Below, piece after piece: positions 1 through 64,000 of a DNA stretch of 64,000 bases (position 1 is the stretch's first letter; every line of letters begins with the position of its first letter). Location: assembly GCA_028693235.1 (NCBI GenBank), contig JAQUVW010000002.1, positions 317,298 through 381,297 of the forward strand. The letters are read 5' to 3'. This DNA is from Candidatus Gastranaerophilales bacterium (GTDB lineage Bacteria; Cyanobacteriota; Vampirovibrionia; Gastranaerophilales; Gastranaerophilaceae). The translations under genes were made by a program, and so were the position numbers. Below the pieces are notes generated by a model, which saw only the letters and a program-made list of their open reading frames with translations, was not told where the DNA came from and did no database searches.

Positions 1-909
1 ATTTTTGGGCAACTTATCGGGATTGTTATGCTTTTAGGGCTTACATATTGGTATTCTTCCAATCTGCCTAAACTTATGATGTTTTCACCTGTCTTTGACA
101 ACGTGATGGTTGCAATGAGTATATTGCTTGTTATAACTTTGCCTTTCTTCTTTTTGTTTTGCAAGGCTTTTTACGATTATTTAATAGCAATGGCGGCTTT
201 GAATTCGATTTCTTGTGCGTTGTTTAAAAAATCTACTGCAAAAAAGCTTGATACAACCGTGCATAATGAGCTTATTCAACGCAAGGCATTTAATTACATA
301 TTACTTGTGATTTTGATGAGTTTGATTTATATGGTTTGTATTTTGCCGTTTTTCTGGATTGTTTTAATAGCCTTTATAATATATTCATCACTAACTTTAC
401 AGGTTTTTGCTCTTGAAGAAAATATGGGTCCTGTTGCCGCTTTGAAAAGAAGTATAACGTTAATTAATGGTAATTTTTGGGTAACTACTATATTATTAGG
501 ACTTTTATTTTTCTTTACTTATTTAATGCTTCCTCATTTGATTGTATGGGCTCTTGATGAAATAGATGTTGTGTATTACCTTGCTAATCCGATTGAAAAA
601 ATCGTAAAAGCACTCCCGCTGGATATTGTAGAAACATCATTAAGAGCGTGGCATATAGGATACGTGGTTGAGCCGATTGAAATATCAAGAAATATTGTAA
701 TGATGGGTATAAGTTCGATAGTCATAGCCTATACATTGCCTTTGAGAAGTTGTGCTTGCACTATCTTGTATAAAAAACTTGATGATGAAAAAATTGAAGA
801 AAACAGACAAGCTACAAAAATTGATGGCAGAAAAGAAATCAAAAAAATTATGAAACGTGAAACCAAGAAGTATAAATCTTCTGATGGGCAAGACGAAAGT
901 AATTATTAA
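1..909 (+). CDS. Integral membrane protein, 5' end outside the window
   Basis: The frame is open from the first base, so the true start lies upstream; the first ATG inside the window is at 28. About 300 residues are visible with five to six hydrophobic segments followed by a strongly charged Lys/Glu-rich cytoplasmic tail of about 45 residues. A segment reading FALEENMGPVAALKRS followed by a hydrophobic stretch resembles the repeated 'L..S..L..GNFW' pattern of polytopic proteins related to the membrane domain of glycerophosphodiester phosphodiesterases, but this is a weak resemblance and I assign no function. Its TAA stop overlaps the ATG of the next gene by one base, so the two are probably translationally coupled. 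Confidence 0.75.
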   Translation: MFGQLIGIVMLLGLTYWYSSNLPKLMMFSPVFDNVMVAMSILLVITLPFFFLFCKAFYDYLIAMAALNSISCALFKKSTAKKLDTTVHNELIQRKAFNYILLVILMSLIYMVCILPFFWIVLIAFIIYSSLTLQVFALEENMGPVAALKRSITLINGNFWVTTILLGLLFFFTYLMLPHLIVWALDEIDVVYYLANPIEKIVKALPLDIVETSLRAWHIGYVVEPIEISRNIVMMGISSIVIAYTLPLRSCACTILYKKLDDEKIEENRQATKIDGRKEIKKIMKRETKKYKSSDGQDESNY

Positions 910-1124
910 TGTTTAAGTGCAAAAAGTGCTCTTCTGTTGACAAATTCGAGCTCATGTTTAGCCCTGATTACAAAGGGAACAGAACGTTCGAGAAAAAATA
1001 CAAAGAAAACGGCGATATTCAGATAACTGTCGACGGATATACTTTTGTGCCTGATTTAGCTTTTATGAATAGCCATGCGGTCTGTCGATTTTGTGGCAAC
1101 ATATATACTTGGGATTATGAATAG
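909..1124 (+). CDS. Small zinc-ribbon protein, function unknown
   Basis: A 71-residue protein with an N-terminal CKKC pair and a C-terminal CRFC pair, the usual layout of a four-cysteine zinc ribbon. There is no signal peptide or membrane segment. It starts within the stop codon of the upstream membrane protein (TAATG), so it is co-expressed with it. I do not recognise the family; small ribbons like this may be protein or nucleic-acid binding modules. The call as a real gene rests on the paired cysteines and the coupling. Confidence 0.7.
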   Translation: MFKCKKCSSVDKFELMFSPDYKGNRTFEKKYKENGDIQITVDGYTFVPDLAFMNSHAVCRFCGNIYTWDYE

Positions 1125-1174
1125 ATTGCCTGCTCCTTAATAATATGTTATCTTTATGGGCAGGAGTGTAACCT

Positions 1175-2299
1175 ATGAGTAATGATTCAGTCGGAACTAT
1201 TGAAACTAAAATCTTTCATATTGATAAAAAAATAAAGCTTGAGTCAGGAATAGATTTTGGGCCAGTTGATGTCGCTTATGAAACTTATGGAGAGCTTAAT
1301 GAAACCAAGGATAATGCAATCCTTGTTTTGCATGCATTAACGGGCGACGCTCACGCTGCCGGCTTCCATGAGGGTGACAATAAACCGGGTTGGTGGGATA
1401 TGATGATTGGCCCTGATAAAGCTTTTGACACCAACAAATATTTCGTTGTTTGCACAAATATGCTCGGAGGATGCTCTGGAACAACGGGACCTTGCTCTAT
1501 TAATCCTGACACCAATCAGCCTTATGGCTTGACTTTTCCCGTTATAACAATTGAAGATACCGTTAAAGTTCAACATGAGCTTATTAAATATTTTGGTATA
1601 AAAAAGCTTATAGTAGCAGGCGGCTCAATGGGTGGTATGCAAGCACTTGAATGGACAATATCTCATAACGAAATGGTAAAATCGTGTATAATTATTGCTT
1701 CTACATCTCGTTTGAGTGCTCAAGGTATAGCGTTTAATGCTGTCGGGCGGAATGCAATCCTTTCTGACCCCTTTTTTAATAACGGTAACTACTATAATCA
1801 AGAAAAACAACCCGAAAAAGGACTCGGAATTGCTCGTATGGTAGGGCATATTACCTATCTCTGTGAAGAAGCTATGCATAACAAATTCGGTCGTAAGCTT
1901 CAAGATAAAGACAAGTTGAACTTCGATTTTAATATAGATTTTCAAGTGGAAAGCTATCTCCAACATCAAGGTCAAATCTTCGTTGACAGGTTTGATGCTA
2001 ACAGCTATTTGTATATTACAAAAGCTGTTGATTACTTTGATTTAGCTCAAAAATACGGCTCTTTAGAAAATGCTTTCAAACAAGCAAATGCAAACTTTTT
2101 GATAATGTCTTTCTCCTCGGATTGGCTTTTCCCAACTATTCAATCTAAAGAAATGACAAGGGCTTTGATTAAAGCAGGGAAAGATGTTTCTTTCTGCGAA
2201 ATAGAGTCCCCGTGCGGGCATGATGCCTTTTTACTTGAGTTTGAAACTCAAACTAAAATTGTTAAATCATTTCTGGGAAAGGACTTAAAAAATGAATAA
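1175..2299 (+). CDS. metX: Homoserine O-acetyltransferase (or succinyltransferase), MetX family
   Basis: A 374-residue alpha/beta hydrolase that activates homoserine by O-acylation, the first committed step of methionine synthesis; cytoplasmic. The nucleophile elbow [12 protein letters not shown] is present and the C-terminal [12 protein letters not shown] carries the catalytic histidine; the N-terminal [10 protein letters not shown] oxyanion region is typical. Length fits the family. An AGGAG ribosome site lies 9 bases before the ATG. It overlaps metW by 8 bases, the common metX-metW arrangement. Whether the acyl donor is acetyl-CoA or succinyl-CoA cannot be decided by eye. Confidence 0.93.
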
Positions 2300-2915
2300 A
2301 CCTTATTCTGACTCAAAAGGATTGCATTTGAATTATTCACTTATTACGGAAATGATTAATAATGGAGCTTCTGTTTTGGATTTGGGATGCGGTGACGGAA
2401 CCCTTTTGAAAAATCTTATTAACAAAAAAAATGTAAAAGGCAAAGGTATTGAAATAAATCAGGATAATGTGATAAAAAGTATTCAAAAAGGACTGTCGAT
2501 TATTCAAGGGGATATTGACGCCGGGTTGAAAGATTTTGCTGACAAAGAATGGGATTATGTTATTTTAAACCAAACGCTCCAATCTACTGAAAAACCTGAT
2601 TATGTAATAGATGAAATGCTTAGAGTCGGCAAAAAAGTTGTTGTGAGTTTCCCTAATTTTGCATATTGGAAAGTGCGTTTTTATTTGTTTTTTAACGGAA
2701 AAATGCCTAAATCTAAAATGCTTCCCTTTGAGTGGTTTGATACACCAAATATTCATTTATTAACTATTAATGATTTTTATGAATTTTGTCATAAGCGAGA
2801 TATAAAAATTGAGCAAACTATCACAATGACTCGTGGAAAAAGGCATAAGTCTGTATTGAAGAAATGGTGGGTTCCGTTTTTTGCAGAAGAAGTTATATTT
2901 GTTATAAGTAGATAA
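2292..2915 (+). CDS. metW: Methionine biosynthesis protein MetW (SAM-dependent methyltransferase fold)
   Basis: A 207-residue protein with a clear SAM-binding motif I ([12 protein letters not shown], residues about 29-40) and the MetW-specific blocks ILNQTLQ and [11 protein letters not shown], plus the [13 protein letters not shown] segment. MetW is found next to metX and is thought to assist or regulate homoserine acylation; its biochemical role is not settled. The start overlaps the end of metX by 8 bases, so the two form one operon. It ends one base from the convergent HD-GYP gene with no terminator between them. Confidence 0.92.
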
Positions 2916-2916
2916 A

Positions 2917-3975
2917 TTATGTCATTGAAGATTCAATTTGATTAAAGATTTCTGATATTTGTTTTTCGATTTTTAGAAACGCTTCAACTATATGCGGGTC
3001 AAGAGAAGTTCCTTTGTGAGCAAGCATTGTTTTGCAGGCATCTTCGTGTGACATAGCTGCTTTATAAGCTTTTGTTGAACGTAAAAAATCGTATGTATTT
3101 GCAACTGCCGTTATTCTAGCCGCCAAAGGGATATGGCTGGAAGAAAGTCTATCGGGATATCCTGTGCCGTCCCATTTTTCGTGGTGGTGTTTTACAATTT
3201 GTTTGCCTAGCTCCAACAGCTCTTTGTCGCCTGAAAATTTTATTATATCTTCTATAATCGTGGCACCAAAAGAAACGTGCTGCTTCATGATGTCGTATTC
3301 TGTTGAAGATAATTCATCAGTCTTCAGCAAAATGTTATCAGGCATAGCGATTTTGCCTATATCGTGAAAAGTACAAGATTGACGCAATTTGTTTATAAAC
3401 TCTGATGTAAGCTGAGGGGCATAACTCGGATTTTTTCTTAATTCTTCTGAAATAAGTTTGACAAAATTTTGAATTTTCTCTATGTGTTTTCCTGAGTCAT
3501 CATCACGTATTTGAGAAAGTCGACCCAAAGAATACATCAATGCGTTTTTGTATTTTGCGATTTGTTCGTTTTTTGATGAAATCTCGTTTTTTATATTCTC
3601 ACTATCTTCGAGGGATTTTAATTGAGTTTTGATTTTTGCTTTGATTTCTTCATTATTAAAAGGTTTTTGTATGTAGTCAATTCCGCCCAAATTGAAGCAT
3701 TTTATTTTGTCAGAAGTGCTCGTTGAAGTTGACATAAACATAATTTGAGTAGTTTTTAAAGAAGGTAGCTCTTTTATTTTTGCACTTATCATGAAACCAT
3801 TCATATCCTGAAGTCCGATTTCAAGCAATATTATATCAGGCGTAAAACTTGTTAATTTTGTAAGAGCTTCTTGCCCTGAATTCGCTACTTGAACATTTAT
3901 TCCTTCTTTTTTAAATAATACATTTAACATTCCAGCCAAAGGAACATTATTGTCGATAATCAGTAAACTGTTCAT
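2917..3975 (-). CDS. Receiver plus HD-GYP domain protein (cyclic di-GMP phosphodiesterase family)
   Basis: A 352-residue two-domain signalling protein. Residues 1-120 form a CheY-like receiver with the switch Ser/Thr (about 82-83) and Lys104, but the phospho-acceptor position reads LLEI (Glu52) where Asp is expected, and the acidic pocket reads IDNN. A coiled linker leads to an HD-GYP domain with FHDIGK (His204-Asp205), His233, a HHH run at 263-265 and HHEKWDGTGYP. The usual VAD ligand reads VAN (Asn293). HD-GYP proteins cleave cyclic di-GMP; here activity may be altered and the receiver may be locked. An AAGGG ribosome site precedes the ATG. Convergent with metW. Confidence 0.9.
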   Translation of the reverse strand: MNSLLIIDNNVPLAGMLNVLFKKEGINVQVANSGQEALTKLTSFTPDIILLEIGLQDMNGFMISAKIKELPSLKTTQIMFMSTSTSTSDKIKCFNLGGIDYIQKPFNNEEIKAKIKTQLKSLEDSENIKNEISSKNEQIAKYKNALMYSLGRLSQIRDDDSGKHIEKIQNFVKLISEELRKNPSYAPQLTSEFINKLRQSCTFHDIGKIAMPDNILLKTDELSSTEYDIMKQHVSFGATIIEDIIKFSGDKELLELGKQIVKHHHEKWDGTGYPDRLSSSHIPLAARITAVANTYDFLRSTKAYKAAMSHEDACKTMLAHKGTSLDPHIVEAFLKIEKQISEIFNQIESSMT

Positions 3976-4123
3976 TTTAATCCCTTTAAAATATCAATTT
4001 CTTAGTAAAGTATAACAAAGGTTTGCAATTTTGTAATCATTTTCTTTGATTTGCAGTATAAAATACTTTATTTATAGGGCTAATTTTGAAAAAATTTCGT
4101 TCATAATATCTGTAGGTATTGAA

Positions 4124-4534
4124 ATGATGAAAATTCCCGAGGATAAAACGAATAATAATTTTTTATTGAAAGCTACTGTTGAACCAATGGTGATTGAGGA
4201 GCTTGACCTTGATTTGTCTTCAAAAGAAAATCTCTTTGCAAACAATTCTCCTTCAGCACTAAAAAAAGAGAACGAGCTTTTAAAAGCTGTTCAAGCTTTA
4301 AAAAATACTGAAAAAAATGTTTCTAATCCTATGAAAAAGCTTGATGCTCTTGATTCTGATATTCTTTTTCAAGGGGAGTTAAAAAAACAAAAAGCAGAAA
4401 TAAAACAATCTACAAAATATTGTAAAAATTCTGATGTAGATATCGTTTTAAAAGGTATGGTAAATGTATCTAAAAGGATTTTTTGTAAAATGCCGTTAGT
4501 AGGTCTTTTTATGAAGGATGAAAAGGAAAATTAG
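4124..4534 (+). CDS. Hypothetical protein, 136 residues
   Basis: A Lys/Leu-rich, mostly charged protein with a probable helical middle (residues about 45-95) and a short hydrophobic C-terminal stretch ending MPLVGLFMKDEKEN. The frame extends upstream to a TTG at 4046, but ATG at 4124 (or 4127) is the better start: the added residues are not protein-like and a weak GTAGG precedes 4124. No family recognised. It converges on and overlaps by 4 bases the small cysteine-rich gene on the other strand. Confidence 0.6.
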   Translation: MMKIPEDKTNNNFLLKATVEPMVIEELDLDLSSKENLFANNSPSALKKENELLKAVQALKNTEKNVSNPMKKLDALDSDILFQGELKKQKAEIKQSTKYCKNSDVDIVLKGMVNVSKRIFCKMPLVGLFMKDEKEN

Positions 4535-4734
4535 CGTGCTCTTGTTGTCGTGTTCTCAAAGATAAAACGATTTAAGCTCAAAGCACTTGTTTTCAAAGAG
4601 CATATCCCGTCTTTATGCAATACGCCTAAGCTTGAGAGTCTGTTTAAAACAAGCTCATTTACTTCTTCAGGTGCGATAAATAGGGCACATTCTTCTGTGC
4701 AATCTTGGTCTTTAAAAGGGCATTTTTTAGCCAT
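4531..4734 (-). CDS. Small cysteine-rich protein
   Basis: A 67-residue protein with five cysteines: CPFKDQDCTEECALF in the first 20 residues and one near residue 46. The clustered cysteines suggest metal binding. The TAAGGTAAC stretch before the ATG offers a ribosome site (AAGG, about 10 bases upstream). The middle reads like an ordinary folded helix (APEEVNELVLNRLSSLG). No family recognised. Convergent with the preceding hypothetical gene, overlapping at the stop codons. Confidence 0.65.
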   Translation of the reverse strand: MAKKCPFKDQDCTEECALFIAPEEVNELVLNRLSSLGVLHKDGICSLKTSALSLNRFIFENTTTRAR

Positions 4735-4841
4735 GGTTAAGTTACCTTATTTAATAACAATCATATTATATGCAATAACTGCACTATATGTAAAGGACAA
4801 TGGTATAGATAAATTAGGCGTTATTTTTTATTAGGTAATAA

Positions 4842-5612
4842 TTACCATCTTTTATGGTCTTCCATCATCTCGATAAGGTCGGATAATTGTTTAACTCTAT
4901 CGGTTGACAGTGGTTTATCTTGAGGTGCATCTTTCAAGATTTTGTAAGCGGTGTACCATTCAAAAGTCCTGTCTGTTCCCCATTGGCAACCCATATATAT
5001 CGGGTAAGGGGTTTTTTCGTTTTCGCCGTTTAAGATATTTACGTATTCTTTAAGGTCATTTATAGCGTTGGAAGAATTTTTGCCGTATAGTTCCGGACGA
5101 TTGGCAAGTTCTATGAAGGCGTCAGAGCTCAATACTCTGAGTTGCTGTTTGCCGATATTGTGAAGCTGAACATAATTAAGTCCTTCTTTTTCTACGACAT
5201 TTTTGTATTCATCAGATGGAACAAGTGCTAACACTGTTTTTATTCCCGATTCTTTTAGTGCTTTTATTTGGTCGGGTTTGTTTTCTAGACATTGACCGGA
5301 GTATAATTTGTTTTTTATTCTTTCTGAAAAAGCATATATTCCTTCTTTGGAAAGTCTTTCGACATCAACCTCGGTTGAAGTATTGGAGTCGTCGGTGGTT
5401 ATTTTATCTTGAGTTGCGGCTTTTTGTCTCATTTTTAGCATGATTTCGGCTTTTGTCATTGAGCCCAGTTGTTCGCTGAATTCGTATGATGCGTCGCAAT
5501 GTCCTTCTATTTGCCCTCTTATAGCTTCTCTTGCAATCATATCGCTGGTTTTGTATTCATTTTTAATTCTTCCGAATGATACAGATTGAGCGTTATTGTT
5601 TGATATTTGCAT
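4842..5612 (-). CDS. Dual-specificity/tyrosine phosphatase-like protein
   Basis: A 256-residue protein. Residues 101-215 follow the layout of dual-specificity phosphatases: a 'YSGQ...QIKALKESGIKTVLAL' strand-helix block, 'GLNYVQLHNIG', then the P-loop GCQWGTDRT with Cys209 and Arg215, matching C-x2-G-x2-R-T. The histidine usually before the cysteine is missing (MGC). A general-acid Asp cannot be placed by eye. No signal peptide; the N-terminus (about 80 residues) is polar and carries SVSFGRI near residue 10, similar to the SFKG motifs of nearby genes. Ribosome site AAGGA. Monocistronic. Substrate unknown; could be a phospho-inositide or phospho-tyrosine enzyme, possibly acting on host or own proteins. 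Confidence 0.75.
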   Translation of the reverse strand: MQISNNNAQSVSFGRIKNEYKTSDMIAREAIRGQIEGHCDASYEFSEQLGSMTKAEIMLKMRQKAATQDKITTDDSNTSTEVDVERLSKEGIYAFSERIKNKLYSGQCLENKPDQIKALKESGIKTVLALVPSDEYKNVVEKEGLNYVQLHNIGKQQLRVLSSDAFIELANRPELYGKNSSNAINDLKEYVNILNGENEKTPYPIYMGCQWGTDRTFEWYTAYKILKDAPQDKPLSTDRVKQLSDLIEMMEDHKRW

Positions 5613-5835
5613 AATTTAATCCTTTGGTTTAAGAAAAGTTAAGTATCCATGTAAAACATCTAAAGATTATAAATTTACTGCCGATATGTTACATGTATGT
5701 TAAATCATGCAAAAGTGTCGTCGTTATTGCCTTTGACATGTTACGATTTGTTAAAGATATAAGAAATATTGAAATAGTATATAAGAAAATGTTTTTATAT
5801 AGATGTGTAAGTAAAAAAATAAGGTATTGTGTGTA
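5613..5835. other. Divergent intergenic region, no gene seen
   Basis: A 223-base AT-rich gap between the divergent phosphatase-like and coiled-coil genes. It must hold both promoters, but I could not pick a convincing -35/-10 pair. No open frame or hairpin worth naming. Confidence 0.5.
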
Positions 5836-7293
5836 ATGGATCTTAAAGCATTAAATTCAGTAGTAAGTACAACAACTGCAACAGATACAACTTCAACATC
5901 ACTTACTGAAAAGGTTGAAGAATATACATCTTTAGATGGTTTGTCAATGAACCAAGCAACAGCTGATGAATTTACATCTACTATAGATTCAAAAACAGAT
6001 GAAATAGCTGATTTAGACGCTCAAATTAAAAAAACTCAAGATGCTGCAAAGAAAAAAGAACTCGAAGCTAAAAGAGATTCTTTGGTAAATGAAAAGAAAG
6101 ATTTAGAAGCAAAACAAACTGCATTGAATGCGAAAATAGCTACAGCAAAATCTGAATATCAACAATCTGTAGCAAAAACTCAAGAAGTTCAATCTCAAAT
6201 TAAAAGTTTGACTGCAGACAAACAAAAATTAAACAATGAAACTCAAGCTGAAAATAAACAATTGACATCAAAAAAAGCTAAATTAGACCAAGTTGATGCA
6301 AATATTGATGCAACAAAAGAAACTCTAGACAGTGCATTGACAGCATTGAGAGATCAAGTTAATGAAATTGAAACAAATGCAGAAGATGAATTGGTAGCTC
6401 AAAGAAAAGCTGTTTCAGGTGCAACTGCTCAAGCAATGGAATTGGTTCAAGCAGGTGAATTGAAATCTGAAGATATTCCTTCTTATGTAGCATCAAAAAT
6501 CGGCGGTATGGATTCAGTCGGTAGCACCGCAAATGCAAACATCGTTGATTCAAATAACATGAAAGTTAAAGCTCTTTGTTCTCAATTAGCAGGATTTATG
6601 AATCAAAGAGGTACTTTGGCAAAGGCTATAGCTGCATCAAGTGCAAAAATCAATTCAGTAACAGATTTGGCTTCTGAAATTGATTCTCAATTGTCAGCAA
6701 AAACTCAAGAATTGGCTACTTGCCAAAATACACAAGCAGCTAAGTCTGACGCTTTAGATTCATTAAATTCTCAATATAGTGATAATGAAACAAAACTTTC
6801 AAATCTATCAACTCAAATTTCAAGTGTAGACACCGAAATAGACACATTGAATGTCGATGAAGCAGCTACAGATGGTGATGAAGCTACTGAAGCAACAGGT
6901 GAAAAAACATCTAAACCTCAAAGTACATTTGCTTCATTTATTTCAAACTTGTTCTCAGGTGCTCAAAATAAAACTCAAAGCAATTCTTATCACGGAAACA
7001 GAAGACAATCTTGGTCTGATGCAAGTAGCAACATTGCAAACAACTTAAGCAATGAATCACTTACTCAAAAATTGTCAGCATCTGCTTCATCAAATATCAA
7101 TATCGATGACGCATTGAAACAAATTAACGCAGCTTATGACGAGGCAATGTCACAAACAGTTGACTCTGATACAGAAGAAATAACATCAAAAGCTCAAGAA
7201 GCTGACAGCTTGGTTACTACATTAAGAAGCCGCTTGTCAGACAATGCTCAAAAATTAATCGAAGAAAGATTGAGTGCAACTGAAAGAAAATAA
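5836..7293 (+). CDS. Long coiled-coil protein, function unknown
   Basis: A 485-residue protein rich in Ala, Ser, Thr, Gln, Lys and Glu with almost no aromatic residues. Two heptad-rich coiled-coil blocks can be seen (about residues 45-185 and 265-335), then a low-complexity acidic/Thr segment and an Asn/Ser-rich stretch, then a final helical part. No signal peptide or membrane segment. ATG at 5836 is preferred over the upstream TTG because AAGG lies 11 bases before it. It stands alone with its own strong terminator (7321-7346), which suggests a structural, well expressed protein. No homologous family recognised. Confidence 0.8.
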   Translation: MDLKALNSVVSTTTATDTTSTSLTEKVEEYTSLDGLSMNQATADEFTSTIDSKTDEIADLDAQIKKTQDAAKKKELEAKRDSLVNEKKDLEAKQTALNAKIATAKSEYQQSVAKTQEVQSQIKSLTADKQKLNNETQAENKQLTSKKAKLDQVDANIDATKETLDSALTALRDQVNEIETNAEDELVAQRKAVSGATAQAMELVQAGELKSEDIPSYVASKIGGMDSVGSTANANIVDSNNMKVKALCSQLAGFMNQRGTLAKAIAASSAKINSVTDLASEIDSQLSAKTQELATCQNTQAAKSDALDSLNSQYSDNETKLSNLSTQISSVDTEIDTLNVDEAATDGDEATEATGEKTSKPQSTFASFISNLFSGAQNKTQSNSYHGNRRQSWSDASSNIANNLSNESLTQKLSASASSNINIDDALKQINAAYDEAMSQTVDSDTEEITSKAQEADSLVTTLRSRLSDNAQKLIEERLSATERK

Positions 7294-7320
7294 ACTGTAC
7301 TCTAATAAATTAAATCAATT

Positions 7321-7346
7321 AAGAGGCACCTATAGGTGTCTCTTTT
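7321..7346 (+). terminator. Intrinsic terminator of the coiled-coil gene
   Basis: An 8-bp stem (7323-7330 with 7335-7342, one G-T wobble) around a TATA loop, followed by TTTT. It lies 28 bases after the stop codon. Confidence 0.85.
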
Positions 7347-7569
7347 GTTATTCTTGTAATCATATGATGTTTTTGTATATGTTTTTTTATTAAATTTCTA
7401 TAAAATTTTTTGTAAATTTCTTTACTATTTTTCTTATTTAAAATACTATGTAGTTAGTTATTTTATGAACAAGATTATTTAGGTAACCTTATTAAAGAAT
7501 AACCTTTCAAGTCGAAAATGGATAGATATCGACAAAAGATGTACAAGTAACAAAAAGAGGGTCATATTA

Positions 7570-8766
7570 GTGGAAAATTTCGGACCAGATATTTTCGGAA
7601 GAAAAGACAGTAAAGAACAAACTTCCGCATCTATTGCAGCACAAGGGTTATCAAATGCTGCTAACATTAAAGTTATAGGTGTCGGTGGCGGTGGCGGAAA
7701 TGCCGTTAACAGAATGATAAAAGCCGGATTAAGCGGTGTTGACTTTTGGGCTATGAATACTGATGCTCAAGTTTTAGAAATGTCAACTGCTGACAATAAA
7801 ATCCGTTTAGGAAATAAATTAACAAGCGGTTTAGGTGCAGGCGGTGACCCGTCTGTAGGCGAAAAAGCTGCTGAAGAAACAAGAGATGATATCGTTCAAG
7901 CACTTGATGGTGCTGATATGGTTTTCGTTACTTCCGGCATGGGCGGTGGTACAGGTACCGGTGCAGCTCCTGTTGTCGCTAAAATCGCAAAAGAACTCGG
8001 TGCTTTGACTATCGGTGTTGTTACAAAGCCGTTTAGCTTTGAAGGTAAAAGAAGAATGAATCAAGCTCTTCAAGGTCTTGAAAAATTAAAAGAAACTGTT
8101 GATGCTTTGATTGTTATTCCGAATGATAAATTATTAGAAGTTGTTGAACGCAGAACTACAATGAGAGAAGCTTTCCAAGTAGTTGATGAAGTTCTTTTAA
8201 GAGGTGTTCAAGGCATATCAGATATCATTACAGTCCCCGGTTTAATCAATGTTGACTTTGCCGATGTAAAAGCTGTTATGCAAGCTTCAGGTTCAGCATT
8301 AATGGGTATCGGTCGTGGTACAGGTGAAGGCAGAGCTATGGAAGCTGCTAAACTTGCTATCAATTCACCATTGCTTGAAACTTCAATTAACGGTGCTTCA
8401 GGTATCATTATGAACGTCACCGGTGGTCCTGATATGACATTGCATGAAGTTACAGAAGCTGCTCAAGTTATTCATGATGCAGTGCTTGATGATGCTATTG
8501 TTACTTTCGGTTCTGTAATTGATGATAGAATTCAAGGCGAAATTCAAATTACTGTCATTGCGACAGGTTTTGAATTGAAGGGTTCTACTCTTACACCGAC
8601 TAAAAAGGTTGAAGAACCTGCTGTTAAACCGATTAATGTTGCAGATTTCTTCTCAGGTTCAGCGTCTTTTAATGCTGCTCAACCTCAACCTGCAGTTCAA
8701 GGACCTAAGGCTACTCAAGAATTGGCTACAAACATTCTTGATATTCCTGATTTCTTGAAAAAATAG
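7570..8766 (+). CDS. ftsZ: Cell division protein FtsZ
   Basis: The 398-residue tubulin-like GTPase that forms the division ring. The G-box GGGTGTG is at about residues 125-131, preceded by VTSGMGGG; the N-terminal [15 protein letters not shown] and the T7-loop region (DFADVKAVM) are typical. The C-terminal tail ends [12 protein letters not shown], the conserved peptide that binds membrane tethers such as FtsA/SepF. Start is GTG at 7570 with GAGGG about 9 bases upstream. It is not in a dcw cluster here: ftsA and ftsQ are absent, as is common in cyanobacterial relatives. Confidence 0.98.
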
Positions 8767-8768
8767 CA

Positions 8769-8842
8769 AACACGAACTGAGGCTGAAAGTTTTCCGATGA
8801 GGAAAACGGAAACTCCGTTAAACGTGAGTGTTAAAGACAGCC
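8769..8842 (+). ncRNA. Possible structured, pseudoknotted RNA in the ftsZ 3' region
   Basis: Between the ftsZ stop and its terminator lies a compact set of complementary segments: a perfect 7-bp hairpin (8789-8795 with 8801-8807, loop GATGA), AACAC (8769-8773) with GTGTT (8828-8832), and GGCTG (8781-8785) with CAGCC (8838-8842). The last two pairings cross, i.e. would form a pseudoknot. A competing hairpin, CGGA (8807-8810) with TCCG (8814-8817), overlaps the first by one base. I do not match it to a named riboswitch or ribozyme. It may be a 3'UTR-derived RNA. Confidence 0.4.
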
Positions 8843-8860
8843 AATACTAAATAAAATTAA

Positions 8861-8888
8861 AAAAGCTCTCGAACAGGGAGCTTTTTTT
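8861..8888 (+). terminator. Intrinsic terminator downstream of ftsZ
   Basis: Stem AAAAGCTC (8861-8868) with GAGCTTTT (8878-8885), extended by a T-G and a C-G pair, followed by a run of T. It closes the ftsZ transcript including the structured segment upstream. Confidence 0.85.
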
Positions 8889-8922
8889 AGCAAAAATATT
8901 TTTTATAAGTTTTTCATGAAAT

Positions 8923-10554
8923 ATGGTGAATAGTGTTTCTGCATATAATCTAAAATCTCCATATCTGAAAAATGTATCGTTTAAAAGTATAGGCAGTTTG
9001 CCTGTTTTAAATGGCGGTTCAGTTGCACAATATAGCGGTAAAAGCTTTAATTTTAACGGACTTGAAATCCTTGCAAAAAACAATATTGCGTTAACAAATA
9101 TCTCGTTTAAAGGGAGCAATTATGACGCAAGACAGGTTTTGTCAGATTTGAATAGCAGATTGATTGATGTATCAGCTGAGGAAATCGATGAAATAATTGA
9201 GTCGCTTCCTGCACAAGATGAAAAACTTGGTTTGAAAATTTTGAACAAGGGTTCTCAATATGGAAACTTTCAATCTTTAAATGAGTTCTATGACGGAGTA
9301 GAGGCTCAAAAAATATCAGGAAGAACCGTTTACGAGGTGCCGAATTATTCTAAAGTAGGTATCGTTTCGACATATAACTATTTGAATAAAAAGGGTGCTT
9401 TTGTGACTCCAATTACACAAAGAGCGTGTGCTTCTGATGTATTTGCACAAAAAAGCGGTGCGTTTATTGTTGATAAAAATGTTGTTGAAGAATTGAAAGA
9501 AAACCCCGGGCTAGTAAGACATATAAAGGAAAATGATTTTTTGTTGTTATATCCTTACGGTTGGGATGAGGGTTTTACTGCCTTTAATACAGGGTCAAAG
9601 GAACATTTAGAAGAAAAAGTCCTTAGTTCCATAGCTCTTGCAAAGGCTAATATTGAATCTGGAATGAGTGAAGATGAGGCTATTGATTTTTCTTTGAATC
9701 ACTCTGTCAAAAAGGCTCTTGATAAACTTGGTATTGGGGATAAATTGCTCCCTGTGCAGAACAGAAAAGTTATTGAAAAAAAGGCACTTTATTCAGATAG
9801 TATTGCGGAGAATTTTGCTTCAAAAAAAATGGAAATGAGCGATTTTGAGTCATCGCTGCCTTCAAGAGCTCCATATTCAGACGTTGCATTAGATTTATTG
9901 GCAAATGATGCAAAATTAATCAGTATTAGAGAGCTTGCTCTTATGGCTGAAAAAATGAATGAAAATCTTTTGAAGCTTGCCGATGAAAAAAATATTTCTC
10001 ATAAGCAGATATATTATATGTTGCCATTGAAAAACAAAAGCTATTGCCTTATCGCAAATCAATACCAGCAGGTCAATGATATCCCTTCTGGGCAATTTAT
10101 ATACGGGTTAAACTCTGTTCCGAATAATCATCAAAAAAAGCTGGTTGTGTTGTTGGATGATTATGCCGGAAGTGGCGACAGTATGAGAGAATTTTGCACT
10201 TATTTCAGGAATGAGTATAAGGGTGAAATGGTTTTGGCACCTTATTTCGCAAATGGAATAGCTTCGTATGTTTTGGGTAATTATGTTAAAACAAAAGATG
10301 ATAAATGTACTTTTTTACCTGCCAAAAAATTGGATAGCTATTATAGAAAAAATGAATATACAGAGTCTTACAAAGATAAACTGTGGGCGTATAATTCTTT
10401 AAAAGGTTCAAATAGTTGGGGCGGAACAGAGGAAAGTTTGGTTCTTCCTTATATGGCACCTGATACAAACATAGAGTTTTTTGCTCGTAAAATTGCTAAG
10501 CATTATACGCTGAATTCTGCAGGTGTGAAGTATGAACCGCACACAAATATTTAA
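8923..10554 (+). CDS. Phosphoribosyltransferase-like protein with two N-terminal SFK motifs
   Basis: A 543-residue protein. The C-terminal part contains LVVLLDDYAGSGDS (residues about 407-420), the hydrophobic-DD-x-GSG PRPP-loop signature of type I phosphoribosyltransferases, and a closing block SLVLPYMAPDTNIEF. The first 65 residues carry KNVSFKS (about 16-22) and TNISFKG (58-64). The middle 300 residues are not recognised. No signal peptide or membrane segment. No clear ribosome site before the ATG; the leader after the ftsZ terminator is very short. Its TAA shares the bases TTAA with the convergent M16 gene. Substrate unknown; PRT-fold proteins may also be regulatory. Confidence 0.75.
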   Translation: MVNSVSAYNLKSPYLKNVSFKSIGSLPVLNGGSVAQYSGKSFNFNGLEILAKNNIALTNISFKGSNYDARQVLSDLNSRLIDVSAEEIDEIIESLPAQDEKLGLKILNKGSQYGNFQSLNEFYDGVEAQKISGRTVYEVPNYSKVGIVSTYNYLNKKGAFVTPITQRACASDVFAQKSGAFIVDKNVVEELKENPGLVRHIKENDFLLLYPYGWDEGFTAFNTGSKEHLEEKVLSSIALAKANIESGMSEDEAIDFSLNHSVKKALDKLGIGDKLLPVQNRKVIEKKALYSDSIAENFASKKMEMSDFESSLPSRAPYSDVALDLLANDAKLISIRELALMAEKMNENLLKLADEKNISHKQIYYMLPLKNKSYCLIANQYQQVNDIPSGQFIYGLNSVPNNHQKKLVVLLDDYAGSGDSMREFCTYFRNEYKGEMVLAPYFANGIASYVLGNYVKTKDDKCTFLPAKKLDSYYRKNEYTESYKDKLWAYNSLKGSNSWGGTEESLVLPYMAPDTNIEFFARKIAKHYTLNSAGVKYEPHTNI

Positions 10555-13388
10555 TCGGCAGTTTTATTCAAATTTAAAGACTCGATGGTTTTTTTGCTTG
10601 CAACAATTGATGTAACAGGTGCATCTTTAAAAATGTAATTTGCGGTATTTTGAATATCTTTGATTGTTACATTGCCAATTGCGTTGAAAAGTTTTTCCGT
10701 ATAGTTTTTTCCATAAGGGGTTAAACAGGTAGAAGCAAGATTTGCATATTTAGAGCTTGATGTTTCTAAATCATTTAAAATATCATTTTTCAACATTAAT
10801 TTTGCTTTTTGAAGTTCTGCTTCAGTTACTTGTTTCGTTTTCAACTCATTTATGTGTTTATCAAATCCTGCAAGTGCTTTCTTTACGTTCTCAGGAGAGG
10901 CTGTTGGGTCATTGGGGTCATCAGTCGTAGTTTGGATATTCAAATTAATAGTTCCTGTATCGCCGATATTATCATTAAATGAGGAAACGTGATAGGCAAG
11001 TTTTTGAGATTCTCTAAGGTCTGTAAATAATCTTGAACTTGCACCGCCACCAAGTATCGTGTTCAAAACTTTTAATTTTGCTTCATCTTCAATATTGCGA
11101 TTATTCTTATATTTATACGTTTGAAGAACATCAGCTTGTGCATTTTCTTCTGTATCCGTTACAATTTGTGGTTTCGAATTTTGGGTATAAGTTTTTTCGA
11201 TATTATAATCAATGGGTTTTAAAGGTTTAATATTTGCGTATAAATTATTCATATATTCTGTAAAAATATTTGGATTTTCATCAGTTGGTGCCGTTAATGT
11301 AGCATGTGCTGATGCATTTAAAATCATTTTATTGTAGACATTGACTAAGTCATTTAATGTCATTTTTTCAAGTTCTTCAATATTTTTTTCCGTGGATTGA
11401 TATATTCTTTTATTCGGGAACATTATCCTGCCGGCTTTGTCAGAGGGGGATTTGTATTGGTTTTTTAAATTGTCTAATTGTTCTTGTTTTGCTTTTTCAA
11501 ATTCTTCTTGAGTAAATCTGGGATGGTTTAATACCTCATGAGATAAATTGAGAATTGTTTGCAAATCTTCTGTAGGGCAAGATGTCATAACTAAAATCCC
11601 ATCAGAACCGACGACAAATGAAATGTCAGAAGATTTGTCATCTAAAATATTGGTAAACGCACTTATATCTTTACTTGCTGTCCCCTTGTTTAGTAATGAG
11701 TTAAGCATATTTATTTCAGGATTACTTAAGTTTAATTCATTTGGGGTAGCAAAAGTAATTGTTGACTTTGCTAATCCGTCTTTTTTAGGTAAAAATGATA
11801 CGGTCGTGTTATTTAAAAGTGTATATTCTTTTACATCTTTATATATATTTGCTGGAGAAGAACCTGTAATTGAACCCTTGAAACTTACGTTTTGAGAATT
11901 AGCATTTTTATAGTTGGATTTTAATTGCTCATTAGTCGTAGCTGCAGGGTGTACGACACTTATAGATGTTTTATTTAAGTCTAAATAGTTCTTTATAAAG
12001 TTTTGAATATCAGATGTATCAATGCTGTCTAAAATTTCCTTGTAATTAGACAATTGAGTTGTATTGTTGTCAAGTAGAGATTCTCCTATATAATCGTTTA
12101 TGTAGGAAGATTTTTCAAAACATGATGAACGATTAAGCTTTATTTTGTTTACAGCGTTTTTAATTTCGTCTTCTGTCGGAGGATTTGTTTGGAGATTTTG
12201 TAATTCATTATAAATGATTTTGAGTCCTTTTTCTGATTTTTCTTCAGGAGCATCCATCACGAAAAAAATTCCTGTTGGGTCAGATGGGTTATTCCCGATT
12301 TTTTCTGTATTTAAAAAAGCCCATAGTTGTTCTTTGTCCAACGCCTTTGTAAGACGTGAGTTCATATTGTTAGTCAATATATAATCGAGAACTTTTAATG
12401 TTAATTGAGCCTTTGTGTCATTACTTGGAGGACCTGCAAACCCCATAACCATAGATGTTTTAATGGCATTTGCTTTTTTTATGTCAACTCTTTTGGTCGA
12501 TTGTATCGGGGTAAGCTCTTCGTGTATTCTTTTCATAGGTTCAACGGGGTTTTGTTTGTTAAAGTTCTTAGCAACAAGCTCCATTGTTTTTTCGGGGTCA
12601 ACGTCACCTGTTATAACAGTGATGGCATTATCCGGAGTGTACCAAGTGTTGTAATAGTTTACAACATCTTCTCGTGTCAAAGAGTTGATATTTTTGATAC
12701 TTCCTGCAACCATATCCTCAGAGGTTGAATTGATTTGAAATAAATTTTTAAGAGCTATGTTTTGAGTAGTGTTATATGCATTGTCACTGTACATAGTTAT
12801 TTCAGATGTAACAGGTCCTTTTTCCTTGATTAATTGGTCTGGGGCAAATTTTGGATTTTGAACTTGGTCGGCGTGGAGTTTTATGATTTCGCCCAAAGTT
12901 TCATTATTGAGAAGTTGGGATTTGATATAGTAGTTTGTTGTATTATATCCTGTTGCAGCATTGGTATAGGCTCCCATATCAGCTACTTTGTGGAAGAATT
13001 CTCCCGGGCCGATTTTGTCTGTTCCATTGAATAGATTATGCTCAATATAATGGCTTATTCCTCTAAGATTATCGGGTTCATTCATAGAGCCGACGTTGAA
13101 ATAGGTTTTAACAATTGTTGGACCTTCTTTGGGTAAAATCGCTACTTTTTGTCCATTTGCCAGTTTGTATAAATTCATATATTTTTCGGTTTCAGGGATA
13201 AAAGTTTCTGATATTTTCGTATAAGAAATAGGTGTTTTTAGTCCGATTTGAGCTTGAGCTATAGGGTTAGATGATAAAGATGTTATTTGCGGTTTTTGAG
13301 CATCAGAAGGTTTGGCAACAGAGCTTGCCGTATCGATTAAGTTGCCTTTGAAATTTATTCTGTTTAAATAGTTTTGATTTATTTCCAT
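10551..13388 (-). CDS. Double M16 (pitrilysin-type) zinc metallopeptidase
   Basis: A 945-residue protein with two M16 halves. The first carries the inverted zinc motif HYIEH (113-117) with the third ligand Glu at about 196 (EITMYSDN), and a following inactive M16_C-like domain. The second half (from about residue 510) lacks HxxEH but has the GGGASSRLFTDLRE and AYHVSSF blocks typical of the C-terminal partner domain. INFKG occurs at 11-15 and VSFKG at 501-505, i.e. at the start of each half. There is no classical signal peptide, so it may be cytoplasmic or exported by an unknown route. No ribosome site visible at the ATG. Confidence 0.88.
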   Translation of the reverse strand: MEINQNYLNRINFKGNLIDTASSVAKPSDAQKPQITSLSSNPIAQAQIGLKTPISYTKISETFIPETEKYMNLYKLANGQKVAILPKEGPTIVKTYFNVGSMNEPDNLRGISHYIEHNLFNGTDKIGPGEFFHKVADMGAYTNAATGYNTTNYYIKSQLLNNETLGEIIKLHADQVQNPKFAPDQLIKEKGPVTSEITMYSDNAYNTTQNIALKNLFQINSTSEDMVAGSIKNINSLTREDVVNYYNTWYTPDNAITVITGDVDPEKTMELVAKNFNKQNPVEPMKRIHEELTPIQSTKRVDIKKANAIKTSMVMGFAGPPSNDTKAQLTLKVLDYILTNNMNSRLTKALDKEQLWAFLNTEKIGNNPSDPTGIFFVMDAPEEKSEKGLKIIYNELQNLQTNPPTEDEIKNAVNKIKLNRSSCFEKSSYINDYIGESLLDNNTTQLSNYKEILDSIDTSDIQNFIKNYLDLNKTSISVVHPAATTNEQLKSNYKNANSQNVSFKGSITGSSPANIYKDVKEYTLLNNTTVSFLPKKDGLAKSTITFATPNELNLSNPEINMLNSLLNKGTASKDISAFTNILDDKSSDISFVVGSDGILVMTSCPTEDLQTILNLSHEVLNHPRFTQEEFEKAKQEQLDNLKNQYKSPSDKAGRIMFPNKRIYQSTEKNIEELEKMTLNDLVNVYNKMILNASAHATLTAPTDENPNIFTEYMNNLYANIKPLKPIDYNIEKTYTQNSKPQIVTDTEENAQADVLQTYKYKNNRNIEDEAKLKVLNTILGGGASSRLFTDLRESQKLAYHVSSFNDNIGDTGTINLNIQTTTDDPNDPTASPENVKKALAGFDKHINELKTKQVTEAELQKAKLMLKNDILNDLETSSSKYANLASTCLTPYGKNYTEKLFNAIGNVTIKDIQNTANYIFKDAPVTSIVASKKTIESLNLNKTAD

Positions 13389-13502
13389 AGCTTAAATTTC
13401 TTATATATTACATGTAAAACTTAAAAACACTAAAAATTTCCTTATTTTAATATGTAATCTTAATGTCTTGCAATATTGCATAACTTATACTACGCTTTTA
13501 AT

Positions 13503-15185
13503 ATGGATTTTGTTAAAAAAGAATATAAGTCTTTAATCGTTATAATTTCTGTTTTTATTTTGTGTGTTATTTGGCAAATGTATAAGACTGCAAATTTTTA
13601 TGTGGATTTTGGCAGAGAGGCTTATTATCCTCAGGCTATATTGAACGGTGAGCTTTTATATCGGGATATTTTTAATAATTACGGACCTTTTTCTTATCTT
13701 TATAATGCTTTTTTATATAAATTATTCGGCTCAAATCTTTGCATCTTATATTTTTCAGGTTGTCTGAATGCTCTTTCAATCGTTATTACTTTATTTATAA
13801 TAGCGAGAAATTTTTTATCAAAAAGGGTTTCATGTGTTTTTAGTATTTTTATTTTGATTTTTTGTTGTTTTGGTATAAGTTTTATGAATTATATCATGCC
13901 CTATTCTTATGCTATGGTTTACGGGTTGAATTTTTTCTTAATTTCCGTTGCTTTATATTTGAAATATATTGATAATTTTTCAGATAAAAAATATTTATTT
14001 TTAGCTTTTTTATTTGCAGGATTGGCCGTCGCAAATAAATATGAGTTCGGATTGTATTTGTTAATGCTTATCGGCGGACTTTTTTGGCGAAAAGAAAATC
14101 TTAAAAATAGCATTGTTTGTATCGGCTCTGCGTTATTTCCGAGTTTAATTTTATTTCTTTTTCTTTTTTATCAAGGTTTAACTTTTGATAATTTATTGTT
14201 TTGGTCACAGCATATTTTTGCTTTTGCAACAGCTGAGGGGGTCAAAAATGCTTATGGCGAAGGCTTGACGCTTTCAATTGGAGGAATGCTTAAAATTATT
14301 TTTAGTGTTTCGTTGTTGATTTGGCTTGTTTCAATTATTACTTTTATTGTCAGATTAATGTCTGCTAAATCTTTAAAATATGCACTACCGGCTTATGTTT
14401 TGACAGGTTATGTGTTTATAATATTGATGATAAATAAATGGAGCTTTTTTCTATATTTATTATTGTCAGGCTTGTGCATAATCGTGACGATTTTGATGTT
14501 TGTTAATATAAAAAAACTTTTGAATTATCCGAAAATTCTTTTCCTTTCAGCATCGGCGTTATTGATTTCCTTAAAGTCATATTGGCTTTTAAATACGTTT
14601 GCAGGTTACGGGAAGTTTTTTGTTCCTTTGTTATTACTGGCGGGATTAGTTTTAATTCGTTATTCTTATATAAAAAATGTTGAAGCTGAAAAGGTATTCA
14701 ATCAAGTTTGTGTTTTATTTTTAATTTTTTATACGATAGGCGTTACGCTTATATATCAAGCTACTTTGGCACAGAAAACATATCAAATAGAAACGCCCAG
14801 AGGCAAGTTGCTTGTAAATAAGACTGATTACAATGCTTTTAGTGGAGTCATTTCATATTTGCAACAAAATGCTAAAGCTTCTGATAAAGTCTATGTTCTA
14901 CCAGAGCCTGCATTGGTTAATTTTTTAACTGATACAAAGGCAAATTGCACATATAATGCTCTTACTCCCGAGTTTATTGAAGCATTTGGCGAAGATAAAA
15001 TAATAAAAGATTTTGAAAAGTTGCAACCTGAATATATAATTATGCAAAATTCAAGTTTGAATAGGTATTCTTATATATTTGGTTTTGACTACGGGCACAA
15101 ACTATATATGTGGGTATTTGCGAATTATTCATTAGAAGGGTATGTCTTGTCTGATACAAATATGCTTTTTTTCAAGAAAAAATAA
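13503..15185 (+). CDS. Polytopic GT-C-fold glycosyltransferase (ArnT/PMT-like), copy 1
   Basis: A 560-residue membrane protein with about 11-12 hydrophobic segments and a soluble C-terminal domain of about 120 residues. After the first membrane segment comes VDFGREAYYPQAILNGELLYRD, an acidic D-x-G-R-E motif as in the first periplasmic loop of GT-C enzymes that move sugars from polyprenyl-phosphate donors. It is a close paralogue of the next gene. ATG at 13503 is chosen over a TTG at 13476 because MDFVKKEYK aligns with MTFIKKEYK of the paralogue. Acceptor unknown; cell-surface glycan, lipid or protein glycosylation are all possible. Confidence 0.8.
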   Translation: MDFVKKEYKSLIVIISVFILCVIWQMYKTANFYVDFGREAYYPQAILNGELLYRDIFNNYGPFSYLYNAFLYKLFGSNLCILYFSGCLNALSIVITLFIIARNFLSKRVSCVFSIFILIFCCFGISFMNYIMPYSYAMVYGLNFFLISVALYLKYIDNFSDKKYLFLAFLFAGLAVANKYEFGLYLLMLIGGLFWRKENLKNSIVCIGSALFPSLILFLFLFYQGLTFDNLLFWSQHIFAFATAEGVKNAYGEGLTLSIGGMLKIIFSVSLLIWLVSIITFIVRLMSAKSLKYALPAYVLTGYVFIILMINKWSFFLYLLLSGLCIIVTILMFVNIKKLLNYPKILFLSASALLISLKSYWLLNTFAGYGKFFVPLLLLAGLVLIRYSYIKNVEAEKVFNQVCVLFLIFYTIGVTLIYQATLAQKTYQIETPRGKLLVNKTDYNAFSGVISYLQQNAKASDKVYVLPEPALVNFLTDTKANCTYNALTPEFIEAFGEDKIIKDFEKLQPEYIIMQNSSLNRYSYIFGFDYGHKLYMWVFANYSLEGYVLSDTNMLFFKKK

Positions 15186-15214
15186 TGTAAAGTACACTTG
15201 TTGAAAGGGTTGAA

Positions 15215-16900
15215 ATGACATTTATAAAAAAAGAATATAAAGCAATTTTGTTTTTTATGCTTTTGATGGTTATAAATATTTGTATTTTTAATCATAAGTT
15301 TTTGGATATTATCTATTCAGATATTGGAAGAGAAGCATATTTTGCCCAAGAGATTTTAAACGGGCAACTTATGTACAGAGATTTTTTCAATAATTATACG
15401 CCTTTTAATCATTTGTTTTTAGCGTTAGCGTTTAAAATATTTGGAATTCACCTTGATACATTATTCTATCTGGGCTGTATTAATGCGTTATCAATAATTT
15501 TGTTACTGTATTCAATTGCCAAAAGGTTTTTGAGTAGGATGACTTCCGTTCTTTTTTGCGTATTTATTATGGAGTTTTGTGTTTTTCAAGCTACGGCAGT
15601 GAATTTTATTATGCCTTATACCTATGCAATGGTTTTCGGTATAAATTTTGCATTAATCTCTATTGTTTCATATTTTAATTATTGGGAGAATCCTGACAAA
15701 AAAATATTTTTACCAATAGCTTTTTTATCAGTAGGGTTGGCAATATCAAACAAGTATGAATTTCTATTTTTGTTATTGTTGCTCTTAGTAGATATGCTTC
15801 GCCGAAAAACTTCAATAAAAGATATTGGTTCAATGATAGCTATTACTTTTTTACCTTTGATTTTGCTATTAATCCTTTTATTTTATCAAGGTTTAACTTA
15901 TTCTGATATGGCAAATTATCTCAATTTTTCTATAAAGTATGTCAATACTGATGCAATGAAAGAATTCTATTCGGGCTTAACTCTTTTCGATTTTAAGATA
16001 TTTGTTATGACACTCAAGTCATTTTTAATTGCTTCATTGTTAGGGTTTGGCTCATATTGGTATGGGAAATTCATATCTAATAAATCAAAATTTGTTAAAA
16101 TAATAATGACATTTGGACTTGCTTATATTTTTTTGTTAGTTATTTTTAATCATAGCTTGTATTTTAGACTCTATTTTTTCAATTTCCTACCGGTAATGTT
16201 GTTTGTTCTTGCTCTGATTAAGGCAAAATATATTTATAAAAGCACTTCATTATTTATATTTGTCGGGTTTTCTATTTTATTTTCATTGAAAACATTTTGG
16301 TCATTGTCGACAACATTTGGCTATGGTCAATATACGTTACCTTTTATCTTATTATCAATAATAATTCTATTAAAAGAATTTTATATAAAAGATGTTTATA
16401 GGAATAAAATATATAAAAATACAACTATATGGTTTTTTTCTATTTATCTATTTGCTTGTTTTATAATTAATCTTCACATCATAAATGCAAGAACATATAA
16501 AGTAGAAACTCCGAGAGGTATATTTTATTCTATGCCTACAGAAGGGAAAATGTTTGAAGATTTGTTTTCGTATATCAAAACTCAAACAAAAAATTCGGAC
16601 AAAATATTGGTTTTCCCTGAAAGTGACTTGATAAATTTTTTAACAGATAGGCAAAGTGACGGAAATTATTGCGGTATGAAACCGGAGCTCGTCGAAGCTT
16701 ACGGCGAAAAAAATTTAATCCAACATTTTCAAAATGAACCCCCCGAGTATATAGTTGTTATAAATTATTTCTTCCGCTCTGAAATTATTTTTGGATATGA
16801 TTATGCCAAAGATTTCTATAGCTGGATAAAAGATAACTATACTCTTGAAAAAGTATATCAAGGTAAATCGATAATTTTGATTTATAAAAGATGGAATTAG
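15215..16900 (+). CDS. Polytopic GT-C-fold glycosyltransferase (ArnT/PMT-like), copy 2
   Basis: A 561-residue paralogue of the gene before it, starting 29 bases downstream of that gene's stop, so the pair arose by tandem duplication and probably forms one transcript. The SDIGREAYFAQEILNGQLMYRD loop and the C-terminal VETPRG, DLINFLTD, PE-LVEAYGE-NLI and FGYDYAK blocks are shared with copy 1. Ribosome site AAAGGG. Divergence between the copies suggests different acceptors or a paired enzyme rather than redundancy. Confidence 0.8.
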   Translation: MTFIKKEYKAILFFMLLMVINICIFNHKFLDIIYSDIGREAYFAQEILNGQLMYRDFFNNYTPFNHLFLALAFKIFGIHLDTLFYLGCINALSIILLLYSIAKRFLSRMTSVLFCVFIMEFCVFQATAVNFIMPYTYAMVFGINFALISIVSYFNYWENPDKKIFLPIAFLSVGLAISNKYEFLFLLLLLLVDMLRRKTSIKDIGSMIAITFLPLILLLILLFYQGLTYSDMANYLNFSIKYVNTDAMKEFYSGLTLFDFKIFVMTLKSFLIASLLGFGSYWYGKFISNKSKFVKIIMTFGLAYIFLLVIFNHSLYFRLYFFNFLPVMLFVLALIKAKYIYKSTSLFIFVGFSILFSLKTFWSLSTTFGYGQYTLPFILLSIIILLKEFYIKDVYRNKIYKNTTIWFFSIYLFACFIINLHIINARTYKVETPRGIFYSMPTEGKMFEDLFSYIKTQTKNSDKILVFPESDLINFLTDRQSDGNYCGMKPELVEAYGEKNLIQHFQNEPPEYIVVINYFFRSEIIFGYDYAKDFYSWIKDNYTLEKVYQGKSIILIYKRWN

Positions 16901-16924
16901 CTAAAGGTTTAATTGAGCAATAAA

Positions 16925-17108
16925 CAAAAAGACCCAGCAAAATGGTAAGTCTTTTAAAGTGGAACACTCCTGCCAGACTTGACAAAGCGACTGAAAGTTG
17001 CGAACAACAAATTGAGTTCAACGCCCCTAGTGCCTTAATAAACAAAAAGACCCAGCAAAATGCTAGGTCTTTTAAAGTGGTGCCCTGGGCCAGACTTGAA
17101 CTGGCACT
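16925..17108. repeat. Tandem repeat (118-base offset) of a tRNA 3' end plus its terminator, first copy decayed
   Basis: The stretch beginning CAAAAAGACCCAGCAAAATG at 16925 recurs at 17043, offset 118 bases, and the similarity continues through TCTTTTAAAGTGG and CCAGACTTGA, which in the second copy are the 3' end of the tRNA-Leu. In the first copy the hairpin arms and the T-arm and acceptor pairs are mutated. An 11-base inverted repeat, CCCCTAGTGCC (17024-17034) and GGCACTAGGGG (17103-17113), links the first unit to the live tRNA. This looks like a remnant tRNA or integration scar. Confidence 0.7.
17045..17074 (-). terminator. Terminator of tRNA-Leu
   Basis: On the minus strand, a hairpin with arms AAAGACC-AGCA and TGCT-GGTCTTT (one internal mismatch or wobble) followed by T residues, directly after the CCA end of the tRNA. 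A degraded copy is at 16927-16953. Confidence 0.75.
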
Positions 17109-17166
17109 AGGGGTGAGCCTAATTGGATTTTAAGTCCAACGCGTCTACCGGTTCCGCCACCAGGGC
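17078..17166 (-). tRNA. tRNA-Leu (anticodon UAA)
   Basis: Read on the minus strand: acceptor GCCCTGG pairs with CCAGGGC, discriminator A then an encoded CCA; anticodon stem TTGGA/TCCAA with loop CTTAAAA giving anticodon UAA (plus-strand 17130-17132); a long variable arm TAGG-CCTA typical of type II tRNAs; T arm GCCAG-TTCAAGT-CTGGC. Length is 89 with CCA. Followed by its own terminator. Confidence 0.97.
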
Positions 17167-17258
17167 TCCTCTTATGTAAAATATAGTATAAAAACAAAAT
17201 TCTGTCTAGTCAAATATTATTTTTATCTTCATATCTAAAAGGTAATTAAAAAAAATCC

Positions 17259-17288
17259 TTGTTAAAAGCACTAAAAATGTGCTAGAAT
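17259..17288 (+). promoter_or_regulatory. Candidate promoter for rny
   Basis: TTGTTA (17259-17264) and TAGAAT (17283-17288) with an 18-base spacer, about 170 bases before the rny start. It implies a 5' leader of about 160 bases that contains the hairpin at 17366-17395. Confidence 0.5.
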
Positions 17289-17365
17289 AACGTCAGTTAT
17301 TACAGAAAAATATTATTTTTTATATATGAATTTATAGTTATACAGTTTAATACAGAAATATCCTA

Positions 17366-17395
17366 CTCTAACATGCCCCCAACGGCGTGTTTGAG
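17366..17395 (+). promoter_or_regulatory. Stable hairpin in the rny 5' leader
   Basis: CTC-T-AACATGCC (17366-17377) pairs with GGCGTGTT-T-GAG (17384-17395) across a 6-base loop, with one wobble and one T-T mismatch. No T run follows, so it is not a terminator. It may affect translation or self-processing of the RNase Y mRNA. Confidence 0.5.
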
Positions 17396-17455
17396 CAGAT
17401 GTGTATATAGTGAAGAACGAGGTATAGGACAATCGAAAACTTAAATCAAATAAGT

Positions 17456-18961
17456 ATGCTTTTAATCATTGTTGTGATTGCCTTGGTTGTCGCTCTTATT
17501 TTTGCATTTAGTAAGGTCAAAAAAGTAGCAGCAGAAAACCAAAAATTGGCTAGTGAAGACAAAGAAAAAGAAAACTTAATTAAAAAAGAAGCTATGATTG
17601 CGGCAAAAGAAGCACTTCATAACGAAAAAGAAAAGTTCATTGAAGAAACCCGTGAACGCAGACAAGATTTATCCAGACTTGAAAGTAAATTGGCTAAAAA
17701 AGAAGATACGCTTGAAGATAAAATCCAACAAGCTACCGATAAAGAAAGCCAAATGCAAAGAAAAATGGATGAACTTGATGCTAAAGAAGATTACTTAGCT
17801 GAACTCGTCGCAAAACAAATTGGTGAACTCGAAAGAATTTCCGGCATGAGCTCTGAACAGGCAAAACAAATTCTGCTTGATCAATTAAAACAAGACCTTC
17901 AACAAGAAGCTAATCATTTGATTAGAGAAAATGAAAATAAAATCAAAGAAACTTCTAATGAAAAAGCGAAAGAAATTTTAACAACAACTATGCAAAGATG
18001 CTTGATTGACCAAGTCGTTGAATCAACTGTTGCCGTTGTTAATTTGCCGTCAGATGAAATGAAAGGGCGTATTATCGGTCGTGAAGGTCGTAATATCAGA
18101 ACTTTAGAAACCCTTACAGGCGTAGATTTGATTATTGATGATACTCCTGAAGCCGTTGTTTTATCAAGCTTTGACCCTGTAAGAAGGGAAATTGCTAAGC
18201 TTGCTCTTGAAAAATTAATCGTAGACGGTCGTATTCATCCGGTAAGAATTGAAGAAATGGTCGAAAAAGCAAGAGAAGAAATTGAACAAAAAATTAAACA
18301 AGAAGGTGAAAATGCCGCTCTTGATATGGGCGTTATGAACTTGAACAAAGAACTTGTTAAAACTTTAGGTCGTCTATATTACAGAACAAGCTATGGACAA
18401 AATGTTTTAAAACACTCTTTGGAAGTCGGACATATTGCTGGCATGATTGCTGCTGAAATTGGTGCAAATGTCTATATCGCAAAACGTGCAGGTCTTTTGC
18501 ATGATATCGGAAAAGCAGTTGACCAAACTCAAGAAGGTACTCATATTGAACTAGGCGTTGAACTTGCCAGAAAATATGGCGAAAAAGAAGAAATCGTTCA
18601 TGCAATAGAAGCTCACCATGATGATGTTACTGCAAATTCAATAGAGGCAGTCCTTGTAAAGCTTGCAGATGCTGTATCAGCAGGACGTCCGGGTGCAAGA
18701 CGTGATACTCTTGAAATTTATATCAAAAGACTTCAAAAACTTGAAGAAATCGCCTCCAGCTATGAAGGTATTAAACAATCCTTCGCAGTACAAGCAGGAC
18801 GTGAAGTCAGAGTTGTTGTTCAACCTGAAAAATTTGATGATTTGGCAAGTAATAAACTTGCAAGAGATATTGCAAAACGTATTGAAGATGAGTTGGATTA
18901 TCCGGGGCAAATTCGTGTAACTGTTGTTAGAGAGACTCGTACAACAGAGATTGCAAAATAA
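17456..18961 (+). CDS. rny: Ribonuclease Y
   Basis: The 501-residue membrane-anchored endoribonuclease that starts bulk mRNA decay. Residues 1-22 form one membrane helix; about 25-180 is a long coiled coil; a KH domain follows ([15 protein letters not shown]); then the HD domain with LLHDIGKA (His349-Asp350) and EAHHDDV. Length is slightly shorter than the Bacillus enzyme. No good ribosome site sits directly before the ATG; the nearest purine-rich tract is about 28 bases upstream. The ymdB gene follows, a neighbourhood conserved across many bacteria. Confidence 0.97.
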
Positions 18962-18967
18962 AATTAA

Positions 18968-19000
18968 TATGGCTATGATTTCATCTTAATCATAGCCATA
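18968..19000 (+). promoter_or_regulatory. Perfect 13-bp hairpin between rny and ymdB
   Basis: TATGGCTATGATT (18968-18980) pairs perfectly with AATCATAGCCATA (18988-19000) around a 7-base loop. No T run follows on the plus strand, so it is more likely an attenuator, RNA-processing or stability element than a standard terminator. Confidence 0.6.
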
Positions 19001-19061
19001 TCATTCAGTAAAAAAATATAGAGAATATCAGGGTCGTAAAGGACGGCTGTTAACAGAGCTA

Positions 19062-19889
19062 ATGGCACAAAAAATAAAAATATTATTTCTAGGCGATATC
19101 GTGGGCAAAGCGGGGCGACTCGTTGTTCGTGATTATCTTGCAGCTTTACCTCAAGATGGTAGGCCTGATTTTATAATCGCAAATGTTGAAAATGCTTCCC
19201 ATGGCTTTGGACTTACTGAAAAAAACTATAATGAACTGCTTTCTTATGGGATAAATTGTTTTACATCAGGTAATCATATTTGGGATAAACGTGATATATT
19301 CAGCTATATTGATAAAGCTGATATCCTAGTCCGTCCATTGAATTACCCGGAGGGGACAAAGGGTGTGGGCTCTAGAATTTTTGAAATTAATAATTGTAAA
19401 ATAGGTGTTATTAATTTGCTTGGTCGCACGTTTATGACTCCAATGGAATCGCCGTGGACTTTGATAAAACCTGAAATGGAAAAAATAAAAAAAGAAACTC
19501 CTATAGTTTTTATAGACTTTCATGCAGAGGCAAGTGCTGAAAAAATATGTTTTGGAAAATATTGTACCGAATTCGGTGCAACAGCGGTGGTCGGAACTCA
19601 TACACATGTTCAAACTGCTGATGAAACAATTATAAATGATTGTTGTGCATATATTACAGATGCGGGTTTTTGCGGTGATGCTGAAGGTGTTATTGGTATG
19701 GAGTATGAAACGTCTTTGAAAAGATTGGTTACTTCTCTTCCTGAGAGATTTGAAGTCGCAAAATCAAATGTGTCACAGCTTAACGGTGTTTTAATTACCG
19801 TGGATATTGAAAGCGGCTGTGCACAAAATATTGAAAGAATTAATTTTAAAAAAAGTATTGATGAGGTAAATGATATTATGAAAGGGTAA
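19062..19889 (+). CDS. ymdB: YmdB-family metallophosphoesterase
   Basis: A 275-residue binuclear-metal phosphodiesterase of the YmdB/TIGR00282 group. Metal-binding blocks are all present in order: FLGDIVGKAGR, ANVENASHGFGLT, SGNHIWDKRD, IDFHAEASAEK and VGTHTHVQT. In Bacillus and others this enzyme hydrolyses cyclic nucleotides and modulates RNase Y-dependent expression; the position directly after rny supports the same link here. Weak ribosome site. It is 4 bases from the next gene. Confidence 0.93.
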   Translation: MAQKIKILFLGDIVGKAGRLVVRDYLAALPQDGRPDFIIANVENASHGFGLTEKNYNELLSYGINCFTSGNHIWDKRDIFSYIDKADILVRPLNYPEGTKGVGSRIFEINNCKIGVINLLGRTFMTPMESPWTLIKPEMEKIKKETPIVFIDFHAEASAEKICFGKYCTEFGATAVVGTHTHVQTADETIINDCCAYITDAGFCGDAEGVIGMEYETSLKRLVTSLPERFEVAKSNVSQLNGVLITVDIESGCAQNIERINFKKSIDEVNDIMKG

Positions 19890-19893
19890 GAAA

Positions 19894-20757
19894 GTGAAAA
19901 TCGATTTGCACGTCCACACGACATACTCAGACGGTGCTTTTTCTCCGGAAAAAATCATCGACACAGCACTCGATGTGGGCTTAGATGCGTTAGCCATAAC
20001 GGATCACGACAATGTCTTGTCGTACAATATGGCAACAGATTATGCAAAAAAGATAATTCCAGAGGGTTCTAAAAAACCTTTAGAAGTAATTCCTGGAGTT
20101 GAAATTAACACACTTTATAAAGGCTATGAAATCCATATTTTAGGTTATTATATGGATTTGGAGAATGCTGATTTTCAAAAATTATTAAAAGTTCAACAAA
20201 ATGCTCGTATTAAGCAAACTAAAGAAATTATTTCCTTGTTGCATAAAAAAGAAGGTATGCATATAAGTTTTGAAGATATTAAAAAATTAGTTGCTCCCGG
20301 TGGAAGTATCGGTAGGCCGCACATTGCAAAAGCTATAACTTTAGCCGGCGGAACTATGAATGTTATTGAAGCATACAACAAATATATCAACGATGCTTCA
20401 AGTGTTTATGTCCAAAGGAAAACTGTTTCACCGCATGACGCAGTTGAAATAATTTACGACGCAGGTGGTATTCCTGTTTTTGCACACCCGTTTGACGTTG
20501 ATATTGCAGAAGTTTTGACGAAAGAACTTATGAATTTCGGTTTGCGAGGAATAGAGGCTTATCACCGCAAACATTCTCCTGCCATGGTTGAGTATTATTC
20601 AACTATTGCAGAACAATTGGGTTTGATTATCACGGGAGGTTCTGATTTCCATGCCCCTAATCCAAATAACGGAAATATTATTCTCGGGAAAAACTTTATC
20701 CCTGAATGGATATATAATGAACTTAAAAATGAAAAGAAAAGATTGGACATGGCTTAA
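19894..20757 (+). CDS. PHP-domain phosphoesterase (TrpH/RNase AM-like)
   Basis: A 287-residue PHP protein with the four metal motifs: HVHTTYSDG at the N-terminus, ITDHDN, PGVEIN, FAHPFD and GGSDFHAP. Proteins of this type (TrpH/YciV) hydrolyse 3',5'-nucleoside bisphosphates or trim RNA 5' ends, which would fit the rny-ymdB RNA-turnover neighbourhood. Start is GTG at 19894 with AAGGG 8 bases upstream, 4 bases after ymdB. Confidence 0.88.
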   Translation: MKIDLHVHTTYSDGAFSPEKIIDTALDVGLDALAITDHDNVLSYNMATDYAKKIIPEGSKKPLEVIPGVEINTLYKGYEIHILGYYMDLENADFQKLLKVQQNARIKQTKEIISLLHKKEGMHISFEDIKKLVAPGGSIGRPHIAKAITLAGGTMNVIEAYNKYINDASSVYVQRKTVSPHDAVEIIYDAGGIPVFAHPFDVDIAEVLTKELMNFGLRGIEAYHRKHSPAMVEYYSTIAEQLGLIITGGSDFHAPNPNNGNIILGKNFIPEWIYNELKNEKKRLDMA

Positions 20758-20758
20758 A

Positions 20759-21397
20759 ATGACTAAAAATGCTTTTACAATAGCAGAGATAATAATCGCT
20801 CTATTCTTGCTCGTTGTCGTTGCATCAATATTTATTCCATTGAATATTACAAACGTTTCACAAGCTGAAAGAGTTGCAAAATGGAAAAATACCTACGAGG
20901 AAACTAAATATTCGATTTCTGCATTGAAAGCCGAAGAACCTGAGGTATTTAACGAGTTAAGTACATTAAGTTCTTCAGATTCTGCGAAAGCATTCTCAAT
21001 AATCAAGCCATTTCTAAATGTTAAATACGATTCAAATTCATTGAAGGATTTGAAAAAATACCGTTACAAGTACCTTAACGGGACTAAAGTTAAGGAAAAT
21101 TCACATTTCTACGTTGACCAATTTGCAATACTTAAAAGCGGTGTTATAATCGGATTTAAGTTAAACAATAATAAATCTTTTTCGGAAAATTCTCCTAAAG
21201 CAATCATGTTATTTGATGTAAATGGGATAGAAAAACCAAATAGAATCGGAAAAGATATATTCGGGGTAAATATATTCTCTGATGGGGTTGAGCCATTCGG
21301 AGAAGGTAGGTCTAAATCTATAATAAAAGTTAATTGTTCGCCGGTTGGTTCAGGAGTGATGTGCTCCAAATATTACCTCATCGGTGGTAATTTCTAG
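20759..21397 (+). CDS. Type IV prepilin-like (pseudopilin) protein
   Basis: A 212-residue protein starting MTKNAFTIAEIIIALFLLV: a short leader, then the class III prepilin signature F-T-I-A-E and one N-terminal membrane helix; cleavage by prepilin peptidase would be before Phe6. The longer open frame from 20651 overlaps the PHP gene in another frame and would hide the leader, so ATG at 20759 (one base after the PHP stop) is chosen. The C-terminal part has two cysteines (CSPVGSGVMC) and no known domain. Probably a minor pilin or type II secretion-like pseudopilin. Confidence 0.85.
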   Translation: MTKNAFTIAEIIIALFLLVVVASIFIPLNITNVSQAERVAKWKNTYEETKYSISALKAEEPEVFNELSTLSSSDSAKAFSIIKPFLNVKYDSNSLKDLKKYRYKYLNGTKVKENSHFYVDQFAILKSGVIIGFKLNNNKSFSENSPKAIMLFDVNGIEKPNRIGKDIFGVNIFSDGVEPFGEGRSKSIIKVNCSPVGSGVMCSKYYLIGGNF

Positions 21398-21482
21398 TTT
21401 ATGGATGAGCATGTTTATGATAAATTTAAATGGTCTTTTTTATAAAAAATAAAGGTATAACAACGATTAAGGAGAAAAACAC

Positions 21483-24152
21483 ATGACACAAAAACGAGTA
21501 TGGTTATTTAAAGAAGGCGACGCTACAATGCGTAATCTCCTAGGTGGTAAAGGTGCTAACCTTGCAGAAATGACAAACCTTGGTTTGCCTGTGCCTCCAG
21601 GATTAACTATTACAACAGAAACTTGTATGGATTATATTAATCACGGTAATAAAATGCCTGTTGGATTGATGGATGAAGTCAAAAAGGCTTTAAAAGATGT
21701 TGAAGAAAAAGCCGGTAAAAAATTCGGCGATTCTAAAAATCCTTTGTTAGTTTCAGTTCGTTCAGGTGCAAGAGTTTCAATGCCCGGTATGATGGAAACT
21801 ATTTTGAACTTAGGTTTGAATGATGAAACTGTTGAGGCTATGGTTCAATTAACAAATAATCCGAGATTTTGCTATGATTCATATCGCCGTTTCTTAACGA
21901 TGTTCGGTTCTGTCGCTTGGGAAATGGATAGACAAAAATATTTTGAATCCGAAGTAGAAAAAGTTAAAGAAAAAGAAGGCGTATCTTCTGATACTGATAT
22001 TTCAGCAGAAGGTTGGAAGTCTTTAATCCCTATTTATAAAAAAGTTATTAAAGATGTAACAGGAAAAGACTTTCCTCAAGATCCTTATGTTCAATTAGAA
22101 GAAGCTGTTGAGGCAGTATTCAGATCTTGGAATATTCCAAGAGCAATCGCATACAGAAACATGAACAAAATTGACCACAACTACGGTACAGCAGTTAACG
22201 TTCAAACAATGGTATTCGGTAATATGGGTGATGATTGTGCGACAGGCGTTTCATTCACTCGTAACCCTGCTACAGGTGAAAATAAATTCTACGGTGAATA
22301 TTTGACAAATGCTCAAGGTGAAGACGTTGTTGCCGGTATCAGAACGCCAAAGCCTATTGCAGAACTTGAAACAGAAATGCCTGAATTATACAAACAATAT
22401 GTTGATATTGCGAAAAAATTAGAATTAGGCTACAAAGATGTTCAAGATATGGAATTCACAATTGAACGTGGAAAATTATGGATTCTTCAAACTCGTAACG
22501 GTAAGAGAACTGCTACTGCTGCAGTAAGAATTGCAGTTGAAATGAAAGAAGAAGGCATTATCTCTAAAGAACGTGCAATCGAACTTGTTGACCCATATTC
22601 AGTAAATCAAATTTTACTTCCTTGCTTTAATCAAAAAGCTTTAGCTTCTGCTAAAAGAATTGCTCAAGGTGTAAACGCTTCTCCTGGAGCTGCTGTAGGT
22701 AAAATCGTATTTGATACAGAAGAAGCTGCTGAACGTGGTGCAAACGGCGAAAAAGTTATCTTGGTAAGAATTGAAACTTGTCCTGATGATATTCACGGAA
22801 TGGCTGTTTCTCAAGGTGTTTTGACACTTAGAGGCGGAGCTACTTCTCACGCTGCAGTTGTTGCAAAAGGTATGGGTAAACCATGTGTTGCCGGCTGTGA
22901 AGATATGAAAATTGACCTTGAAAAAGAAACTTTGACAGGTCAAGATGGTACTGTTTACAAAAAAGATGATGTTATTTCTCTTGATGGTGGTTCCGGTATC
23001 GTTATGGCTGGTGCTGTAGAACTTACAGATGCTAAAATCGATGAAAACTTTACAAAGTTCTTCAATTGGGTTGATGAAACAAAAAGATTGGTTGTAAGAG
23101 CTAATGCTGATACTCCTGCTGATGTTGCAAAAGCATTAGAATTGGGAGCTAAAGGTGTTGGACTTTGCAGAACTGAACACATGTTTATGGATCCTGACAG
23201 ACTTCCTTGGGTTCAAAAAATGATTATTGCAGATACTCCTGAGGCAAGAAAAGAAGCTTTAGACAAATTGCTTCCTATGCAATACAATGATTTCTATAAA
23301 ATGTTCAAGGCATTGGGTGAATTGTCAATGACAATCAGATTGTTAGACCCACCGCTTCATGAATTCTTACCTTCAAAAGAAGAATTGATTGCGACTGTGG
23401 CTACTAAAAAAGCTTTGAAACAAGATTATAAAGCAGATGAAGAAATGCTTGAAATCGTTGAAAATCTTGCAGAATCTAACCCAATGATGGGATTGAGAGG
23501 TTGTAGATTAGGTTTGACTTATCCTGAAATCAATGAAATGCAAGTCAGAGCTATTTTCTCTGCAGCTTGTGATTTGAAAAAAGAAGGCTTGAATGTAAAA
23601 CCTGAAATCATGATTCCATTGGTTGGTCATGTTAATGAGCTCAAAGAAGCAAGAAATGTACTTGAACGTGTTGCTCGTGAAGTTATGGTTGAAAAGGGCG
23701 TAGATGTTGAATATATGTTCGGTACAATGATTGAAATTCCACGTGCGGCATTAACTGCAGACCAAATCGCTGAATATGCTGAATTCTTCTCATTTGGTAC
23801 AAATGACTTGACTCAAATGACATTTGGTTATTCTCGTGATGATGCGGAGGGTAAATTCTTGAAGAGATACGTCGACCAAAAAATTCTTCCATCAAATCCA
23901 TTCCAAACACTTGACCAAGAAGGCGTTGGGCAATTGATGAAGTTGGCTCTTGATAAGGCTCTTCCAGTTAGACCAAATCTAAAACGTGGTATTTGTGGTG
24001 AACACGGTGGCGACCCTGAATCAGTTAAATTCTGTGAAAGAATCGGTTTAAACTATGTTTCTTGTTCACCGTTCAGAGTTCCTCAAGCAAGACTTGCGGC
24101 TGCTCAAGCTGTCATTGAATGCAAAAAGAACAAAGAACTTTGTGCTAAATAA
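21483..24152 (+). CDS. ppdK: Pyruvate, phosphate dikinase
   Basis: An 889-residue enzyme interconverting pyruvate + ATP + Pi and PEP + AMP + PPi, central to PPi-linked glycolysis or gluconeogenesis in anaerobes; cytoplasmic. N-terminal nucleotide-binding domain (LLGGKGANLAEM), swivelling phosphohistidine domain GGATSHAAVV (His456) with regulatory Thr-Ser before it, and C-terminal PEP/pyruvate barrel with catalytic Cys838 in GICGEHGGD. Ribosome site AAGGAG. Own terminator at 24174-24206. Confidence 0.98.
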   Translation: MTQKRVWLFKEGDATMRNLLGGKGANLAEMTNLGLPVPPGLTITTETCMDYINHGNKMPVGLMDEVKKALKDVEEKAGKKFGDSKNPLLVSVRSGARVSMPGMMETILNLGLNDETVEAMVQLTNNPRFCYDSYRRFLTMFGSVAWEMDRQKYFESEVEKVKEKEGVSSDTDISAEGWKSLIPIYKKVIKDVTGKDFPQDPYVQLEEAVEAVFRSWNIPRAIAYRNMNKIDHNYGTAVNVQTMVFGNMGDDCATGVSFTRNPATGENKFYGEYLTNAQGEDVVAGIRTPKPIAELETEMPELYKQYVDIAKKLELGYKDVQDMEFTIERGKLWILQTRNGKRTATAAVRIAVEMKEEGIISKERAIELVDPYSVNQILLPCFNQKALASAKRIAQGVNASPGAAVGKIVFDTEEAAERGANGEKVILVRIETCPDDIHGMAVSQGVLTLRGGATSHAAVVAKGMGKPCVAGCEDMKIDLEKETLTGQDGTVYKKDDVISLDGGSGIVMAGAVELTDAKIDENFTKFFNWVDETKRLVVRANADTPADVAKALELGAKGVGLCRTEHMFMDPDRLPWVQKMIIADTPEARKEALDKLLPMQYNDFYKMFKALGELSMTIRLLDPPLHEFLPSKEELIATVATKKALKQDYKADEEMLEIVENLAESNPMMGLRGCRLGLTYPEINEMQVRAIFSAACDLKKEGLNVKPEIMIPLVGHVNELKEARNVLERVAREVMVEKGVDVEYMFGTMIEIPRAALTADQIAEYAEFFSFGTNDLTQMTFGYSRDDAEGKFLKRYVDQKILPSNPFQTLDQEGVGQLMKLALDKALPVRPNLKRGICGEHGGDPESVKFCERIGLNYVSCSPFRVPQARLAAAQAVIECKKNKELCAK

Positions 24153-24173
24153 ATAGTTATTTAGTAAACGTTT

Positions 24174-24206
24174 AAAAGCCCTGAGTATTATGCTCAGGGC
24201 TTTTTT
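24174..24206 (+). terminator. Intrinsic terminator of ppdK
   Basis: Perfect 12-bp stem, arms 24174-24185 and 24193-24204, with a 7-base loop and a T run. Confidence 0.95.
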
Positions 24207-24239
24207 ATTGGTTTTGTAAATTATCAGTGGTGGTTATTT

Positions 24240-24908
24240 TTAGCCTGGACTGCATGAACCATCAGGATTTGTTCCATATTGGCAATTTGGGTTGCTACCT
24301 CCTTGGCTAGGCATAGTTCCTTTGCAGATATCAGAGTCTTCCCCGAACATCAGGCATGCGGCAGGACCTACGGGAAAAACACGTAGATTTGCACTGTTAC
24401 CTCTTATAAAAAAAGCATATTCATCTTTTAAGTCTTCAATATCAGTTGTCATTTTATTTGGTTTCCTTTCTCCATTGACATCAACGAAGAAAAGGCCCTC
24501 TATAAATAAATATGTCATTCCATCGGCACCAATTACTGCTTTATTCCATCCCATGCTTTCAAGATCTTCGGCAACCTCCTCGCTAGTTGTTTGATTATCT
24601 TCATCATTATTACTATTAATAAAATCAGTAACACCGTTTAACATTGATTTACAGGCTGTATTACTACTACAGGATTCTGTTGAAGATATATTCATTTCCG
24701 CAAGTATTTGTTCAAGGTTGTTTATTGAGCCATTTTTTGTTTGAGCCAGAGATACTGCTTGAGATAAGGTGGTATATGCTTTTTTTACCGCAGTTTTAGT
24801 TTCTTCTTTATTAGTATTATTCAGTAAAGACGGTATTGTCATTGCCGCTATTACGCCAATGATTACGAGTGTAATTAATACTTCGGCCAAAGTGAATGCT
24901 TTTTTCAT
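24240..24908 (-). CDS. Type IV prepilin-like protein
   Basis: A 222-residue protein starting MKKAFTLAEVLITLVIIGV: a 4-residue basic leader, FTLAE prepilin signature and one membrane helix. The open frame extends 14 residues further upstream, but GGAG lies about 9 bases before the ATG at 24908, which fixes the start. The body has clustered cysteines (SCSSNTAC, and CQYGTNPDGSC at the end) and a VDVNGERKPN block shared with the pilin at 56768, where it reads VDVNGEKGPN. Divergent from a decayed XRE regulator, mirroring the other pilin locus. Confidence 0.88.
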   Translation of the reverse strand: MKKAFTLAEVLITLVIIGVIAAMTIPSLLNNTNKEETKTAVKKAYTTLSQAVSLAQTKNGSINNLEQILAEMNISSTESCSSNTACKSMLNGVTDFINSNNDEDNQTTSEEVAEDLESMGWNKAVIGADGMTYLFIEGLFFVDVNGERKPNKMTTDIEDLKDEYAFFIRGNSANLRVFPVGPAACLMFGEDSDICKGTMPSQGGSNPNCQYGTNPDGSCSPG

Positions 24909-24991
24909 AAAATATCTCCAATTGTTGCTAAATTTTAATATTATCACCAATTTTGCATAATGTCAAAATGGGCGATTATGTTTTTATCAGT

Positions 24992-25212
24992 ATGATTAAC
25001 AATAATATTATGGATATAGATTATATAAAAAAATTTGCCGAATATTTAAAAATGTCTGAAAAGGATGCCTTTTAAAGGCAGATGGAGTTTTTCCATCTAA
25101 TATTGCAATGATTTAAACTGCTAAAACAGACGTTGCTCTTTTAAAGCTTAAAGTTATTGCCAAGGTGCTCAATGTTCATCCGAAAGAGCTTTTGGATTTT
25201 GATATTGATTAG
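24992..25212 (+). pseudogene. Decayed XRE-type helix-turn-helix regulator
   Basis: ATG at 24992 opens a frame (INNNIMDIDYIKKFAEYLK...) that hits TAA at about 25074. In the +1-shifted frame from 25080 the translation is ADGVFPSNIAMI-stop-TAKTDVALLKLKVIAKVLNVHPKELLDFD, clearly the second half of an HTH_3 domain with one internal TAA where Glu (GAA) is expected. So the gene carries a frameshift and a nonsense mutation. It ends at TAG 25210-25212, overlapping the mutS2 stop. Similar in its recognition region (SNIAMI-TAK) to the intact regulator at 56385 (STLSNIELAK). Confidence 0.75.
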
Positions 25213-27569
25213 TTTATATCCACAACGCTGACGCCGTCGCCGCCCTCAGCTTGTTCTCCTGCTCTATATTTTGCAACGTAGGGTGATGAGTCTAAGTAAT
25301 CTCTGATTACTTGTTTTAGTGCACCTGTTCCATGCCCATGAATAATGTAGACAGGCGTAAGGTTTGCAAGACTTGCTTTATCTAAGTAAGCTTCAACTTC
25401 ATCAAGTGCTTCTTCGCATTTGAAACCTCTAAGGTCGAGTGTTTGCGATAGGTCATAACGGCTAATATGAAAACTTGTTTTTTGTAAGTTCTTTTTCTTT
25501 ATAGGAGTTTTGACAAGTCTTTTGTCATATATTGCCAGTTTATCTTGCTTTACAATTGTTTTTATTAGCCCCATTTGAATTGTTACGTTTTTGTTTTTAT
25601 CCGGGAGTGAAATTAATTCTGCTTCTTGGTTAAGGTCTTTTATCATTAATTTGTCGCCGATTTTTACTTTTGTCCAGTCGGGAGTAATATAGGTTTCTAA
25701 ATCTTCATCTTCTCTGAATTTTTTTCTTATGCCGGTTTCAAGTTGTGCCAAACGGGCAAAGCTTCTTCTTGCAATTTTTTCTGATTTTTCTTCTCTTATT
25801 TCTTTAAGAATTTCTTTTATCTCGTTGCGAGCCTTATGGATAGAGGTTTCGTATTTTTTCTTATAAATGTCAATATTCTTTTTTTTGTTTTTCTTTATAT
25901 CGTCAAGTTTTACTTCAAGTTCACCTTTTAGATTTTTTAGGTCTTTTTCATTTTCTTGAACTGATTTTGCAGATTCAGAGAGTTGTTGCTGAGTTGATTG
26001 AAGTTCTTCTAGGACTTTAGCAGAAGGGTCTTTTTGGGTAAAATATATTTTTCTTGCGTCTTCCGCAATTGTTGATTTTATGCCGAGGTTTTGAGCTATT
26101 GCAATAGCGTTACTGGCTCCCGGGATACCTATTAATAATTTATAGGTTGGAGATAGTGTTTTTAGGTCAAATTCAACACTTGCATTTTTAAATCCGTTTT
26201 TTAAATAAGCGAGTGATTTCAATTCTCCATAGTGGGTTGTGACAATGCAAAAGGAGCCTTGCTTTTGTATGTGTTCAAGGATTGATTGAGCCAAAGATGA
26301 GCCTTCTGCCGGGTCTGTCCCTGCAGCTATTTCATCAAGTAAGATGAGGGTTTCTTCATCTGAGTTGTTGACGATATTCACGATATTTGTCATGTGAGAT
26401 GAAAATGTTGAAAGGCTTTGTACAATGCTTTGGTCGTCGCCGATATCGGCATATATTTTTTGGAACGGGTATATTTCGCCACTTATACAGGGTATATGTA
26501 GCCCTGCTTTTGCCATTAGTACGCATAGCCCTACTGTCTTTAGGGTTACGGTTTTTCCGCCTGTGTTAGAACCTGTTATTATAAGACAGTTATTTTCTTT
26601 TTCCAGTTTAAAGTTATTTTCTGTAATTTTGTCTGTTATGTGCATAAGCACGGGGTTTTTCATTGACTTTAATATTATTTTTTTATCATCGACTATGTTT
26701 GGGGGTGCGGAGTTCGTTTTTATTGCGTATTTTGCCCTTGCAAAAATGAAATCTATTTCCGATAGTTTGTTAAATGAGTTTAGAATTCCGTCGTAGTTGC
26801 AAGCTATTTCATCTGATAATGCTTTCAAAATCCGCTCGATTTCTATATGGATTTTGGCTTCAAGTTCCCTGAGTTTGTTGTTGTGGGAAATAAGTTCTTT
26901 TGGTTCGATAAAAAAAGTTTGGTTGCTTGCTGATACATCGTGAACAATACCTGTGACTTTGTTTTTGCATTCTGCCTTGACTTGGAAAACGGTCCTTCCG
27001 TCACGTTGTGTGTAGACCGTATCTTGGAGATTATTTGTGAAAGTTGAGCTTGCTAAAAGTGAAGATATTGTTGTTTTGATGTTGCTTTGAGTATCTCTAT
27101 ATGAGCTATAACAGCGTTTTAGCTCTTGTGAAGCTGTTTCTTTTACTTTTAAATTTGCGTCAAATGTTTCAAAAATTTTATCTTCTAGTTCTTTATTTGG
27201 GTATAAATCGTTTTTTAGTTGAGATAGTTCGGCGAATTCTGTAGAAAATTTATCAAGATAATTTTTAACCAGTCTGGAATTTCTTAAAATATCTGCAACG
27301 TCTAATATTTCTTCTTCTGAAAGTCGAAGATGTTTTTTAGCGTCTTTTAAGTGTGATTCGATATTTTTAATAGCCTCTAGAGGGAGTGGAAAACCCGAAT
27401 TAACAAGTTGAGCGGCTTGTGTTGTAAGCAAAATTTGTTCTCTGATTACATTAATATCACTATAAACTTCAGCATTTAGACAATGCGTCTTACCAGAGTC
27501 AGATATTGCAAATTCGCTCAAGTATTCTAATACTTTATCAAATTCTAATGTTTTATATGATTTTTCCAT
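25209..27569 (-). CDS. mutS2: Endonuclease MutS2 (Smr domain)
   Basis: A 786-residue MutS2: N-terminal lever and clamp regions, Walker A TGSNTGGKT near residue 330, ABC signature LSTFSSHM, Walker B LLDEIAAGTDP near 410, a long coiled-coil region, and the C-terminal Smr nuclease domain with LDLRGFK and HGHGTGAL. It suppresses recombination and/or rescues collided ribosomes. The longer frame to 27626 adds 19 unlikely residues; ATG at 27569 (MEKSYKTLEFD) matches the family start. No ribosome site, but an extended -10 (TGCTATAAT) ends exactly 6 bases before the ATG, suggesting a leaderless mRNA. Confidence 0.95.
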   Translation of the reverse strand: MEKSYKTLEFDKVLEYLSEFAISDSGKTHCLNAEVYSDINVIREQILLTTQAAQLVNSGFPLPLEAIKNIESHLKDAKKHLRLSEEEILDVADILRNSRLVKNYLDKFSTEFAELSQLKNDLYPNKELEDKIFETFDANLKVKETASQELKRCYSSYRDTQSNIKTTISSLLASSTFTNNLQDTVYTQRDGRTVFQVKAECKNKVTGIVHDVSASNQTFFIEPKELISHNNKLRELEAKIHIEIERILKALSDEIACNYDGILNSFNKLSEIDFIFARAKYAIKTNSAPPNIVDDKKIILKSMKNPVLMHITDKITENNFKLEKENNCLIITGSNTGGKTVTLKTVGLCVLMAKAGLHIPCISGEIYPFQKIYADIGDDQSIVQSLSTFSSHMTNIVNIVNNSDEETLILLDEIAAGTDPAEGSSLAQSILEHIQKQGSFCIVTTHYGELKSLAYLKNGFKNASVEFDLKTLSPTYKLLIGIPGASNAIAIAQNLGIKSTIAEDARKIYFTQKDPSAKVLEELQSTQQQLSESAKSVQENEKDLKNLKGELEVKLDDIKKNKKKNIDIYKKKYETSIHKARNEIKEILKEIREEKSEKIARRSFARLAQLETGIRKKFREDEDLETYITPDWTKVKIGDKLMIKDLNQEAELISLPDKNKNVTIQMGLIKTIVKQDKLAIYDKRLVKTPIKKKNLQKTSFHISRYDLSQTLDLRGFKCEEALDEVEAYLDKASLANLTPVYIIHGHGTGALKQVIRDYLDSSPYVAKYRAGEQAEGGDGVSVVDIN

Positions 27570-27575
27570 ATTGTT

Positions 27576-27581
27576 ATTATA
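27576..27581 (-). promoter_or_regulatory. Extended -10 box, 6 bases before the mutS2 ATG
   Basis: TGCTATAAT on the minus strand with the TATAAT at 27576-27581; transcription would begin at or next to the start codon. No convincing -35 hexamer at 16-18 bases. Confidence 0.5.
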
Positions 27582-27629
27582 GCAAGAACAGTAAAATTCG
27601 TGTTGAGGTTGTCGATGTTGCCACAAGTT

Positions 27630-27657
27630 AAAGGCGGCCTATGTGAGACCGCCTTTT
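27630..27657 (-). terminator. Hairpin terminator of the Hsp20-like gene
   Basis: AAAGGCGG (27630-27637) pairs with CCGCCTTT (27650-27657, preceded by C27649). On the minus strand it lies 18 bases after the stop of the Hsp20-like gene and before the mutS2 promoter. The T run is short. Confidence 0.6.
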
Positions 27658-27674
27658 GGTTTAGATTATAGTCA

Positions 27675-28217
27675 TTAGTCTTCAATCGGAAGAGTAATAA
27701 TATATTTGTTATGTTTTATTTCTTTTGTTACGTCGTGTACATTAATTTTTTGTGGGAGAGAAAAGTTTTGCATAAAAGAAATATCTTTTTCTCTATGATG
27801 TTTTTTTGTGTCAGAATTTCCTGATATTTTGACAGAATTTTCATTAATATTTAATTTTATATTGTTTGGATTGTTATTGAATGGTTTCAGGTCGATTATG
27901 ATTTTGTAAGCATCGCCGTCTTTCATAGATTCTACTTGAACAGGATTTTGTGCGAAGGGGTTAATCGGCATAGAAAAATCTGTTATGTCACGCATCATTC
28001 GTTCTTGTTGGTTTATAGCTTGTTGAATTTGTCTATCCGGCATAGTTGGTGGTAATTGTGGATACATGTAACGATGCATTGTGTTGTCGGCAACAAAATA
28101 AACAGCCAAAAATGCTCCAAAAAATGCAGCGAGCGTTATTACTAAATATTTTAGCCAGCAAGTCGGTGTGTGGCATTCTTTTTTGTGTTCGTGTTCGTTA
28201 TTGAAATTTTCTTCCAT
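27675..28217 (-). CDS. Membrane-anchored Hsp20/alpha-crystallin-like protein
   Basis: A 180-residue protein: a polar His/Glu-rich N-terminus of about 20 residues, one membrane helix (about 24-45), a linker, then an 85-residue beta-rich domain. The domain follows the small heat-shock pattern: DAYKIIIDLKPF, NIKLNINENSVKISG, FMQNFSLPQKIN and KYIITLPIED. The C-terminal I-x-I oligomerisation motif is absent. Small heat-shock proteins are normally soluble; a membrane tether is unusual and would place the domain outside the inner membrane or along its face. Ribosome site AAGGAG. Monocistronic. Confidence 0.75.
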   Translation of the reverse strand: MEENFNNEHEHKKECHTPTCWLKYLVITLAAFFGAFLAVYFVADNTMHRYMYPQLPPTMPDRQIQQAINQQERMMRDITDFSMPINPFAQNPVQVESMKDGDAYKIIIDLKPFNNNPNNIKLNINENSVKISGNSDTKKHHREKDISFMQNFSLPQKINVHDVTKEIKHNKYIITLPIED

Positions 28218-28303
28218 TTCAAATCTCCTTTTCTTTTTTATGATAATGATTTTCTAACATCTGTCAATCATTTTCAATTATACCGGTGGGTAATCCGAAT
28301 GGG

Positions 28304-29665
28304 TTATAGTGCAAGTTTTTGTTTCAATCTTTCGCCGCTCATGAATCTGATTTTTCCGAAAATATCTCTTTCTTGCCATGGTCTGTCGTGTAAACCTCCA
28401 ATAGACCATAGTATTCCAGTATAACCATTTGAGTCTTTACCGTCGAGAGAATATTTGTCATTCAGGTATATCGCTGTTTCAAGGGCATCTTGAGGAGTTT
28501 TGCTCCATTCGAGAATTTTTTTTGCCCAATACATTCTTAAATATGGATGAATTTTCCCCTCTGATAATAATGATTTTTGTATGTTATTCCAAAGAGTTTC
28601 GTGTGTTTTAGCTTCTTCAAATTCATTTTGTTTGTATATGTAAGGTCTAAAATCGTCTTTATGTTTATTTAGTGAGAGTGCAGCCCAGTTTGGAATTGAA
28701 GAAAAATCTTTGTAAGAATTTGCATATAAGCAGAAATTGTCTGCCAATTCCTGACGCACAATCAATTCTTCTAAAAAAGCTTCTTTGTTAATTTTCAAAG
28801 AATTTGCTTTGATTATTTCAAGAGCAACTCGCCGTGGAGCAATGTGCCCAAAATGCAAAAATGGAGATAATCCAGAGGTCGACTCTTTCTGTGGAAAATT
28901 TCTATATTCATCATACTGACATAGATTTTGCTCTATAAAATATTGTAGGGTCGCTTGAGCATTGTGGCTTCCACCTTTTATTTTGCTAATAGACGGGGTC
29001 TTTATGATGGTGGGTGATTTTTGGCTATAAAAATCGAAATCGATATCGGGTTTGAAATCAAAAGGATGGACAATCAAATTTTTATATTCATTCAAATAAT
29101 GAGTAATATTTCTATTTACTTTTACTCTAAAAGATGCTGCGGAATATTCTTGTTTATCAGAAATTATTTTTGCAGGAAGCACATTGTGTCCATCAACTTC
29201 AAATATTGGGTAATCAAGGTTTTTACAGAGATAATTGATGGTTTTATTTGCTTCAATTAACGGTGAAAAATCCGTGATTACAGCTCCTGCGTCAAGTCTT
29301 TTAACGATATCAACCAAGTCATTTTTATTCGATACTAAATTAAAAAAACCTATGTTATAAGCATCTAAGCCGTTTTTTAAATCAATAAGTCCTTCTTTGC
29401 AAAAATCAAATTGTCTTGATGAAATCCCCTCATTAATATCTGAAAAATTTATAACTAATATCGGTGCAGAAATCTCAAGAGCTAACTCTTGAGCGAAAAG
29501 CAGTGCGTCATTGTCTTTATACCTAGATTCACGCTGCATGACATAAATGATAACGCCTGATTTTATAGGAATGTTATTAAGCTTTTGAATTCTATCTCTA
29601 TTGACTTTTTTTTCGGTATCAATATTGCCGAGAAAATTCAAAATTTGGTATTTTTTAGCAAGCAC
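28304..29665 (-). CDS. Class II deoxyribodipyrimidine (CPD) photolyase
   Basis: A 453-residue flavoprotein that repairs UV-induced cyclobutane dimers with blue light. The class II hallmark blocks are present: GVIIYVMQRESRYKDNDAL at the N-terminus, SGLSPFLHFGHIAPRRV, EELIVRQELADNFC, KIHPYLRMYWAKKILEW and TGILWSIGGLHDRPW. Start is GTG at 29665 with AGGGA 7 bases upstream, inside the end of the DUF378 gene (11-base overlap). Class II enzymes are patchily distributed and often transferred. A photolyase is unexpected if the organism lives in the dark gut. Confidence 0.92.
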   Translation of the reverse strand: MLAKKYQILNFLGNIDTEKKVNRDRIQKLNNIPIKSGVIIYVMQRESRYKDNDALLFAQELALEISAPILVINFSDINEGISSRQFDFCKEGLIDLKNGLDAYNIGFFNLVSNKNDLVDIVKRLDAGAVITDFSPLIEANKTINYLCKNLDYPIFEVDGHNVLPAKIISDKQEYSAASFRVKVNRNITHYLNEYKNLIVHPFDFKPDIDFDFYSQKSPTIIKTPSISKIKGGSHNAQATLQYFIEQNLCQYDEYRNFPQKESTSGLSPFLHFGHIAPRRVALEIIKANSLKINKEAFLEELIVRQELADNFCLYANSYKDFSSIPNWAALSLNKHKDDFRPYIYKQNEFEEAKTHETLWNNIQKSLLSEGKIHPYLRMYWAKKILEWSKTPQDALETAIYLNDKYSLDGKDSNGYTGILWSIGGLHDRPWQERDIFGKIRFMSGERLKQKLAL

Positions 29666-29867
29666 GTTTGTTCCCTATGTTACAACTGACGGTCATAACG
29701 GCAGATACTATTGCTCCTATTGCGAAAGTAAAATACACAGCTTGCGTCATTTGAGTACCTTTGCCGAACATAAATATAACCATGTCGAAATTGAAGCCCG
29801 CTATCAGTCCCCAGTTTAGAGCTCCCAAGATTGCCAGAATATAAGCTGTTTCCTTTAAAATATTCAT
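29655..29867 (-). CDS. DUF378 small membrane protein
   Basis: A 70-residue protein with two membrane helices; the ILGALNWGLIAGFNFDMV block is the signature of the DUF378 family, whose function is unknown. Ribosome site GGAG 5 bases before the ATG. Its 3' end overlaps the photolyase start by 11 bases, so the two are co-transcribed. Confidence 0.85.
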   Translation of the reverse strand: MNILKETAYILAILGALNWGLIAGFNFDMVIFMFGKGTQMTQAVYFTFAIGAIVSAVMTVSCNIGNKRAC

Positions 29868-29887
29868 TTTTTCTCCATTATTCAGCC

Positions 29888-30196
29888 TTAATTATTAATG
29901 CAATTATTGAGGTAATCAATTACGTTAAGCTTGTTTTCATATAAAAATTTAACGAAATTTAAGTAATTAACATTGTATGAAGAAACTATTATATTTATCT
30001 CAAAACCGTCAGAACAAAACGGCTCGTAATCGTAAATTACATAGCTGTTATATTTGCTTTTCCATTCTTTTTTTTCAATTTGGCAGTTATTTTCAATGGC
30101 GGTTTCTTCTAGCCAACCTAAGAGTTCTTTTGAGATATTCTTGAATTCAAGCTGCTTTCTTTGATTGGATTCATTGGTATATTTTTCAACTAACAT
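29888..30196 (-). CDS. Hypothetical protein, 102 residues
   Basis: A soluble, charged protein with no family recognised; the sequence alternates helix and strand (KNISKELLGWLEETAIENNC, then FEINIIVSSYNVNYLNFVKFLYEN). It has a strong AGGGAGGT ribosome site, which supports it as a real gene, and lies 20 bases upstream of DUF378 in the same direction. A long structured leader (30197-30400) precedes it. Confidence 0.65.
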   Translation of the reverse strand: MLVEKYTNESNQRKQLEFKNISKELLGWLEETAIENNCQIEKKEWKSKYNSYVIYDYEPFCSDGFEINIIVSSYNVNYLNFVKFLYENKLNVIDYLNNCINN

Positions 30197-30611
30197 CTCT
30201 TACCTCCCTAAGTAAGCGTGACGCTGTTCTTGGTAAACTGCGTCACCCCTTGAGTCTTGACTTATAAAGAGCCCTAAGGCACTTTAAATAGCAAAATTCA
30301 GAAAAACTGTTTTCTGCTTTGACGTGAAATGATGCCTGTATTCGTTTCTACGCCAGAATATATATAAGTTTATACCTATTTTTTATCCTTTAAAATATCC
30401 CAATGTATATTAGCCCCTTTAGAAAAAAGGACTATATTTTTAGAATTATAGGGAATAGACAAAATATAAAATCTTGATTTTAAAGGGTTTGAGGTAGGAT
30501 ATAAAGATTTTATAAAAAAAACAGAAATTTGAAAAATTTAGTTTATACTAATAATGTGAAAAGAGAAGACTATCTGGTTAAGTCTTTAGGCATAAAGTAA
30601 AAGAGGAAAAA
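30197..30611. other. Long divergent intergenic region with hairpins
   Basis: 415 bases without a gene. It contains GTGACGC-T-GTT (30218-30228) pairing with AAC-T-GCGTCAC (30236-30246), and a perfect 7-bp hairpin CAGAAAA (30299-30305) with TTTTCTG (30310-30316). On the minus strand these would lie in the 5' leader of the 102-residue hypothetical gene. The half nearest 30612 is very AT-rich and presumably holds the promoter of the HEAT-like gene. A structured RNA is possible but I match none. Confidence 0.45.
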
Positions 30612-30899
30612 ATGACAGATAATAACGTAATAACAATTTTATCAAAATTAGAAAATGCAGATAATAAAAGTAAAAACGAATTAGAAAATGCTCTTGTAAA
30701 CATCGGGGAAGCTGCAGTTCCTCAACTAATTAATGAACTTCAAGTCGTTAAAGGTACTGTTAGAGGCGTTGTCGCTATGACTTTGATTAGAATCGGAGAA
30801 TCTTCTGTTAATTATTTGGAAAAAGCTGCTAAAGTTAACAAAGACTTTGAATGGATTGCTAAATATTTAATCACAGAAATTAAAGGCGTTGCTGCTTAG
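30612..30899 (+). CDS. Small HEAT-repeat-like protein
   Basis: A 95-residue all-helical protein: pairs of helices reading LENALVNIGEAAVPQLINEL and VRGVVAMTLIRIGESSVNYLEKAA fit two HEAT repeats, as found in bilin-lyase-like and scaffold proteins. No signal or membrane segment. Ribosome site AGAGG 8 bases before the ATG. It stands alone with its own strong terminator, suggesting a small abundant binding protein. Partner unknown. Confidence 0.7.
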   Translation: MTDNNVITILSKLENADNKSKNELENALVNIGEAAVPQLINELQVVKGTVRGVVAMTLIRIGESSVNYLEKAAKVNKDFEWIAKYLITEIKGVAA

Positions 30900-30932
30900 T
30901 TTAATATAAACCTTTACTGAATATATATTGCG

Positions 30933-30959
30933 AAAAAAGAACCTTTAAGGTTCTTTTTT
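30933..30959 (+). terminator. Intrinsic terminator of the HEAT-like gene
   Basis: Perfect 11-bp stem (30933-30943 with 30949-30959) with a 5-base loop, A run on one side and T run on the other; can act in both directions. Confidence 0.95.
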
Positions 30960-31111
30960 ACTAGCAAAAATTATATTTATGGACTTTTATATAAATATAA
31001 TTTTCTTCCAATATTTTATATATTTAGTATTGTAATATAAAACTTAACACAACTTGACTTTAGGGATATTAGATATATATCATGTTGTTAGGAAACAGTT
31101 AGAGAGGTCAA

Positions 31112-31684
31112 ATGAAAAACTCAACACTAAATAGGTCTACACTATCTCCCGAGAAAATGCATGTTTTGGCGGAATTGAGAGCAGCTCAACGTAAACAAGC
31201 TCAAGACGGTACTCCGGGAATATATAAAAGACCAAGTAAACAAAAAGAATTAGATATACTTTGGCAAAGTTTTAAGTTAAATCAAAAAGAAGAAAAGTCA
31301 CCGGGTATTTATCTTTTAGCAGGCTTTATTGCAGGTGCTTTATGTATGTTTCTCATGACAGCAGCTCTTAGTATCAGTGCTGACAATTCTGACAATTTGT
31401 CTAATGATTCTATTGCAACTCCAAAAGTTGAAAAAAGACTTGTTAAAAAACAAAAAGCTTCTAAATTAGCTATTGTTCCACCTGATAAACCAGCTGAAGA
31501 AACTGCTGTGGCTTCTTCAAGTGAACAATATACGGTTCAAAACGGTGATACTTTGGAAAGTATTATCATTAGATTCTATGGTAAATATGACCCGTCAAAG
31601 GTTGAAAAAATTAAACACGCAAATGGATTAGCTAATCCAAATGCTATTTCAATTGGTCAAAAGTTAACTATTCCAATGGATTAA
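31112..31684 (+). CDS. Single-pass membrane protein with C-terminal LysM domain
   Basis: A 190-residue protein: about 68 polar cytoplasmic residues, one membrane helix (about 69-90), a Lys/Ser/Pro-rich linker, then a LysM domain (about 138-188) with YTVQNGDTLESIIIRFYG and the closing GQKLTIP. The topology puts LysM in the periplasm, where it would bind peptidoglycan. Ribosome site AGAGGT. Monocistronic with a terminator shared with the convergent small gene. Confidence 0.88.
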   Translation: MKNSTLNRSTLSPEKMHVLAELRAAQRKQAQDGTPGIYKRPSKQKELDILWQSFKLNQKEEKSPGIYLLAGFIAGALCMFLMTAALSISADNSDNLSNDSIATPKVEKRLVKKQKASKLAIVPPDKPAEETAVASSSEQYTVQNGDTLESIIIRFYGKYDPSKVEKIKHANGLANPNAISIGQKLTIPMD

Positions 31685-31704
31685 TAATCAATTTCAATTA
31701 AAAT

Positions 31705-31736
31705 AAAAAGCCTCAAGTTCTTCTTGAGGCTTTTTT
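31705..31736. terminator. Bidirectional terminator
   Basis: GCCTCAAG (31710-31717) with CTTGAGGC (31723-31730), flanked by AAAAA and TTTTTT, sitting between the convergent LysM gene and the 72-residue gene. Confidence 0.95.
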
Positions 31737-31953
31737 ATTCTCCAAATGGTTCAATTCGGTTTATCTGCGGGTATGCCGATTGCGTATTATAGATAACAAA
31801 ATCATTCTTTCTTGAAGCATATTTTTTTTGATAAGCTCTATTTTTTATTTTTTCATATGAACACGATGTCGCCACCGTATCTTTAATAAAATCAACAAAG
31901 ATACGTTGTTTAGAATTTAGTTCAAAATCATTCAAATCTTTTACAATATACAT
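31735..31953 (-). CDS. Hypothetical protein, 72 residues
   Basis: A charged, soluble 72-residue protein with no family recognised. Its stop codon abuts the shared bidirectional terminator, which supports a real transcript. There is no ribosome site; instead TAAAAT lies 6 bases before the ATG and a small hairpin (CTACT/AGTAG) sits right at the start, so it may be leaderless. Moderate confidence only. Confidence 0.5.
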   Translation of the reverse strand: MYIVKDLNDFELNSKQRIFVDFIKDTVATSCSYEKIKNRAYQKKYASRKNDFVIYNTQSAYPQINRIEPFGE

Positions 31954-32024
31954 ACTACTATTTTAGTAGATTTTTGAATAAAAAGCTTTATTTTATACTT
32001 TAGTATGAACTTTTGTGACGTCTT

Positions 32025-32558
32025 TTATTTTTTTAAAAAAGAAAGCATCTTGTCTGCGTATTGTTTTTCTTTTATTAGCGTATAGCCATCAGGGTCTATA
32101 GCTTTAGTTGACGGGTGCTCAAGGATGATTATGCCGTCAAGATTGAGGCAATCATTTTCGCTTATTGTTTTTAAGGATTTTTGATATAAATCTGAATTAT
32201 AAGGAGGATCGATAAATATAACGTCGTAGGATTTGTTTATTTTTTTTAACAATTTGATGGAATCGCCAAAAAATAAATTATCGGTAAGTTTTAGCGACTT
32301 AAAATTATCTTTTATTAATAATGCTGTTTTTCTATCTTTTTCAAAGGTATAAACAGGAGAGAATCCTCTTGAAATTGCTTCAAAAGACATGATGCCGCTG
32401 CCTGCAAACATATCCAAAAAGCTTGATTGGTCAAATTCTATAAGTCCTGACAAGGCGTTGAAAAGACCTTGCCTTGTTTTAGAAAGAGTCGGTTTTATGT
32501 TTTCATATTCTTCGGTCTTTATTTTTCTTGAATTTAAAAATCCACCTGTAATTTGCAT
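32025..32558 (-). CDS. rsmD: 16S rRNA (guanine966-N2)-methyltransferase RsmD
   Basis: A 177-residue SAM-dependent rRNA methyltransferase acting on assembled 30S particles. It has GGFLNSRKI at the N-terminus, motif I LDMFAGSGIMSFEA and the catalytic IDPPYNSDLY (NPPY-like). Length is typical. It is the last gene of a run starting at gmk; spacing to the upstream exported-protein gene is 6 bases. Confidence 0.94.
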   Translation of the reverse strand: MQITGGFLNSRKIKTEEYENIKPTLSKTRQGLFNALSGLIEFDQSSFLDMFAGSGIMSFEAISRGFSPVYTFEKDRKTALLIKDNFKSLKLTDNLFFGDSIKLLKKINKSYDVIFIDPPYNSDLYQKSLKTISENDCLNLDGIIILEHPSTKAIDPDGYTLIKEKQYADKMLSFLKK

Positions 32559-32564
32559 TTTGGC

Positions 32565-33131
32565 TTATAGCTCCACTGTAAGTTCTTTGCCCATTACGTT
32601 GTTCCAACGGTAATAGCTGTAATAAATTCTGACGAGCCTTATTATGTTGTACCAGTTAGGATAAACATTGTGGAAGTACATTGGATTTTTGTTTATATAG
32701 TGCATTGTTATAATGCCTTCATAACCTTGTGCCGCACGAACGATTTCGCATTGAGAAGCACTCGCACTGCACCAAGTGGCGATGGAGTCTGCGGGGTCAT
32801 CTTTAAGCTTTTTATATTGCATATCTTTGTATTTCAAATGGGCTTGATTTAGGTGGTATTGTAGGGTTGTATCGGCACCTGCTTTTTGATTGTTTCGCCA
32901 TTTGTAAGAGTGAAAAATGACCGTTTCATTGAAATTCTGTTGAGTTTGACCTGATGGTACGTATTGAACAATAGTTTCTTTACCTTGTTGTTTGTAAAAA
33001 ACTTTATGCCAGCCGTCATTAGGAAAATCAATAATAACCGTTTCGTAAGCAAAAACCGTGCATTGAATAAAAAAGCACACAAAAATTGATGTTAAAAATA
33101 ATTTATAAAATTTGCCAAATATTTTTTTCAT
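32565..33131 (-). CDS. Exported protein of unknown function
   Basis: A 188-residue protein with a clear signal peptide (MKKIFGKFYKLFLTSIFVC..., cleavage after VFA) and a mature part rich in Tyr and Trp with two cysteines (TWCSASASQC) that may form a disulphide. No known domain. Start at 33131 is preferred to 33140 because an AGG sits just before it; either start overlaps the nif3 gene by about 30 bases. Likely periplasmic. Confidence 0.75.
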   Translation of the reverse strand: MKKIFGKFYKLFLTSIFVCFFIQCTVFAYETVIIDFPNDGWHKVFYKQQGKETIVQYVPSGQTQQNFNETVIFHSYKWRNNQKAGADTTLQYHLNQAHLKYKDMQYKKLKDDPADSIATWCSASASQCEIVRAAQGYEGIITMHYINKNPMYFHNVYPNWYNIIRLVRIYYSYYRWNNVMGKELTVEL

Positions 33132-33840
33132 TTGCCTCAAATATTTCTATATCAACATTTTTGAGTATTTTTTTGAAAATGTCAATTACAATACGTTCGC
33201 TTTCGAAGTGACCAATGTCAATAATTACAAGGTTATCAGCGTTAAGAGCCTCGTGGTATTTTATGTCACCCGTGATATACAAATCTATTTTACTATCATT
33301 TAGGTCAGAAATAAAGCTTCCGCCGGCTCCGCTACACAAAGCGATTGATTTTATGGTTTGCTTTTTCGATGGATTAATCAATTTTATATGTTCAAGATTT
33401 AAGTTTGATTTTATAAGTTTAATTATTGTTTCCAATTTTTCTTCTTTTGGAAGGTCGAATTTTTTAATGAAATCATTGTTGGTTTTGGTTGCTCTAAATC
33501 CTAATTTTGTGGCTAAATAGTCCGTAATTCCGCCTTTTGCAATATCTAAATTTGTATGTGCGGAATATACTTGTATGTTGTTTTTAATAGTTTTTGTGAG
33601 CAATGGGTCAACAATCTTTTTCAGAGGATTAAAAATAATCGGGTGATGAGTTATTATGAGGTCGCAATGGCTTATAATTGCTTGATTTAAGACATCAGGA
33701 GTAAGGGTTAGTGCCAGCATAACACGTTTTGTGAGAGTATTTTTAAGATTAATTTGCCATCCGCTGTTATCCCATTCTTGTGCTGTATCAAGAGGGGCAA
33801 AATCCTCAATAGATTTTATAATGTCACCTGTTTTAGCCAT
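33103..33840 (-). CDS. Nif3-like dinuclear metal protein (YbgI/GCH I type 2 family)
   Basis: A 245-residue NIF3 protein with the metal-binding blocks ITHHPIIF, YSAHTNLD and DIGHFESE, plus CSGAGGSFI and GDIKYHEAL. Family members form ring-shaped hexamers; the biochemical role is not settled, although some are annotated as GTP cyclohydrolase 1 type 2. It overlaps coaBC by 8 bases upstream and the exported-protein gene downstream, so it belongs to the gmk-coaBC operon. Confidence 0.92.
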   Translation of the reverse strand: MAKTGDIIKSIEDFAPLDTAQEWDNSGWQINLKNTLTKRVMLALTLTPDVLNQAIISHCDLIITHHPIIFNPLKKIVDPLLTKTIKNNIQVYSAHTNLDIAKGGITDYLATKLGFRATKTNNDFIKKFDLPKEEKLETIIKLIKSNLNLEHIKLINPSKKQTIKSIALCSGAGGSFISDLNDSKIDLYITGDIKYHEALNADNLVIIDIGHFESERIVIDIFKKILKNVDIEIFEANEKNIWQIL

Positions 33841-35011
33841 ATATTACCTCGATAATTTTTTCAGCGATTATTTTTTTTGAGTTTTTGTCAATGTGGGTTA
33901 TATTTTTTTTCTTATCAATTATATAAACTTCGTTTTCGTCAGAAGAAAATCCTATATCTTTTTGAGATATATCGTTTGCAATTATAAAATCACATTGTTT
34001 TTTGTCAATTTTAGTTTTTGCATTTTCAATCAAATTTTCACTTTCGGCACAAAATCCTACGACAAGTTGATTTGGGGTTTTATTTTTAGCCGAGTTCGCA
34101 AGGATATCAGGATTTTGAACCAATTCAAGTATGATTTTTTCATTGTTATCTTTTTTTATTTTGTTTTGAGCTTCATCTTTGACTTTATAATCAGAGACGG
34201 CGGCAGCCATTATCAAGGAATCAGCTGTTTTCATGGCATTAGACACTTCTTTAAGCATTTTGTCAGCATTTTCAGCTTTGATAACATTGTAAGGTTTATT
34301 TATGTCGAAAGTGCTTATCAGAGTAACTTCCGCACCTTGTTCAAATGCGGAGTCTGCAAGAGCCAGCCCCATTTTGCCTGAACTATAATTTCCGATGTAT
34401 CTTACGGGGTCAATATTTTCTTTTGTGCCACCTGCAGTTATTATGATTTTTTTACCTATGAGCTTTTTTTTTATTGTTAAGATATTTTTAACAGATTCAA
34501 AAATAGTGTCTATATCGGCAAGTCTGCCTTTTCCTTCGGTTCCGCAGGCAAGAAAGCCGGTTTGGGGCTCTATTATCGTTGTGCCGTTAGCTGTCAGTTT
34601 TTTTATATTTTCTTGGATGAAAGTGTTTTCCCACATCCCAGTATTCATACAAGGGGCCAAAATGGTTGTTTTTTTAAATGCACAAAATATTGAAGTCAAA
34701 AGATTGTCACAAATCCCGTTTGCGATTTTGGAGATGGTATTTGCACTGGCTGGGCAAATTAAAAATACGTCAGCTTCCTCCGCAAGGGAGATGTGCTCGG
34801 GTTTAAAGTCTTCGAAGTCATATTGGTTACAGAAGACCTCGTTTTGACTCAAGGATTGAAGAGTTGTTTTAGTTACAAATTTATAGGCGTTTTCTGTGAC
34901 AACAACTTTCACGTTTGCGTTCGCTTTTTTAAACAGTCTTATTAATTCGATTGTTTTATAAGCGGCTATTGCACCTGTTATTCCGATGAGGATGTTTTTT
35001 CCCGTAAGCAT
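33833..35011 (-). CDS. coaBC: Bifunctional phosphopantothenoylcysteine decarboxylase/phosphopantothenate-cysteine ligase
   Basis: A 392-residue bifunctional enzyme for two successive steps of coenzyme A synthesis. The N-terminal flavoprotein decarboxylase (about 1-175) has GITGAIAAYK, ICPASANTISK and the catalytic APCMNTGMW loop; the C-terminal ligase (about 185-392) has ITAGGTKENIDPVR and NYSSGKMG. It overlaps gmk by 1 base and nif3 by 8. The rpoZ gene that often lies between gmk and coaBC is absent. Confidence 0.97.
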   Translation of the reverse strand: MLTGKNILIGITGAIAAYKTIELIRLFKKANANVKVVVTENAYKFVTKTTLQSLSQNEVFCNQYDFEDFKPEHISLAEEADVFLICPASANTISKIANGICDNLLTSIFCAFKKTTILAPCMNTGMWENTFIQENIKKLTANGTTIIEPQTGFLACGTEGKGRLADIDTIFESVKNILTIKKKLIGKKIIITAGGTKENIDPVRYIGNYSSGKMGLALADSAFEQGAEVTLISTFDINKPYNVIKAENADKMLKEVSNAMKTADSLIMAAAVSDYKVKDEAQNKIKKDNNEKIILELVQNPDILANSAKNKTPNQLVVGFCAESENLIENAKTKIDKKQCDFIIANDISQKDIGFSSDENEVYIIDKKKNITHIDKNSKKIIAEKIIEVIYG

Positions 35012-35571
35012 TATGAATTTCTTTCTTTATTATAAATATCTTGCAAGCTGCATAAAGCTTCTTCAAGGTTATCATTAACTATTTTGTAGTCAAATTTTTC
35101 AGATGCTTTGAGTTCTTTTCTGACAAAATCAAGTCTTAATTGAATAGAGGCTTCATCTTCTGTGTGTCTTCCTCTTAAGCGTTGTTCGAGAATTTCAATA
35201 GATGGGGGCAAAATGAATATAGAAATGGCATCTTTGATTTTTTCTTTAACTTGAAAAGCACCTTGTGTGTCGATTTCGAGAATAATATCGTTGCCGTTTT
35301 TCAAAGAATCTTCAACTATTGATTGTTTTGTACCATAGAAGTGCTCGCTAAAGACAGCCCATTCAAGAAATTCATTATTATTGATAGATTTTTTAAAATC
35401 ATCTTCTGAAATATAAAAATAATTAACTCCGTTAGTTTCGCCGGGGCGAGGGGTTCTCGTCGTTGCAGATACGGAGAATTTGACTGTTGGATTTGCGTCC
35501 ATAAATCTTTTGATTAAGGTTCCTTTGCCGACACCGGAGGAACCTGAGATGATAAATAATTTGCCTTGCAT
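35011..35571 (-). CDS. gmk: Guanylate kinase
   Basis: A 186-residue enzyme phosphorylating GMP to GDP. P-loop SGSSGVGKGTL, GMP-binding VSATTRTPRPGE and YFYISEDDF, and LEIDTQGA are all present. Ribosome site AGGA 7 bases before the ATG. First gene of an operon gmk-coaBC-nif3-exported protein-rsmD. Confidence 0.97.
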   Translation of the reverse strand: MQGKLFIISGSSGVGKGTLIKRFMDANPTVKFSVSATTRTPRPGETNGVNYFYISEDDFKKSINNNEFLEWAVFSEHFYGTKQSIVEDSLKNGNDIILEIDTQGAFQVKEKIKDAISIFILPPSIEILEQRLRGRHTEDEASIQLRLDFVRKELKASEKFDYKIVNDNLEEALCSLQDIYNKERNS

Positions 35572-35766
35572 AGATTATTCCTGACTTCTGTTATTATTTT
35601 GACTTTTGTTTGCAAGAAAGTTTTTTACGGTATTTATTCAATTATACAAAAAATAAATCTTATAATCCAGTACAAATAATAAAAAATATTACCCGAAGCG
35701 GAAAATATATAGTGGATAATTGTTCCAATATATGATAAAATTCAAGCAAGAGTAAAGATTTAGGTT

Positions 35767-36669
35767 ATGAACTTCTTCAAAAAATCCGAAAATAATGATA
35801 GGTTAGTCCAAAATTTACAAAACACAATTTTAGAAAATCAAGAGCAACTTGCACGTTACATTAATAAATTTCTTCAAAATGAAGAAAAATGGAAACAAAT
35901 TAATTATTTAGTTAAAAATATAAATTCTACTCTTGAAATTTCGGAATTGACTGATGTAATAAGTACTCAACTCGAAAAATTGGTTGGCTCGGAGTTGTGT
36001 AGTATATATGGACTTAACGAAGATAAGCATATTTTAGAACGTAAATATGTTAATGCTCCTATATCCAATGAATGTGTTCAATATATTGATGATTATGTTT
36101 TTGAGAAGAACAAAGAAATAAAATGTTATATTAATTCTGATTTAGAATCTCAAAGAATAAATATGAGAGAATTTATAAAAAACGGTTTAAATTCTTCTTA
36201 TGTTGTTGAACCCATTTATACGGAAAATAGCTTGTCCGCCGTTATTTTCTTATATAAAAAAGGCAATTGGGCTAATGAAGAAGAAAAAAATATTTTACAG
36301 TTGGTTGTTGAAAATATTTCAATGTCTTTGCGAAATTCTAAATTATATGAAAAATTAAAGCAAGCAAATAAGAACCAAGTTGAGTTTATTGCAGGGCTTT
36401 CTCATGAATTTAAAACTCCGTTGAATACAATAATTGGATTTTCTGAATTGCTCCAAAATTCATCGCAGCTTAATCAATCTGAAATAGATAAATATGCTCA
36501 AAACATTTATAATTGTTCAAAGCATTTGCTTAGATTAATGATTGATATCCAAGACGCCTCTATTGCAGAGTCGGGGAATATTAATCTGAATTTTGAAAAA
36601 TTTAATACCAAAACCATTATAAATGATATAGTTGACGAGTTTGAAAGCCTAATGACAAAAAAAGTTTAA
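35767..36669 (+). CDS. Histidine kinase, N-terminal part (GAF and HisKA), ends at a frameshift site
   Basis: A 300-residue open frame: short coiled segment, GAF-like sensor domain (about 45-190), then a HisKA domain with the H-box GLSHEFKTPLNT (His213). It has no membrane segment, so it is a cytoplasmic sensor. The frame ends MTKKV-TAA right after the heptamer A-AAA-AAA; the missing catalytic domain continues in the -1 frame from the next feature. Either a one-base deletion in the A tract (mutation or sequencing error) or slippage joins the two. Weak ribosome site. Confidence 0.75.
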   Translation: MNFFKKSENNDRLVQNLQNTILENQEQLARYINKFLQNEEKWKQINYLVKNINSTLEISELTDVISTQLEKLVGSELCSIYGLNEDKHILERKYVNAPISNECVQYIDDYVFEKNKEIKCYINSDLESQRINMREFIKNGLNSSYVVEPIYTENSLSAVIFLYKKGNWANEEEKNILQLVVENISMSLRNSKLYEKLKQANKNQVEFIAGLSHEFKTPLNTIIGFSELLQNSSQLNQSEIDKYAQNIYNCSKHLLRLMIDIQDASIAESGNINLNFEKFNTKTIINDIVDEFESLMTKKV

Positions 36670-36671
36670 GA

Positions 36672-37064
36672 TTGGAACTTAAATTAATCGATATTTTGAT
36701 AAATGCAGATTCAAAACGGTTTATGCAAGTAATATATAATCTATTAAGTAATTCAACAAAGTTCTCCGATATAGGTGGAGTTATAAAAGTCATAACATAT
36801 TTAGACGGAAACAATTTTGTATTTGAGATAAATAATCATGGTCGTTGTATTGATGCAAAACACAAAAATAGTCTATTTAAGTTGTTTTATCAATGTTCTC
36901 CTTCGCCCAGAGAAAATTATGAGGGTGCGGGGATAGGGTTAGCATTGTGCAAAAAGATTGTTATGATGCACGGTGGAAACATTGATTTTTCTTCCTGCAA
37001 AGAAGATGGCACGACATTTATATTCAATCTTCCTATTAATACTCATAACGTAGTGATAAAATAA
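36672..37064 (+). CDS. Histidine kinase, C-terminal ATPase part in the -1 frame
   Basis: 130 residues continuing the kinase above: N-box RFMQVIYNLLSNSTKFSD and G2 box EGAGIGLALCKK are well kept, and the end TTFIFNLP is typical of HATPase_c. The G1 box, normally D-x-G-x-G-I, reads NHGRCI, so the Asp that holds adenine is Asn and a Gly is Cys; ATP binding is likely weakened. The apparent TTG start is only where the frame is opened by convention; it should be read with the upstream part as one gene of about 430 residues. A dying gene or a pseudokinase. Confidence 0.7.
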   Translation: MELKLIDILINADSKRFMQVIYNLLSNSTKFSDIGGVIKVITYLDGNNFVFEINNHGRCIDAKHKNSLFKLFYQCSPSPRENYEGAGIGLALCKKIVMMHGGNIDFSSCKEDGTTFIFNLPINTHNVVIK

Positions 37065-37223
37065 AAATTAGCAAAATAAAATGCGACCGTAAGCCGCATA
37101 AGTCAAGAAAGGAATGGTTAGACTATTAATTTATAGTCATTATTACATATATTTGGATACTATGCAAATCTGTGAATAAATGTTAACATGTAGTATCTTG
37201 TAATCAATAATAAAGGAATTGCG

Positions 37224-38036
37224 ATGAAAATTGGTATTGTAGCATTGGGGCTTATCGGTGGCTCTCTCTTAAAAGCTTTGTATAAATATAATATTGAAAT
37301 GACTGTGGTTACAAGAAATAATGAATCTCTTGATAAAGCAAAAAAATATGCAGATATTGTTTCTTCTGATTATGAAGTTTTGAAAAATTGTAATATCGTT
37401 TTTGTTTGCACTCCCATTTCTAAAACCTTGGAAACATTAGACTTGCTTGAAAATATTTTGCCTAAATCTGCTATCGTCTGTGATGTTGCCAGTGTCAAAG
37501 AGTTTGTTATGGCAAAAACAAGACCTTATAAATTTATCGGTACTCATCCGATGGCAGGCACTGAACATTCCGGCTTTGAATATTCTTTTGATGGTCTGTT
37601 TGAGGGTGCTAAATGGGTTATCACTCCACAAAAAAATGTTTCGCAAGATGATATTGCCGAATTGAGAAAAATAATTGAACTTACAGGGGCAAATATTATT
37701 GAAGCTGATGCAAAATCTCATGACGAGGCAGTTGCATTGATTAGTCATATGCCAATGCTCGTTGCTCAATCTATATTTAAAGCCGCAGAAGGTAATGAAC
37801 TTGCACTTAAACTTGCTGCGAGTGGATTTAGGGATACTACAAGGCTCGCTATGTCGAATGCTCAAATGGCACAAGATATGATGAATTTTAACGGGAATAA
37901 TATTCAAAAAGCCTGTGAAAAAATGGTCGTATCTTTGAACCAACTCAATAATGATAACTATAAATTCTTGATTGAAAAAATAAAAACCGCACGAGAAAAA
38001 ATGTATTCCCCTGAGGGGAAAAATATCATAGAATAA
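37224..38036 (+). CDS. tyrA: Prephenate/arogenate dehydrogenase
   Basis: A 270-residue TyrA: oxidative decarboxylation of prephenate or arogenate in tyrosine synthesis. N-terminal NAD(P) fold IGIVALGLIGGSLLKAL, FVCTPIS, DVASVKEFV and the substrate-binding THPMAGTEHSGF; the C-terminal helical domain has HMPMLVAQ and ASGFRDTTRLA. No ACT domain. Ribosome site AAGGA. Monocistronic. Cyanobacterial-type enzymes prefer arogenate and NADP; that cannot be told here. Confidence 0.94.
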   Translation: MKIGIVALGLIGGSLLKALYKYNIEMTVVTRNNESLDKAKKYADIVSSDYEVLKNCNIVFVCTPISKTLETLDLLENILPKSAIVCDVASVKEFVMAKTRPYKFIGTHPMAGTEHSGFEYSFDGLFEGAKWVITPQKNVSQDDIAELRKIIELTGANIIEADAKSHDEAVALISHMPMLVAQSIFKAAEGNELALKLAASGFRDTTRLAMSNAQMAQDMMNFNGNNIQKACEKMVVSLNQLNNDNYKFLIEKIKTAREKMYSPEGKNIIE

Positions 38037-38132
38037 AGACGTGATATGATTTAATATAACCACAAGCTATTAAGGCTTGCGGTCAGACATAAAAGTTCCA
38101 TTATCTCATAAATTTGCATAATGAAAATGACA

Positions 38133-39203
38133 TTATTTATTTTTTTCAAAAGCTTCTTTAATTGATTTGTTGTAATCAGGCTTTAAAACGCCGACTTCAG
38201 TGATTATACCTGCGATAAGCTCATGAGGCGTAACATCAAATCCGGGGTTTATAATGTTGACATCTTTTGCACAAATCCAGTCACCATTAATATGTGTAAC
38301 CTCTTCATGTGAGCGTTCTTCAATTGGTATTTCAGCTCCTGATTTTATGTTTGTATCAATTGTTGACAATGGAGCAGCAATGTAAAAAGGCACATTATGG
38401 TATTTTGCAGCGATTGCAACTGTGTAAGTGCCTATTTTGTTGGCAGTATCGCCGTTTGCGGCAATTCTGTCTGCTCCGACTACAACCATGTTAATCATTC
38501 CTTTGCTCATAAAATAAGAGCACATTCCGTCAGTGATTAAGGTTGTTGGAATGCCGTCCATCGTGAGTTCCCATGTGGTAAGTCTGGCTCCTTGTTGACG
38601 TGGGCGAGTTTCGTCTGCGAAAACTTTTATTGTTTTATCTTTTGCGTAGGCGGAACGAATTACGCCAAGAGCTGTTCCGTAACCTACTGTTGCCAAGGCC
38701 CCTGCGTTGCAATGGGTCAAAATTGTTGCACCTTTAGGCACCAATTGTGCTCCATAGTCACCCATTTTTTTGTTGATTTCAATGTCTTCATTTTCAAGTT
38801 TAATCCCATGTTCGACAAGTGCTTTAATCAAATTCTTAACGTTGTTTTCTCGTTCGGATAAATCTTTTACAAATGCCATTTGTTTATCTACCGCCCAAGC
38901 TAAATTTACTGCTGTCGGACGTGAGCTTTTTAAATAATCAGCTTTTTTTTGCAATTCTTCTATAAATACAGAAGGGCACTCAATCGATGTGCCTAATTCT
39001 TGAGCAGCTAATGCCACCCCGTGAGCACCTGCTATTCCTATTGCCGGAGCTCCTCTGACAATCATATCTTTTATTGCAACATACATTTCTTCTACTGTTT
39101 TTATATCAACAAGTTTAAATTCTTTAGGTAAAATGGTTTGGTCAATCATTCTTGAAACGCCGTCAATCCATTCAATTGTTTTTATTTTTGATTCAAATGT
39201 CAT
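38133..39203 (-). CDS. mtnA: Methylthioribose-1-phosphate isomerase
   Basis: A 356-residue enzyme of the methionine salvage pathway (or of a related sugar-phosphate route). Family marks: IVRGAPAIGIAGAHGVALAA, RPTAVNLAWAVD, catalytic Cys in THCNAGALATVGYGTALG, and Asp in VVGADRIAANGDTANKIGTY. Ribosome site AAGGA. No other mtn genes are visible nearby. It might instead be an eIF2B-like relative but the catalytic residues favour MtnA. Confidence 0.93.
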   Translation of the reverse strand: MTFESKIKTIEWIDGVSRMIDQTILPKEFKLVDIKTVEEMYVAIKDMIVRGAPAIGIAGAHGVALAAQELGTSIECPSVFIEELQKKADYLKSSRPTAVNLAWAVDKQMAFVKDLSERENNVKNLIKALVEHGIKLENEDIEINKKMGDYGAQLVPKGATILTHCNAGALATVGYGTALGVIRSAYAKDKTIKVFADETRPRQQGARLTTWELTMDGIPTTLITDGMCSYFMSKGMINMVVVGADRIAANGDTANKIGTYTVAIAAKYHNVPFYIAAPLSTIDTNIKSGAEIPIEERSHEEVTHINGDWICAKDVNIINPGFDVTPHELIAGIITEVGVLKPDYNKSIKEAFEKNK

Positions 39204-39219
39204 TTTTAATCCTTAATCT

Positions 39220-39711
39220 TTAATTATCTATGTGAAAAGTTTCGTTTGTGTCTTCTCTATTTAAAATTTGGTCGTAGAAATAAACTGTAGCCAATCCTCC
39301 GAATGAATTCATCAATCCGCTTAAAATTCCTACGAAAATAATCATCATTATTAAAACTAAAAAACCGCCGATACCGTTTAAAAACCAAATCCCAATGCTT
39401 GAATACCAAACAAGTTTGTGGAACCACAAATGGTTAATAAAAGCGATAATTGAAGCCAACGGAATCATAGAGCAACAAAATCCTATACAAGAAACGAAGC
39501 CGATTATTGCTCCATATATAGCACCATCTCTAGTGGTTAATAATCCTATTTTGTTCTGTTTTTTAAGATAAACAATGACAGCTGTTGCAGATAAGAACAT
39601 TAAAGCTAAAAATGATAAAGTTCCAATCCAGGGCAAAATAGCGATTATTCCCAATGCAAGCCCAAATATAGCACCGAGCAAACTCATTTCTTTTAAAATA
39701 TTTATATTCAT
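39220..39711 (-). CDS. Small polytopic membrane protein, unknown function
   Basis: A 163-residue protein with about four to five hydrophobic helices and a hydrophilic C-terminus. The Gly/Ala-rich first helices (SLLGAIFGLALGIIAILPW, then AIYGAIIGFVSCIGFC) suggest helix packing. No family recognised. Ribosome site AAGGAG. It lies between ruvC (10 bases upstream) and mtnA in the same direction and may share their transcript. Confidence 0.7.
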   Translation of the reverse strand: MNINILKEMSLLGAIFGLALGIIAILPWIGTLSFLALMFLSATAVIVYLKKQNKIGLLTTRDGAIYGAIIGFVSCIGFCCSMIPLASIIAFINHLWFHKLVWYSSIGIWFLNGIGGFLVLIMMIIFVGILSGLMNSFGGLATVYFYDQILNREDTNETFHIDN

Positions 39712-39721
39712 ATTTTCTCCT

Positions 39722-40198
39722 TTATATGGAAATACAACTTCTTGCGTGGCATAAAGCTATTGCGATTGAATCCAAAGTATCGTCAAGTTTTGGTAACGTT
39801 TCATACTCAATGGATTTTTCAACCATTATGGCTACTTCTTCTTTAGAGGCTCTCCCGTATCCTGTCATTACTTGTTTCACGACCATTGGAGTATATTCGT
39901 ACATCGGAACTTCATATTTTTCAAGCTCCATAAGAATAACGCCTCGGGCTTCAGCTACAGGAATAATGGTTTTTTGATTTTTGAAAAAGAACAACTTTTC
40001 GACGCTTGCAACATCAGGGTGATATTTTTCGATTAAAGTCGCCATATCTGCTCCGATTTCAGCGAGTCTTTTTGAGTCAGAATCCCCCTTGTCAGTTTGG
40101 ATTGAACCAGATGCGACAAGAATATTTGTGTCATTTTCTATATCAACTATTGAGTACCCCACGATTGCCATTCCGGGGTCTATTCCCATAATTCTCAT
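39722..40198 (-). CDS. ruvC: Holliday junction resolvase RuvC
   Basis: A 158-residue endonuclease that cuts Holliday junctions with RuvAB. Active-site acids are in place: GIDPGM near the N-terminus, VEKLFFFKN, and the C-terminal DDTLDSIAIALCH; VKQVMTGYGRASKEEV is typical. No ribosome site; TATAAT lies exactly 6 bases before the ATG at 40198, suggesting a leaderless transcript. Confidence 0.95.
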   Translation of the reverse strand: MRIMGIDPGMAIVGYSIVDIENDTNILVASGSIQTDKGDSDSKRLAEIGADMATLIEKYHPDVASVEKLFFFKNQKTIIPVAEARGVILMELEKYEVPMYEYTPMVVKQVMTGYGRASKEEVAIMVEKSIEYETLPKLDDTLDSIAIALCHARSCISI

Positions 40199-40204
40199 TT
40201 TATA

Positions 40205-40210
40205 ATTATA
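40205..40210 (-). promoter_or_regulatory. -10 box 6 bases before the ruvC ATG
   Basis: TATAAT on the minus strand followed by TATAAA and the ATG. The surroundings are AT-rich, so chance occurrence is possible. Confidence 0.4.
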
Positions 40211-40384
40211 ATATGAGTTTTTAACTATTCCAATTAATTACAAAATTTAATGATTTTTTTGCCAAATTTTTTAGATATATCGTCTATTTTTATATCGATG
40301 ATATGCGTTTGTCTTTTAATGGTGATTACTCAGAACTTTTTGATGCGATAAAAACTTTTAAACCTTAGTATAAAAAATAATACT

Positions 40385-40415
40385 AAAAAAGACGACACCC
40401 AAAAGTGTCGTCTTT
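40385..40415 (-). terminator. Intrinsic terminator of fusA
   Basis: Perfect 11-bp stem (40388-40398 with 40405-40415), loop of 6, T run on the minus strand; lies 26 bases after the fusA stop. Confidence 0.93.
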
Positions 40416-40440
40416 GAATTTATTGAATTCAGTTTCAAAA

Positions 40441-42525
40441 CTATGCAGTAGCACCTGATTTTGAAATGATTTCTGTTTCGATAGTTGATGGAACTTGTTC
40501 GTAGCATTTGAATTCCATTGAGAAAGTTCCTCTACCTTGAGTTTTTGAACGGATGTCTGTTGCATAACCAAACATTTCAGCCAAAGGAACGATAGCCTTG
40601 ATTTTTTGAATTCCTGTGCCTTCAATGATTTCCATACCTTCAACACGTCCACGTCTTGAAGAAATATCACCGATAATATCACCTGTATTTTCTTCAGGAA
40701 CTTCGATTTCAACTTTCATCATAGGTTCAAGAATGCAAGGTTTAGCTTTCTTAACGCCGTCTTTAACAGCCATAGAACCAGCGATTTTGAACGCCATTTC
40801 AGAAGAGTCGACATCGTGGTAAGAACCATCGTACAAGGTAACTTTAACGTCTATCATTGGGAATCCTGCTAGGATACCACCTTCAAGAGCTTCTTCCATA
40901 CCTTTTCTTGCCGGTTCGATATATTCTTTAGGAATAGCACCACCGACGATTTTGTTCTCGAATACGAAACCTGCATTTTCTTCAGCTGGAGCGATTTGAA
41001 TTTTAACGTGACCGTATTGACCTTTACCACCTGATTGACGGACAAATTTAGAGTCTTGGTCAGCGTTGCCTCTGATAGTTTCACGGTAAGCAACTTGTGG
41101 TTTACCAACGTTAGCATCTACTTTGAATTCTCTAAGCAAACGGTCAACGATAATATCTAAGTGAAGTTCGCCCATACCTGCGATGATAGTTTGACCTGTT
41201 TCAGCATCAGATTTAACTCTGAAAGAAGGATCTTCTTCTGCAAGTTTTTGAAGAGCGATACCCATTTTATCTTGGTCAGCTTTTGTTTTTGGTTCAATAG
41301 CAACTTCGATAACAGGTTCTGGGAAAGTCATTCTTTCAAGTACGATTGGTGATTTTTCATCACTCAATGTATCACCGGTTGTGGTGTCTTTCAAACCAAC
41401 AGCCGCACAAATATCGCCTGCGTGAACTTCTGTAATTTCATTTCTTTGGTCAGCGTACATTTGAACAAGTCTTGAGATACGTTCTTTCTTGCCGTTAGTA
41501 GCGTTTAGAACGTAAGAACCAGCAGTAAGTACACCTGAGTAAACTCTCATAAATGTTAAACGACCTACGTAAGGGTCAGTCATAACTTTGAATGCAAGAG
41601 CTGCAAATGGTTCTGTATCAGAAGAATGTCTTTCAACTTTAGAACCATCTTCAAGTTCACCTTCGATAGCTTTAACATCAACAGGAGAAGGCATAAAGTC
41701 AATAACCGCATTTAGCAATAGTTGGACACCTTTGTTTTTGAAAGCAGTACCGCAAGTAACAGGTACAATTTTGTTTTCACAAACAGCTTTTCTCAAAGCA
41801 GTTTTTAATTCTTCAACAGTAGGTTCTTCACCTTCTAAGAATTTCATCATTAAATCATCATCAAGTTCAGAAATTTTTTCAATCATTTCTGCTCTGTATT
41901 TTTTAGCTTCTTCAAGCATATCAGCAGGTACTTCTTCTTCTTTGATGTCAGTTCCCAAATCATTTGTGTAGATTTCAGCTTTCATAGTCATAAGGTCAAT
42001 TAAGCCTGAGAATTTATCTTCAGCACCGATAGGAAGTTGGATAGGAACTGCGTTTGCACCTAATCTGTTTTTGATTTGGTCAACTACACGGAAGAAGTTT
42101 GCACCGGTTCTATCCATTTTGTTTACGAATACCATACGAGGAACTTCGTATCTGTTAGCTTGTCTCCAAACTGTTTCAGATTGAGATTGAACGCCACCAA
42201 CTGCACAGAAAACAGCAACAACGCCATCTAATACACGTAAAGAACGTTCAACTTCGATTGTAAAGTCAACGTGCCCGGGGGTGTCGATGATATTGACTTG
42301 GTGACCGTTCCAATAAGCTGTAACAGCAGCAGATTGAATTGTGATGCCACGTTCACGTTCTTGATCCATGAAGTCGGTTACGGCAGCACCGTCGTGAACT
42401 TCACCGATTTTATGTGTTTTACCTGTGTAAAAGAGAATACGTTCTGTAGTAGTGGTTTTGCCCGCATCAATGTGAGCGGCAATACCAATGTTTCTAACTT
42501 TCTCTAATGGAGTTTGTCTTGCCAT
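40441..42525 (-). CDS. fusA: Translation elongation factor G
   Basis: A 694-residue GTPase that drives ribosomal translocation. G1 AHIDAGKTT, switch and [12 protein letters not shown]3 DTPGHVDF, G4 NKMD and the domain IV/V blocks ([18 protein letters not shown]) are all canonical. Ribosome site AAGGA. It stands alone with its own terminator; rpsL, rpsG and tuf, its usual str-operon partners, are not next to it. Confidence 0.98.
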
Positions 42526-42690
42526 TTCTTGTTTTCCTTTATTTTAAACTACTAAATTATTATAGCAAAATGCCATTGTACAAACATTCTTGCATAAAAA
42601 CAGAAAATTTTAAACAAATTTTTACATGATGTTATATTGTATAAATAATATGTTATTATTAAGCGGTAAGATTATGTTTTAGAGGTTTAT

Positions 42691-43974
42691 ATGAAAAAAA
42701 TATTTATATCAGACATAAAGGATTTTGAAGGTAAGGAAATTTCGCTTCAAGGGTGGCTTTATAATAAACGTTCAAGCGGGAAATTGCATTTTTTGCAATT
42801 AAGAGATGGTACAGGCGAAATTCAAGCTGTTGTTTTTAAGGGTAATGTTGCACCTGAGGTGTTTGAACTTGCTGATAAAATAACTCAAGAATCTTCTATT
42901 GAGGTGGTTGGAACTGTTAAAAAACATGACCGTTCAAAAATTGGATTTGAAATTGACGCTACTGATGTGAAAGTCATTGGTGATTCATTGGATTATCCTA
43001 TCACGCCGAAGGAACACGGCACTCACTTTTTGATGGAACACCGTCATTTGTGGCTTCGTTCTTTGAAGCAAAAAGCTATTTTGAAAATTCGTCACAGAAT
43101 TATAAAATCAGTGCGTGATTTTTTTGATATGAAAGGTTTTACGCTGGTTGATGCTCCCATTTTTACCCCGAATGCTTGCGAGGGGTCAACAAATCTATTT
43201 GAAGTCGATTATTTTGACGAAAAAGCGTATTTGTCACAATCAGGGCAGCTTTATATGGAAGCTGCAGCTATGGCTGTTGGTAAGGCATATTGTTTTGGTC
43301 CGACTTTTAGGGCTGAAAAATCAAAAACACGTCGCCATTTGACGGAATTTTGGATGGTTGAGCCTGAAGTCGCATTTGCTGACATTTATGACAATATGGA
43401 TTTGGCTGAAGAATTTGTTGAATATATTGTTCAAAACGTTGTTGAGCATAATAGGGCTGAGCTTGAGACTTTAGAAAGAGATATTTCTAAATTAGAAAAC
43501 ATCAAACGTCCTTTCCCGAGAGTTTCTTATGATGAAGCGATTGAAATTCTTCATAAAAAAGGTAATGATACCCCCTGGGGCGAAGATTTTGGCGGAGATG
43601 AAGAAACTCTTATCGGTGAAGAATTTGATAAGCCTGTTATGATTCACCACTATCCGATGTCAGTAAAGGCGTTTTATATGAAACAAGATGGCGACAAGGC
43701 TGCTTGCGTTGATATGATTGCACCGGAAGGCTATGGTGAAATGATAGGCGGTGGCGAAAGGGAAAGTGATATAAATAAACTCAAAGCAAAAATCAAAGAA
43801 CAAGGTCTTTCAGAAGAAGTTTTTGATTGGTATCTCGATTTGAGAAAATACGGCTCCGTTCCCCATGCAGGTTTTGGCTTGGGTATAGAAAGAACAGTTG
43901 CTTGGATTTGTGGATTGCATCATGTTAGAGAAACAATTCCGTTCCCTCGTTTGATGGATAGACTAAGACCGTAA
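42691..43974 (+). CDS. asnS: Asparaginyl-tRNA synthetase
   Basis: A 427-residue class IIb aminoacyl-tRNA synthetase. N-terminal OB fold ([23 protein letters not shown]), motif 2 [27 protein letters not shown] and motif 3 [16 protein letters not shown] are present; the C-terminus ends RLMDRLRP. The sequence features fit AsnRS rather than AspRS. Ribosome site AGAGG. Divergent from fusA; own terminator. Confidence 0.95.
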
Positions 43975-43993
43975 AGAACATATATATAGATTT

Positions 43994-44018
43994 AAGAGCG
44001 TCGTTGGACGCTCTTTTT
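43994..44018 (+). terminator. Intrinsic terminator of asnS
   Basis: AAGAGCGTC (43994-44002) pairs with GACGCTCTT (44007-44015) around GTTG, followed by T. Confidence 0.93.
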
Positions 44019-44033
44019 GTTGTTATTATGCCA

Positions 44034-44120
44034 GTTAGGCTGAAATCCAACCTAAAAAGCCGCTATTGCCGTATATAGGTTAGGCTAAAGAAGGCAAGAA
44101 AAAAGCCGCTATTTGCGGCC
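44034..44120. repeat. Degenerate 45-base direct repeat with hairpins
   Basis: GTTAGGCT occurs at 44034 and 44079, and AAAAGCCGCTAT at about 44055 and 44101, i.e. two copies of a unit of about 45 bases. The second copy ends in a GCCGC/GCGGC hairpin, and just beyond it ATTTGGA pairs with TCCAAAT. The rest of the gap up to 44251 shows nothing I can name. Confidence 0.5.
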
Positions 44121-44251
44121 ATTATTTGGATTATATTCCAAATCTCCTCCCCTAAGTCATGAGCCTTAACCCATGGCTGTGATTAAAAATTTTGTTATTC
44201 AGGTGCATGAGTCAATAATATCAAATATTCATGCCGCATGAATTGTTTATA

Positions 44252-44479
44252 TTAAAGCACTAATTTTTTAGCTTGTGAAGTCCCCATAGTAATATTTTTT
44301 ATATAGTATTGTGATTTGTTGTGTTCTCGTTCAATTATAGTAACGAATTTGTAGACCACTATGGCGTTACAAAACTTCATATATGTATCAAACTCAAGTA
44401 TGATATTACGCAATTTCTGCTTCCGTATTGGCGTTCCATGTGATATGATACTTTCTGTGGAGTCAACTGAAATATGCAT
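44252..44479 (-). CDS. Hypothetical protein, 75 residues
   Basis: An open frame in a gap of about 500 bases, overlapping the GH57 start by 6 bases on the opposite strand. The translation reads like a small folded protein (KFCNAIVVYKFVTIIEREHNKSQ...), but there is no ribosome site and no family is recognised. An internal ATG at residue 33 is an alternative start. Listed with low confidence because such a long frame is unlikely by chance in AT-rich DNA. Confidence 0.35.
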   Translation of the reverse strand: MHISVDSTESIISHGTPIRKQKLRNIILEFDTYMKFCNAIVVYKFVTIIEREHNKSQYYIKNITMGTSQAKKLVL

Positions 44480-46747
44480 AAAAATCTATCAATAGCCTTT
44501 ATTTGGCATATGCACCAACCAAACTATCAGGCACAGCCTAATGGTATCAGACTTATGCCTTGGGCTAGGTTGCACGCTATTAAAGATTATTTGGATATGC
44601 TTCTGCAACTCGACAACTTTCCTGATTTGAAGTTGAATTTCAATCTTGTACCTGTTTTGGTTGATGCGATTGAAGAATATGCCCACAAAGGTGCCCATGA
44701 CATTCATTCTAAACTTACGGTGACTCCTATTGATGAACTTACAGAAGATGATAAGCAATATATCCTCAATTATTTCTTTGATGCGAATTATGCAAACTTG
44801 ATTTCTCATCACAAATACTATAGTGACTTGTATCACAAAAGATATCTCAAAGAAGAAGTAGATATCTCTGATTTTTCTGAGCAGGAATATTCTGATATCA
44901 TGATGTGGTTTAATCTGGTATGGTTTGACCCCAGATGGATTGAAGAATATCCTGAGCTCAAATCTTTTATTGAACAAGAAAGAGGCTTTTCTTTAGCTCA
45001 AAGGGTTGCTGTAATTGATATTCAACGTCAAATTATGGCTCGTATTATACCTGAATTTAAAAAATATCAAGATGAAGGTCGGATAGAAATTACAACGAGC
45101 CCCTACTATCACCCGATTTTGCCGATTATGTTTGATATGAATGTTGCGAAAAAGTCCGCTATAAGGCACCCTTTGCCTGACTGTAAAATTAATATGGCAG
45201 AAGATGCTAAAACTCAAATTAAGATGGCTCTTGATAAAATGGAGCAAACTTTTGGCAAAAGACCTGTAGGAATGTGGCCATCTGAACATTGTGTCAGTCA
45301 AAAAACTTTAGATTGCTTTGCTGATTTGGGTATAAAATGGACAGTTTCTGATGAGGGCATACTGGCTAACACGTTAAAAAAAGAGTTTGTTCGTGATTTT
45401 AAAGGGTATCTCGAAGACCCTTATGACCTTTGCAACGCTTATACTTATGAGTCAAAAAATCACAAACCTATAAATATTGTCTTTAGGGATTCTGTAATTC
45501 CTAATCTTATAAGTTTTGAATATCCTCACCATGAAAGTGTTATTGCTGCGAGTGATTTATATAGCAGAATAAAAACTATTCAAAATAAACTTCAAAATTC
45601 ACCTGATGAACATCATTTGTTGACTATTGCGATGGACGGAGAAAATAGTTGGGAAAGCTATGCTAATGATGGTGCTCAATTTTTAAAAACTTTGTATAAA
45701 TTAATTACACGTGATGAAACTTTACATTCTGTCCTTGTCAGTGATTACATAAAAGAAGTTCAGCATATTAAAAAATTGGATTCATTGGCAGCCGGCTCTT
45801 GGATTAACAGAGATTTTCAATTATGGATTGCTGAGCCTACAAAAAATCTCGCTTGGAAATACCTCTGCCATACGGAAGAAGATTTAAAGATTTTTGCAAA
45901 AGAAAAAGATGTTGATAAAAGACTTGTAACAATGGCAAAAAATGAACTATATATTGCTCAGGGCTCCGATTGGTTCTGGTGGTATGGTGAGCCTAATGAC
46001 TCAGGACAAGACCATATTTTTGATTATCTTTTTAGAGAACATTTGAAAAATATATATTTGTTGCTTGGTAAAAAAGTTCCGAAATATCTTGATTCGCCGT
46101 TGATTTCGTTTTTAGGCAAACCGTCCAGAGCTCCTAAAAAGCAAATTTCGCCACATGTGAACGGTAAAGATTTATACAATGATGAATGGATAAATGCAGG
46201 TTGTATTGATATCCCTGCTGGTCCTATTCCTCAAGAAAATAAGCTTTTTAACAGAATATGTTTTGGCTGTGATGAAACTAATATATATTTAAGATTTGAT
46301 ATAAACAGATTTATTTTCGACATGGAAGGTAAATTTAAATCTATTTATCAAATATATGTGTATTTTAAATCATACAATGAATATGCGGCTTATACTGCAC
46401 CAATAAGGACAGTTAATAAGCCTGATTATTTGTTCCCGATTTTAAAAGACGGATATTCTCATGAGTTGAAAATAACTTTGTTTAAAGATGTTAAATCACC
46501 GATGCAATTTTCTAAAGCACAAGAGAATAATCTATGGGTATTGCAGATGAACAATAACGTGAAATATGCCTATGAAGATATTGTTGAATTGTGTATTCCG
46601 TTTTTTGATTTGAATATAAGCCCCGGTGAAAAAATAGATTTCTTTATTATCAACGGAACTTTAGGGCTCACGGAAGAAGTTTATCCTCAAGATATGCTTT
46701 TATCTCTTGAAAGACCGCGTCAAGTGCAACCGGTTGAATCAAATTAG
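44474..46747 (+). CDS. Glycoside hydrolase family 57 protein (alpha-amylase/glucanotransferase type)
   Basis: A 757-residue GH57 enzyme acting on alpha-glucans such as glycogen. N-terminal FIWHMHQPNY (motif 1), TTSPYYHPILPI, the nucleophile Glu271 in MWPSEHCVS and Asp388 in AMDGENSWE, and a GSDWFWWYG block, are the recognised GH57 landmarks. A beta-rich C-terminal domain of about 170 residues follows. No signal peptide, so it is cytoplasmic and probably serves glycogen turnover. Ribosome site GGAG, 11 bases before the ATG. Close relatives include amylopullulanase- and DUF1957-type enzymes. Confidence 0.9.
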   Translation: MHKNLSIAFIWHMHQPNYQAQPNGIRLMPWARLHAIKDYLDMLLQLDNFPDLKLNFNLVPVLVDAIEEYAHKGAHDIHSKLTVTPIDELTEDDKQYILNYFFDANYANLISHHKYYSDLYHKRYLKEEVDISDFSEQEYSDIMMWFNLVWFDPRWIEEYPELKSFIEQERGFSLAQRVAVIDIQRQIMARIIPEFKKYQDEGRIEITTSPYYHPILPIMFDMNVAKKSAIRHPLPDCKINMAEDAKTQIKMALDKMEQTFGKRPVGMWPSEHCVSQKTLDCFADLGIKWTVSDEGILANTLKKEFVRDFKGYLEDPYDLCNAYTYESKNHKPINIVFRDSVIPNLISFEYPHHESVIAASDLYSRIKTIQNKLQNSPDEHHLLTIAMDGENSWESYANDGAQFLKTLYKLITRDETLHSVLVSDYIKEVQHIKKLDSLAAGSWINRDFQLWIAEPTKNLAWKYLCHTEEDLKIFAKEKDVDKRLVTMAKNELYIAQGSDWFWWYGEPNDSGQDHIFDYLFREHLKNIYLLLGKKVPKYLDSPLISFLGKPSRAPKKQISPHVNGKDLYNDEWINAGCIDIPAGPIPQENKLFNRICFGCDETNIYLRFDINRFIFDMEGKFKSIYQIYVYFKSYNEYAAYTAPIRTVNKPDYLFPILKDGYSHELKITLFKDVKSPMQFSKAQENNLWVLQMNNNVKYAYEDIVELCIPFFDLNISPGEKIDFFIINGTLGLTEEVYPQDMLLSLERPRQVQPVESN

Positions 46748-46815
46748 TTTTTTCATACGATGATATTTTACTACCCCTCTCTTATTATATTAATAAGACT
46801 TGGAGTTATTTAAAT

Positions 46816-46941
46816 ATGAAAAATAAAATTAATCTGGAACAGGCTATTAAATTTTTAGAGAGTGTTTTAAACAGCGATAGCTCAGACTGTGTATTTAAGG
46901 AGCTTGAAAAAATTAAGTCTGAAAAAATAGCTAATAAATAG
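46816..46941 (+). CDS. Micro-protein, 41 residues
   Basis: ATG at 46816 to TAG at 46941 encodes 41 residues (MKNKINLEQAIKFLESV..., ending KSEKIANK), charged and probably helical with one cysteine. GGAG lies 10 bases before the ATG. It sits in the gap between the GH57 gene and the carbonic anhydrase, so no other gene explains the frame. No family recognised. Confidence 0.5.
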   Translation: MKNKINLEQAIKFLESVLNSDSSDCVFKELEKIKSEKIANK

Positions 46942-46960
46942 CATTTATATTTAATATGGT

Positions 46961-47530
46961 TTATATAATTTCCACTGTTCCGGATTCAAAGCTGAAGTGA
47001 GCTGTTGTGATTGCTAGTTTGTTTTTTTCCACCGCTTCTCTGATTATGTATGAGCGTTTCATTAATATTTTTTTAGTTAGAATGGTATGGGCTTGAGATA
47101 TTTCGTTGTAAGACAATTTGTTGTCACCCAAAACCGGATATACAGAATTCATGAGTCCGTAAAAATCGTCTAGGGGTGCGGGGTATTTATCTTTTGCGTA
47201 TTTGATAACGCCGCAATTATCGTGGCCGAGTAGTATCAAGAGCGGTATTTTTAATTCTTCAATCCCGAATTCGATGCTTTCTGTGATATTCGGACCAATC
47301 CCTACGCCAGCTGTTCTCACCACGAAAAGTTCGCCTATTCCGCAATCAAATATCAGCTCAGGAACAATTCTTGAGTCTGAACAACTTAATACAATAGCTT
47401 TAGGCGATTGAGAAGTAGATAGTTTTTGCAATGTTTGCAGGCATTTATTTTCTGCTTTTGGAGTACCTGTTATAAATCTTTTATTGCCGTTTAACAATCT
47501 TTCGAGTTCATTTTGAGCTTCTTGATTCAT
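46961..47530 (-). CDS. Beta-class carbonic anhydrase
   Basis: A 189-residue zinc enzyme interconverting CO2 and bicarbonate. The ligands and dyad are visible: Cys50-Ser-Asp52-Ser-Arg54, His103 and Cys106 (GHDNCG). No signal peptide. Ribosome site AAGGG. Likely supplies bicarbonate for carboxylases. Its distal region is somewhat divergent but complete. Confidence 0.93.
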   Translation of the reverse strand: MNQEAQNELERLLNGNKRFITGTPKAENKCLQTLQKLSTSQSPKAIVLSCSDSRIVPELIFDCGIGELFVVRTAGVGIGPNITESIEFGIEELKIPLLILLGHDNCGVIKYAKDKYPAPLDDFYGLMNSVYPVLGDNKLSYNEISQAHTILTKKILMKRSYIIREAVEKNKLAITTAHFSFESGTVEII

Positions 47531-47568
47531 TTGTTTTTCCCTTTTGTTAGCGGTTTTGTTTTATAATA

Positions 47569-47982
47569 TTAGGTTTTGACTGTCTTTAATTCTAATAATT
47601 CCTCCAAAATAAGTGCGGCATCTTCAACCATTTGAGAACAGTGAAGTTTTCTTTCTGGGGATGCAAAATTATCTTTATATTTTAGTGTCAAAATTTTACA
47701 ACAAGTTGCTTTGTTTTTTTCTTTAAATTTTTCAATAAATTTTTTAGCAAGAACTCTTGCGTCCATTCCGTTTTTTTCTTGATTTCTACCGTTTAATGCT
47801 CCGATAATCATTTGAGCACCTGCAACAGCTCCACAAAGACAACCGCTTCCCATACCGCCTGAAAATGAACTTGCAACGGAAAGTAAATCTTTGGACACAA
47901 GCCCTAATTCTGCTGCTGCCATAACCATTGATTCAGAGCAGGAATATCCAATGGAAAAATATTTTTTTGCTGTTTCTTTCAT
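47569..47982 (-). CDS. C_GCAxxG_C_C family redox protein
   Basis: A 137-residue protein with the family's cysteine pattern: YSCSES near the N-terminus, GSGCLCGAVAGA (the GCAxxG core), a TCC pair and a final HCSQ. Often predicted as a redox-active protein of anaerobes, sometimes metal binding; function not established. Ribosome site AAGGG. Lies 43 bases upstream of tsaD's end on the same strand, downstream of it in transcription. Confidence 0.9.
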   Translation of the reverse strand: MKETAKKYFSIGYSCSESMVMAAAELGLVSKDLLSVASSFSGGMGSGCLCGAVAGAQMIIGALNGRNQEKNGMDARVLAKKFIEKFKEKNKATCCKILTLKYKDNFASPERKLHCSQMVEDAALILEELLELKTVKT

Positions 47983-48025
47983 TGTAAACCCTTCAATATT
48001 TATTAATGTGGATTATAGCACATTT

Positions 48026-49078
48026 TTATGAACATCTTGAAAAAACTTCAACGCCCAAATCAGGGAATGTGTTAGTTGAAAAATAAGCAGCAGAGGCAAC
48101 CATAGAAGCATTATCTGTGCAATATTTCATTGCAGGAGCGTAGATTTTGTAGCCGTTTTCTTCAAGTGCGAAAAATTTCTTTCTGATTTCAGAATTTGCA
48201 GCTACACCGCCACCCAAAGCTATTTTTTTAGCACCTATGCTGACTGCAGCTTTTAGTGTTTTTTTGAATAAAGTTTTTGTGATACATTCTTGGAAACTTG
48301 CAGCAACATCTTCGTTCGGAATTGTGCCGAGTTCTTTTTTTAATTTTTGAGTAAGTTGCAAAACAGCGGTTTTTAACCCTGAAAAGCTAAAATCGTAATC
48401 ACCTTTAACTTTCGCAATAGGCAAACTATAGGCATTGGGGTTTCCGTTTGGAGCCATTCTGTCAAGGTTAAGTCCTCCTGGGTATGGGAGCCCTAATAGT
48501 CTTGCGACTTTATCATAAGCTTCGCCTGTTGCATCATCAATGGTTTCACCGATAATTGATTGTTCTTCATAGCTATCGACTTTTATTATTTGTGTATGCC
48601 CACCACTTACAAGCAGTGCAACGAATGGAGGTTTGAGGTCAGTATCAATATAATTTGCACAAACATGAGCATTAAGGTGATTTACGCCGATAAATGGCTT
48701 GTCGTATGTAACGGCAAGTGCTTTTGCAGCGTTCATTCCTACGAGTAAACAGCCTACAAGTCCGGGACCTACGGTTGCAGCTATAGCTGTCAATTCTTCA
48801 GGTTTTAGTCCTGATTGTTCAAAAGCTTCAGTTATAATAAGGTTTACAGCGTCAAGATGCTCACGGGCTGCTACTTCTGGGACTACTCCTCCGAATTCAC
48901 GGTGAGTTTTTATTTGAGAAGCAACTACATTTGCCAAGACTTCTCGCCCGTTTTTTACAATTGCACAAGCTGTTTCGTCACAACTTGATTCTATTGCAAG
49001 GATAATGACATCTTCTTTGACGTCAGGTCCTACAAATACGCTTTTTTCTGTTATAGGTGTTTTATATTCTTTAATCAT
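48026..49078 (-). CDS. tsaD: tRNA threonylcarbamoyladenosine synthase component TsaD
   Basis: A 350-residue ASKHA-fold protein transferring the threonylcarbamoyl group to A37 of ANN-decoding tRNAs, with TsaB/TsaE. It has [13 protein letters not shown], metal-binding [19 protein letters not shown] and [11 protein letters not shown]. The N-terminus carries about 20 extra residues before the fold starts. Its start overlaps the leuC stop by 4 bases. Confidence 0.96.
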
Positions 49079-50346
49079 AATCCTAATTCATCAGGTGATG
49101 CGATTTTACCTAAGATTGCACTGGCAGCTGCAATAGCAGGTGATGCTAGGTAAACTTCACTATCAACGTGTCCCATTCTTCCAACAAAATTTCTGTTTGT
49201 TGTAGATATAGCTTTTTCTCCTGCGGCTAAAATGCCTGCGTGTCCGCCAAGGCAAGGACCGCAAGTTGGAGTGGAAACAGCACCGCCTGCTTCTACTATT
49301 GTTTGGACGTAGCCTTTTTCGATTGCTTCAAGGTATATTGCTTGAGTTCCCGGAAATACAATCAGTCTTACGTTCGGGTGGACTTGTCTTCCTTTTAAAA
49401 TATCTGCAGTGATTTTTAAATCGGAGATTCTTCCGTTAGTGCAACTACCGATTACGGCTTGGTCAATTTTTATTTCGCCGACTTGAGAAATAGGTTTTGT
49501 ATTTTCCGGCAAGTGGGGGAATGCGACTGTAGGTTCAATATCAGCAACATCATATTTTATAATTTTTTCGTATTCGGCATCTTCATCACTTTTGTAGAAG
49601 GTGTATTCTCTTTGAGAACGGCCGTCTAAAAATGCTTTAGTTTTATCGTCAGGAGCAATAATTCCGTTTTTAGCACCTGCTTCAATCGCCATATTGCAGA
49701 AAGTGAAGCGTCCGTCCATTTCCATTTCTTCAATAACATTTCCGCCGACTTCAAGTGATTTATAAAGGGCTCCGTCCACGCCGATGTCGCCGATTAAACG
49801 TAATACTAAATCTTTAGCAGAAACCCATTTGTTAAGTTTGCCGTTAAATTCAACTTTAATTGTTGGAGGAACTTTGAACCAAGTTTCGCCTGACGCCATA
49901 GCACAAGCGAGGTCTGTCGAGCCTACTCCTGTTGAAAATGCACCCAAAGCACCGTAAGTGCATGTGTGTGAGTCGGCACCGATAACCAAGTCGCCGGCTG
50001 TTACAATCCCTTTTTCGGGAAGCAATGTATGCTCAATGCCCATTCTTCCGACTTCAAAGAAATTGTCGAGTTTTTGCTCTCTTGCAAATTCTCTGATTAA
50101 TTTAACTTGTTCAGCTGATTTGATATCTTTGTTTGGTACAAAGTGGTCAGGAACAAAAACTGTTCTTGATTTATCAAAAACTTTATCCACGCCGATTTTT
50201 TTGAATTCTTTAATAGCAACAGGTCCTGTAATGTCGTTTGCGAGTGTGATGTCAACTTTAGCTGTAATCAAGTCACCAGGTTTAACTTCATCAAGTCCTG
50301 CGTGTTTTGCCAATATCTTTTCTGTAATATTCATTGGTCTCGGCAT
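49075..50346 (-). CDS. leuC: 3-isopropylmalate dehydratase large subunit
   Basis: A 423-residue aconitase-family [4Fe-4S] protein isomerising 2- and 3-isopropylmalate in leucine synthesis. Cluster cysteines are in GSCTNGR and [16 protein letters not shown] and [11 protein letters not shown] are typical. Length fits the archaeal/bacterial short LeuC type (could be homoaconitase-like). ATG at 50346 has AGGG 8 bases upstream, so it is preferred to 50361. The small subunit leuD is not in the window. Confidence 0.93.
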
Positions 50347-50428
50347 AAATAAAACCCTCATTTATTCTTATAACGTGTTAATTTTATTACAAAAAAGCGT
50401 ATTGGGCAAATCTTATATATATTTATAA

Positions 50429-51970
50429 TCAGTCTTTTTGAGGGCGTTGGGTTTTGAGTACAAATACAAGAGGAATCGCTATAAAAGAAACCAACGATGC
50501 AAATTGAAATAAATCAGAGAAAGCACATAGTTTTGCTTGAGTTAATAGTTGTTTGTATAAGACGACATTTGCTTTTTTGGTTGCAATAATCATTGCCGAA
50601 TTGTTGCTGAAAAAGTGTTGTAAAGCGGAAAAATGTTTTACAAAAATAGGGTTGTAAACAGTCATGTTTTTTAATAAATAAGTCTGATGAACTTGCGATA
50701 AGCTTATTGCAAAGCTGGAGGCGAGAGATGTGAACATTGAACCGGTTACGCATTTTGTTAAACTGTGAATACCTGCTGCATTTGCGATTTCGTTTTTCGG
50801 TAAAGTTCCTAATGCGATTGCTGAAACAGGTACAAGTGCAAAAACAGAGCCTATTCCGAATAACACATTTGACAGGATAATTGTTGTTGGGGCAATTTGG
50901 AGATTTAAGTCTGCACACATTCCGATAGATAAGCCTATAAATACAAATCCGATGGTTATTAAAAGTCTTAAATCATATAATTGACAAAGTTTTCCGATAA
51001 ATAATAATGCGACGCAAGCTATTACTCTGCTTGCCAGTGCCAATCCTGTTAAGGCTGCCGTGTAATGCATAAGTCCTTGATAAAATTGAGGTAATAAAAT
51101 TATTGTGACGCACACCATTATGTTTACTAGCACGCCAAGAATTGTTCCTGCGAAAAAATTCGTGTCCTTGAAAACTCTAAGATTTACTATTGGTTCTCTG
51201 TTTTCAAGTTCCCAAATGACGAACAAAAACATATTTGCAATAGAAAAAATACTTAACCAGCAAATCCAACTGCAGTCGAACCAGCCGAATTGTTGTCCTT
51301 TGTCCAAAATAATTTGCATTGAAAATAGCCATAAAATCAAAAAGGTTAATCCTAAAAAATCCACCTGCTCTTTTTTTGATTGTTTTATTGTGTCATTAAT
51401 CGTAAGAGGTATCAAAATTAATGATAAAATGCCAATCGGAATGTTTATTATGAAAATCCATTGCCAAGAAAAATTGTCTACCAAAAGTCCACCTACTGTG
51501 GGTCCCATTATTGATGAAACCATTATGGCAAAAATGAAAATTGCCATTGCGTCACCTTTCCTGTCTTTTGGGAATTCTTGCAGTAATATGGATTGAGATA
51601 AAGGCATCAAGACTCCGCCACCTATTCCTTGGACAATTCTTCCTATAATAAGAACGAGTAAATTTGGGGCAACGGTACAGATTATTGACCCCAAAGTAAA
51701 TAACAAAATAAATATTTTCAAAAAATCAAGTCTTCCGAGCTTTCTTTCAAGCCACCCTGTTAATGGAAGGACGATTCCATTTGCAATCATGTAGCTCGTT
51801 ACTACCCATTTTGCTTCGTCATTGGTAGAGCCGAAAGAGCCCGCTATATGTGGTAATGCTACATTTGTTGCACTTGTTGCCAGAAAGGCGAAGAATGTAG
51901 GCATTGTAACAATCAATGATATTAGCCATAGGGGCGTACTTTTTAACTGTTTGTCGCTTGAGGTTGTCAT
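50429..51970 (-). CDS. DHA2-family multidrug efflux transporter (EmrB type)
   Basis: A 513-residue major facilitator with about 14 membrane helices. The DHA2 marks are visible: TSATNVALPHIAGSF, WVVTSYMIANGIVLPLTGWLE, GRIVQGIGGGVLMPLSQS and MGPTVGGLLVD. It takes drugs from the cytoplasm or inner leaflet using the proton gradient, working with the upstream HlyD-family adaptor (1-base overlap) and the divergent TolC-like channel. Substrate unknown; EmrAB pumps move hydrophobic weak acids and bile salts. Confidence 0.92.
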   Translation of the reverse strand: MTTSSDKQLKSTPLWLISLIVTMPTFFAFLATSATNVALPHIAGSFGSTNDEAKWVVTSYMIANGIVLPLTGWLERKLGRLDFLKIFILLFTLGSIICTVAPNLLVLIIGRIVQGIGGGVLMPLSQSILLQEFPKDRKGDAMAIFIFAIMVSSIMGPTVGGLLVDNFSWQWIFIINIPIGILSLILIPLTINDTIKQSKKEQVDFLGLTFLILWLFSMQIILDKGQQFGWFDCSWICWLSIFSIANMFLFVIWELENREPIVNLRVFKDTNFFAGTILGVLVNIMVCVTIILLPQFYQGLMHYTAALTGLALASRVIACVALLFIGKLCQLYDLRLLITIGFVFIGLSIGMCADLNLQIAPTTIILSNVLFGIGSVFALVPVSAIALGTLPKNEIANAAGIHSLTKCVTGSMFTSLASSFAISLSQVHQTYLLKNMTVYNPIFVKHFSALQHFFSNNSAMIIATKKANVVLYKQLLTQAKLCAFSDLFQFASLVSFIAIPLVFVLKTQRPQKD

Positions 51971-53022
51971 TATTTTATCTTAACCCTTGGTACAACTGAC
52001 ATTCCCGGGGTTATATTGAATTGAGAAATATCTTCGTCGAATAGAATTTTAACGGGAATACGTTGGACAACTTTGACATAGCTGCCAACAGCGTTTTCAG
52101 GAGGAAACAGGCTTGTTTTTGCTCCCGAAGCTCTTTGTATGCTATCGATTTTTCCTTTGAATTTTTTTGAAGGATAAGTGTCTATTTTTATGGCGACAGA
52201 TTGTCCTTTTTTCATATTTGTAAGTTGCGTTTCTTTGAAGTTGGCAATAACCCAAACATTTTGTGAAACAATTGATGTAAGCACTTGACCTACTTGCACA
52301 TAGTTGCCAATTTCTACATTTCTTGCAGATATGTTTCCGTCTTGGGGGGCATAAATTTTGGTATAGGATAAATTTAATTTTGCTTGAGCGAGTTGAGCTT
52401 CTGTTTTTTCTACGATTGCTGAGTTTACATCTTGTTTAGATGAGCCGGATTTAACCGAAGCTTTTAGTGATTTTTCTCTATCTTTAGCCTGTTTATAGGC
52501 TGTTTCTGCGGAGTCAAATTCTTGTTTTGTGCATAAGCCTTCTTTTTTAAGTTTTTTATAACGGTCAAAATCTCTTGTTGTAAAGTTTAGGTTTTTATTT
52601 GCTTGGGCCAAGTCTGCTTCTGATTTTTCGGTATCATCAGAGGAAACATTTCGGTTTGCTTTAGCTTCTTTAAGGCTGCTTTCAAGTTCTTTGACTTTGT
52701 TTTCGTAATCCCTTGAGTCTATTTCTAAAAGAAGTTGTCCTTTTTTCACGAAATCGTTGTCGTTGAAATTCAGTTTTACGATATTTCCTGAAACTTTAGG
52801 TGCGATGGCAACGAATCTTCCTTCAATGAAAGCGTCGTCGGTGCTTTGGTATTGCAATGAGTCTATGAATGACATAATGCCTGTAAATACTAAAAAAAGC
52901 ATTATTATTGAAGGAATTAATACTCTTTTCTTTTGATAAGGTTTTCTGTGTTTTGATTTTATGGTTTTTAATCTGATTTTTGCTTCTTGTTCAAATATAT
53001 CTTTCGGCTTTTTGTGTTTCAT
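51970..53022 (-). CDS. HlyD-family periplasmic adaptor (EmrA type)
   Basis: A 350-residue membrane fusion protein: a basic cytoplasmic N-terminus, one membrane helix (about 33-52), then a barrel/lipoyl half (VAIAPKVSGNIVKL), a coiled-coil hairpin (about 95-205), the second lipoyl half (YTKIYAPQDGNISARNV) and beta-barrel (IKIDTYPSKKFKG). It joins the EmrB-type pump to the outer-membrane channel. Ribosome site AAGGA. Four bases downstream of marR. Confidence 0.93.
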   Translation of the reverse strand: MKHKKPKDIFEQEAKIRLKTIKSKHRKPYQKKRVLIPSIIMLFLVFTGIMSFIDSLQYQSTDDAFIEGRFVAIAPKVSGNIVKLNFNDNDFVKKGQLLLEIDSRDYENKVKELESSLKEAKANRNVSSDDTEKSEADLAQANKNLNFTTRDFDRYKKLKKEGLCTKQEFDSAETAYKQAKDREKSLKASVKSGSSKQDVNSAIVEKTEAQLAQAKLNLSYTKIYAPQDGNISARNVEIGNYVQVGQVLTSIVSQNVWVIANFKETQLTNMKKGQSVAIKIDTYPSKKFKGKIDSIQRASGAKTSLFPPENAVGSYVKVVQRIPVKILFDEDISQFNITPGMSVVPRVKIK

Positions 53023-53026
53023 TTTC

Positions 53027-53473
53027 TTAATCCTTGTTAGCTAAATTTTCCTGAATTTTAGAAAGAACTTTAATGCATATATACATATCATCAGCTGATA
53101 TATGCTCCAGATATTTTTCTCTGGAGTTTTGCATTAATGGGAGTATTTTATTTCTTAATTCTTTACCTTTTTTTGTGATTTTTATTTTGTTGACTTGTTT
53201 TTTATTTTCTGTTTTGCAGATTTTTTCGATATATCCGTTTTTCCCCAGTACGGAGAGTATTCGAGTCATATTTGATTTATCTTTGTAGAGCTGTTCGCAG
53301 AGTTTATTTTGGTAAAAAAGGGTATCTTCATTTAGCATGCTCAAAACAACGTATTGTTCAGGTGTTATGTCGAAATTTTTCTTAGCAAAGAGTTCCAAGT
53401 TGTGGACTTTTATAGCTCTACCTGCCTGAACGATAGCGTTTCCTATTAATTTTTCAAAAATTTCTTTCAACAT
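53027..53473 (-). CDS. MarR-family transcriptional regulator
   Basis: A 148-residue winged-helix regulator: helix-turn-helix around residues 45-75 (LCEQLYKDKSNMTRILSVLGKNGYIEKI) and the wing that follows, flanked by dimerisation helices. It heads the efflux operon and probably represses it and the divergent tolC-like gene through the palindromes at 53494 and 53587. Ribosome site AAGGAAAG. Confidence 0.93.
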   Translation of the reverse strand: MLKEIFEKLIGNAIVQAGRAIKVHNLELFAKKNFDITPEQYVVLSMLNEDTLFYQNKLCEQLYKDKSNMTRILSVLGKNGYIEKICKTENKKQVNKIKITKKGKELRNKILPLMQNSREKYLEHISADDMYICIKVLSKIQENLANKD

Positions 53474-53493
53474 TTTTCTTTCCTTGTATAGTT

Positions 53494-53504
53494 GTTATGA
53501 TAAC
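53494..53504. promoter_or_regulatory. Putative MarR operator near marR
   Basis: GTTATGATAAC, perfect 5-base arms around one base, 20 bases before the marR start. A second related site lies at 53587-53600. Confidence 0.55.
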
Positions 53505-53586
53505 TCAATAATTTGAATTTGCAATAGTGTTTGGTTTTTTATTTTGATATATTTGCATTAGAGCTAGTTGCTTTTTATTTTTTTAT

Positions 53587-53600
53587 GTTATTATGATAAC
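53587..53600. promoter_or_regulatory. Putative MarR operator near the tolC-like gene
   Basis: GTTATTATGATAAC: the same GTTAT/ATAAC arms as at 53494 with four bases between, ending 14 bases before the tolC-like ATG, where bound protein would block transcription. Confidence 0.55.
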
Positions 53601-53614
53601 AAATTGGTGGCGTT

Positions 53615-54982
53615 ATGAAAAAGATAATTTTTATTTTTATACTATTTACTGTCTTCGGAATGTTTAATTCCTCTTATGCAAAAGAAAACATCGAGAATTC
53701 ATATAGATTGCAATATCTGAATATTCCGTTTTGGTCCAACTTTAACGATGAAATATTGATAGATGGTTTGAGTAAATTATATGACAATAACAATGACCTC
53801 AAGGTAACTTCGCTAAAGGTCTCGGAGGCTCAACGTTTAGTCAAAATGTCATTTGCTAACGAATTGCCAAACATTGGCTTTAACGGATATGTAGGGCACG
53901 TCTTTAAATCTTCAGATGAGGTTTTTGGCGATATTACTATCCCTGATTATACCGAGTCTCATTTTTTGCTTCCTTTATCTATGAATTATGAGATTGATAT
54001 TTGGGGCAAAAATCATTTGAAAACAAAGTCACAATATAAAAATCTGGAAATGGTTAAACAAGATGAAAAATCGGTTTATATATCACTTACATCAACCTTT
54101 GCGGGCGATTATTTTACTTTAATAAAGATAGACAAGTTGATTTCTATACAAAAAGAGCTCATCTCTGTTCAGCTAAAATTGTGCGATGCTGTTAAAAAAC
54201 GCTACGAAATCGGGACTGCAAACATCAATGACGTAATTGAAACCCAAAAAGATTTGACGTACCTTACAGAAAGAATGCAATTCTTAGAAGAAAAACAAGA
54301 TGTCTTGCAAAATCAAATCAATGTTTTGCTTGCAGATAGAGCTTTTTCGCCTGTTCAACGTATGCCATACGAAAAAATAGATATGAGTCTCCCAATTCCT
54401 CAAACTATACAAATAGATAGCATTTCTTCAAGACCTGACTGGATAAAATCAGAATTGAACCTCGAAAGAATAGGCATAAATGTAAAAGTTGCGAAAAAAG
54501 AGTTATTACCGAGTTTCGTTCTTAACGGCAATTTGGGGTTTAATGCTTATAGCATTGCCTCGTCTAACACTTTTCTTGCAAATCTCGGCGTTGCTCCAAC
54601 GATGGATTTGTTTATGGGTGGCAGAAAAATTCAATTTTTAAAACTTCAAAAAGATAATTATGAAATAGGCTTGCAACACTACAACAAAGTGGTTTTGACG
54701 TCTATACAAGAAACAAATGATGCTCTTTATTCTTTAAAATCTACCCATAAAAAATATCTTATTTCTAATAATCGTTATAATCTTGATACACACAAGCTGT
54801 CTTTGGTTCAAAGACAAGAAAACATAGGAACAGCCGATAATGTGGACTTATTGATTAAAAGGCAGGAGCAACTATTGTCTGAGCAAAATGCTGTTTCTTT
54901 AAAAATAAATGAGATAATTGCTTTCATAAATTTATATCAAGCACTGGGCGGTATGAATTTGTACCAAGTTGAAAAAATATAG
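53615..54982 (+). CDS. TolC-like outer membrane efflux protein
   Basis: A 455-residue outer-membrane factor: signal peptide cleaved after SYA, then two repeats of the helical OEP domain with GFNGYVGH and GFNAYSI (beta segments), YEIDIWGKNH and TMDLFMGGRK (domain starts), and paired helices with KRYEIGTANINDVIETQ and RQENIGTADNVDLLIKR, the repeated hallmark of TolC proteins. It completes the efflux system on the opposite strand. GGTGG precedes the ATG. The presence of this protein shows an outer membrane. Confidence 0.92.
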   Translation: MKKIIFIFILFTVFGMFNSSYAKENIENSYRLQYLNIPFWSNFNDEILIDGLSKLYDNNNDLKVTSLKVSEAQRLVKMSFANELPNIGFNGYVGHVFKSSDEVFGDITIPDYTESHFLLPLSMNYEIDIWGKNHLKTKSQYKNLEMVKQDEKSVYISLTSTFAGDYFTLIKIDKLISIQKELISVQLKLCDAVKKRYEIGTANINDVIETQKDLTYLTERMQFLEEKQDVLQNQINVLLADRAFSPVQRMPYEKIDMSLPIPQTIQIDSISSRPDWIKSELNLERIGINVKVAKKELLPSFVLNGNLGFNAYSIASSNTFLANLGVAPTMDLFMGGRKIQFLKLQKDNYEIGLQHYNKVVLTSIQETNDALYSLKSTHKKYLISNNRYNLDTHKLSLVQRQENIGTADNVDLLIKRQEQLLSEQNAVSLKINEIIAFINLYQALGGMNLYQVEKI

Positions 54983-55050
54983 CGAAGCTTTGTTATTACG
55001 TTTGTAATAAAAATTTACATTGTTTTTATAAAAATACATCTAATTCACTC

Positions 55051-55079
55051 TTGCGAAAGGTTTGCATTTGTGTTACAAT
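55051..55079 (+). promoter_or_regulatory. Candidate promoter of the NAGPA-family gene
   Basis: TTGCGA (55051-55056), 17-base spacer, TACAAT (55074-55079). A start near 55086 gives a short leader that contains the AAGGA ribosome site. Confidence 0.55.
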
Positions 55080-55103
55080 AGTAGTATAAGGAAAGTATGA
55101 ATT

Positions 55104-56384
55104 ATGTACGCGCTGTTATTAGAAGAACAAAAACGTTTCGAGAAAATAGCGGTTAACTCTATCTACTGTATGTTGGCACTGGCGATTTTCTCAGGACAAG
55201 CTTTGTTTACTAATAACTCTCTTTTTGCTCACGAAACAATATCTCCTTCGATGGGTGCGGGGTTGTATTCAACGAAGCTTCCGCCTGCTAATCAGCCTAG
55301 CCTTGCAGTCGAGAAAAACAAATGGGATAAGAATATTCGGCAGAAATACAGAAATGCAAGGATTACCTATGTCGATAGCGGCATTGTTCATGTGAAATTA
55401 ACAAAATATATAAATTCTCAGCCTATTAAAATTAATGTAGTGGAAGTTAACAGAAAAATTAATCCAAATATTGAACTGGCTCCGGCTCTTGCCTCTAGTA
55501 CTTTAGCCAGAAAAGCAACAATAAGGAATATTGCTCAAAAGAACAATGCTGTAGTTGCTGTAAACGGGACTTATTTCAAGCCTCAATCAGGAGTGCCTTT
55601 GGGGACTTTGATGATAGACAAAAAAATATTGACGGGTCCTATTTACAACAGAGTTGCGATGGGAATCGGCGAAAACGATTTTAAAATGGCAAGAGTTGAA
55701 TTTGACGGAAAAATACATAACTTATTTACAAGTGTACCAATAGACAATATTAACCAGCCGAGGATGCTTGCAACCCATGTTTTGGCATATACGAGGGACT
55801 GGGGGCAATATTCTCCACCCACGCCAAAGTATGGGGTTCAGATGGCTATTCAAGATGGCAAAATCATACAAATTTCAGACGGCTCAATTCAAATTCCTAA
55901 AGATGGATATGTTATATCCGGTCCAAAAGAAAAATTGAAGCCGTTTTTTAATGGAAAAAGTGTACAAATAGACATTAATACTTCACCAAATTGGAATGAT
56001 ATGAAGCACATAGTCAGTGGTGGCCCTTATCTTGTTAAAGACGGCAATCTCTTTGTTGATACAGCAGCTCAAAAATTGAATGCTATATCAGGTAAAAACC
56101 CTAGAACTGCAATAGGCTACACGGCAGATAACAACTTTATAATTGTGACAATCGATGGGCGGGAGCAATCTTCTGTCGGCGTAAATATCTGGGATTTGGC
56201 GAAAATAATGAAATCTTTCGGCTGCTACAACGCTATGAATCTTGATGGCGGCGGCTCAAGCGTTATGTATGTTAAAGGAAACATTGTAAACGCTCCGGCA
56301 GTCAAAGGCGGAATCGCTCTAAGTAACGCATTCACTGTCTCAATAACTCCTGATACGAAAATATCTTATGACGAAAGAGAATGA
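55104..56384 (+). CDS. Phosphodiester glycosidase (NAGPA/DUF2233) family protein
   Basis: A 426-residue exported or membrane-anchored protein: hydrophobic segment at about residues 18-38 after a charged N-terminus, then a region of about 90 residues, then the NAGPA domain (about 130-420). Domain blocks: AVNGTYFKPQSGVPLG, GGPYLVKDG, NPRTAIGY, VTIDGREQSSVGV and the signature NLDGGGSSVMYVKG. Bacterial members are periplasmic and linked to exopolysaccharide or cell-wall glycan processing. Ribosome site AAGGA. Ends one base before the convergent XRE gene. Confidence 0.9.
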   Translation: MYALLLEEQKRFEKIAVNSIYCMLALAIFSGQALFTNNSLFAHETISPSMGAGLYSTKLPPANQPSLAVEKNKWDKNIRQKYRNARITYVDSGIVHVKLTKYINSQPIKINVVEVNRKINPNIELAPALASSTLARKATIRNIAQKNNAVVAVNGTYFKPQSGVPLGTLMIDKKILTGPIYNRVAMGIGENDFKMARVEFDGKIHNLFTSVPIDNINQPRMLATHVLAYTRDWGQYSPPTPKYGVQMAIQDGKIIQISDGSIQIPKDGYVISGPKEKLKPFFNGKSVQIDINTSPNWNDMKHIVSGGPYLVKDGNLFVDTAAQKLNAISGKNPRTAIGYTADNNFIIVTIDGREQSSVGVNIWDLAKIMKSFGCYNAMNLDGGGSSVMYVKGNIVNAPAVKGGIALSNAFTVSITPDTKISYDERE

Positions 56385-56648
56385 TTAATCTTCAGGTGAT
56401 AAAAAGTCACTAGGCAATTCTTTTTCAACTGCTGCAAAAAATTTTGAAGGGCTTATTCCATAAGCTTTTAATATTTTATATAGTGAAAAAATCTTTCCGC
56501 TTTTTTTCGCAAGTTCAATATTGCTCAAAGTTGAAGCAGGAATAGAATATTCATTACAAAAAAGATTCAAGCTTTTGCCTGATTTATTGCTTATATCTAC
56601 CATCACTTTGGCTATTGCTTTTGCAAGTATTTTTTCGTCGTGTTGCAT
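56385..56648 (-). CDS. XRE-type helix-turn-helix regulator
   Basis: An 87-residue protein with an HTH (about residues 27-52: LNLFCNEYSIPASTLSNIELAKK) and a third helix LYKILKAYGISPSKFF. No effector domain. It is divergent from the prepilin gene 119 bases away, so it probably regulates that gene. A similar but decayed regulator is divergent from the prepilin at 24240. No clear ribosome site. Confidence 0.85.
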   Translation of the reverse strand: MQHDEKILAKAIAKVMVDISNKSGKSLNLFCNEYSIPASTLSNIELAKKSGKIFSLYKILKAYGISPSKFFAAVEKELPSDFLSPED

Positions 56649-56767
56649 AACATAAATAATGCTATAACCAAATTAATATATCCGCCTTGGCGGAAAGATG
56701 ATTGTGCAGGCTTGTATTTACTAGCGATAAGTGTTATCATGGTAAAATCGTGATTAAGGAGCTCTAA

Positions 56768-57352
56768 ATGAAAAAATGTAAAGCATTTACCTTGGCAGAA
56801 GTTTTGATTACATTGGTTATTATCGGCGTAATCGCAGCGATGACGATACCTGCATTATTGAATAATACTAATAAACAAGAATATAGAACTGGTGCGAAAA
56901 AAGCTTTATCTGTATTGAACCAAGCTGTATCACAACACTATGCTTTGACTGGGGAAACACTTGACGATATAATTAATAATTGTGATTATGACTCAGATTG
57001 TGTTTATGATGAATTCTGGTCAAAAAGATTTAATGTTGCTTCAACTGCTTCATCTTCTGATGCTTATCACTATGGAGATGTTATCGTTTACACAACTGAC
57101 GGAATTGCTTACAGTTATGAAAGTGATTTTTATTCTATTTCTGTTGATGTAAATGGTGAAAAAGGTCCCAATATGGTTACTACTAATCCTAATGATGTTA
57201 AAGACGGCTTTAGATATGGACGTGTTTATAATGATGATTTAGGCGGTTGGCAAAATTCAATAATACCTTGTGAAGAGAGTGGCACAGCAGGTGTTATTTT
57301 AGATAGCATTGATGATGATACCTATTATGGAGAAGGGTGCATCGCATCATAA
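56768..57352 (+). CDS. Type IV prepilin-like protein
   Basis: A 194-residue protein starting MKKCKAFTLAEVLITLVII: short basic leader, FTLAE signature and membrane helix nearly identical to the pilin at 24240 through AAMTIPALLNNTNKQE. The acidic, Tyr/Asp-rich body has cysteine pairs (CDYDSDC and two near the end) and the block VDVNGEKGPN. Probable pilus subunit or pseudopilin. Ribosome site AAGGAG. Divergent from the XRE regulator. Confidence 0.9.
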   Translation: MKKCKAFTLAEVLITLVIIGVIAAMTIPALLNNTNKQEYRTGAKKALSVLNQAVSQHYALTGETLDDIINNCDYDSDCVYDEFWSKRFNVASTASSSDAYHYGDVIVYTTDGIAYSYESDFYSISVDVNGEKGPNMVTTNPNDVKDGFRYGRVYNDDLGGWQNSIIPCEESGTAGVILDSIDDDTYYGEGCIAS

Positions 57353-57362
57353 CATCTTAAAA

Positions 57363-57800
57363 CTACTTCTCAACCATAAATGTCACAGGACCGTCGTTGA
57401 TTAAAGATACTTCCATCATAGCTTGAAACTTGCCGGTTTCGATTTTGAGGTTGGAACGTTTCATTAGTGAAACAAAATATTCATAAAGCTTGTTCGCTTC
57501 TTTAGGCGGTGCTGCCTTATCAAAACTCGGACGAGTCCCTTTTTTGCAATCGCCGCACAATGTAAACTGCGAAACTACCAAAATATCCCCTTTAGTATCA
57601 ATGACGGAAAGGTTCATTTTTGCGTTTTTATCTTCAAAAATACGCAATTTCAAAAGTTTTTCTGCAAGAAGTTCGGCGTTTTTTTCTGTGTCTTCTTTTT
57701 CAACACCGAGCAAAATTAACAATCCATTGTTGACTGATGAGTACAATTCACCCTCAATTGAAACGGATGCAGCTTTTACACGTTGTATAAGTGCTTTCAT
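57363..57800 (-). CDS. dtd: D-aminoacyl-tRNA deacylase
   Basis: A 145-residue enzyme that removes D-amino acids (and glycine mischarged on tRNA-Ala) from tRNA. The active-site SQFTL and the C-terminal NDGPVTFMVEK (Gly-cisPro region) are present, with QRVKAASVSIEG at the N-terminus. It overlaps the M20 peptidase stop by 1 base, so it is the third gene of a small operon. Confidence 0.96.
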   Translation of the reverse strand: MKALIQRVKAASVSIEGELYSSVNNGLLILLGVEKEDTEKNAELLAEKLLKLRIFEDKNAKMNLSVIDTKGDILVVSQFTLCGDCKKGTRPSFDKAAPPKEANKLYEYFVSLMKRSNLKIETGKFQAMMEVSLINDGPVTFMVEK

Positions 57801-59044
57801 TATTGAGCCTCGTTAAAGACCAAAAATAATGCCTTGATAAATTCATAACCTTTTAACAGTGATTTCCAGTCCATTTGCTCGTTTGTAGAATGCATATTGT
57901 AAACGTCGGCAGCACCTAATAAATAAGGCTTGATTGTTTTTCCGTATTTATTTTTAGCGTTTGCATAAATGTGGGTTTCAGCTCCTGCGTGGAAAGATGA
58001 AATTTCTATCGGTAAACCACATTTTTTAGAGGCAATTTTTGCAAGATTTGGGATAGTTTCATCATCACTTTTTTCAAAAGGCAAAAGGTGAATTTCTTTT
58101 ATCAGTTCCGCTGTTGCGAGTCCTTTATATTTTTTGTTGAAGTTGTCAATAATTGTTTGTATTTCAGCTATTAGGTCTAATTCAGCATTTTTGTCGGTGC
58201 TTCTTACTGAATAAACAATTCCTGCGTCAGTATTTATAATATTGGTCGCAGAGCCGTCAAGAATTGCTGATTGGAAGTTTTCAGGGACTTGCCCTTTGTC
58301 TTTTATATCCTCAAGAGCAGGTTTTACGCCACCTCCAATTATAGCTCCTGCGTTGATTGAGGTTACTACGCCAAGCTCGTCTTTTTTGTAAACACCTTGA
58401 GGGATATCATTAATCAATTCGCCTAAGAGTTTTATGGCATTTAGTCTTTTTTTGTCGCCGATGTCGTTTCCGGAGTGTCCACCGATTAGGGCTTTTACGT
58501 TTACTGTAATTTTAGTAAAACTTGCACCTGAAACTTGAACTTGCCCGATTTTATCAGCGTCTAAAACAAGTACATATTCAGAGTCGATTTTGTCCATTTC
58601 AACGTGCTCAATTCCTGTCATAGAATGTTCTTCATCTCTTGTGAAGGTAATTTCAATTCCTCCGTGTTTTATGTTTTTGTCGGCATTTATTTCCATTGCC
58701 AACATAATAGCAGAGGCAACGCCTGCTTTATCATCAGCACCTAGAGTCCTTTTTTTGTCCGTTTCAATTATGTTTCCATTCACTACCATATTGATAGGGC
58801 TGTCGTCGCCGATTACATCCATGTGCGAACTGAACATTATCGGAGCTTTAGTCGGGTCACTAGCTGCTACTTTTGCTTTTACATTTCCGTAAGAATCAAG
58901 ATGAGCTTCAATATTATTTTCTTTAAAAATCTCAAGTATTTTTGCAGAAACTTTTTCTTCTTTTAAAGAAGGTGATGGAATCTCCGCAAGTGTGCAGAAT
59001 AAATTTACCAATTTATGATTATCTCTAATTTCTTTTAAATTCAT
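57800..59044 (-). CDS. M20-family metallopeptidase (PepT-like)
   Basis: A 414-residue aminopeptidase/deacylase of the M20 family. Metal-binding residues are in order: SSHMDVIGD, TLGADDKAGVASA, FTRDEEHSMTG (catalytic Glu pair), LDADKIGQ and FHAGAETH near the C-terminus; the dimerisation lid lies between. Resembles the PepT-like tripeptidase group. ATG at 59044 is preferred to 59059: it lies one base after the stop of the zinc-ribbon gene and has an AGG upstream. Cytoplasmic. Confidence 0.92.
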   Translation of the reverse strand: MNLKEIRDNHKLVNLFCTLAEIPSPSLKEEKVSAKILEIFKENNIEAHLDSYGNVKAKVAASDPTKAPIMFSSHMDVIGDDSPINMVVNGNIIETDKKRTLGADDKAGVASAIMLAMEINADKNIKHGGIEITFTRDEEHSMTGIEHVEMDKIDSEYVLVLDADKIGQVQVSGASFTKITVNVKALIGGHSGNDIGDKKRLNAIKLLGELINDIPQGVYKKDELGVVTSINAGAIIGGGVKPALEDIKDKGQVPENFQSAILDGSATNIINTDAGIVYSVRSTDKNAELDLIAEIQTIIDNFNKKYKGLATAELIKEIHLLPFEKSDDETIPNLAKIASKKCGLPIEISSFHAGAETHIYANAKNKYGKTIKPYLLGAADVYNMHSTNEQMDWKSLLKGYEFIKALFLVFNEAQ

Positions 59045-59045
59045 A

Positions 59046-59225
59046 TCAAAATGCCTCAAAAAATCTTGTATCGGTACCGCCTTCTCCGATTTTTACTTTA
59101 ACAGAACGCATGCAACGGGGACAACGACCCACGTAAGCGGTTTTGTCAGAATTTTCATAAATTCTTCCATATACGTTGCAGCATTTGTATAATATGCCGA
59201 TATATTTCTTTGGAGTGCGTTCCAT
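59046..59225 (-). CDS. Small zinc-ribbon protein, 59 residues
   Basis: ATG at 59225 (minus) to TGA at 59046 encodes 59 residues: MERTPKKYIGILYKCC near the start and GRCPRCMRSVKVKIGEGG, then a tail DTRFFEAF. CC and CPRC give a plausible four-cysteine zinc site. A longer open frame on the same strand (to 59284) is a shadow. It ends one base before the M20 start, so it heads the operon with the peptidase and dtd. No ribosome site, but TATAAT lies exactly 6 bases before the ATG, so it may be leaderless. Confidence 0.8.
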   Translation of the reverse strand: MERTPKKYIGILYKCCNVYGRIYENSDKTAYVGRCPRCMRSVKVKIGEGGTDTRFFEAF

Positions 59226-59231
59226 AGGTTT

Positions 59232-59237
59232 ATTATA
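59232..59237 (-). promoter_or_regulatory. -10 box 6 bases before the zinc-ribbon ATG
   Basis: TATAAT (59232-59237, minus strand) preceded by TTGAC, spaced as for mutS2 and ruvC. Confidence 0.5.
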
Positions 59238-59299
59238 GTCAATTTGTTTTTATAAATCCATACAAAAAATCTTAAATCCAACAAAAGAACGACCTTTTT

Positions 59300-59328
59300 T
59301 TGTACTTTTTCAAAAAAATTGCTATAAT
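59300..59328 (+). promoter_or_regulatory. Promoter of the RHH/cytidylyltransferase operon
   Basis: TTGTAC (59300-59305), 17-base spacer, TATAAT (59323-59328) with an extended TGC in front. Very close to the sigma-70 consensus. Confidence 0.8.
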
Positions 59329-59366
59329 ATATAAAAGATTATATTACTTAGGAGAGGACTGTTTTT

Positions 59367-59552
59367 ATGGCAAGAATTTTGGTTTCAATGCCCGATAAAT
59401 TTTTAAATAAAATAGATAAGATGGCTGGCGATGAGCAAAGAACAAGAAGTGAACTTATTCGAGAGGCTTTAAGGAGCTATATCAAGGGCACAAAAGTTAA
59501 AGGTTCATTAAAAACCGATAAAGCGGCACAGTTATTGGAAGAGATTTTGTAA
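59367..59552 (+). CDS. Ribbon-helix-helix (CopG-type) regulator
   Basis: A 61-residue RHH protein: strand ARILVSMPDKFLNKID, then helices EQRTRSELIREALRSYIKG. Such proteins bind DNA as dimers and often autoregulate. Ribosome site AGGAGAGGA. Its stop is immediately followed by the ATG of the cytidylyltransferase, so the pair is translationally coupled. Confidence 0.9.
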   Translation: MARILVSMPDKFLNKIDKMAGDEQRTRSELIREALRSYIKGTKVKGSLKTDKAAQLLEEIL

Positions 59553-60245
59553 ATGGAAATTTTATCAATTATTCCGGCACGTGCAGGTTCTAAGGGAATC
59601 CCGGGGAAGAATATTAAAATGCTTGCAGGTAAGCCTCTTATTGCTCATACGATAGAAGCTTCACTAAAGTCAAAATATATAACTCGCACGGTACTTTCTA
59701 CAGAGAGTTCAAAGATAAAAGATATAGCTTTGAGTTTTGGCTCTGAAGTTGTTGACAGACCTGTAGAATTGGCTCAAGACGAAACAAAAACGGCTCCTGT
59801 AATGTTGCAGGTTTTAGATTATCTTGAAAAAAACGAAAATTATGTTCCGGATGCAGTTGTTCTTTTGCAAGCAACTTGTCCTTTACGTGACGCAAAGCAA
59901 ATTGACGAGGCTTTTAAGCTTTATTTTGATAATGATTGTGATTCTGTGTTCGCAGTAAGGCGACTCGGATATACGCATGCTTATTGGCGTTTAAATATTG
60001 AAACGGGAAAGCCCGAAGGTATGTATAACTACAGAGAACGCCCTCGTCGTCAAGACACTCACAGGCATTATCCGAGTTTTGTTGAGACCGGATCGATTTA
60101 CATAATAAAAACGGAAATAATGAAAAAAGTGAAAGACTTCATCGGGGAAAATCCGATGTTTTATCTATCCCCTGAAACTGTTGATATAGATACGGTTGAA
60201 GATTTCGCAACAGCTGAAAGCCTTATTTTGCAAACTTCTACATAA
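59553..60245 (+). CDS. CMP-sialic-acid-type cytidylyltransferase (NeuA/PseF/LegF family)
   Basis: A 230-residue enzyme that activates a nine-carbon sugar acid with CTP. The N-terminal IPARAGSKGIPGKNIKMLAGKP is the CTP-binding signature; QATCPLRDAKQIDEA and ETGSIYI are family blocks. The sugar could be sialic, pseudaminic or legionaminic acid; the sugar-making genes (neuB/neuC types) are not in the window. It is controlled with an RHH protein, which is uncommon for this enzyme. Confidence 0.9.
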   Translation: MEILSIIPARAGSKGIPGKNIKMLAGKPLIAHTIEASLKSKYITRTVLSTESSKIKDIALSFGSEVVDRPVELAQDETKTAPVMLQVLDYLEKNENYVPDAVVLLQATCPLRDAKQIDEAFKLYFDNDCDSVFAVRRLGYTHAYWRLNIETGKPEGMYNYRERPRRQDTHRHYPSFVETGSIYIIKTEIMKKVKDFIGENPMFYLSPETVDIDTVEDFATAESLILQTST

Positions 60246-60269
60246 TTTATAGTATTTTCAAAGTCCAAA

Positions 60270-60294
60270 AAAAGCCAGTCATTGACTGGCTTTT
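60270..60294 (+). terminator. Intrinsic terminator of the cytidylyltransferase operon
   Basis: AAAAGCCAGTC (60270-60280) pairs with GACTGGCTTTT (60284-60294) around an ATT loop. Confidence 0.9.
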
Positions 60295-60442
60295 CGGTGT
60301 ATAGCCTACTGGGACTTGACTTTTGATATTGATGTGTAAAAATTAATAATATCACGAAGGATTTTTTAAAAAAAATTGAGCCTCAATCAAGCCGAAAATT
60401 TTAATCAATTCTTTATTCAATTTACAATTAAAAAGGATTTAC

Positions 60443-61018
60443 ATGATTAGAAAGTTACTAATACTAACGCTAATAATGCTAACCACCCTTATCTCACTCC
60501 CACAAAACCAAGTAAAAGCCGAATCAGTAGTTACAATTAAGCAATCAATTGTAAAGCATTCGCTTGAGATGGGCATTGACCCTGCATTGGGTTTAAGTAT
60601 TGCAAAACAAGAATCAGGATTTTGCCACAACAAAAGAAGTTCTTACGGTGCAGTCGGCGTATTCCAATTGATGCCGCAAACAGCTAAAAAACTCGGATAC
60701 AATCCATATTATTTGAATGATAATATCCGTGGCGGTTTAATGTACTACAAAATGATGTACAAAATGTTTGGTTCTACTGAACTTGCATTGGCTGCATATA
60801 ATGCGGGTCCTGGCAATGTTAAAAAATATGGCGGAGTTCCTCCGTTTTCTGAAACAAGAAGATTTGTTTCTAATATCATGAATGAATATAATTACCAAAA
60901 AAGAAATCCGGACCCTGCTATTCACAAGTCACGTCAAAGTGCAAGCAGTTCTACTTTTAGACATCAAATGGATGTTGATGGGGTAATTACAAACTTTATG
61001 ATTAACCAAGCAATATAA
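60443..61018 (+). CDS. Lytic transglycosylase (SLT family)
   Basis: A 191-residue exported enzyme cleaving peptidoglycan glycan strands. Signal peptide with likely cleavage after VKA (residue 26); catalytic Glu57 in AKQESGF; SSYGAVGVFQLMPQTAKKLG and AYNAGPGNVKKYGG are the SLT landmarks. Ribosome site AAGGA. Monocistronic. Confidence 0.95.
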   Translation: MIRKLLILTLIMLTTLISLPQNQVKAESVVTIKQSIVKHSLEMGIDPALGLSIAKQESGFCHNKRSSYGAVGVFQLMPQTAKKLGYNPYYLNDNIRGGLMYYKMMYKMFGSTELALAAYNAGPGNVKKYGGVPPFSETRRFVSNIMNEYNYQKRNPDPAIHKSRQSASSSTFRHQMDVDGVITNFMINQAI

Positions 61019-61127
61019 TTTCAAACATTCTCGACAATTTATTTTTCTTAACAAATCAAAAAAGAGCGTTATGTTTGAAATACAATACATAAATAGCATA
61101 ACGACTTAACAGCAAGATGAGAAAGAT

Positions 61128-61808
61128 ATGTTTCACGAGATAAAAACACACGAAGTTACAACCGACGTAGTCATTTTTACTATTAAACAAGGCAAATTAT
61201 GCGTTTTGCTTGTAAAACGTGCTCACGAGCCTTTTAAAGAAAAATGGGCGATTCCGGGTGGTTTTATCAGATTGTCAGAAAATCTAGATAATGCGGCTTT
61301 GCGTATTTTGAAAGAAAAAACTAATGTTGAAAATATTTATTTGGAACAATTATATACCTTCGGTGATCCATTGCGTTACCCGAATGCCAGAGTCATAACT
61401 TGTGCTTACTTTGCATTAATTCGTTCTGATGATATTGAGCTTTCTTTCGAAGATAGTTCTGAAATTATAGAAGTTCAATGGCACGGTGTGTATGATTTGC
61501 CTGCTTTGGCTTTCGACCACAAAGAAATCATTGAGTATTCATTAAAAAGAATGAGAGAACGTTTAGAATTTTGCCCGATTGCGTTCCAATTGCTTCCCGA
61601 AAAATTTACGTTGACAGAATTGCAAAAGTCTTATGAATTGATTTGGGACAAAAAACTTGATAAACGAAACTTTAGAAAGAAAGTTTTAACAGGTGCAATC
61701 TTGAGAGAACTTGACGAATATACAAAATCAGGCTCAAAAAGACCTGCAAGATTGTATTCTTTCGACAACATAACCTTAAATTCTAAAAGAGGTCACTTCT
61801 TCTCGTAA
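61128..61808 (+). CDS. NrtR-like regulator: degenerate NUDIX domain plus winged helix
   Basis: A 226-residue protein. Residues 8-140 form a NUDIX fold with the box GFIRLSENLDNAALRILKEK (45-64) in which the catalytic REUxEExGU part reads RILKEKTNV, so hydrolase activity is unlikely. Residues about 150-226 form a winged helix (LTELQKSYELIWDKKLDKRNFRKKV). This is the layout of NrtR regulators, which bind ADP-ribose-like ligands and control NAD metabolism; no NAD gene lies next to it. Own terminator. Confidence 0.88.
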   Translation: MFHEIKTHEVTTDVVIFTIKQGKLCVLLVKRAHEPFKEKWAIPGGFIRLSENLDNAALRILKEKTNVENIYLEQLYTFGDPLRYPNARVITCAYFALIRSDDIELSFEDSSEIIEVQWHGVYDLPALAFDHKEIIEYSLKRMRERLEFCPIAFQLLPEKFTLTELQKSYELIWDKKLDKRNFRKKVLTGAILRELDEYTKSGSKRPARLYSFDNITLNSKRGHFFS

Positions 61809-61839
61809 GATTTATAAATGATAATATTTATTATTTTGA

Positions 61840-61862
61840 GGTAGGCGTCAAGCCTGCCTTTT
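61840..61862 (+). terminator. Intrinsic terminator of the NrtR-like gene
   Basis: GGTAGGC (61840-61846) pairs with GCCTGCC (61852-61858, one G-T wobble) around GTCAA, then TTTT. Confidence 0.85.
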
Positions 61863-62048
61863 AAGCTTGTGAGAGTAGAATAAGTGTAGCATCTTGTTTT
61901 GTAAATCTTTTTAAAATTTTTGTTATTTTCGTAAACATTTTGAGATTTTAAACCCCAATTGTGGTAACCTAATTGTATAAACAAATGGAAGACCAATTGG
62001 TTAAAAGTTAGATTATTAGACAGTTTTGAGTCAAGGAGATTTATTATA

Positions 62049-62645
62049 ATGCCAGAATACTTGAGCAAAGAGGAAATTCGTCAATGGAGAAGTTCTTTAG
62101 AACGCATCACTTTAGAAGAATTTGCTGCAAGGCTTGGTAAAACAATCCAAGGGGAAAAACAAACAAATGATATGGTTGACAAAGTAATGTCCAGATCATT
62201 AAATTCAATGCCTGTTGACACTGATTATCCACGTGTAAAAGCGGAAAAAATACAAACTATTGCGATAAAATCTTTTGAAAAAGAAAAAGAAATTTCAAAA
62301 TTAAATAAAGAAGAAAAAACAAAGCAAAATATGCATAGAGAAAAAACTCCTCTTAAACCTATTCAGGAAAAGAAACCTGAATTGAAAAGAGAAGTTCTTC
62401 CGGAAATTATTACATCTAAAAACGATGCTTTTTATTCTTTTAAAAAGAATTTGACCGCTCGTGAACAAATGATTTTTGACCACTTCTTGGCTAATAAAAA
62501 TTCTATTGTTTACGCTAAAGATTTGGCTAAGATTTTAGATTTGCCAAGAGATTACGTATATAAATATATCAAAAATTTAAGAAGTAAATTAAATGAAGAT
62601 GTGCTTTATAATGCTGATAACGGCGGATATGTTTTAAAGTTCTAA
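62049..62645 (+). CDS. Winged-helix protein of unknown family
   Basis: A 198-residue protein: a helical N-terminal part (about 1-55), a long Lys/Glu-rich linker, then a C-terminal winged helix (about 130-198) with AKDLAKILDLPRDYVYKYIKNLRSKLNED and GGYVLKF, similar to the DNA-binding ends of OmpR-type regulators but without a receiver. Probably DNA-binding. Ribosome site AAGGAG. The CoA-activase-like gene starts 4 bases after its stop. Confidence 0.75.
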   Translation: MPEYLSKEEIRQWRSSLERITLEEFAARLGKTIQGEKQTNDMVDKVMSRSLNSMPVDTDYPRVKAEKIQTIAIKSFEKEKEISKLNKEEKTKQNMHREKTPLKPIQEKKPELKREVLPEIITSKNDAFYSFKKNLTAREQMIFDHFLANKNSIVYAKDLAKILDLPRDYVYKYIKNLRSKLNEDVLYNADNGGYVLKF

Positions 62646-62649
62646 TATA

Positions 62650-63792
62650 ATGAAACAAGAAAAAGACAAAATTAAAGTTGCATTCCCTCATATGGGAAAT
62701 ATATATATAGCTTGGGCGTCTGCACTTAGAAAAATGGGGGTCGAGCCTTTTGTTCCTCCTTATTCTAATAAGAAAACGATTTCTTTGGGAGCAAAATATA
62801 GCCCCGAGTCTATTTGTTTGCCTTATAAATTAATATTAGGGAACTTTATTGAAGCATCTGAAGCCGGTGCTGATTATGTTGCGATGATTTCATCTCCCGG
62901 TATTTGTAGGCTTGGCGAATATGGTCAAAGCATAAAACATATTTTAAACGACTTGAATTACGATACAAAATATATTGAACTCGAATTGTATGATGGCTTT
63001 AACGGTATGTATAGGTTCTTGCATGAGCTTACGGGTGTTAATAATCCTATCAGATTGGTTAAATCCATATATGCTGCAATAAGTAAAGTCTTTGTCTTGG
63101 ACAAAATAGAAGATGAACTGGCTTATTATAGAGCTCGTGAGAGGGAAATCGGTACTGCCGAAAAGCATTATAAAAAAGCTTTGAAAATGATTTATGATGC
63201 TGAAAATACAAGGCAGTTGAAAAAAGCTAAAAAAATGGCTCTTGAAGAAATCAGAAAGACTCCGATTGACGAAAAAAGAGAAATTCTTAAAGTTGATTTA
63301 ACAGGTGAGATTTATCTTGTTCAGGACCCTTTTTCTAATCAATTTGTCGAAAGAGAATTGGGTAGAATGGGTGTGCAAACAAGAAGAAGCCTTACAGTAT
63401 CAAGCTTTTTAAAAGATGCGATTATACCAAAAATATTTCGCAAAGGTGAAACCCATTTGGAAAGGGCGGAACGTTTGGCTGCCCCTTATTTGAAACGAGA
63501 TATTGGAGGAGATGCCTTAGAGTCAGTGAGCGACGTTGCTTACGCTGACGAAAGAGGTATCGACGGTATTATTCATATAAGTCCGTTTACCTGTATGCCT
63601 GAGATTATGTCACAAAATATTTTTCCAACGATTAGAGAAAATTGTGATATTCCTATTTTATGCATGATTATGGATGAACAATCAGGTAGGGCAGGTTATA
63701 TTACTCGTTTAGAAGCATTTGTTGACTTAATGCGTAGAAGAAAACGTAAAAAAACAGATCCTAAAAAAGCTTCGCAAACACTTCAATCCTAG
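62650..63792 (+). CDS. 2-hydroxyacyl-CoA dehydratase/CoA-activase-related protein (DUF2229-like)
   Basis: A 380-residue protein with FPHMGNIYIAWASALRKMG, SLGAKYSPESICLPYKLILGNF, GADYVAMISSPGICRLGEYG and ISPFTCMPEIM, as in the COG3581-type partners of 2-hydroxyacyl-CoA dehydratase activators. Several cysteines in these blocks may hold an iron-sulfur cluster. The ASKHA activase and other subunits that normally accompany it are not visible in the window. Four bases downstream of the winged-helix gene; no separate ribosome site. Reaction unknown. Confidence 0.8.
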   Translation: MKQEKDKIKVAFPHMGNIYIAWASALRKMGVEPFVPPYSNKKTISLGAKYSPESICLPYKLILGNFIEASEAGADYVAMISSPGICRLGEYGQSIKHILNDLNYDTKYIELELYDGFNGMYRFLHELTGVNNPIRLVKSIYAAISKVFVLDKIEDELAYYRAREREIGTAEKHYKKALKMIYDAENTRQLKKAKKMALEEIRKTPIDEKREILKVDLTGEIYLVQDPFSNQFVERELGRMGVQTRRSLTVSSFLKDAIIPKIFRKGETHLERAERLAAPYLKRDIGGDALESVSDVAYADERGIDGIIHISPFTCMPEIMSQNIFPTIRENCDIPILCMIMDEQSGRAGYITRLEAFVDLMRRRKRKKTDPKKASQTLQS

Positions 63793-63897
63793 GCTGTAAA
63801 ATATAAAACTCATCTATATAAATGATTACTAAAATTCATTTATCATTACAATTATAGTATGGTCACGTTTGTTGACATACTTGGGGATAAGACTTAG

Positions 63898-64000
63898 ATG
63901 AGTGAAGAAATACAATACAACTCATATAACAACATCAAGCGAATTTCTGATGATGAGCTCGCTGCTCTTTGGGGCGAGTTTTTGAAAAATCGTTCTGATA
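63898..64000 (+). CDS. Start of a probable FliA/WhiG-type sigma factor, truncated by the window end
   Basis: 34 codons are visible, starting MSEEIQYNSYNNIK and then SDDELAALWGEFLKNRSD. The 'ELAALWGEFLKN' stretch resembles the N-terminal region of FliA-like sigma factors before region 2, but too little is seen to be sure. A GGGGATAAG stretch precedes the ATG. Confidence 0.45.
   Translation, partial: MSEEIQYNSYNNIKRISDDELAALWGEFLKNRSD

Follow-up and report, generated by a model that had tools for sequence, protein, structure and literature searches.

The window, a stretch of 64 000 nucleotides from a Candidatus Gastranaerophilales genome, carries on its forward strand, at 35767–37064, an interrupted orphan histidine kinase gene of the GAF–HisKA–HATPase type. 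Its divergent neighbour on the reverse strand is gmk, the guanylate kinase gene (35011–35571), which defines the syntenic locus. The first 300 amino acids of the kinase, made up of a GAF-like region and the DHp (HisKA) domain, are encoded by ORF1 (35767–36669, forward strand), the 3′ end of which reads ATG ACA AAA AAA GTT TAA. The CA (HATPase_c) domain lies in ORF2 (36672–37064, same strand), in the -1 frame, which is open from past the TGA at 36642 to the TAA at 37062, i.e. over 139 codons. Because the -1 frame opens only past the stop at 36642, the frame change is confined to the 22 nt (36645–36666, AAGCCTAATGACAAAAAAAGTT) between that stop and the zero-frame TAA at 36667, and the single long homopolymer in this zone is a tract of exactly seven A (36657–36663) in the register A_AAA_AAA. 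In this assembly, the kinase is certainly divided between two frames. The initial annotation had placed the split at this A-AAA-AAA heptamer, and rightly so, with HATPase_c following in register in the -1 frame; its statement that the stop comes directly after the heptamer has to be corrected, since one GTT codon intervenes before TAA (36667–36669). A candidate TTG start for ORF2 is found 3 nt past the zero-frame stop, at 36672, with no evident ribosome-binding site for it.

Pfam detects HisKA in ORF1 (2e-15; 36379–36573) and HATPase_c in the -1 frame (2e-21), while a weak GAF-domain match, below the Pfam cut-off, covers 35941–36330. If compared to what is expected of an active histidine kinase, the DHp domain is in order: its H-box (SHEFKTP) is intact and contains the phospho-acceptor His, encoded at 36403–36405. 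The CA domain falls short of the expectation; the N-box (NLLSNSTKF, 36738–36764) is mostly intact and the G2 box (EGAGIGLAL, 36921–36947) fully so, and the G1 box is degenerate, reading NHGRCI at 36834–36851 where orthologs have D-x-G-x-G-I, a departure already pointed out in the initial annotation. Nor do DHp and CA share a single frame, CA being in the -1 frame. The codons found in G1 are AAT at the Asp position and TGT at the Gly position, each of which would be one step away, in the AT-rich direction, from GAT (Asp) and GGT (Gly), respectively. As far as can be judged from these motifs, kinase activity has probably been lost.

Relatives were searched with a read-through protein joining both frames at the A tract, a construct used for comparison only. 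At least 37 genomes of the family have an ortholog of the kinase in divergent orientation next to gmk, and in most cases next to coaBC too (26 from the loci of one kinase search, ten plus genome G079, locus L167, from further loci). Since all these syntenic orthologs cross the junction in one frame and all have D-x-G-x-G-I, both the frame break and the loss of G1 are peculiar to this genome within the set of syntenic orthologs seen, and the gene thus shows what is expected of a pseudogene, a frame break facing intact orthologs at the same locus. The genus of the window is represented by one genome in the comparison set, and the comparisons were made at the family level; a scan of GTDB contigs gave one distant kinase only. 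Among 29 relatives examined at the DNA level, the aligned A-runs are 3 to 7 long and those of seven occur as GAA AAA AAT, in a different register, so that across syntenic orthologs the frameshift site is conserved neither in place nor in register.

A few other kinases deserve mention. A full-length non-syntenic relative (L156, G036:C48:187221-188414) has an unbroken frame and a G1 box reading NKGEYI; therefore, loss of G1 also happens elsewhere, and this protein is, from its sequence, possibly a pseudo-histidine kinase. In genus g6, two gmk-adjacent orthologs (L143 and L145) are about 295 amino acids long and lack the GAF-like N-terminal part, unlike a third locus of that genus (L157), where the long form is retained. 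A stop flagged within another kinase match of the window's own genome (L011) was considered as an internal break and dismissed, the paralog being a normal open frame of 431 amino acids.

In a tree of gmk and coaBC, the closest neighbour of this genome is genus g41 (support 0.99). The members of this sister genus that were examined have different genes at the gmk-side position, and no kinase match was found in g41 at 1e-40. In four genomes of genus g33, an ORF of 137–150 amino acids stands between gmk and rpmI-rplT (L168:2283-2696, with equivalents at L171, L172 and L201), a place occupied by the complete kinase in other genera. It aligns with the end of DHp and with CA only (hhalign probability 92) and is devoid of the N, G1, F and G2 boxes. 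It is open in all four genomes and appears weakly constrained, because its dN/dS is roughly 0.4–0.5, against ~0.05 for gmk; its sequence makes it a candidate for a stand-alone dead CA domain. In a genome of genus g19 (L193), a tyrA homolog comes directly after gmk with no kinase in between; in the window, a tyrA homolog sits past the kinase. The gmk-side locus is prone to kinase loss.

The kinase itself bears some signs of decay. Of 60 DHp/CA columns without variation among the other representatives, 10 are altered here, including the D and the G of G1, whereas in a comparably divergent ortholog (L028) 6 of 56 are altered, all conservatively. Its branch measures 1.19, against 0.42 for gmk, the corresponding values for the stem of the g20 pair being 0.72 and 0.36; the acceleration is mild. 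The CA/DHp divergence ratio is 1.07, versus 0.78–0.85 in the g20 pair. These values hint mildly that the CA domain was already less constrained. Any decay is young, because the -1 frame has no second lesion and three motifs, the H-box, the N-box and the G2 box, are still intact. The suggestion, first made from the G1 box, that function has been lost gains support from the intact G1 of the orthologs, from the mildly relaxed constraint on CA and from the lack of the gene at this position in the sister genus.

How much weight the heptamer should receive depends on how common it is. A_AAA_AAA is among the known slippery motifs (PMC3711429), and at 36657–36663 it is in register. However, the presence of the heptamer carries little weight, because 141 of 361 sampled ORFs of this genome (39%) contain it in register, 185 times in all. 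When compared to synonymous-codon shuffles, runs of seven A are depleted in all three phases, with observed over expected numbers of 204/268, 132/204 and 185/254, and runs of eight or longer are at about half of the expectation (80/153). Selection directed specifically against -1 slippage was considered and rejected, since the depletion is alike in the three phases: it is A-runs in general that are avoided, not -1 slippage sites in particular. A comparable frame-independent depletion was reported for E. coli (PMC4066793). The site is not accompanied by the usual helpers either. A downstream stimulatory structure, which the initial annotation proposed to look for, is not present beyond what shuffled sequences give (z of -0.78, and of +0.69 with flanks), Rfam returns no match of note at the site, and none of the SD-like words GAGG, GGAG, AGGA, GGNGG and AGGKG (PMC4066793) is found in the 17 nt upstream of the tract (TTTGAAAGCCTAATGAC, 36640–36656).

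The explanation that we consider probable is that of a decaying orphan histidine-kinase gene, in which the constraint on CA weakened, G1 was lost and one base was recently lost in the A7 tract. The ancestor would have been an ordinary GAF–DHp–CA sensor kinase whose gene lay next to gmk. Constraint on the CA domain would have eased in this lineage, with loss of the two G1 residues that are key to the ATP pocket, and the recent one-base loss in the A7 tract would then have parted the DHp and CA frames; we infer the order of these steps. A-runs are natural sites of indels. The expected product would be a 300 amino-acid GAF–DHp protein incapable of autophosphorylation, and ribosome slippage at the A tract would add at most traces of a full-length protein, itself with a damaged ATP pocket. 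A one-base deletion had been named at the outset as looking just like a programmed -1 event, and it is now supported by the single frame of the syntenic orthologs.

Another possibility is that the break was introduced at the homopolymer by an error in base calling or assembly; the gene would then in truth be continuous and encode a full-length pseudokinase, or a weak kinase, with a degenerate G1 box. The break does fall in a homopolymer, nothing else is wrong with the frame downstream, the non-syntenic NKGEYI relative combines a degenerate G1 with an intact frame, and sequencing errors are often behind singleton frame breaks whose homologs are intact (PMC3711429). We scanned 464 kb of this genome for frame breaks, in both directions, against the intact ORFs in 1.2 Mb of sequence from two relatives. 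The kinase came out as the sole split gene among ~167 testable genes, as compared to 2 of ~240 and 0 of ~133 in two control genomes. Because only one gene among ~167 is split, the genome is not generally frame-damaged, and an error-prone assembly can be rejected as a general cause. The two candidates in the control genome G072 are at L089:9553-9576 and L097:11194-11198. Moreover, no other break is seen in the testable genes in spite of 436 A-runs of seven or more in the ORFs of the same 464 kb, and an error would have had to hit by chance a gene in which a catalytic motif is damaged as well. The break thus appears to be in the organism and not in the base calls, and an error at this one place is, in our opinion, unlikely.

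Recoding and phase variation were also considered. In the former case, -1 slippage of the ribosome on A_AAA_AAA, or slippage of RNA polymerase, would purposely yield both a 300 amino-acid and a full-length form. The register of the heptamer, the stop one codon further and the HATPase domain in register in the -1 frame are all as one would wish, and the slippery nature of the motif is established. But the site is conserved in no ortholog, the heptamer is commonplace and shows no specific avoidance in the slippery phase, neither a structure beyond shuffles nor an SD-like word flanks it, and the full-length form would still bear the damaged G1. Even the three best V_VVA_AAG heptamers of E. coli give only ~0.3% frameshifting when stimulators are lacking (PMC4066793). 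As for transcriptional slippage, selection shows itself in a large proportion of genomes at a run length of nine nucleotides (PMC1088944), and the run here is of seven A. A genome-wide survey assigns singleton, non-conserved frame transitions to indel mutation or sequencing error (PMC3711429). We hold purposeful recoding to be very unlikely, and the programmed -1 frameshift put forward in the initial annotation is not supported, given the unconserved site, the ordinary heptamer and the lack of a detectable stimulator; loss of function is favoured over it. Least probable in our eyes is that the A-run toggles the kinase by replication slippage and that the assembly captured the off state. There is indeed a homopolymer within the ORF, in a signalling gene that is dispensable in related genera. 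However, for a contingency locus a run of seven A would be on the short side, such tracts occur everywhere in this genome, and the on state would probably be inactive too, because G1 is damaged.

In an AT-rich genome such as this one, A_AAA_AAA occurs in register so often that it does not point to programmed frameshifting unless conservation or a stimulator comes in support. As it stands, the kinase is one more frame-disrupted gene, and mainly a caution. One may speculate, at a probability that we put only slightly above that of phase variation, that the gmk-side kinase is becoming a kinase-dead signalling protein, its DHp and CA parts being made separately by low-level slippage or by a restart at the TTG at 36672, in parallel with g33, in which a stand-alone degenerate CA-like protein is all that is left at this position. 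If these products were really used, a sensor kinase would have been dismantled stepwise into catalytically dead modules in related genomes.

DivL of Caulobacter has lost its phospho-acceptor His. The present kinase resembles this repurposed histidine kinase (PMC4211667) in that it lacks one catalytic element but retains the remainder of the kinase core; it differs in keeping the His and losing G1, and in that its degenerate form is conserved in no syntenic ortholog. With the genes known to use programmed -1 frameshifting on A_AAA_AAG or A_AAA_AAA, such as E. coli dnaX and the transposase genes of the IS3 family, it shares an in-register heptamer, a zero-frame stop and an open -1 frame, but not the stimulatory structure, the upstream SD-like element or the conservation among orthologs (PMC4066793). 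The ‘pseudo-pseudogenes’ rescued by transcriptional slippage, of which tssM of Citrobacter rodentium is an example, are likewise frame-broken genes with an A-run at the break (PMC1088944, PMC4256274); the run of seven A described here is below the nine-base threshold of many genomes, and the present case is known from sequence alone. The kinase is also like the singleton frame-disrupted genes, or hypothetical pseudogenes, of the GeneTack analysis, in which a single break is seen when they are compared to intact homologs, neither a conserved site nor a recoding signal is present, and the Pfam domains are intact on either side of the break (PMC3711429). What sets it apart from these singletons is the independent damage to a catalytic motif, and it is because of this damage that a real lesion is favoured over a sequencing error.
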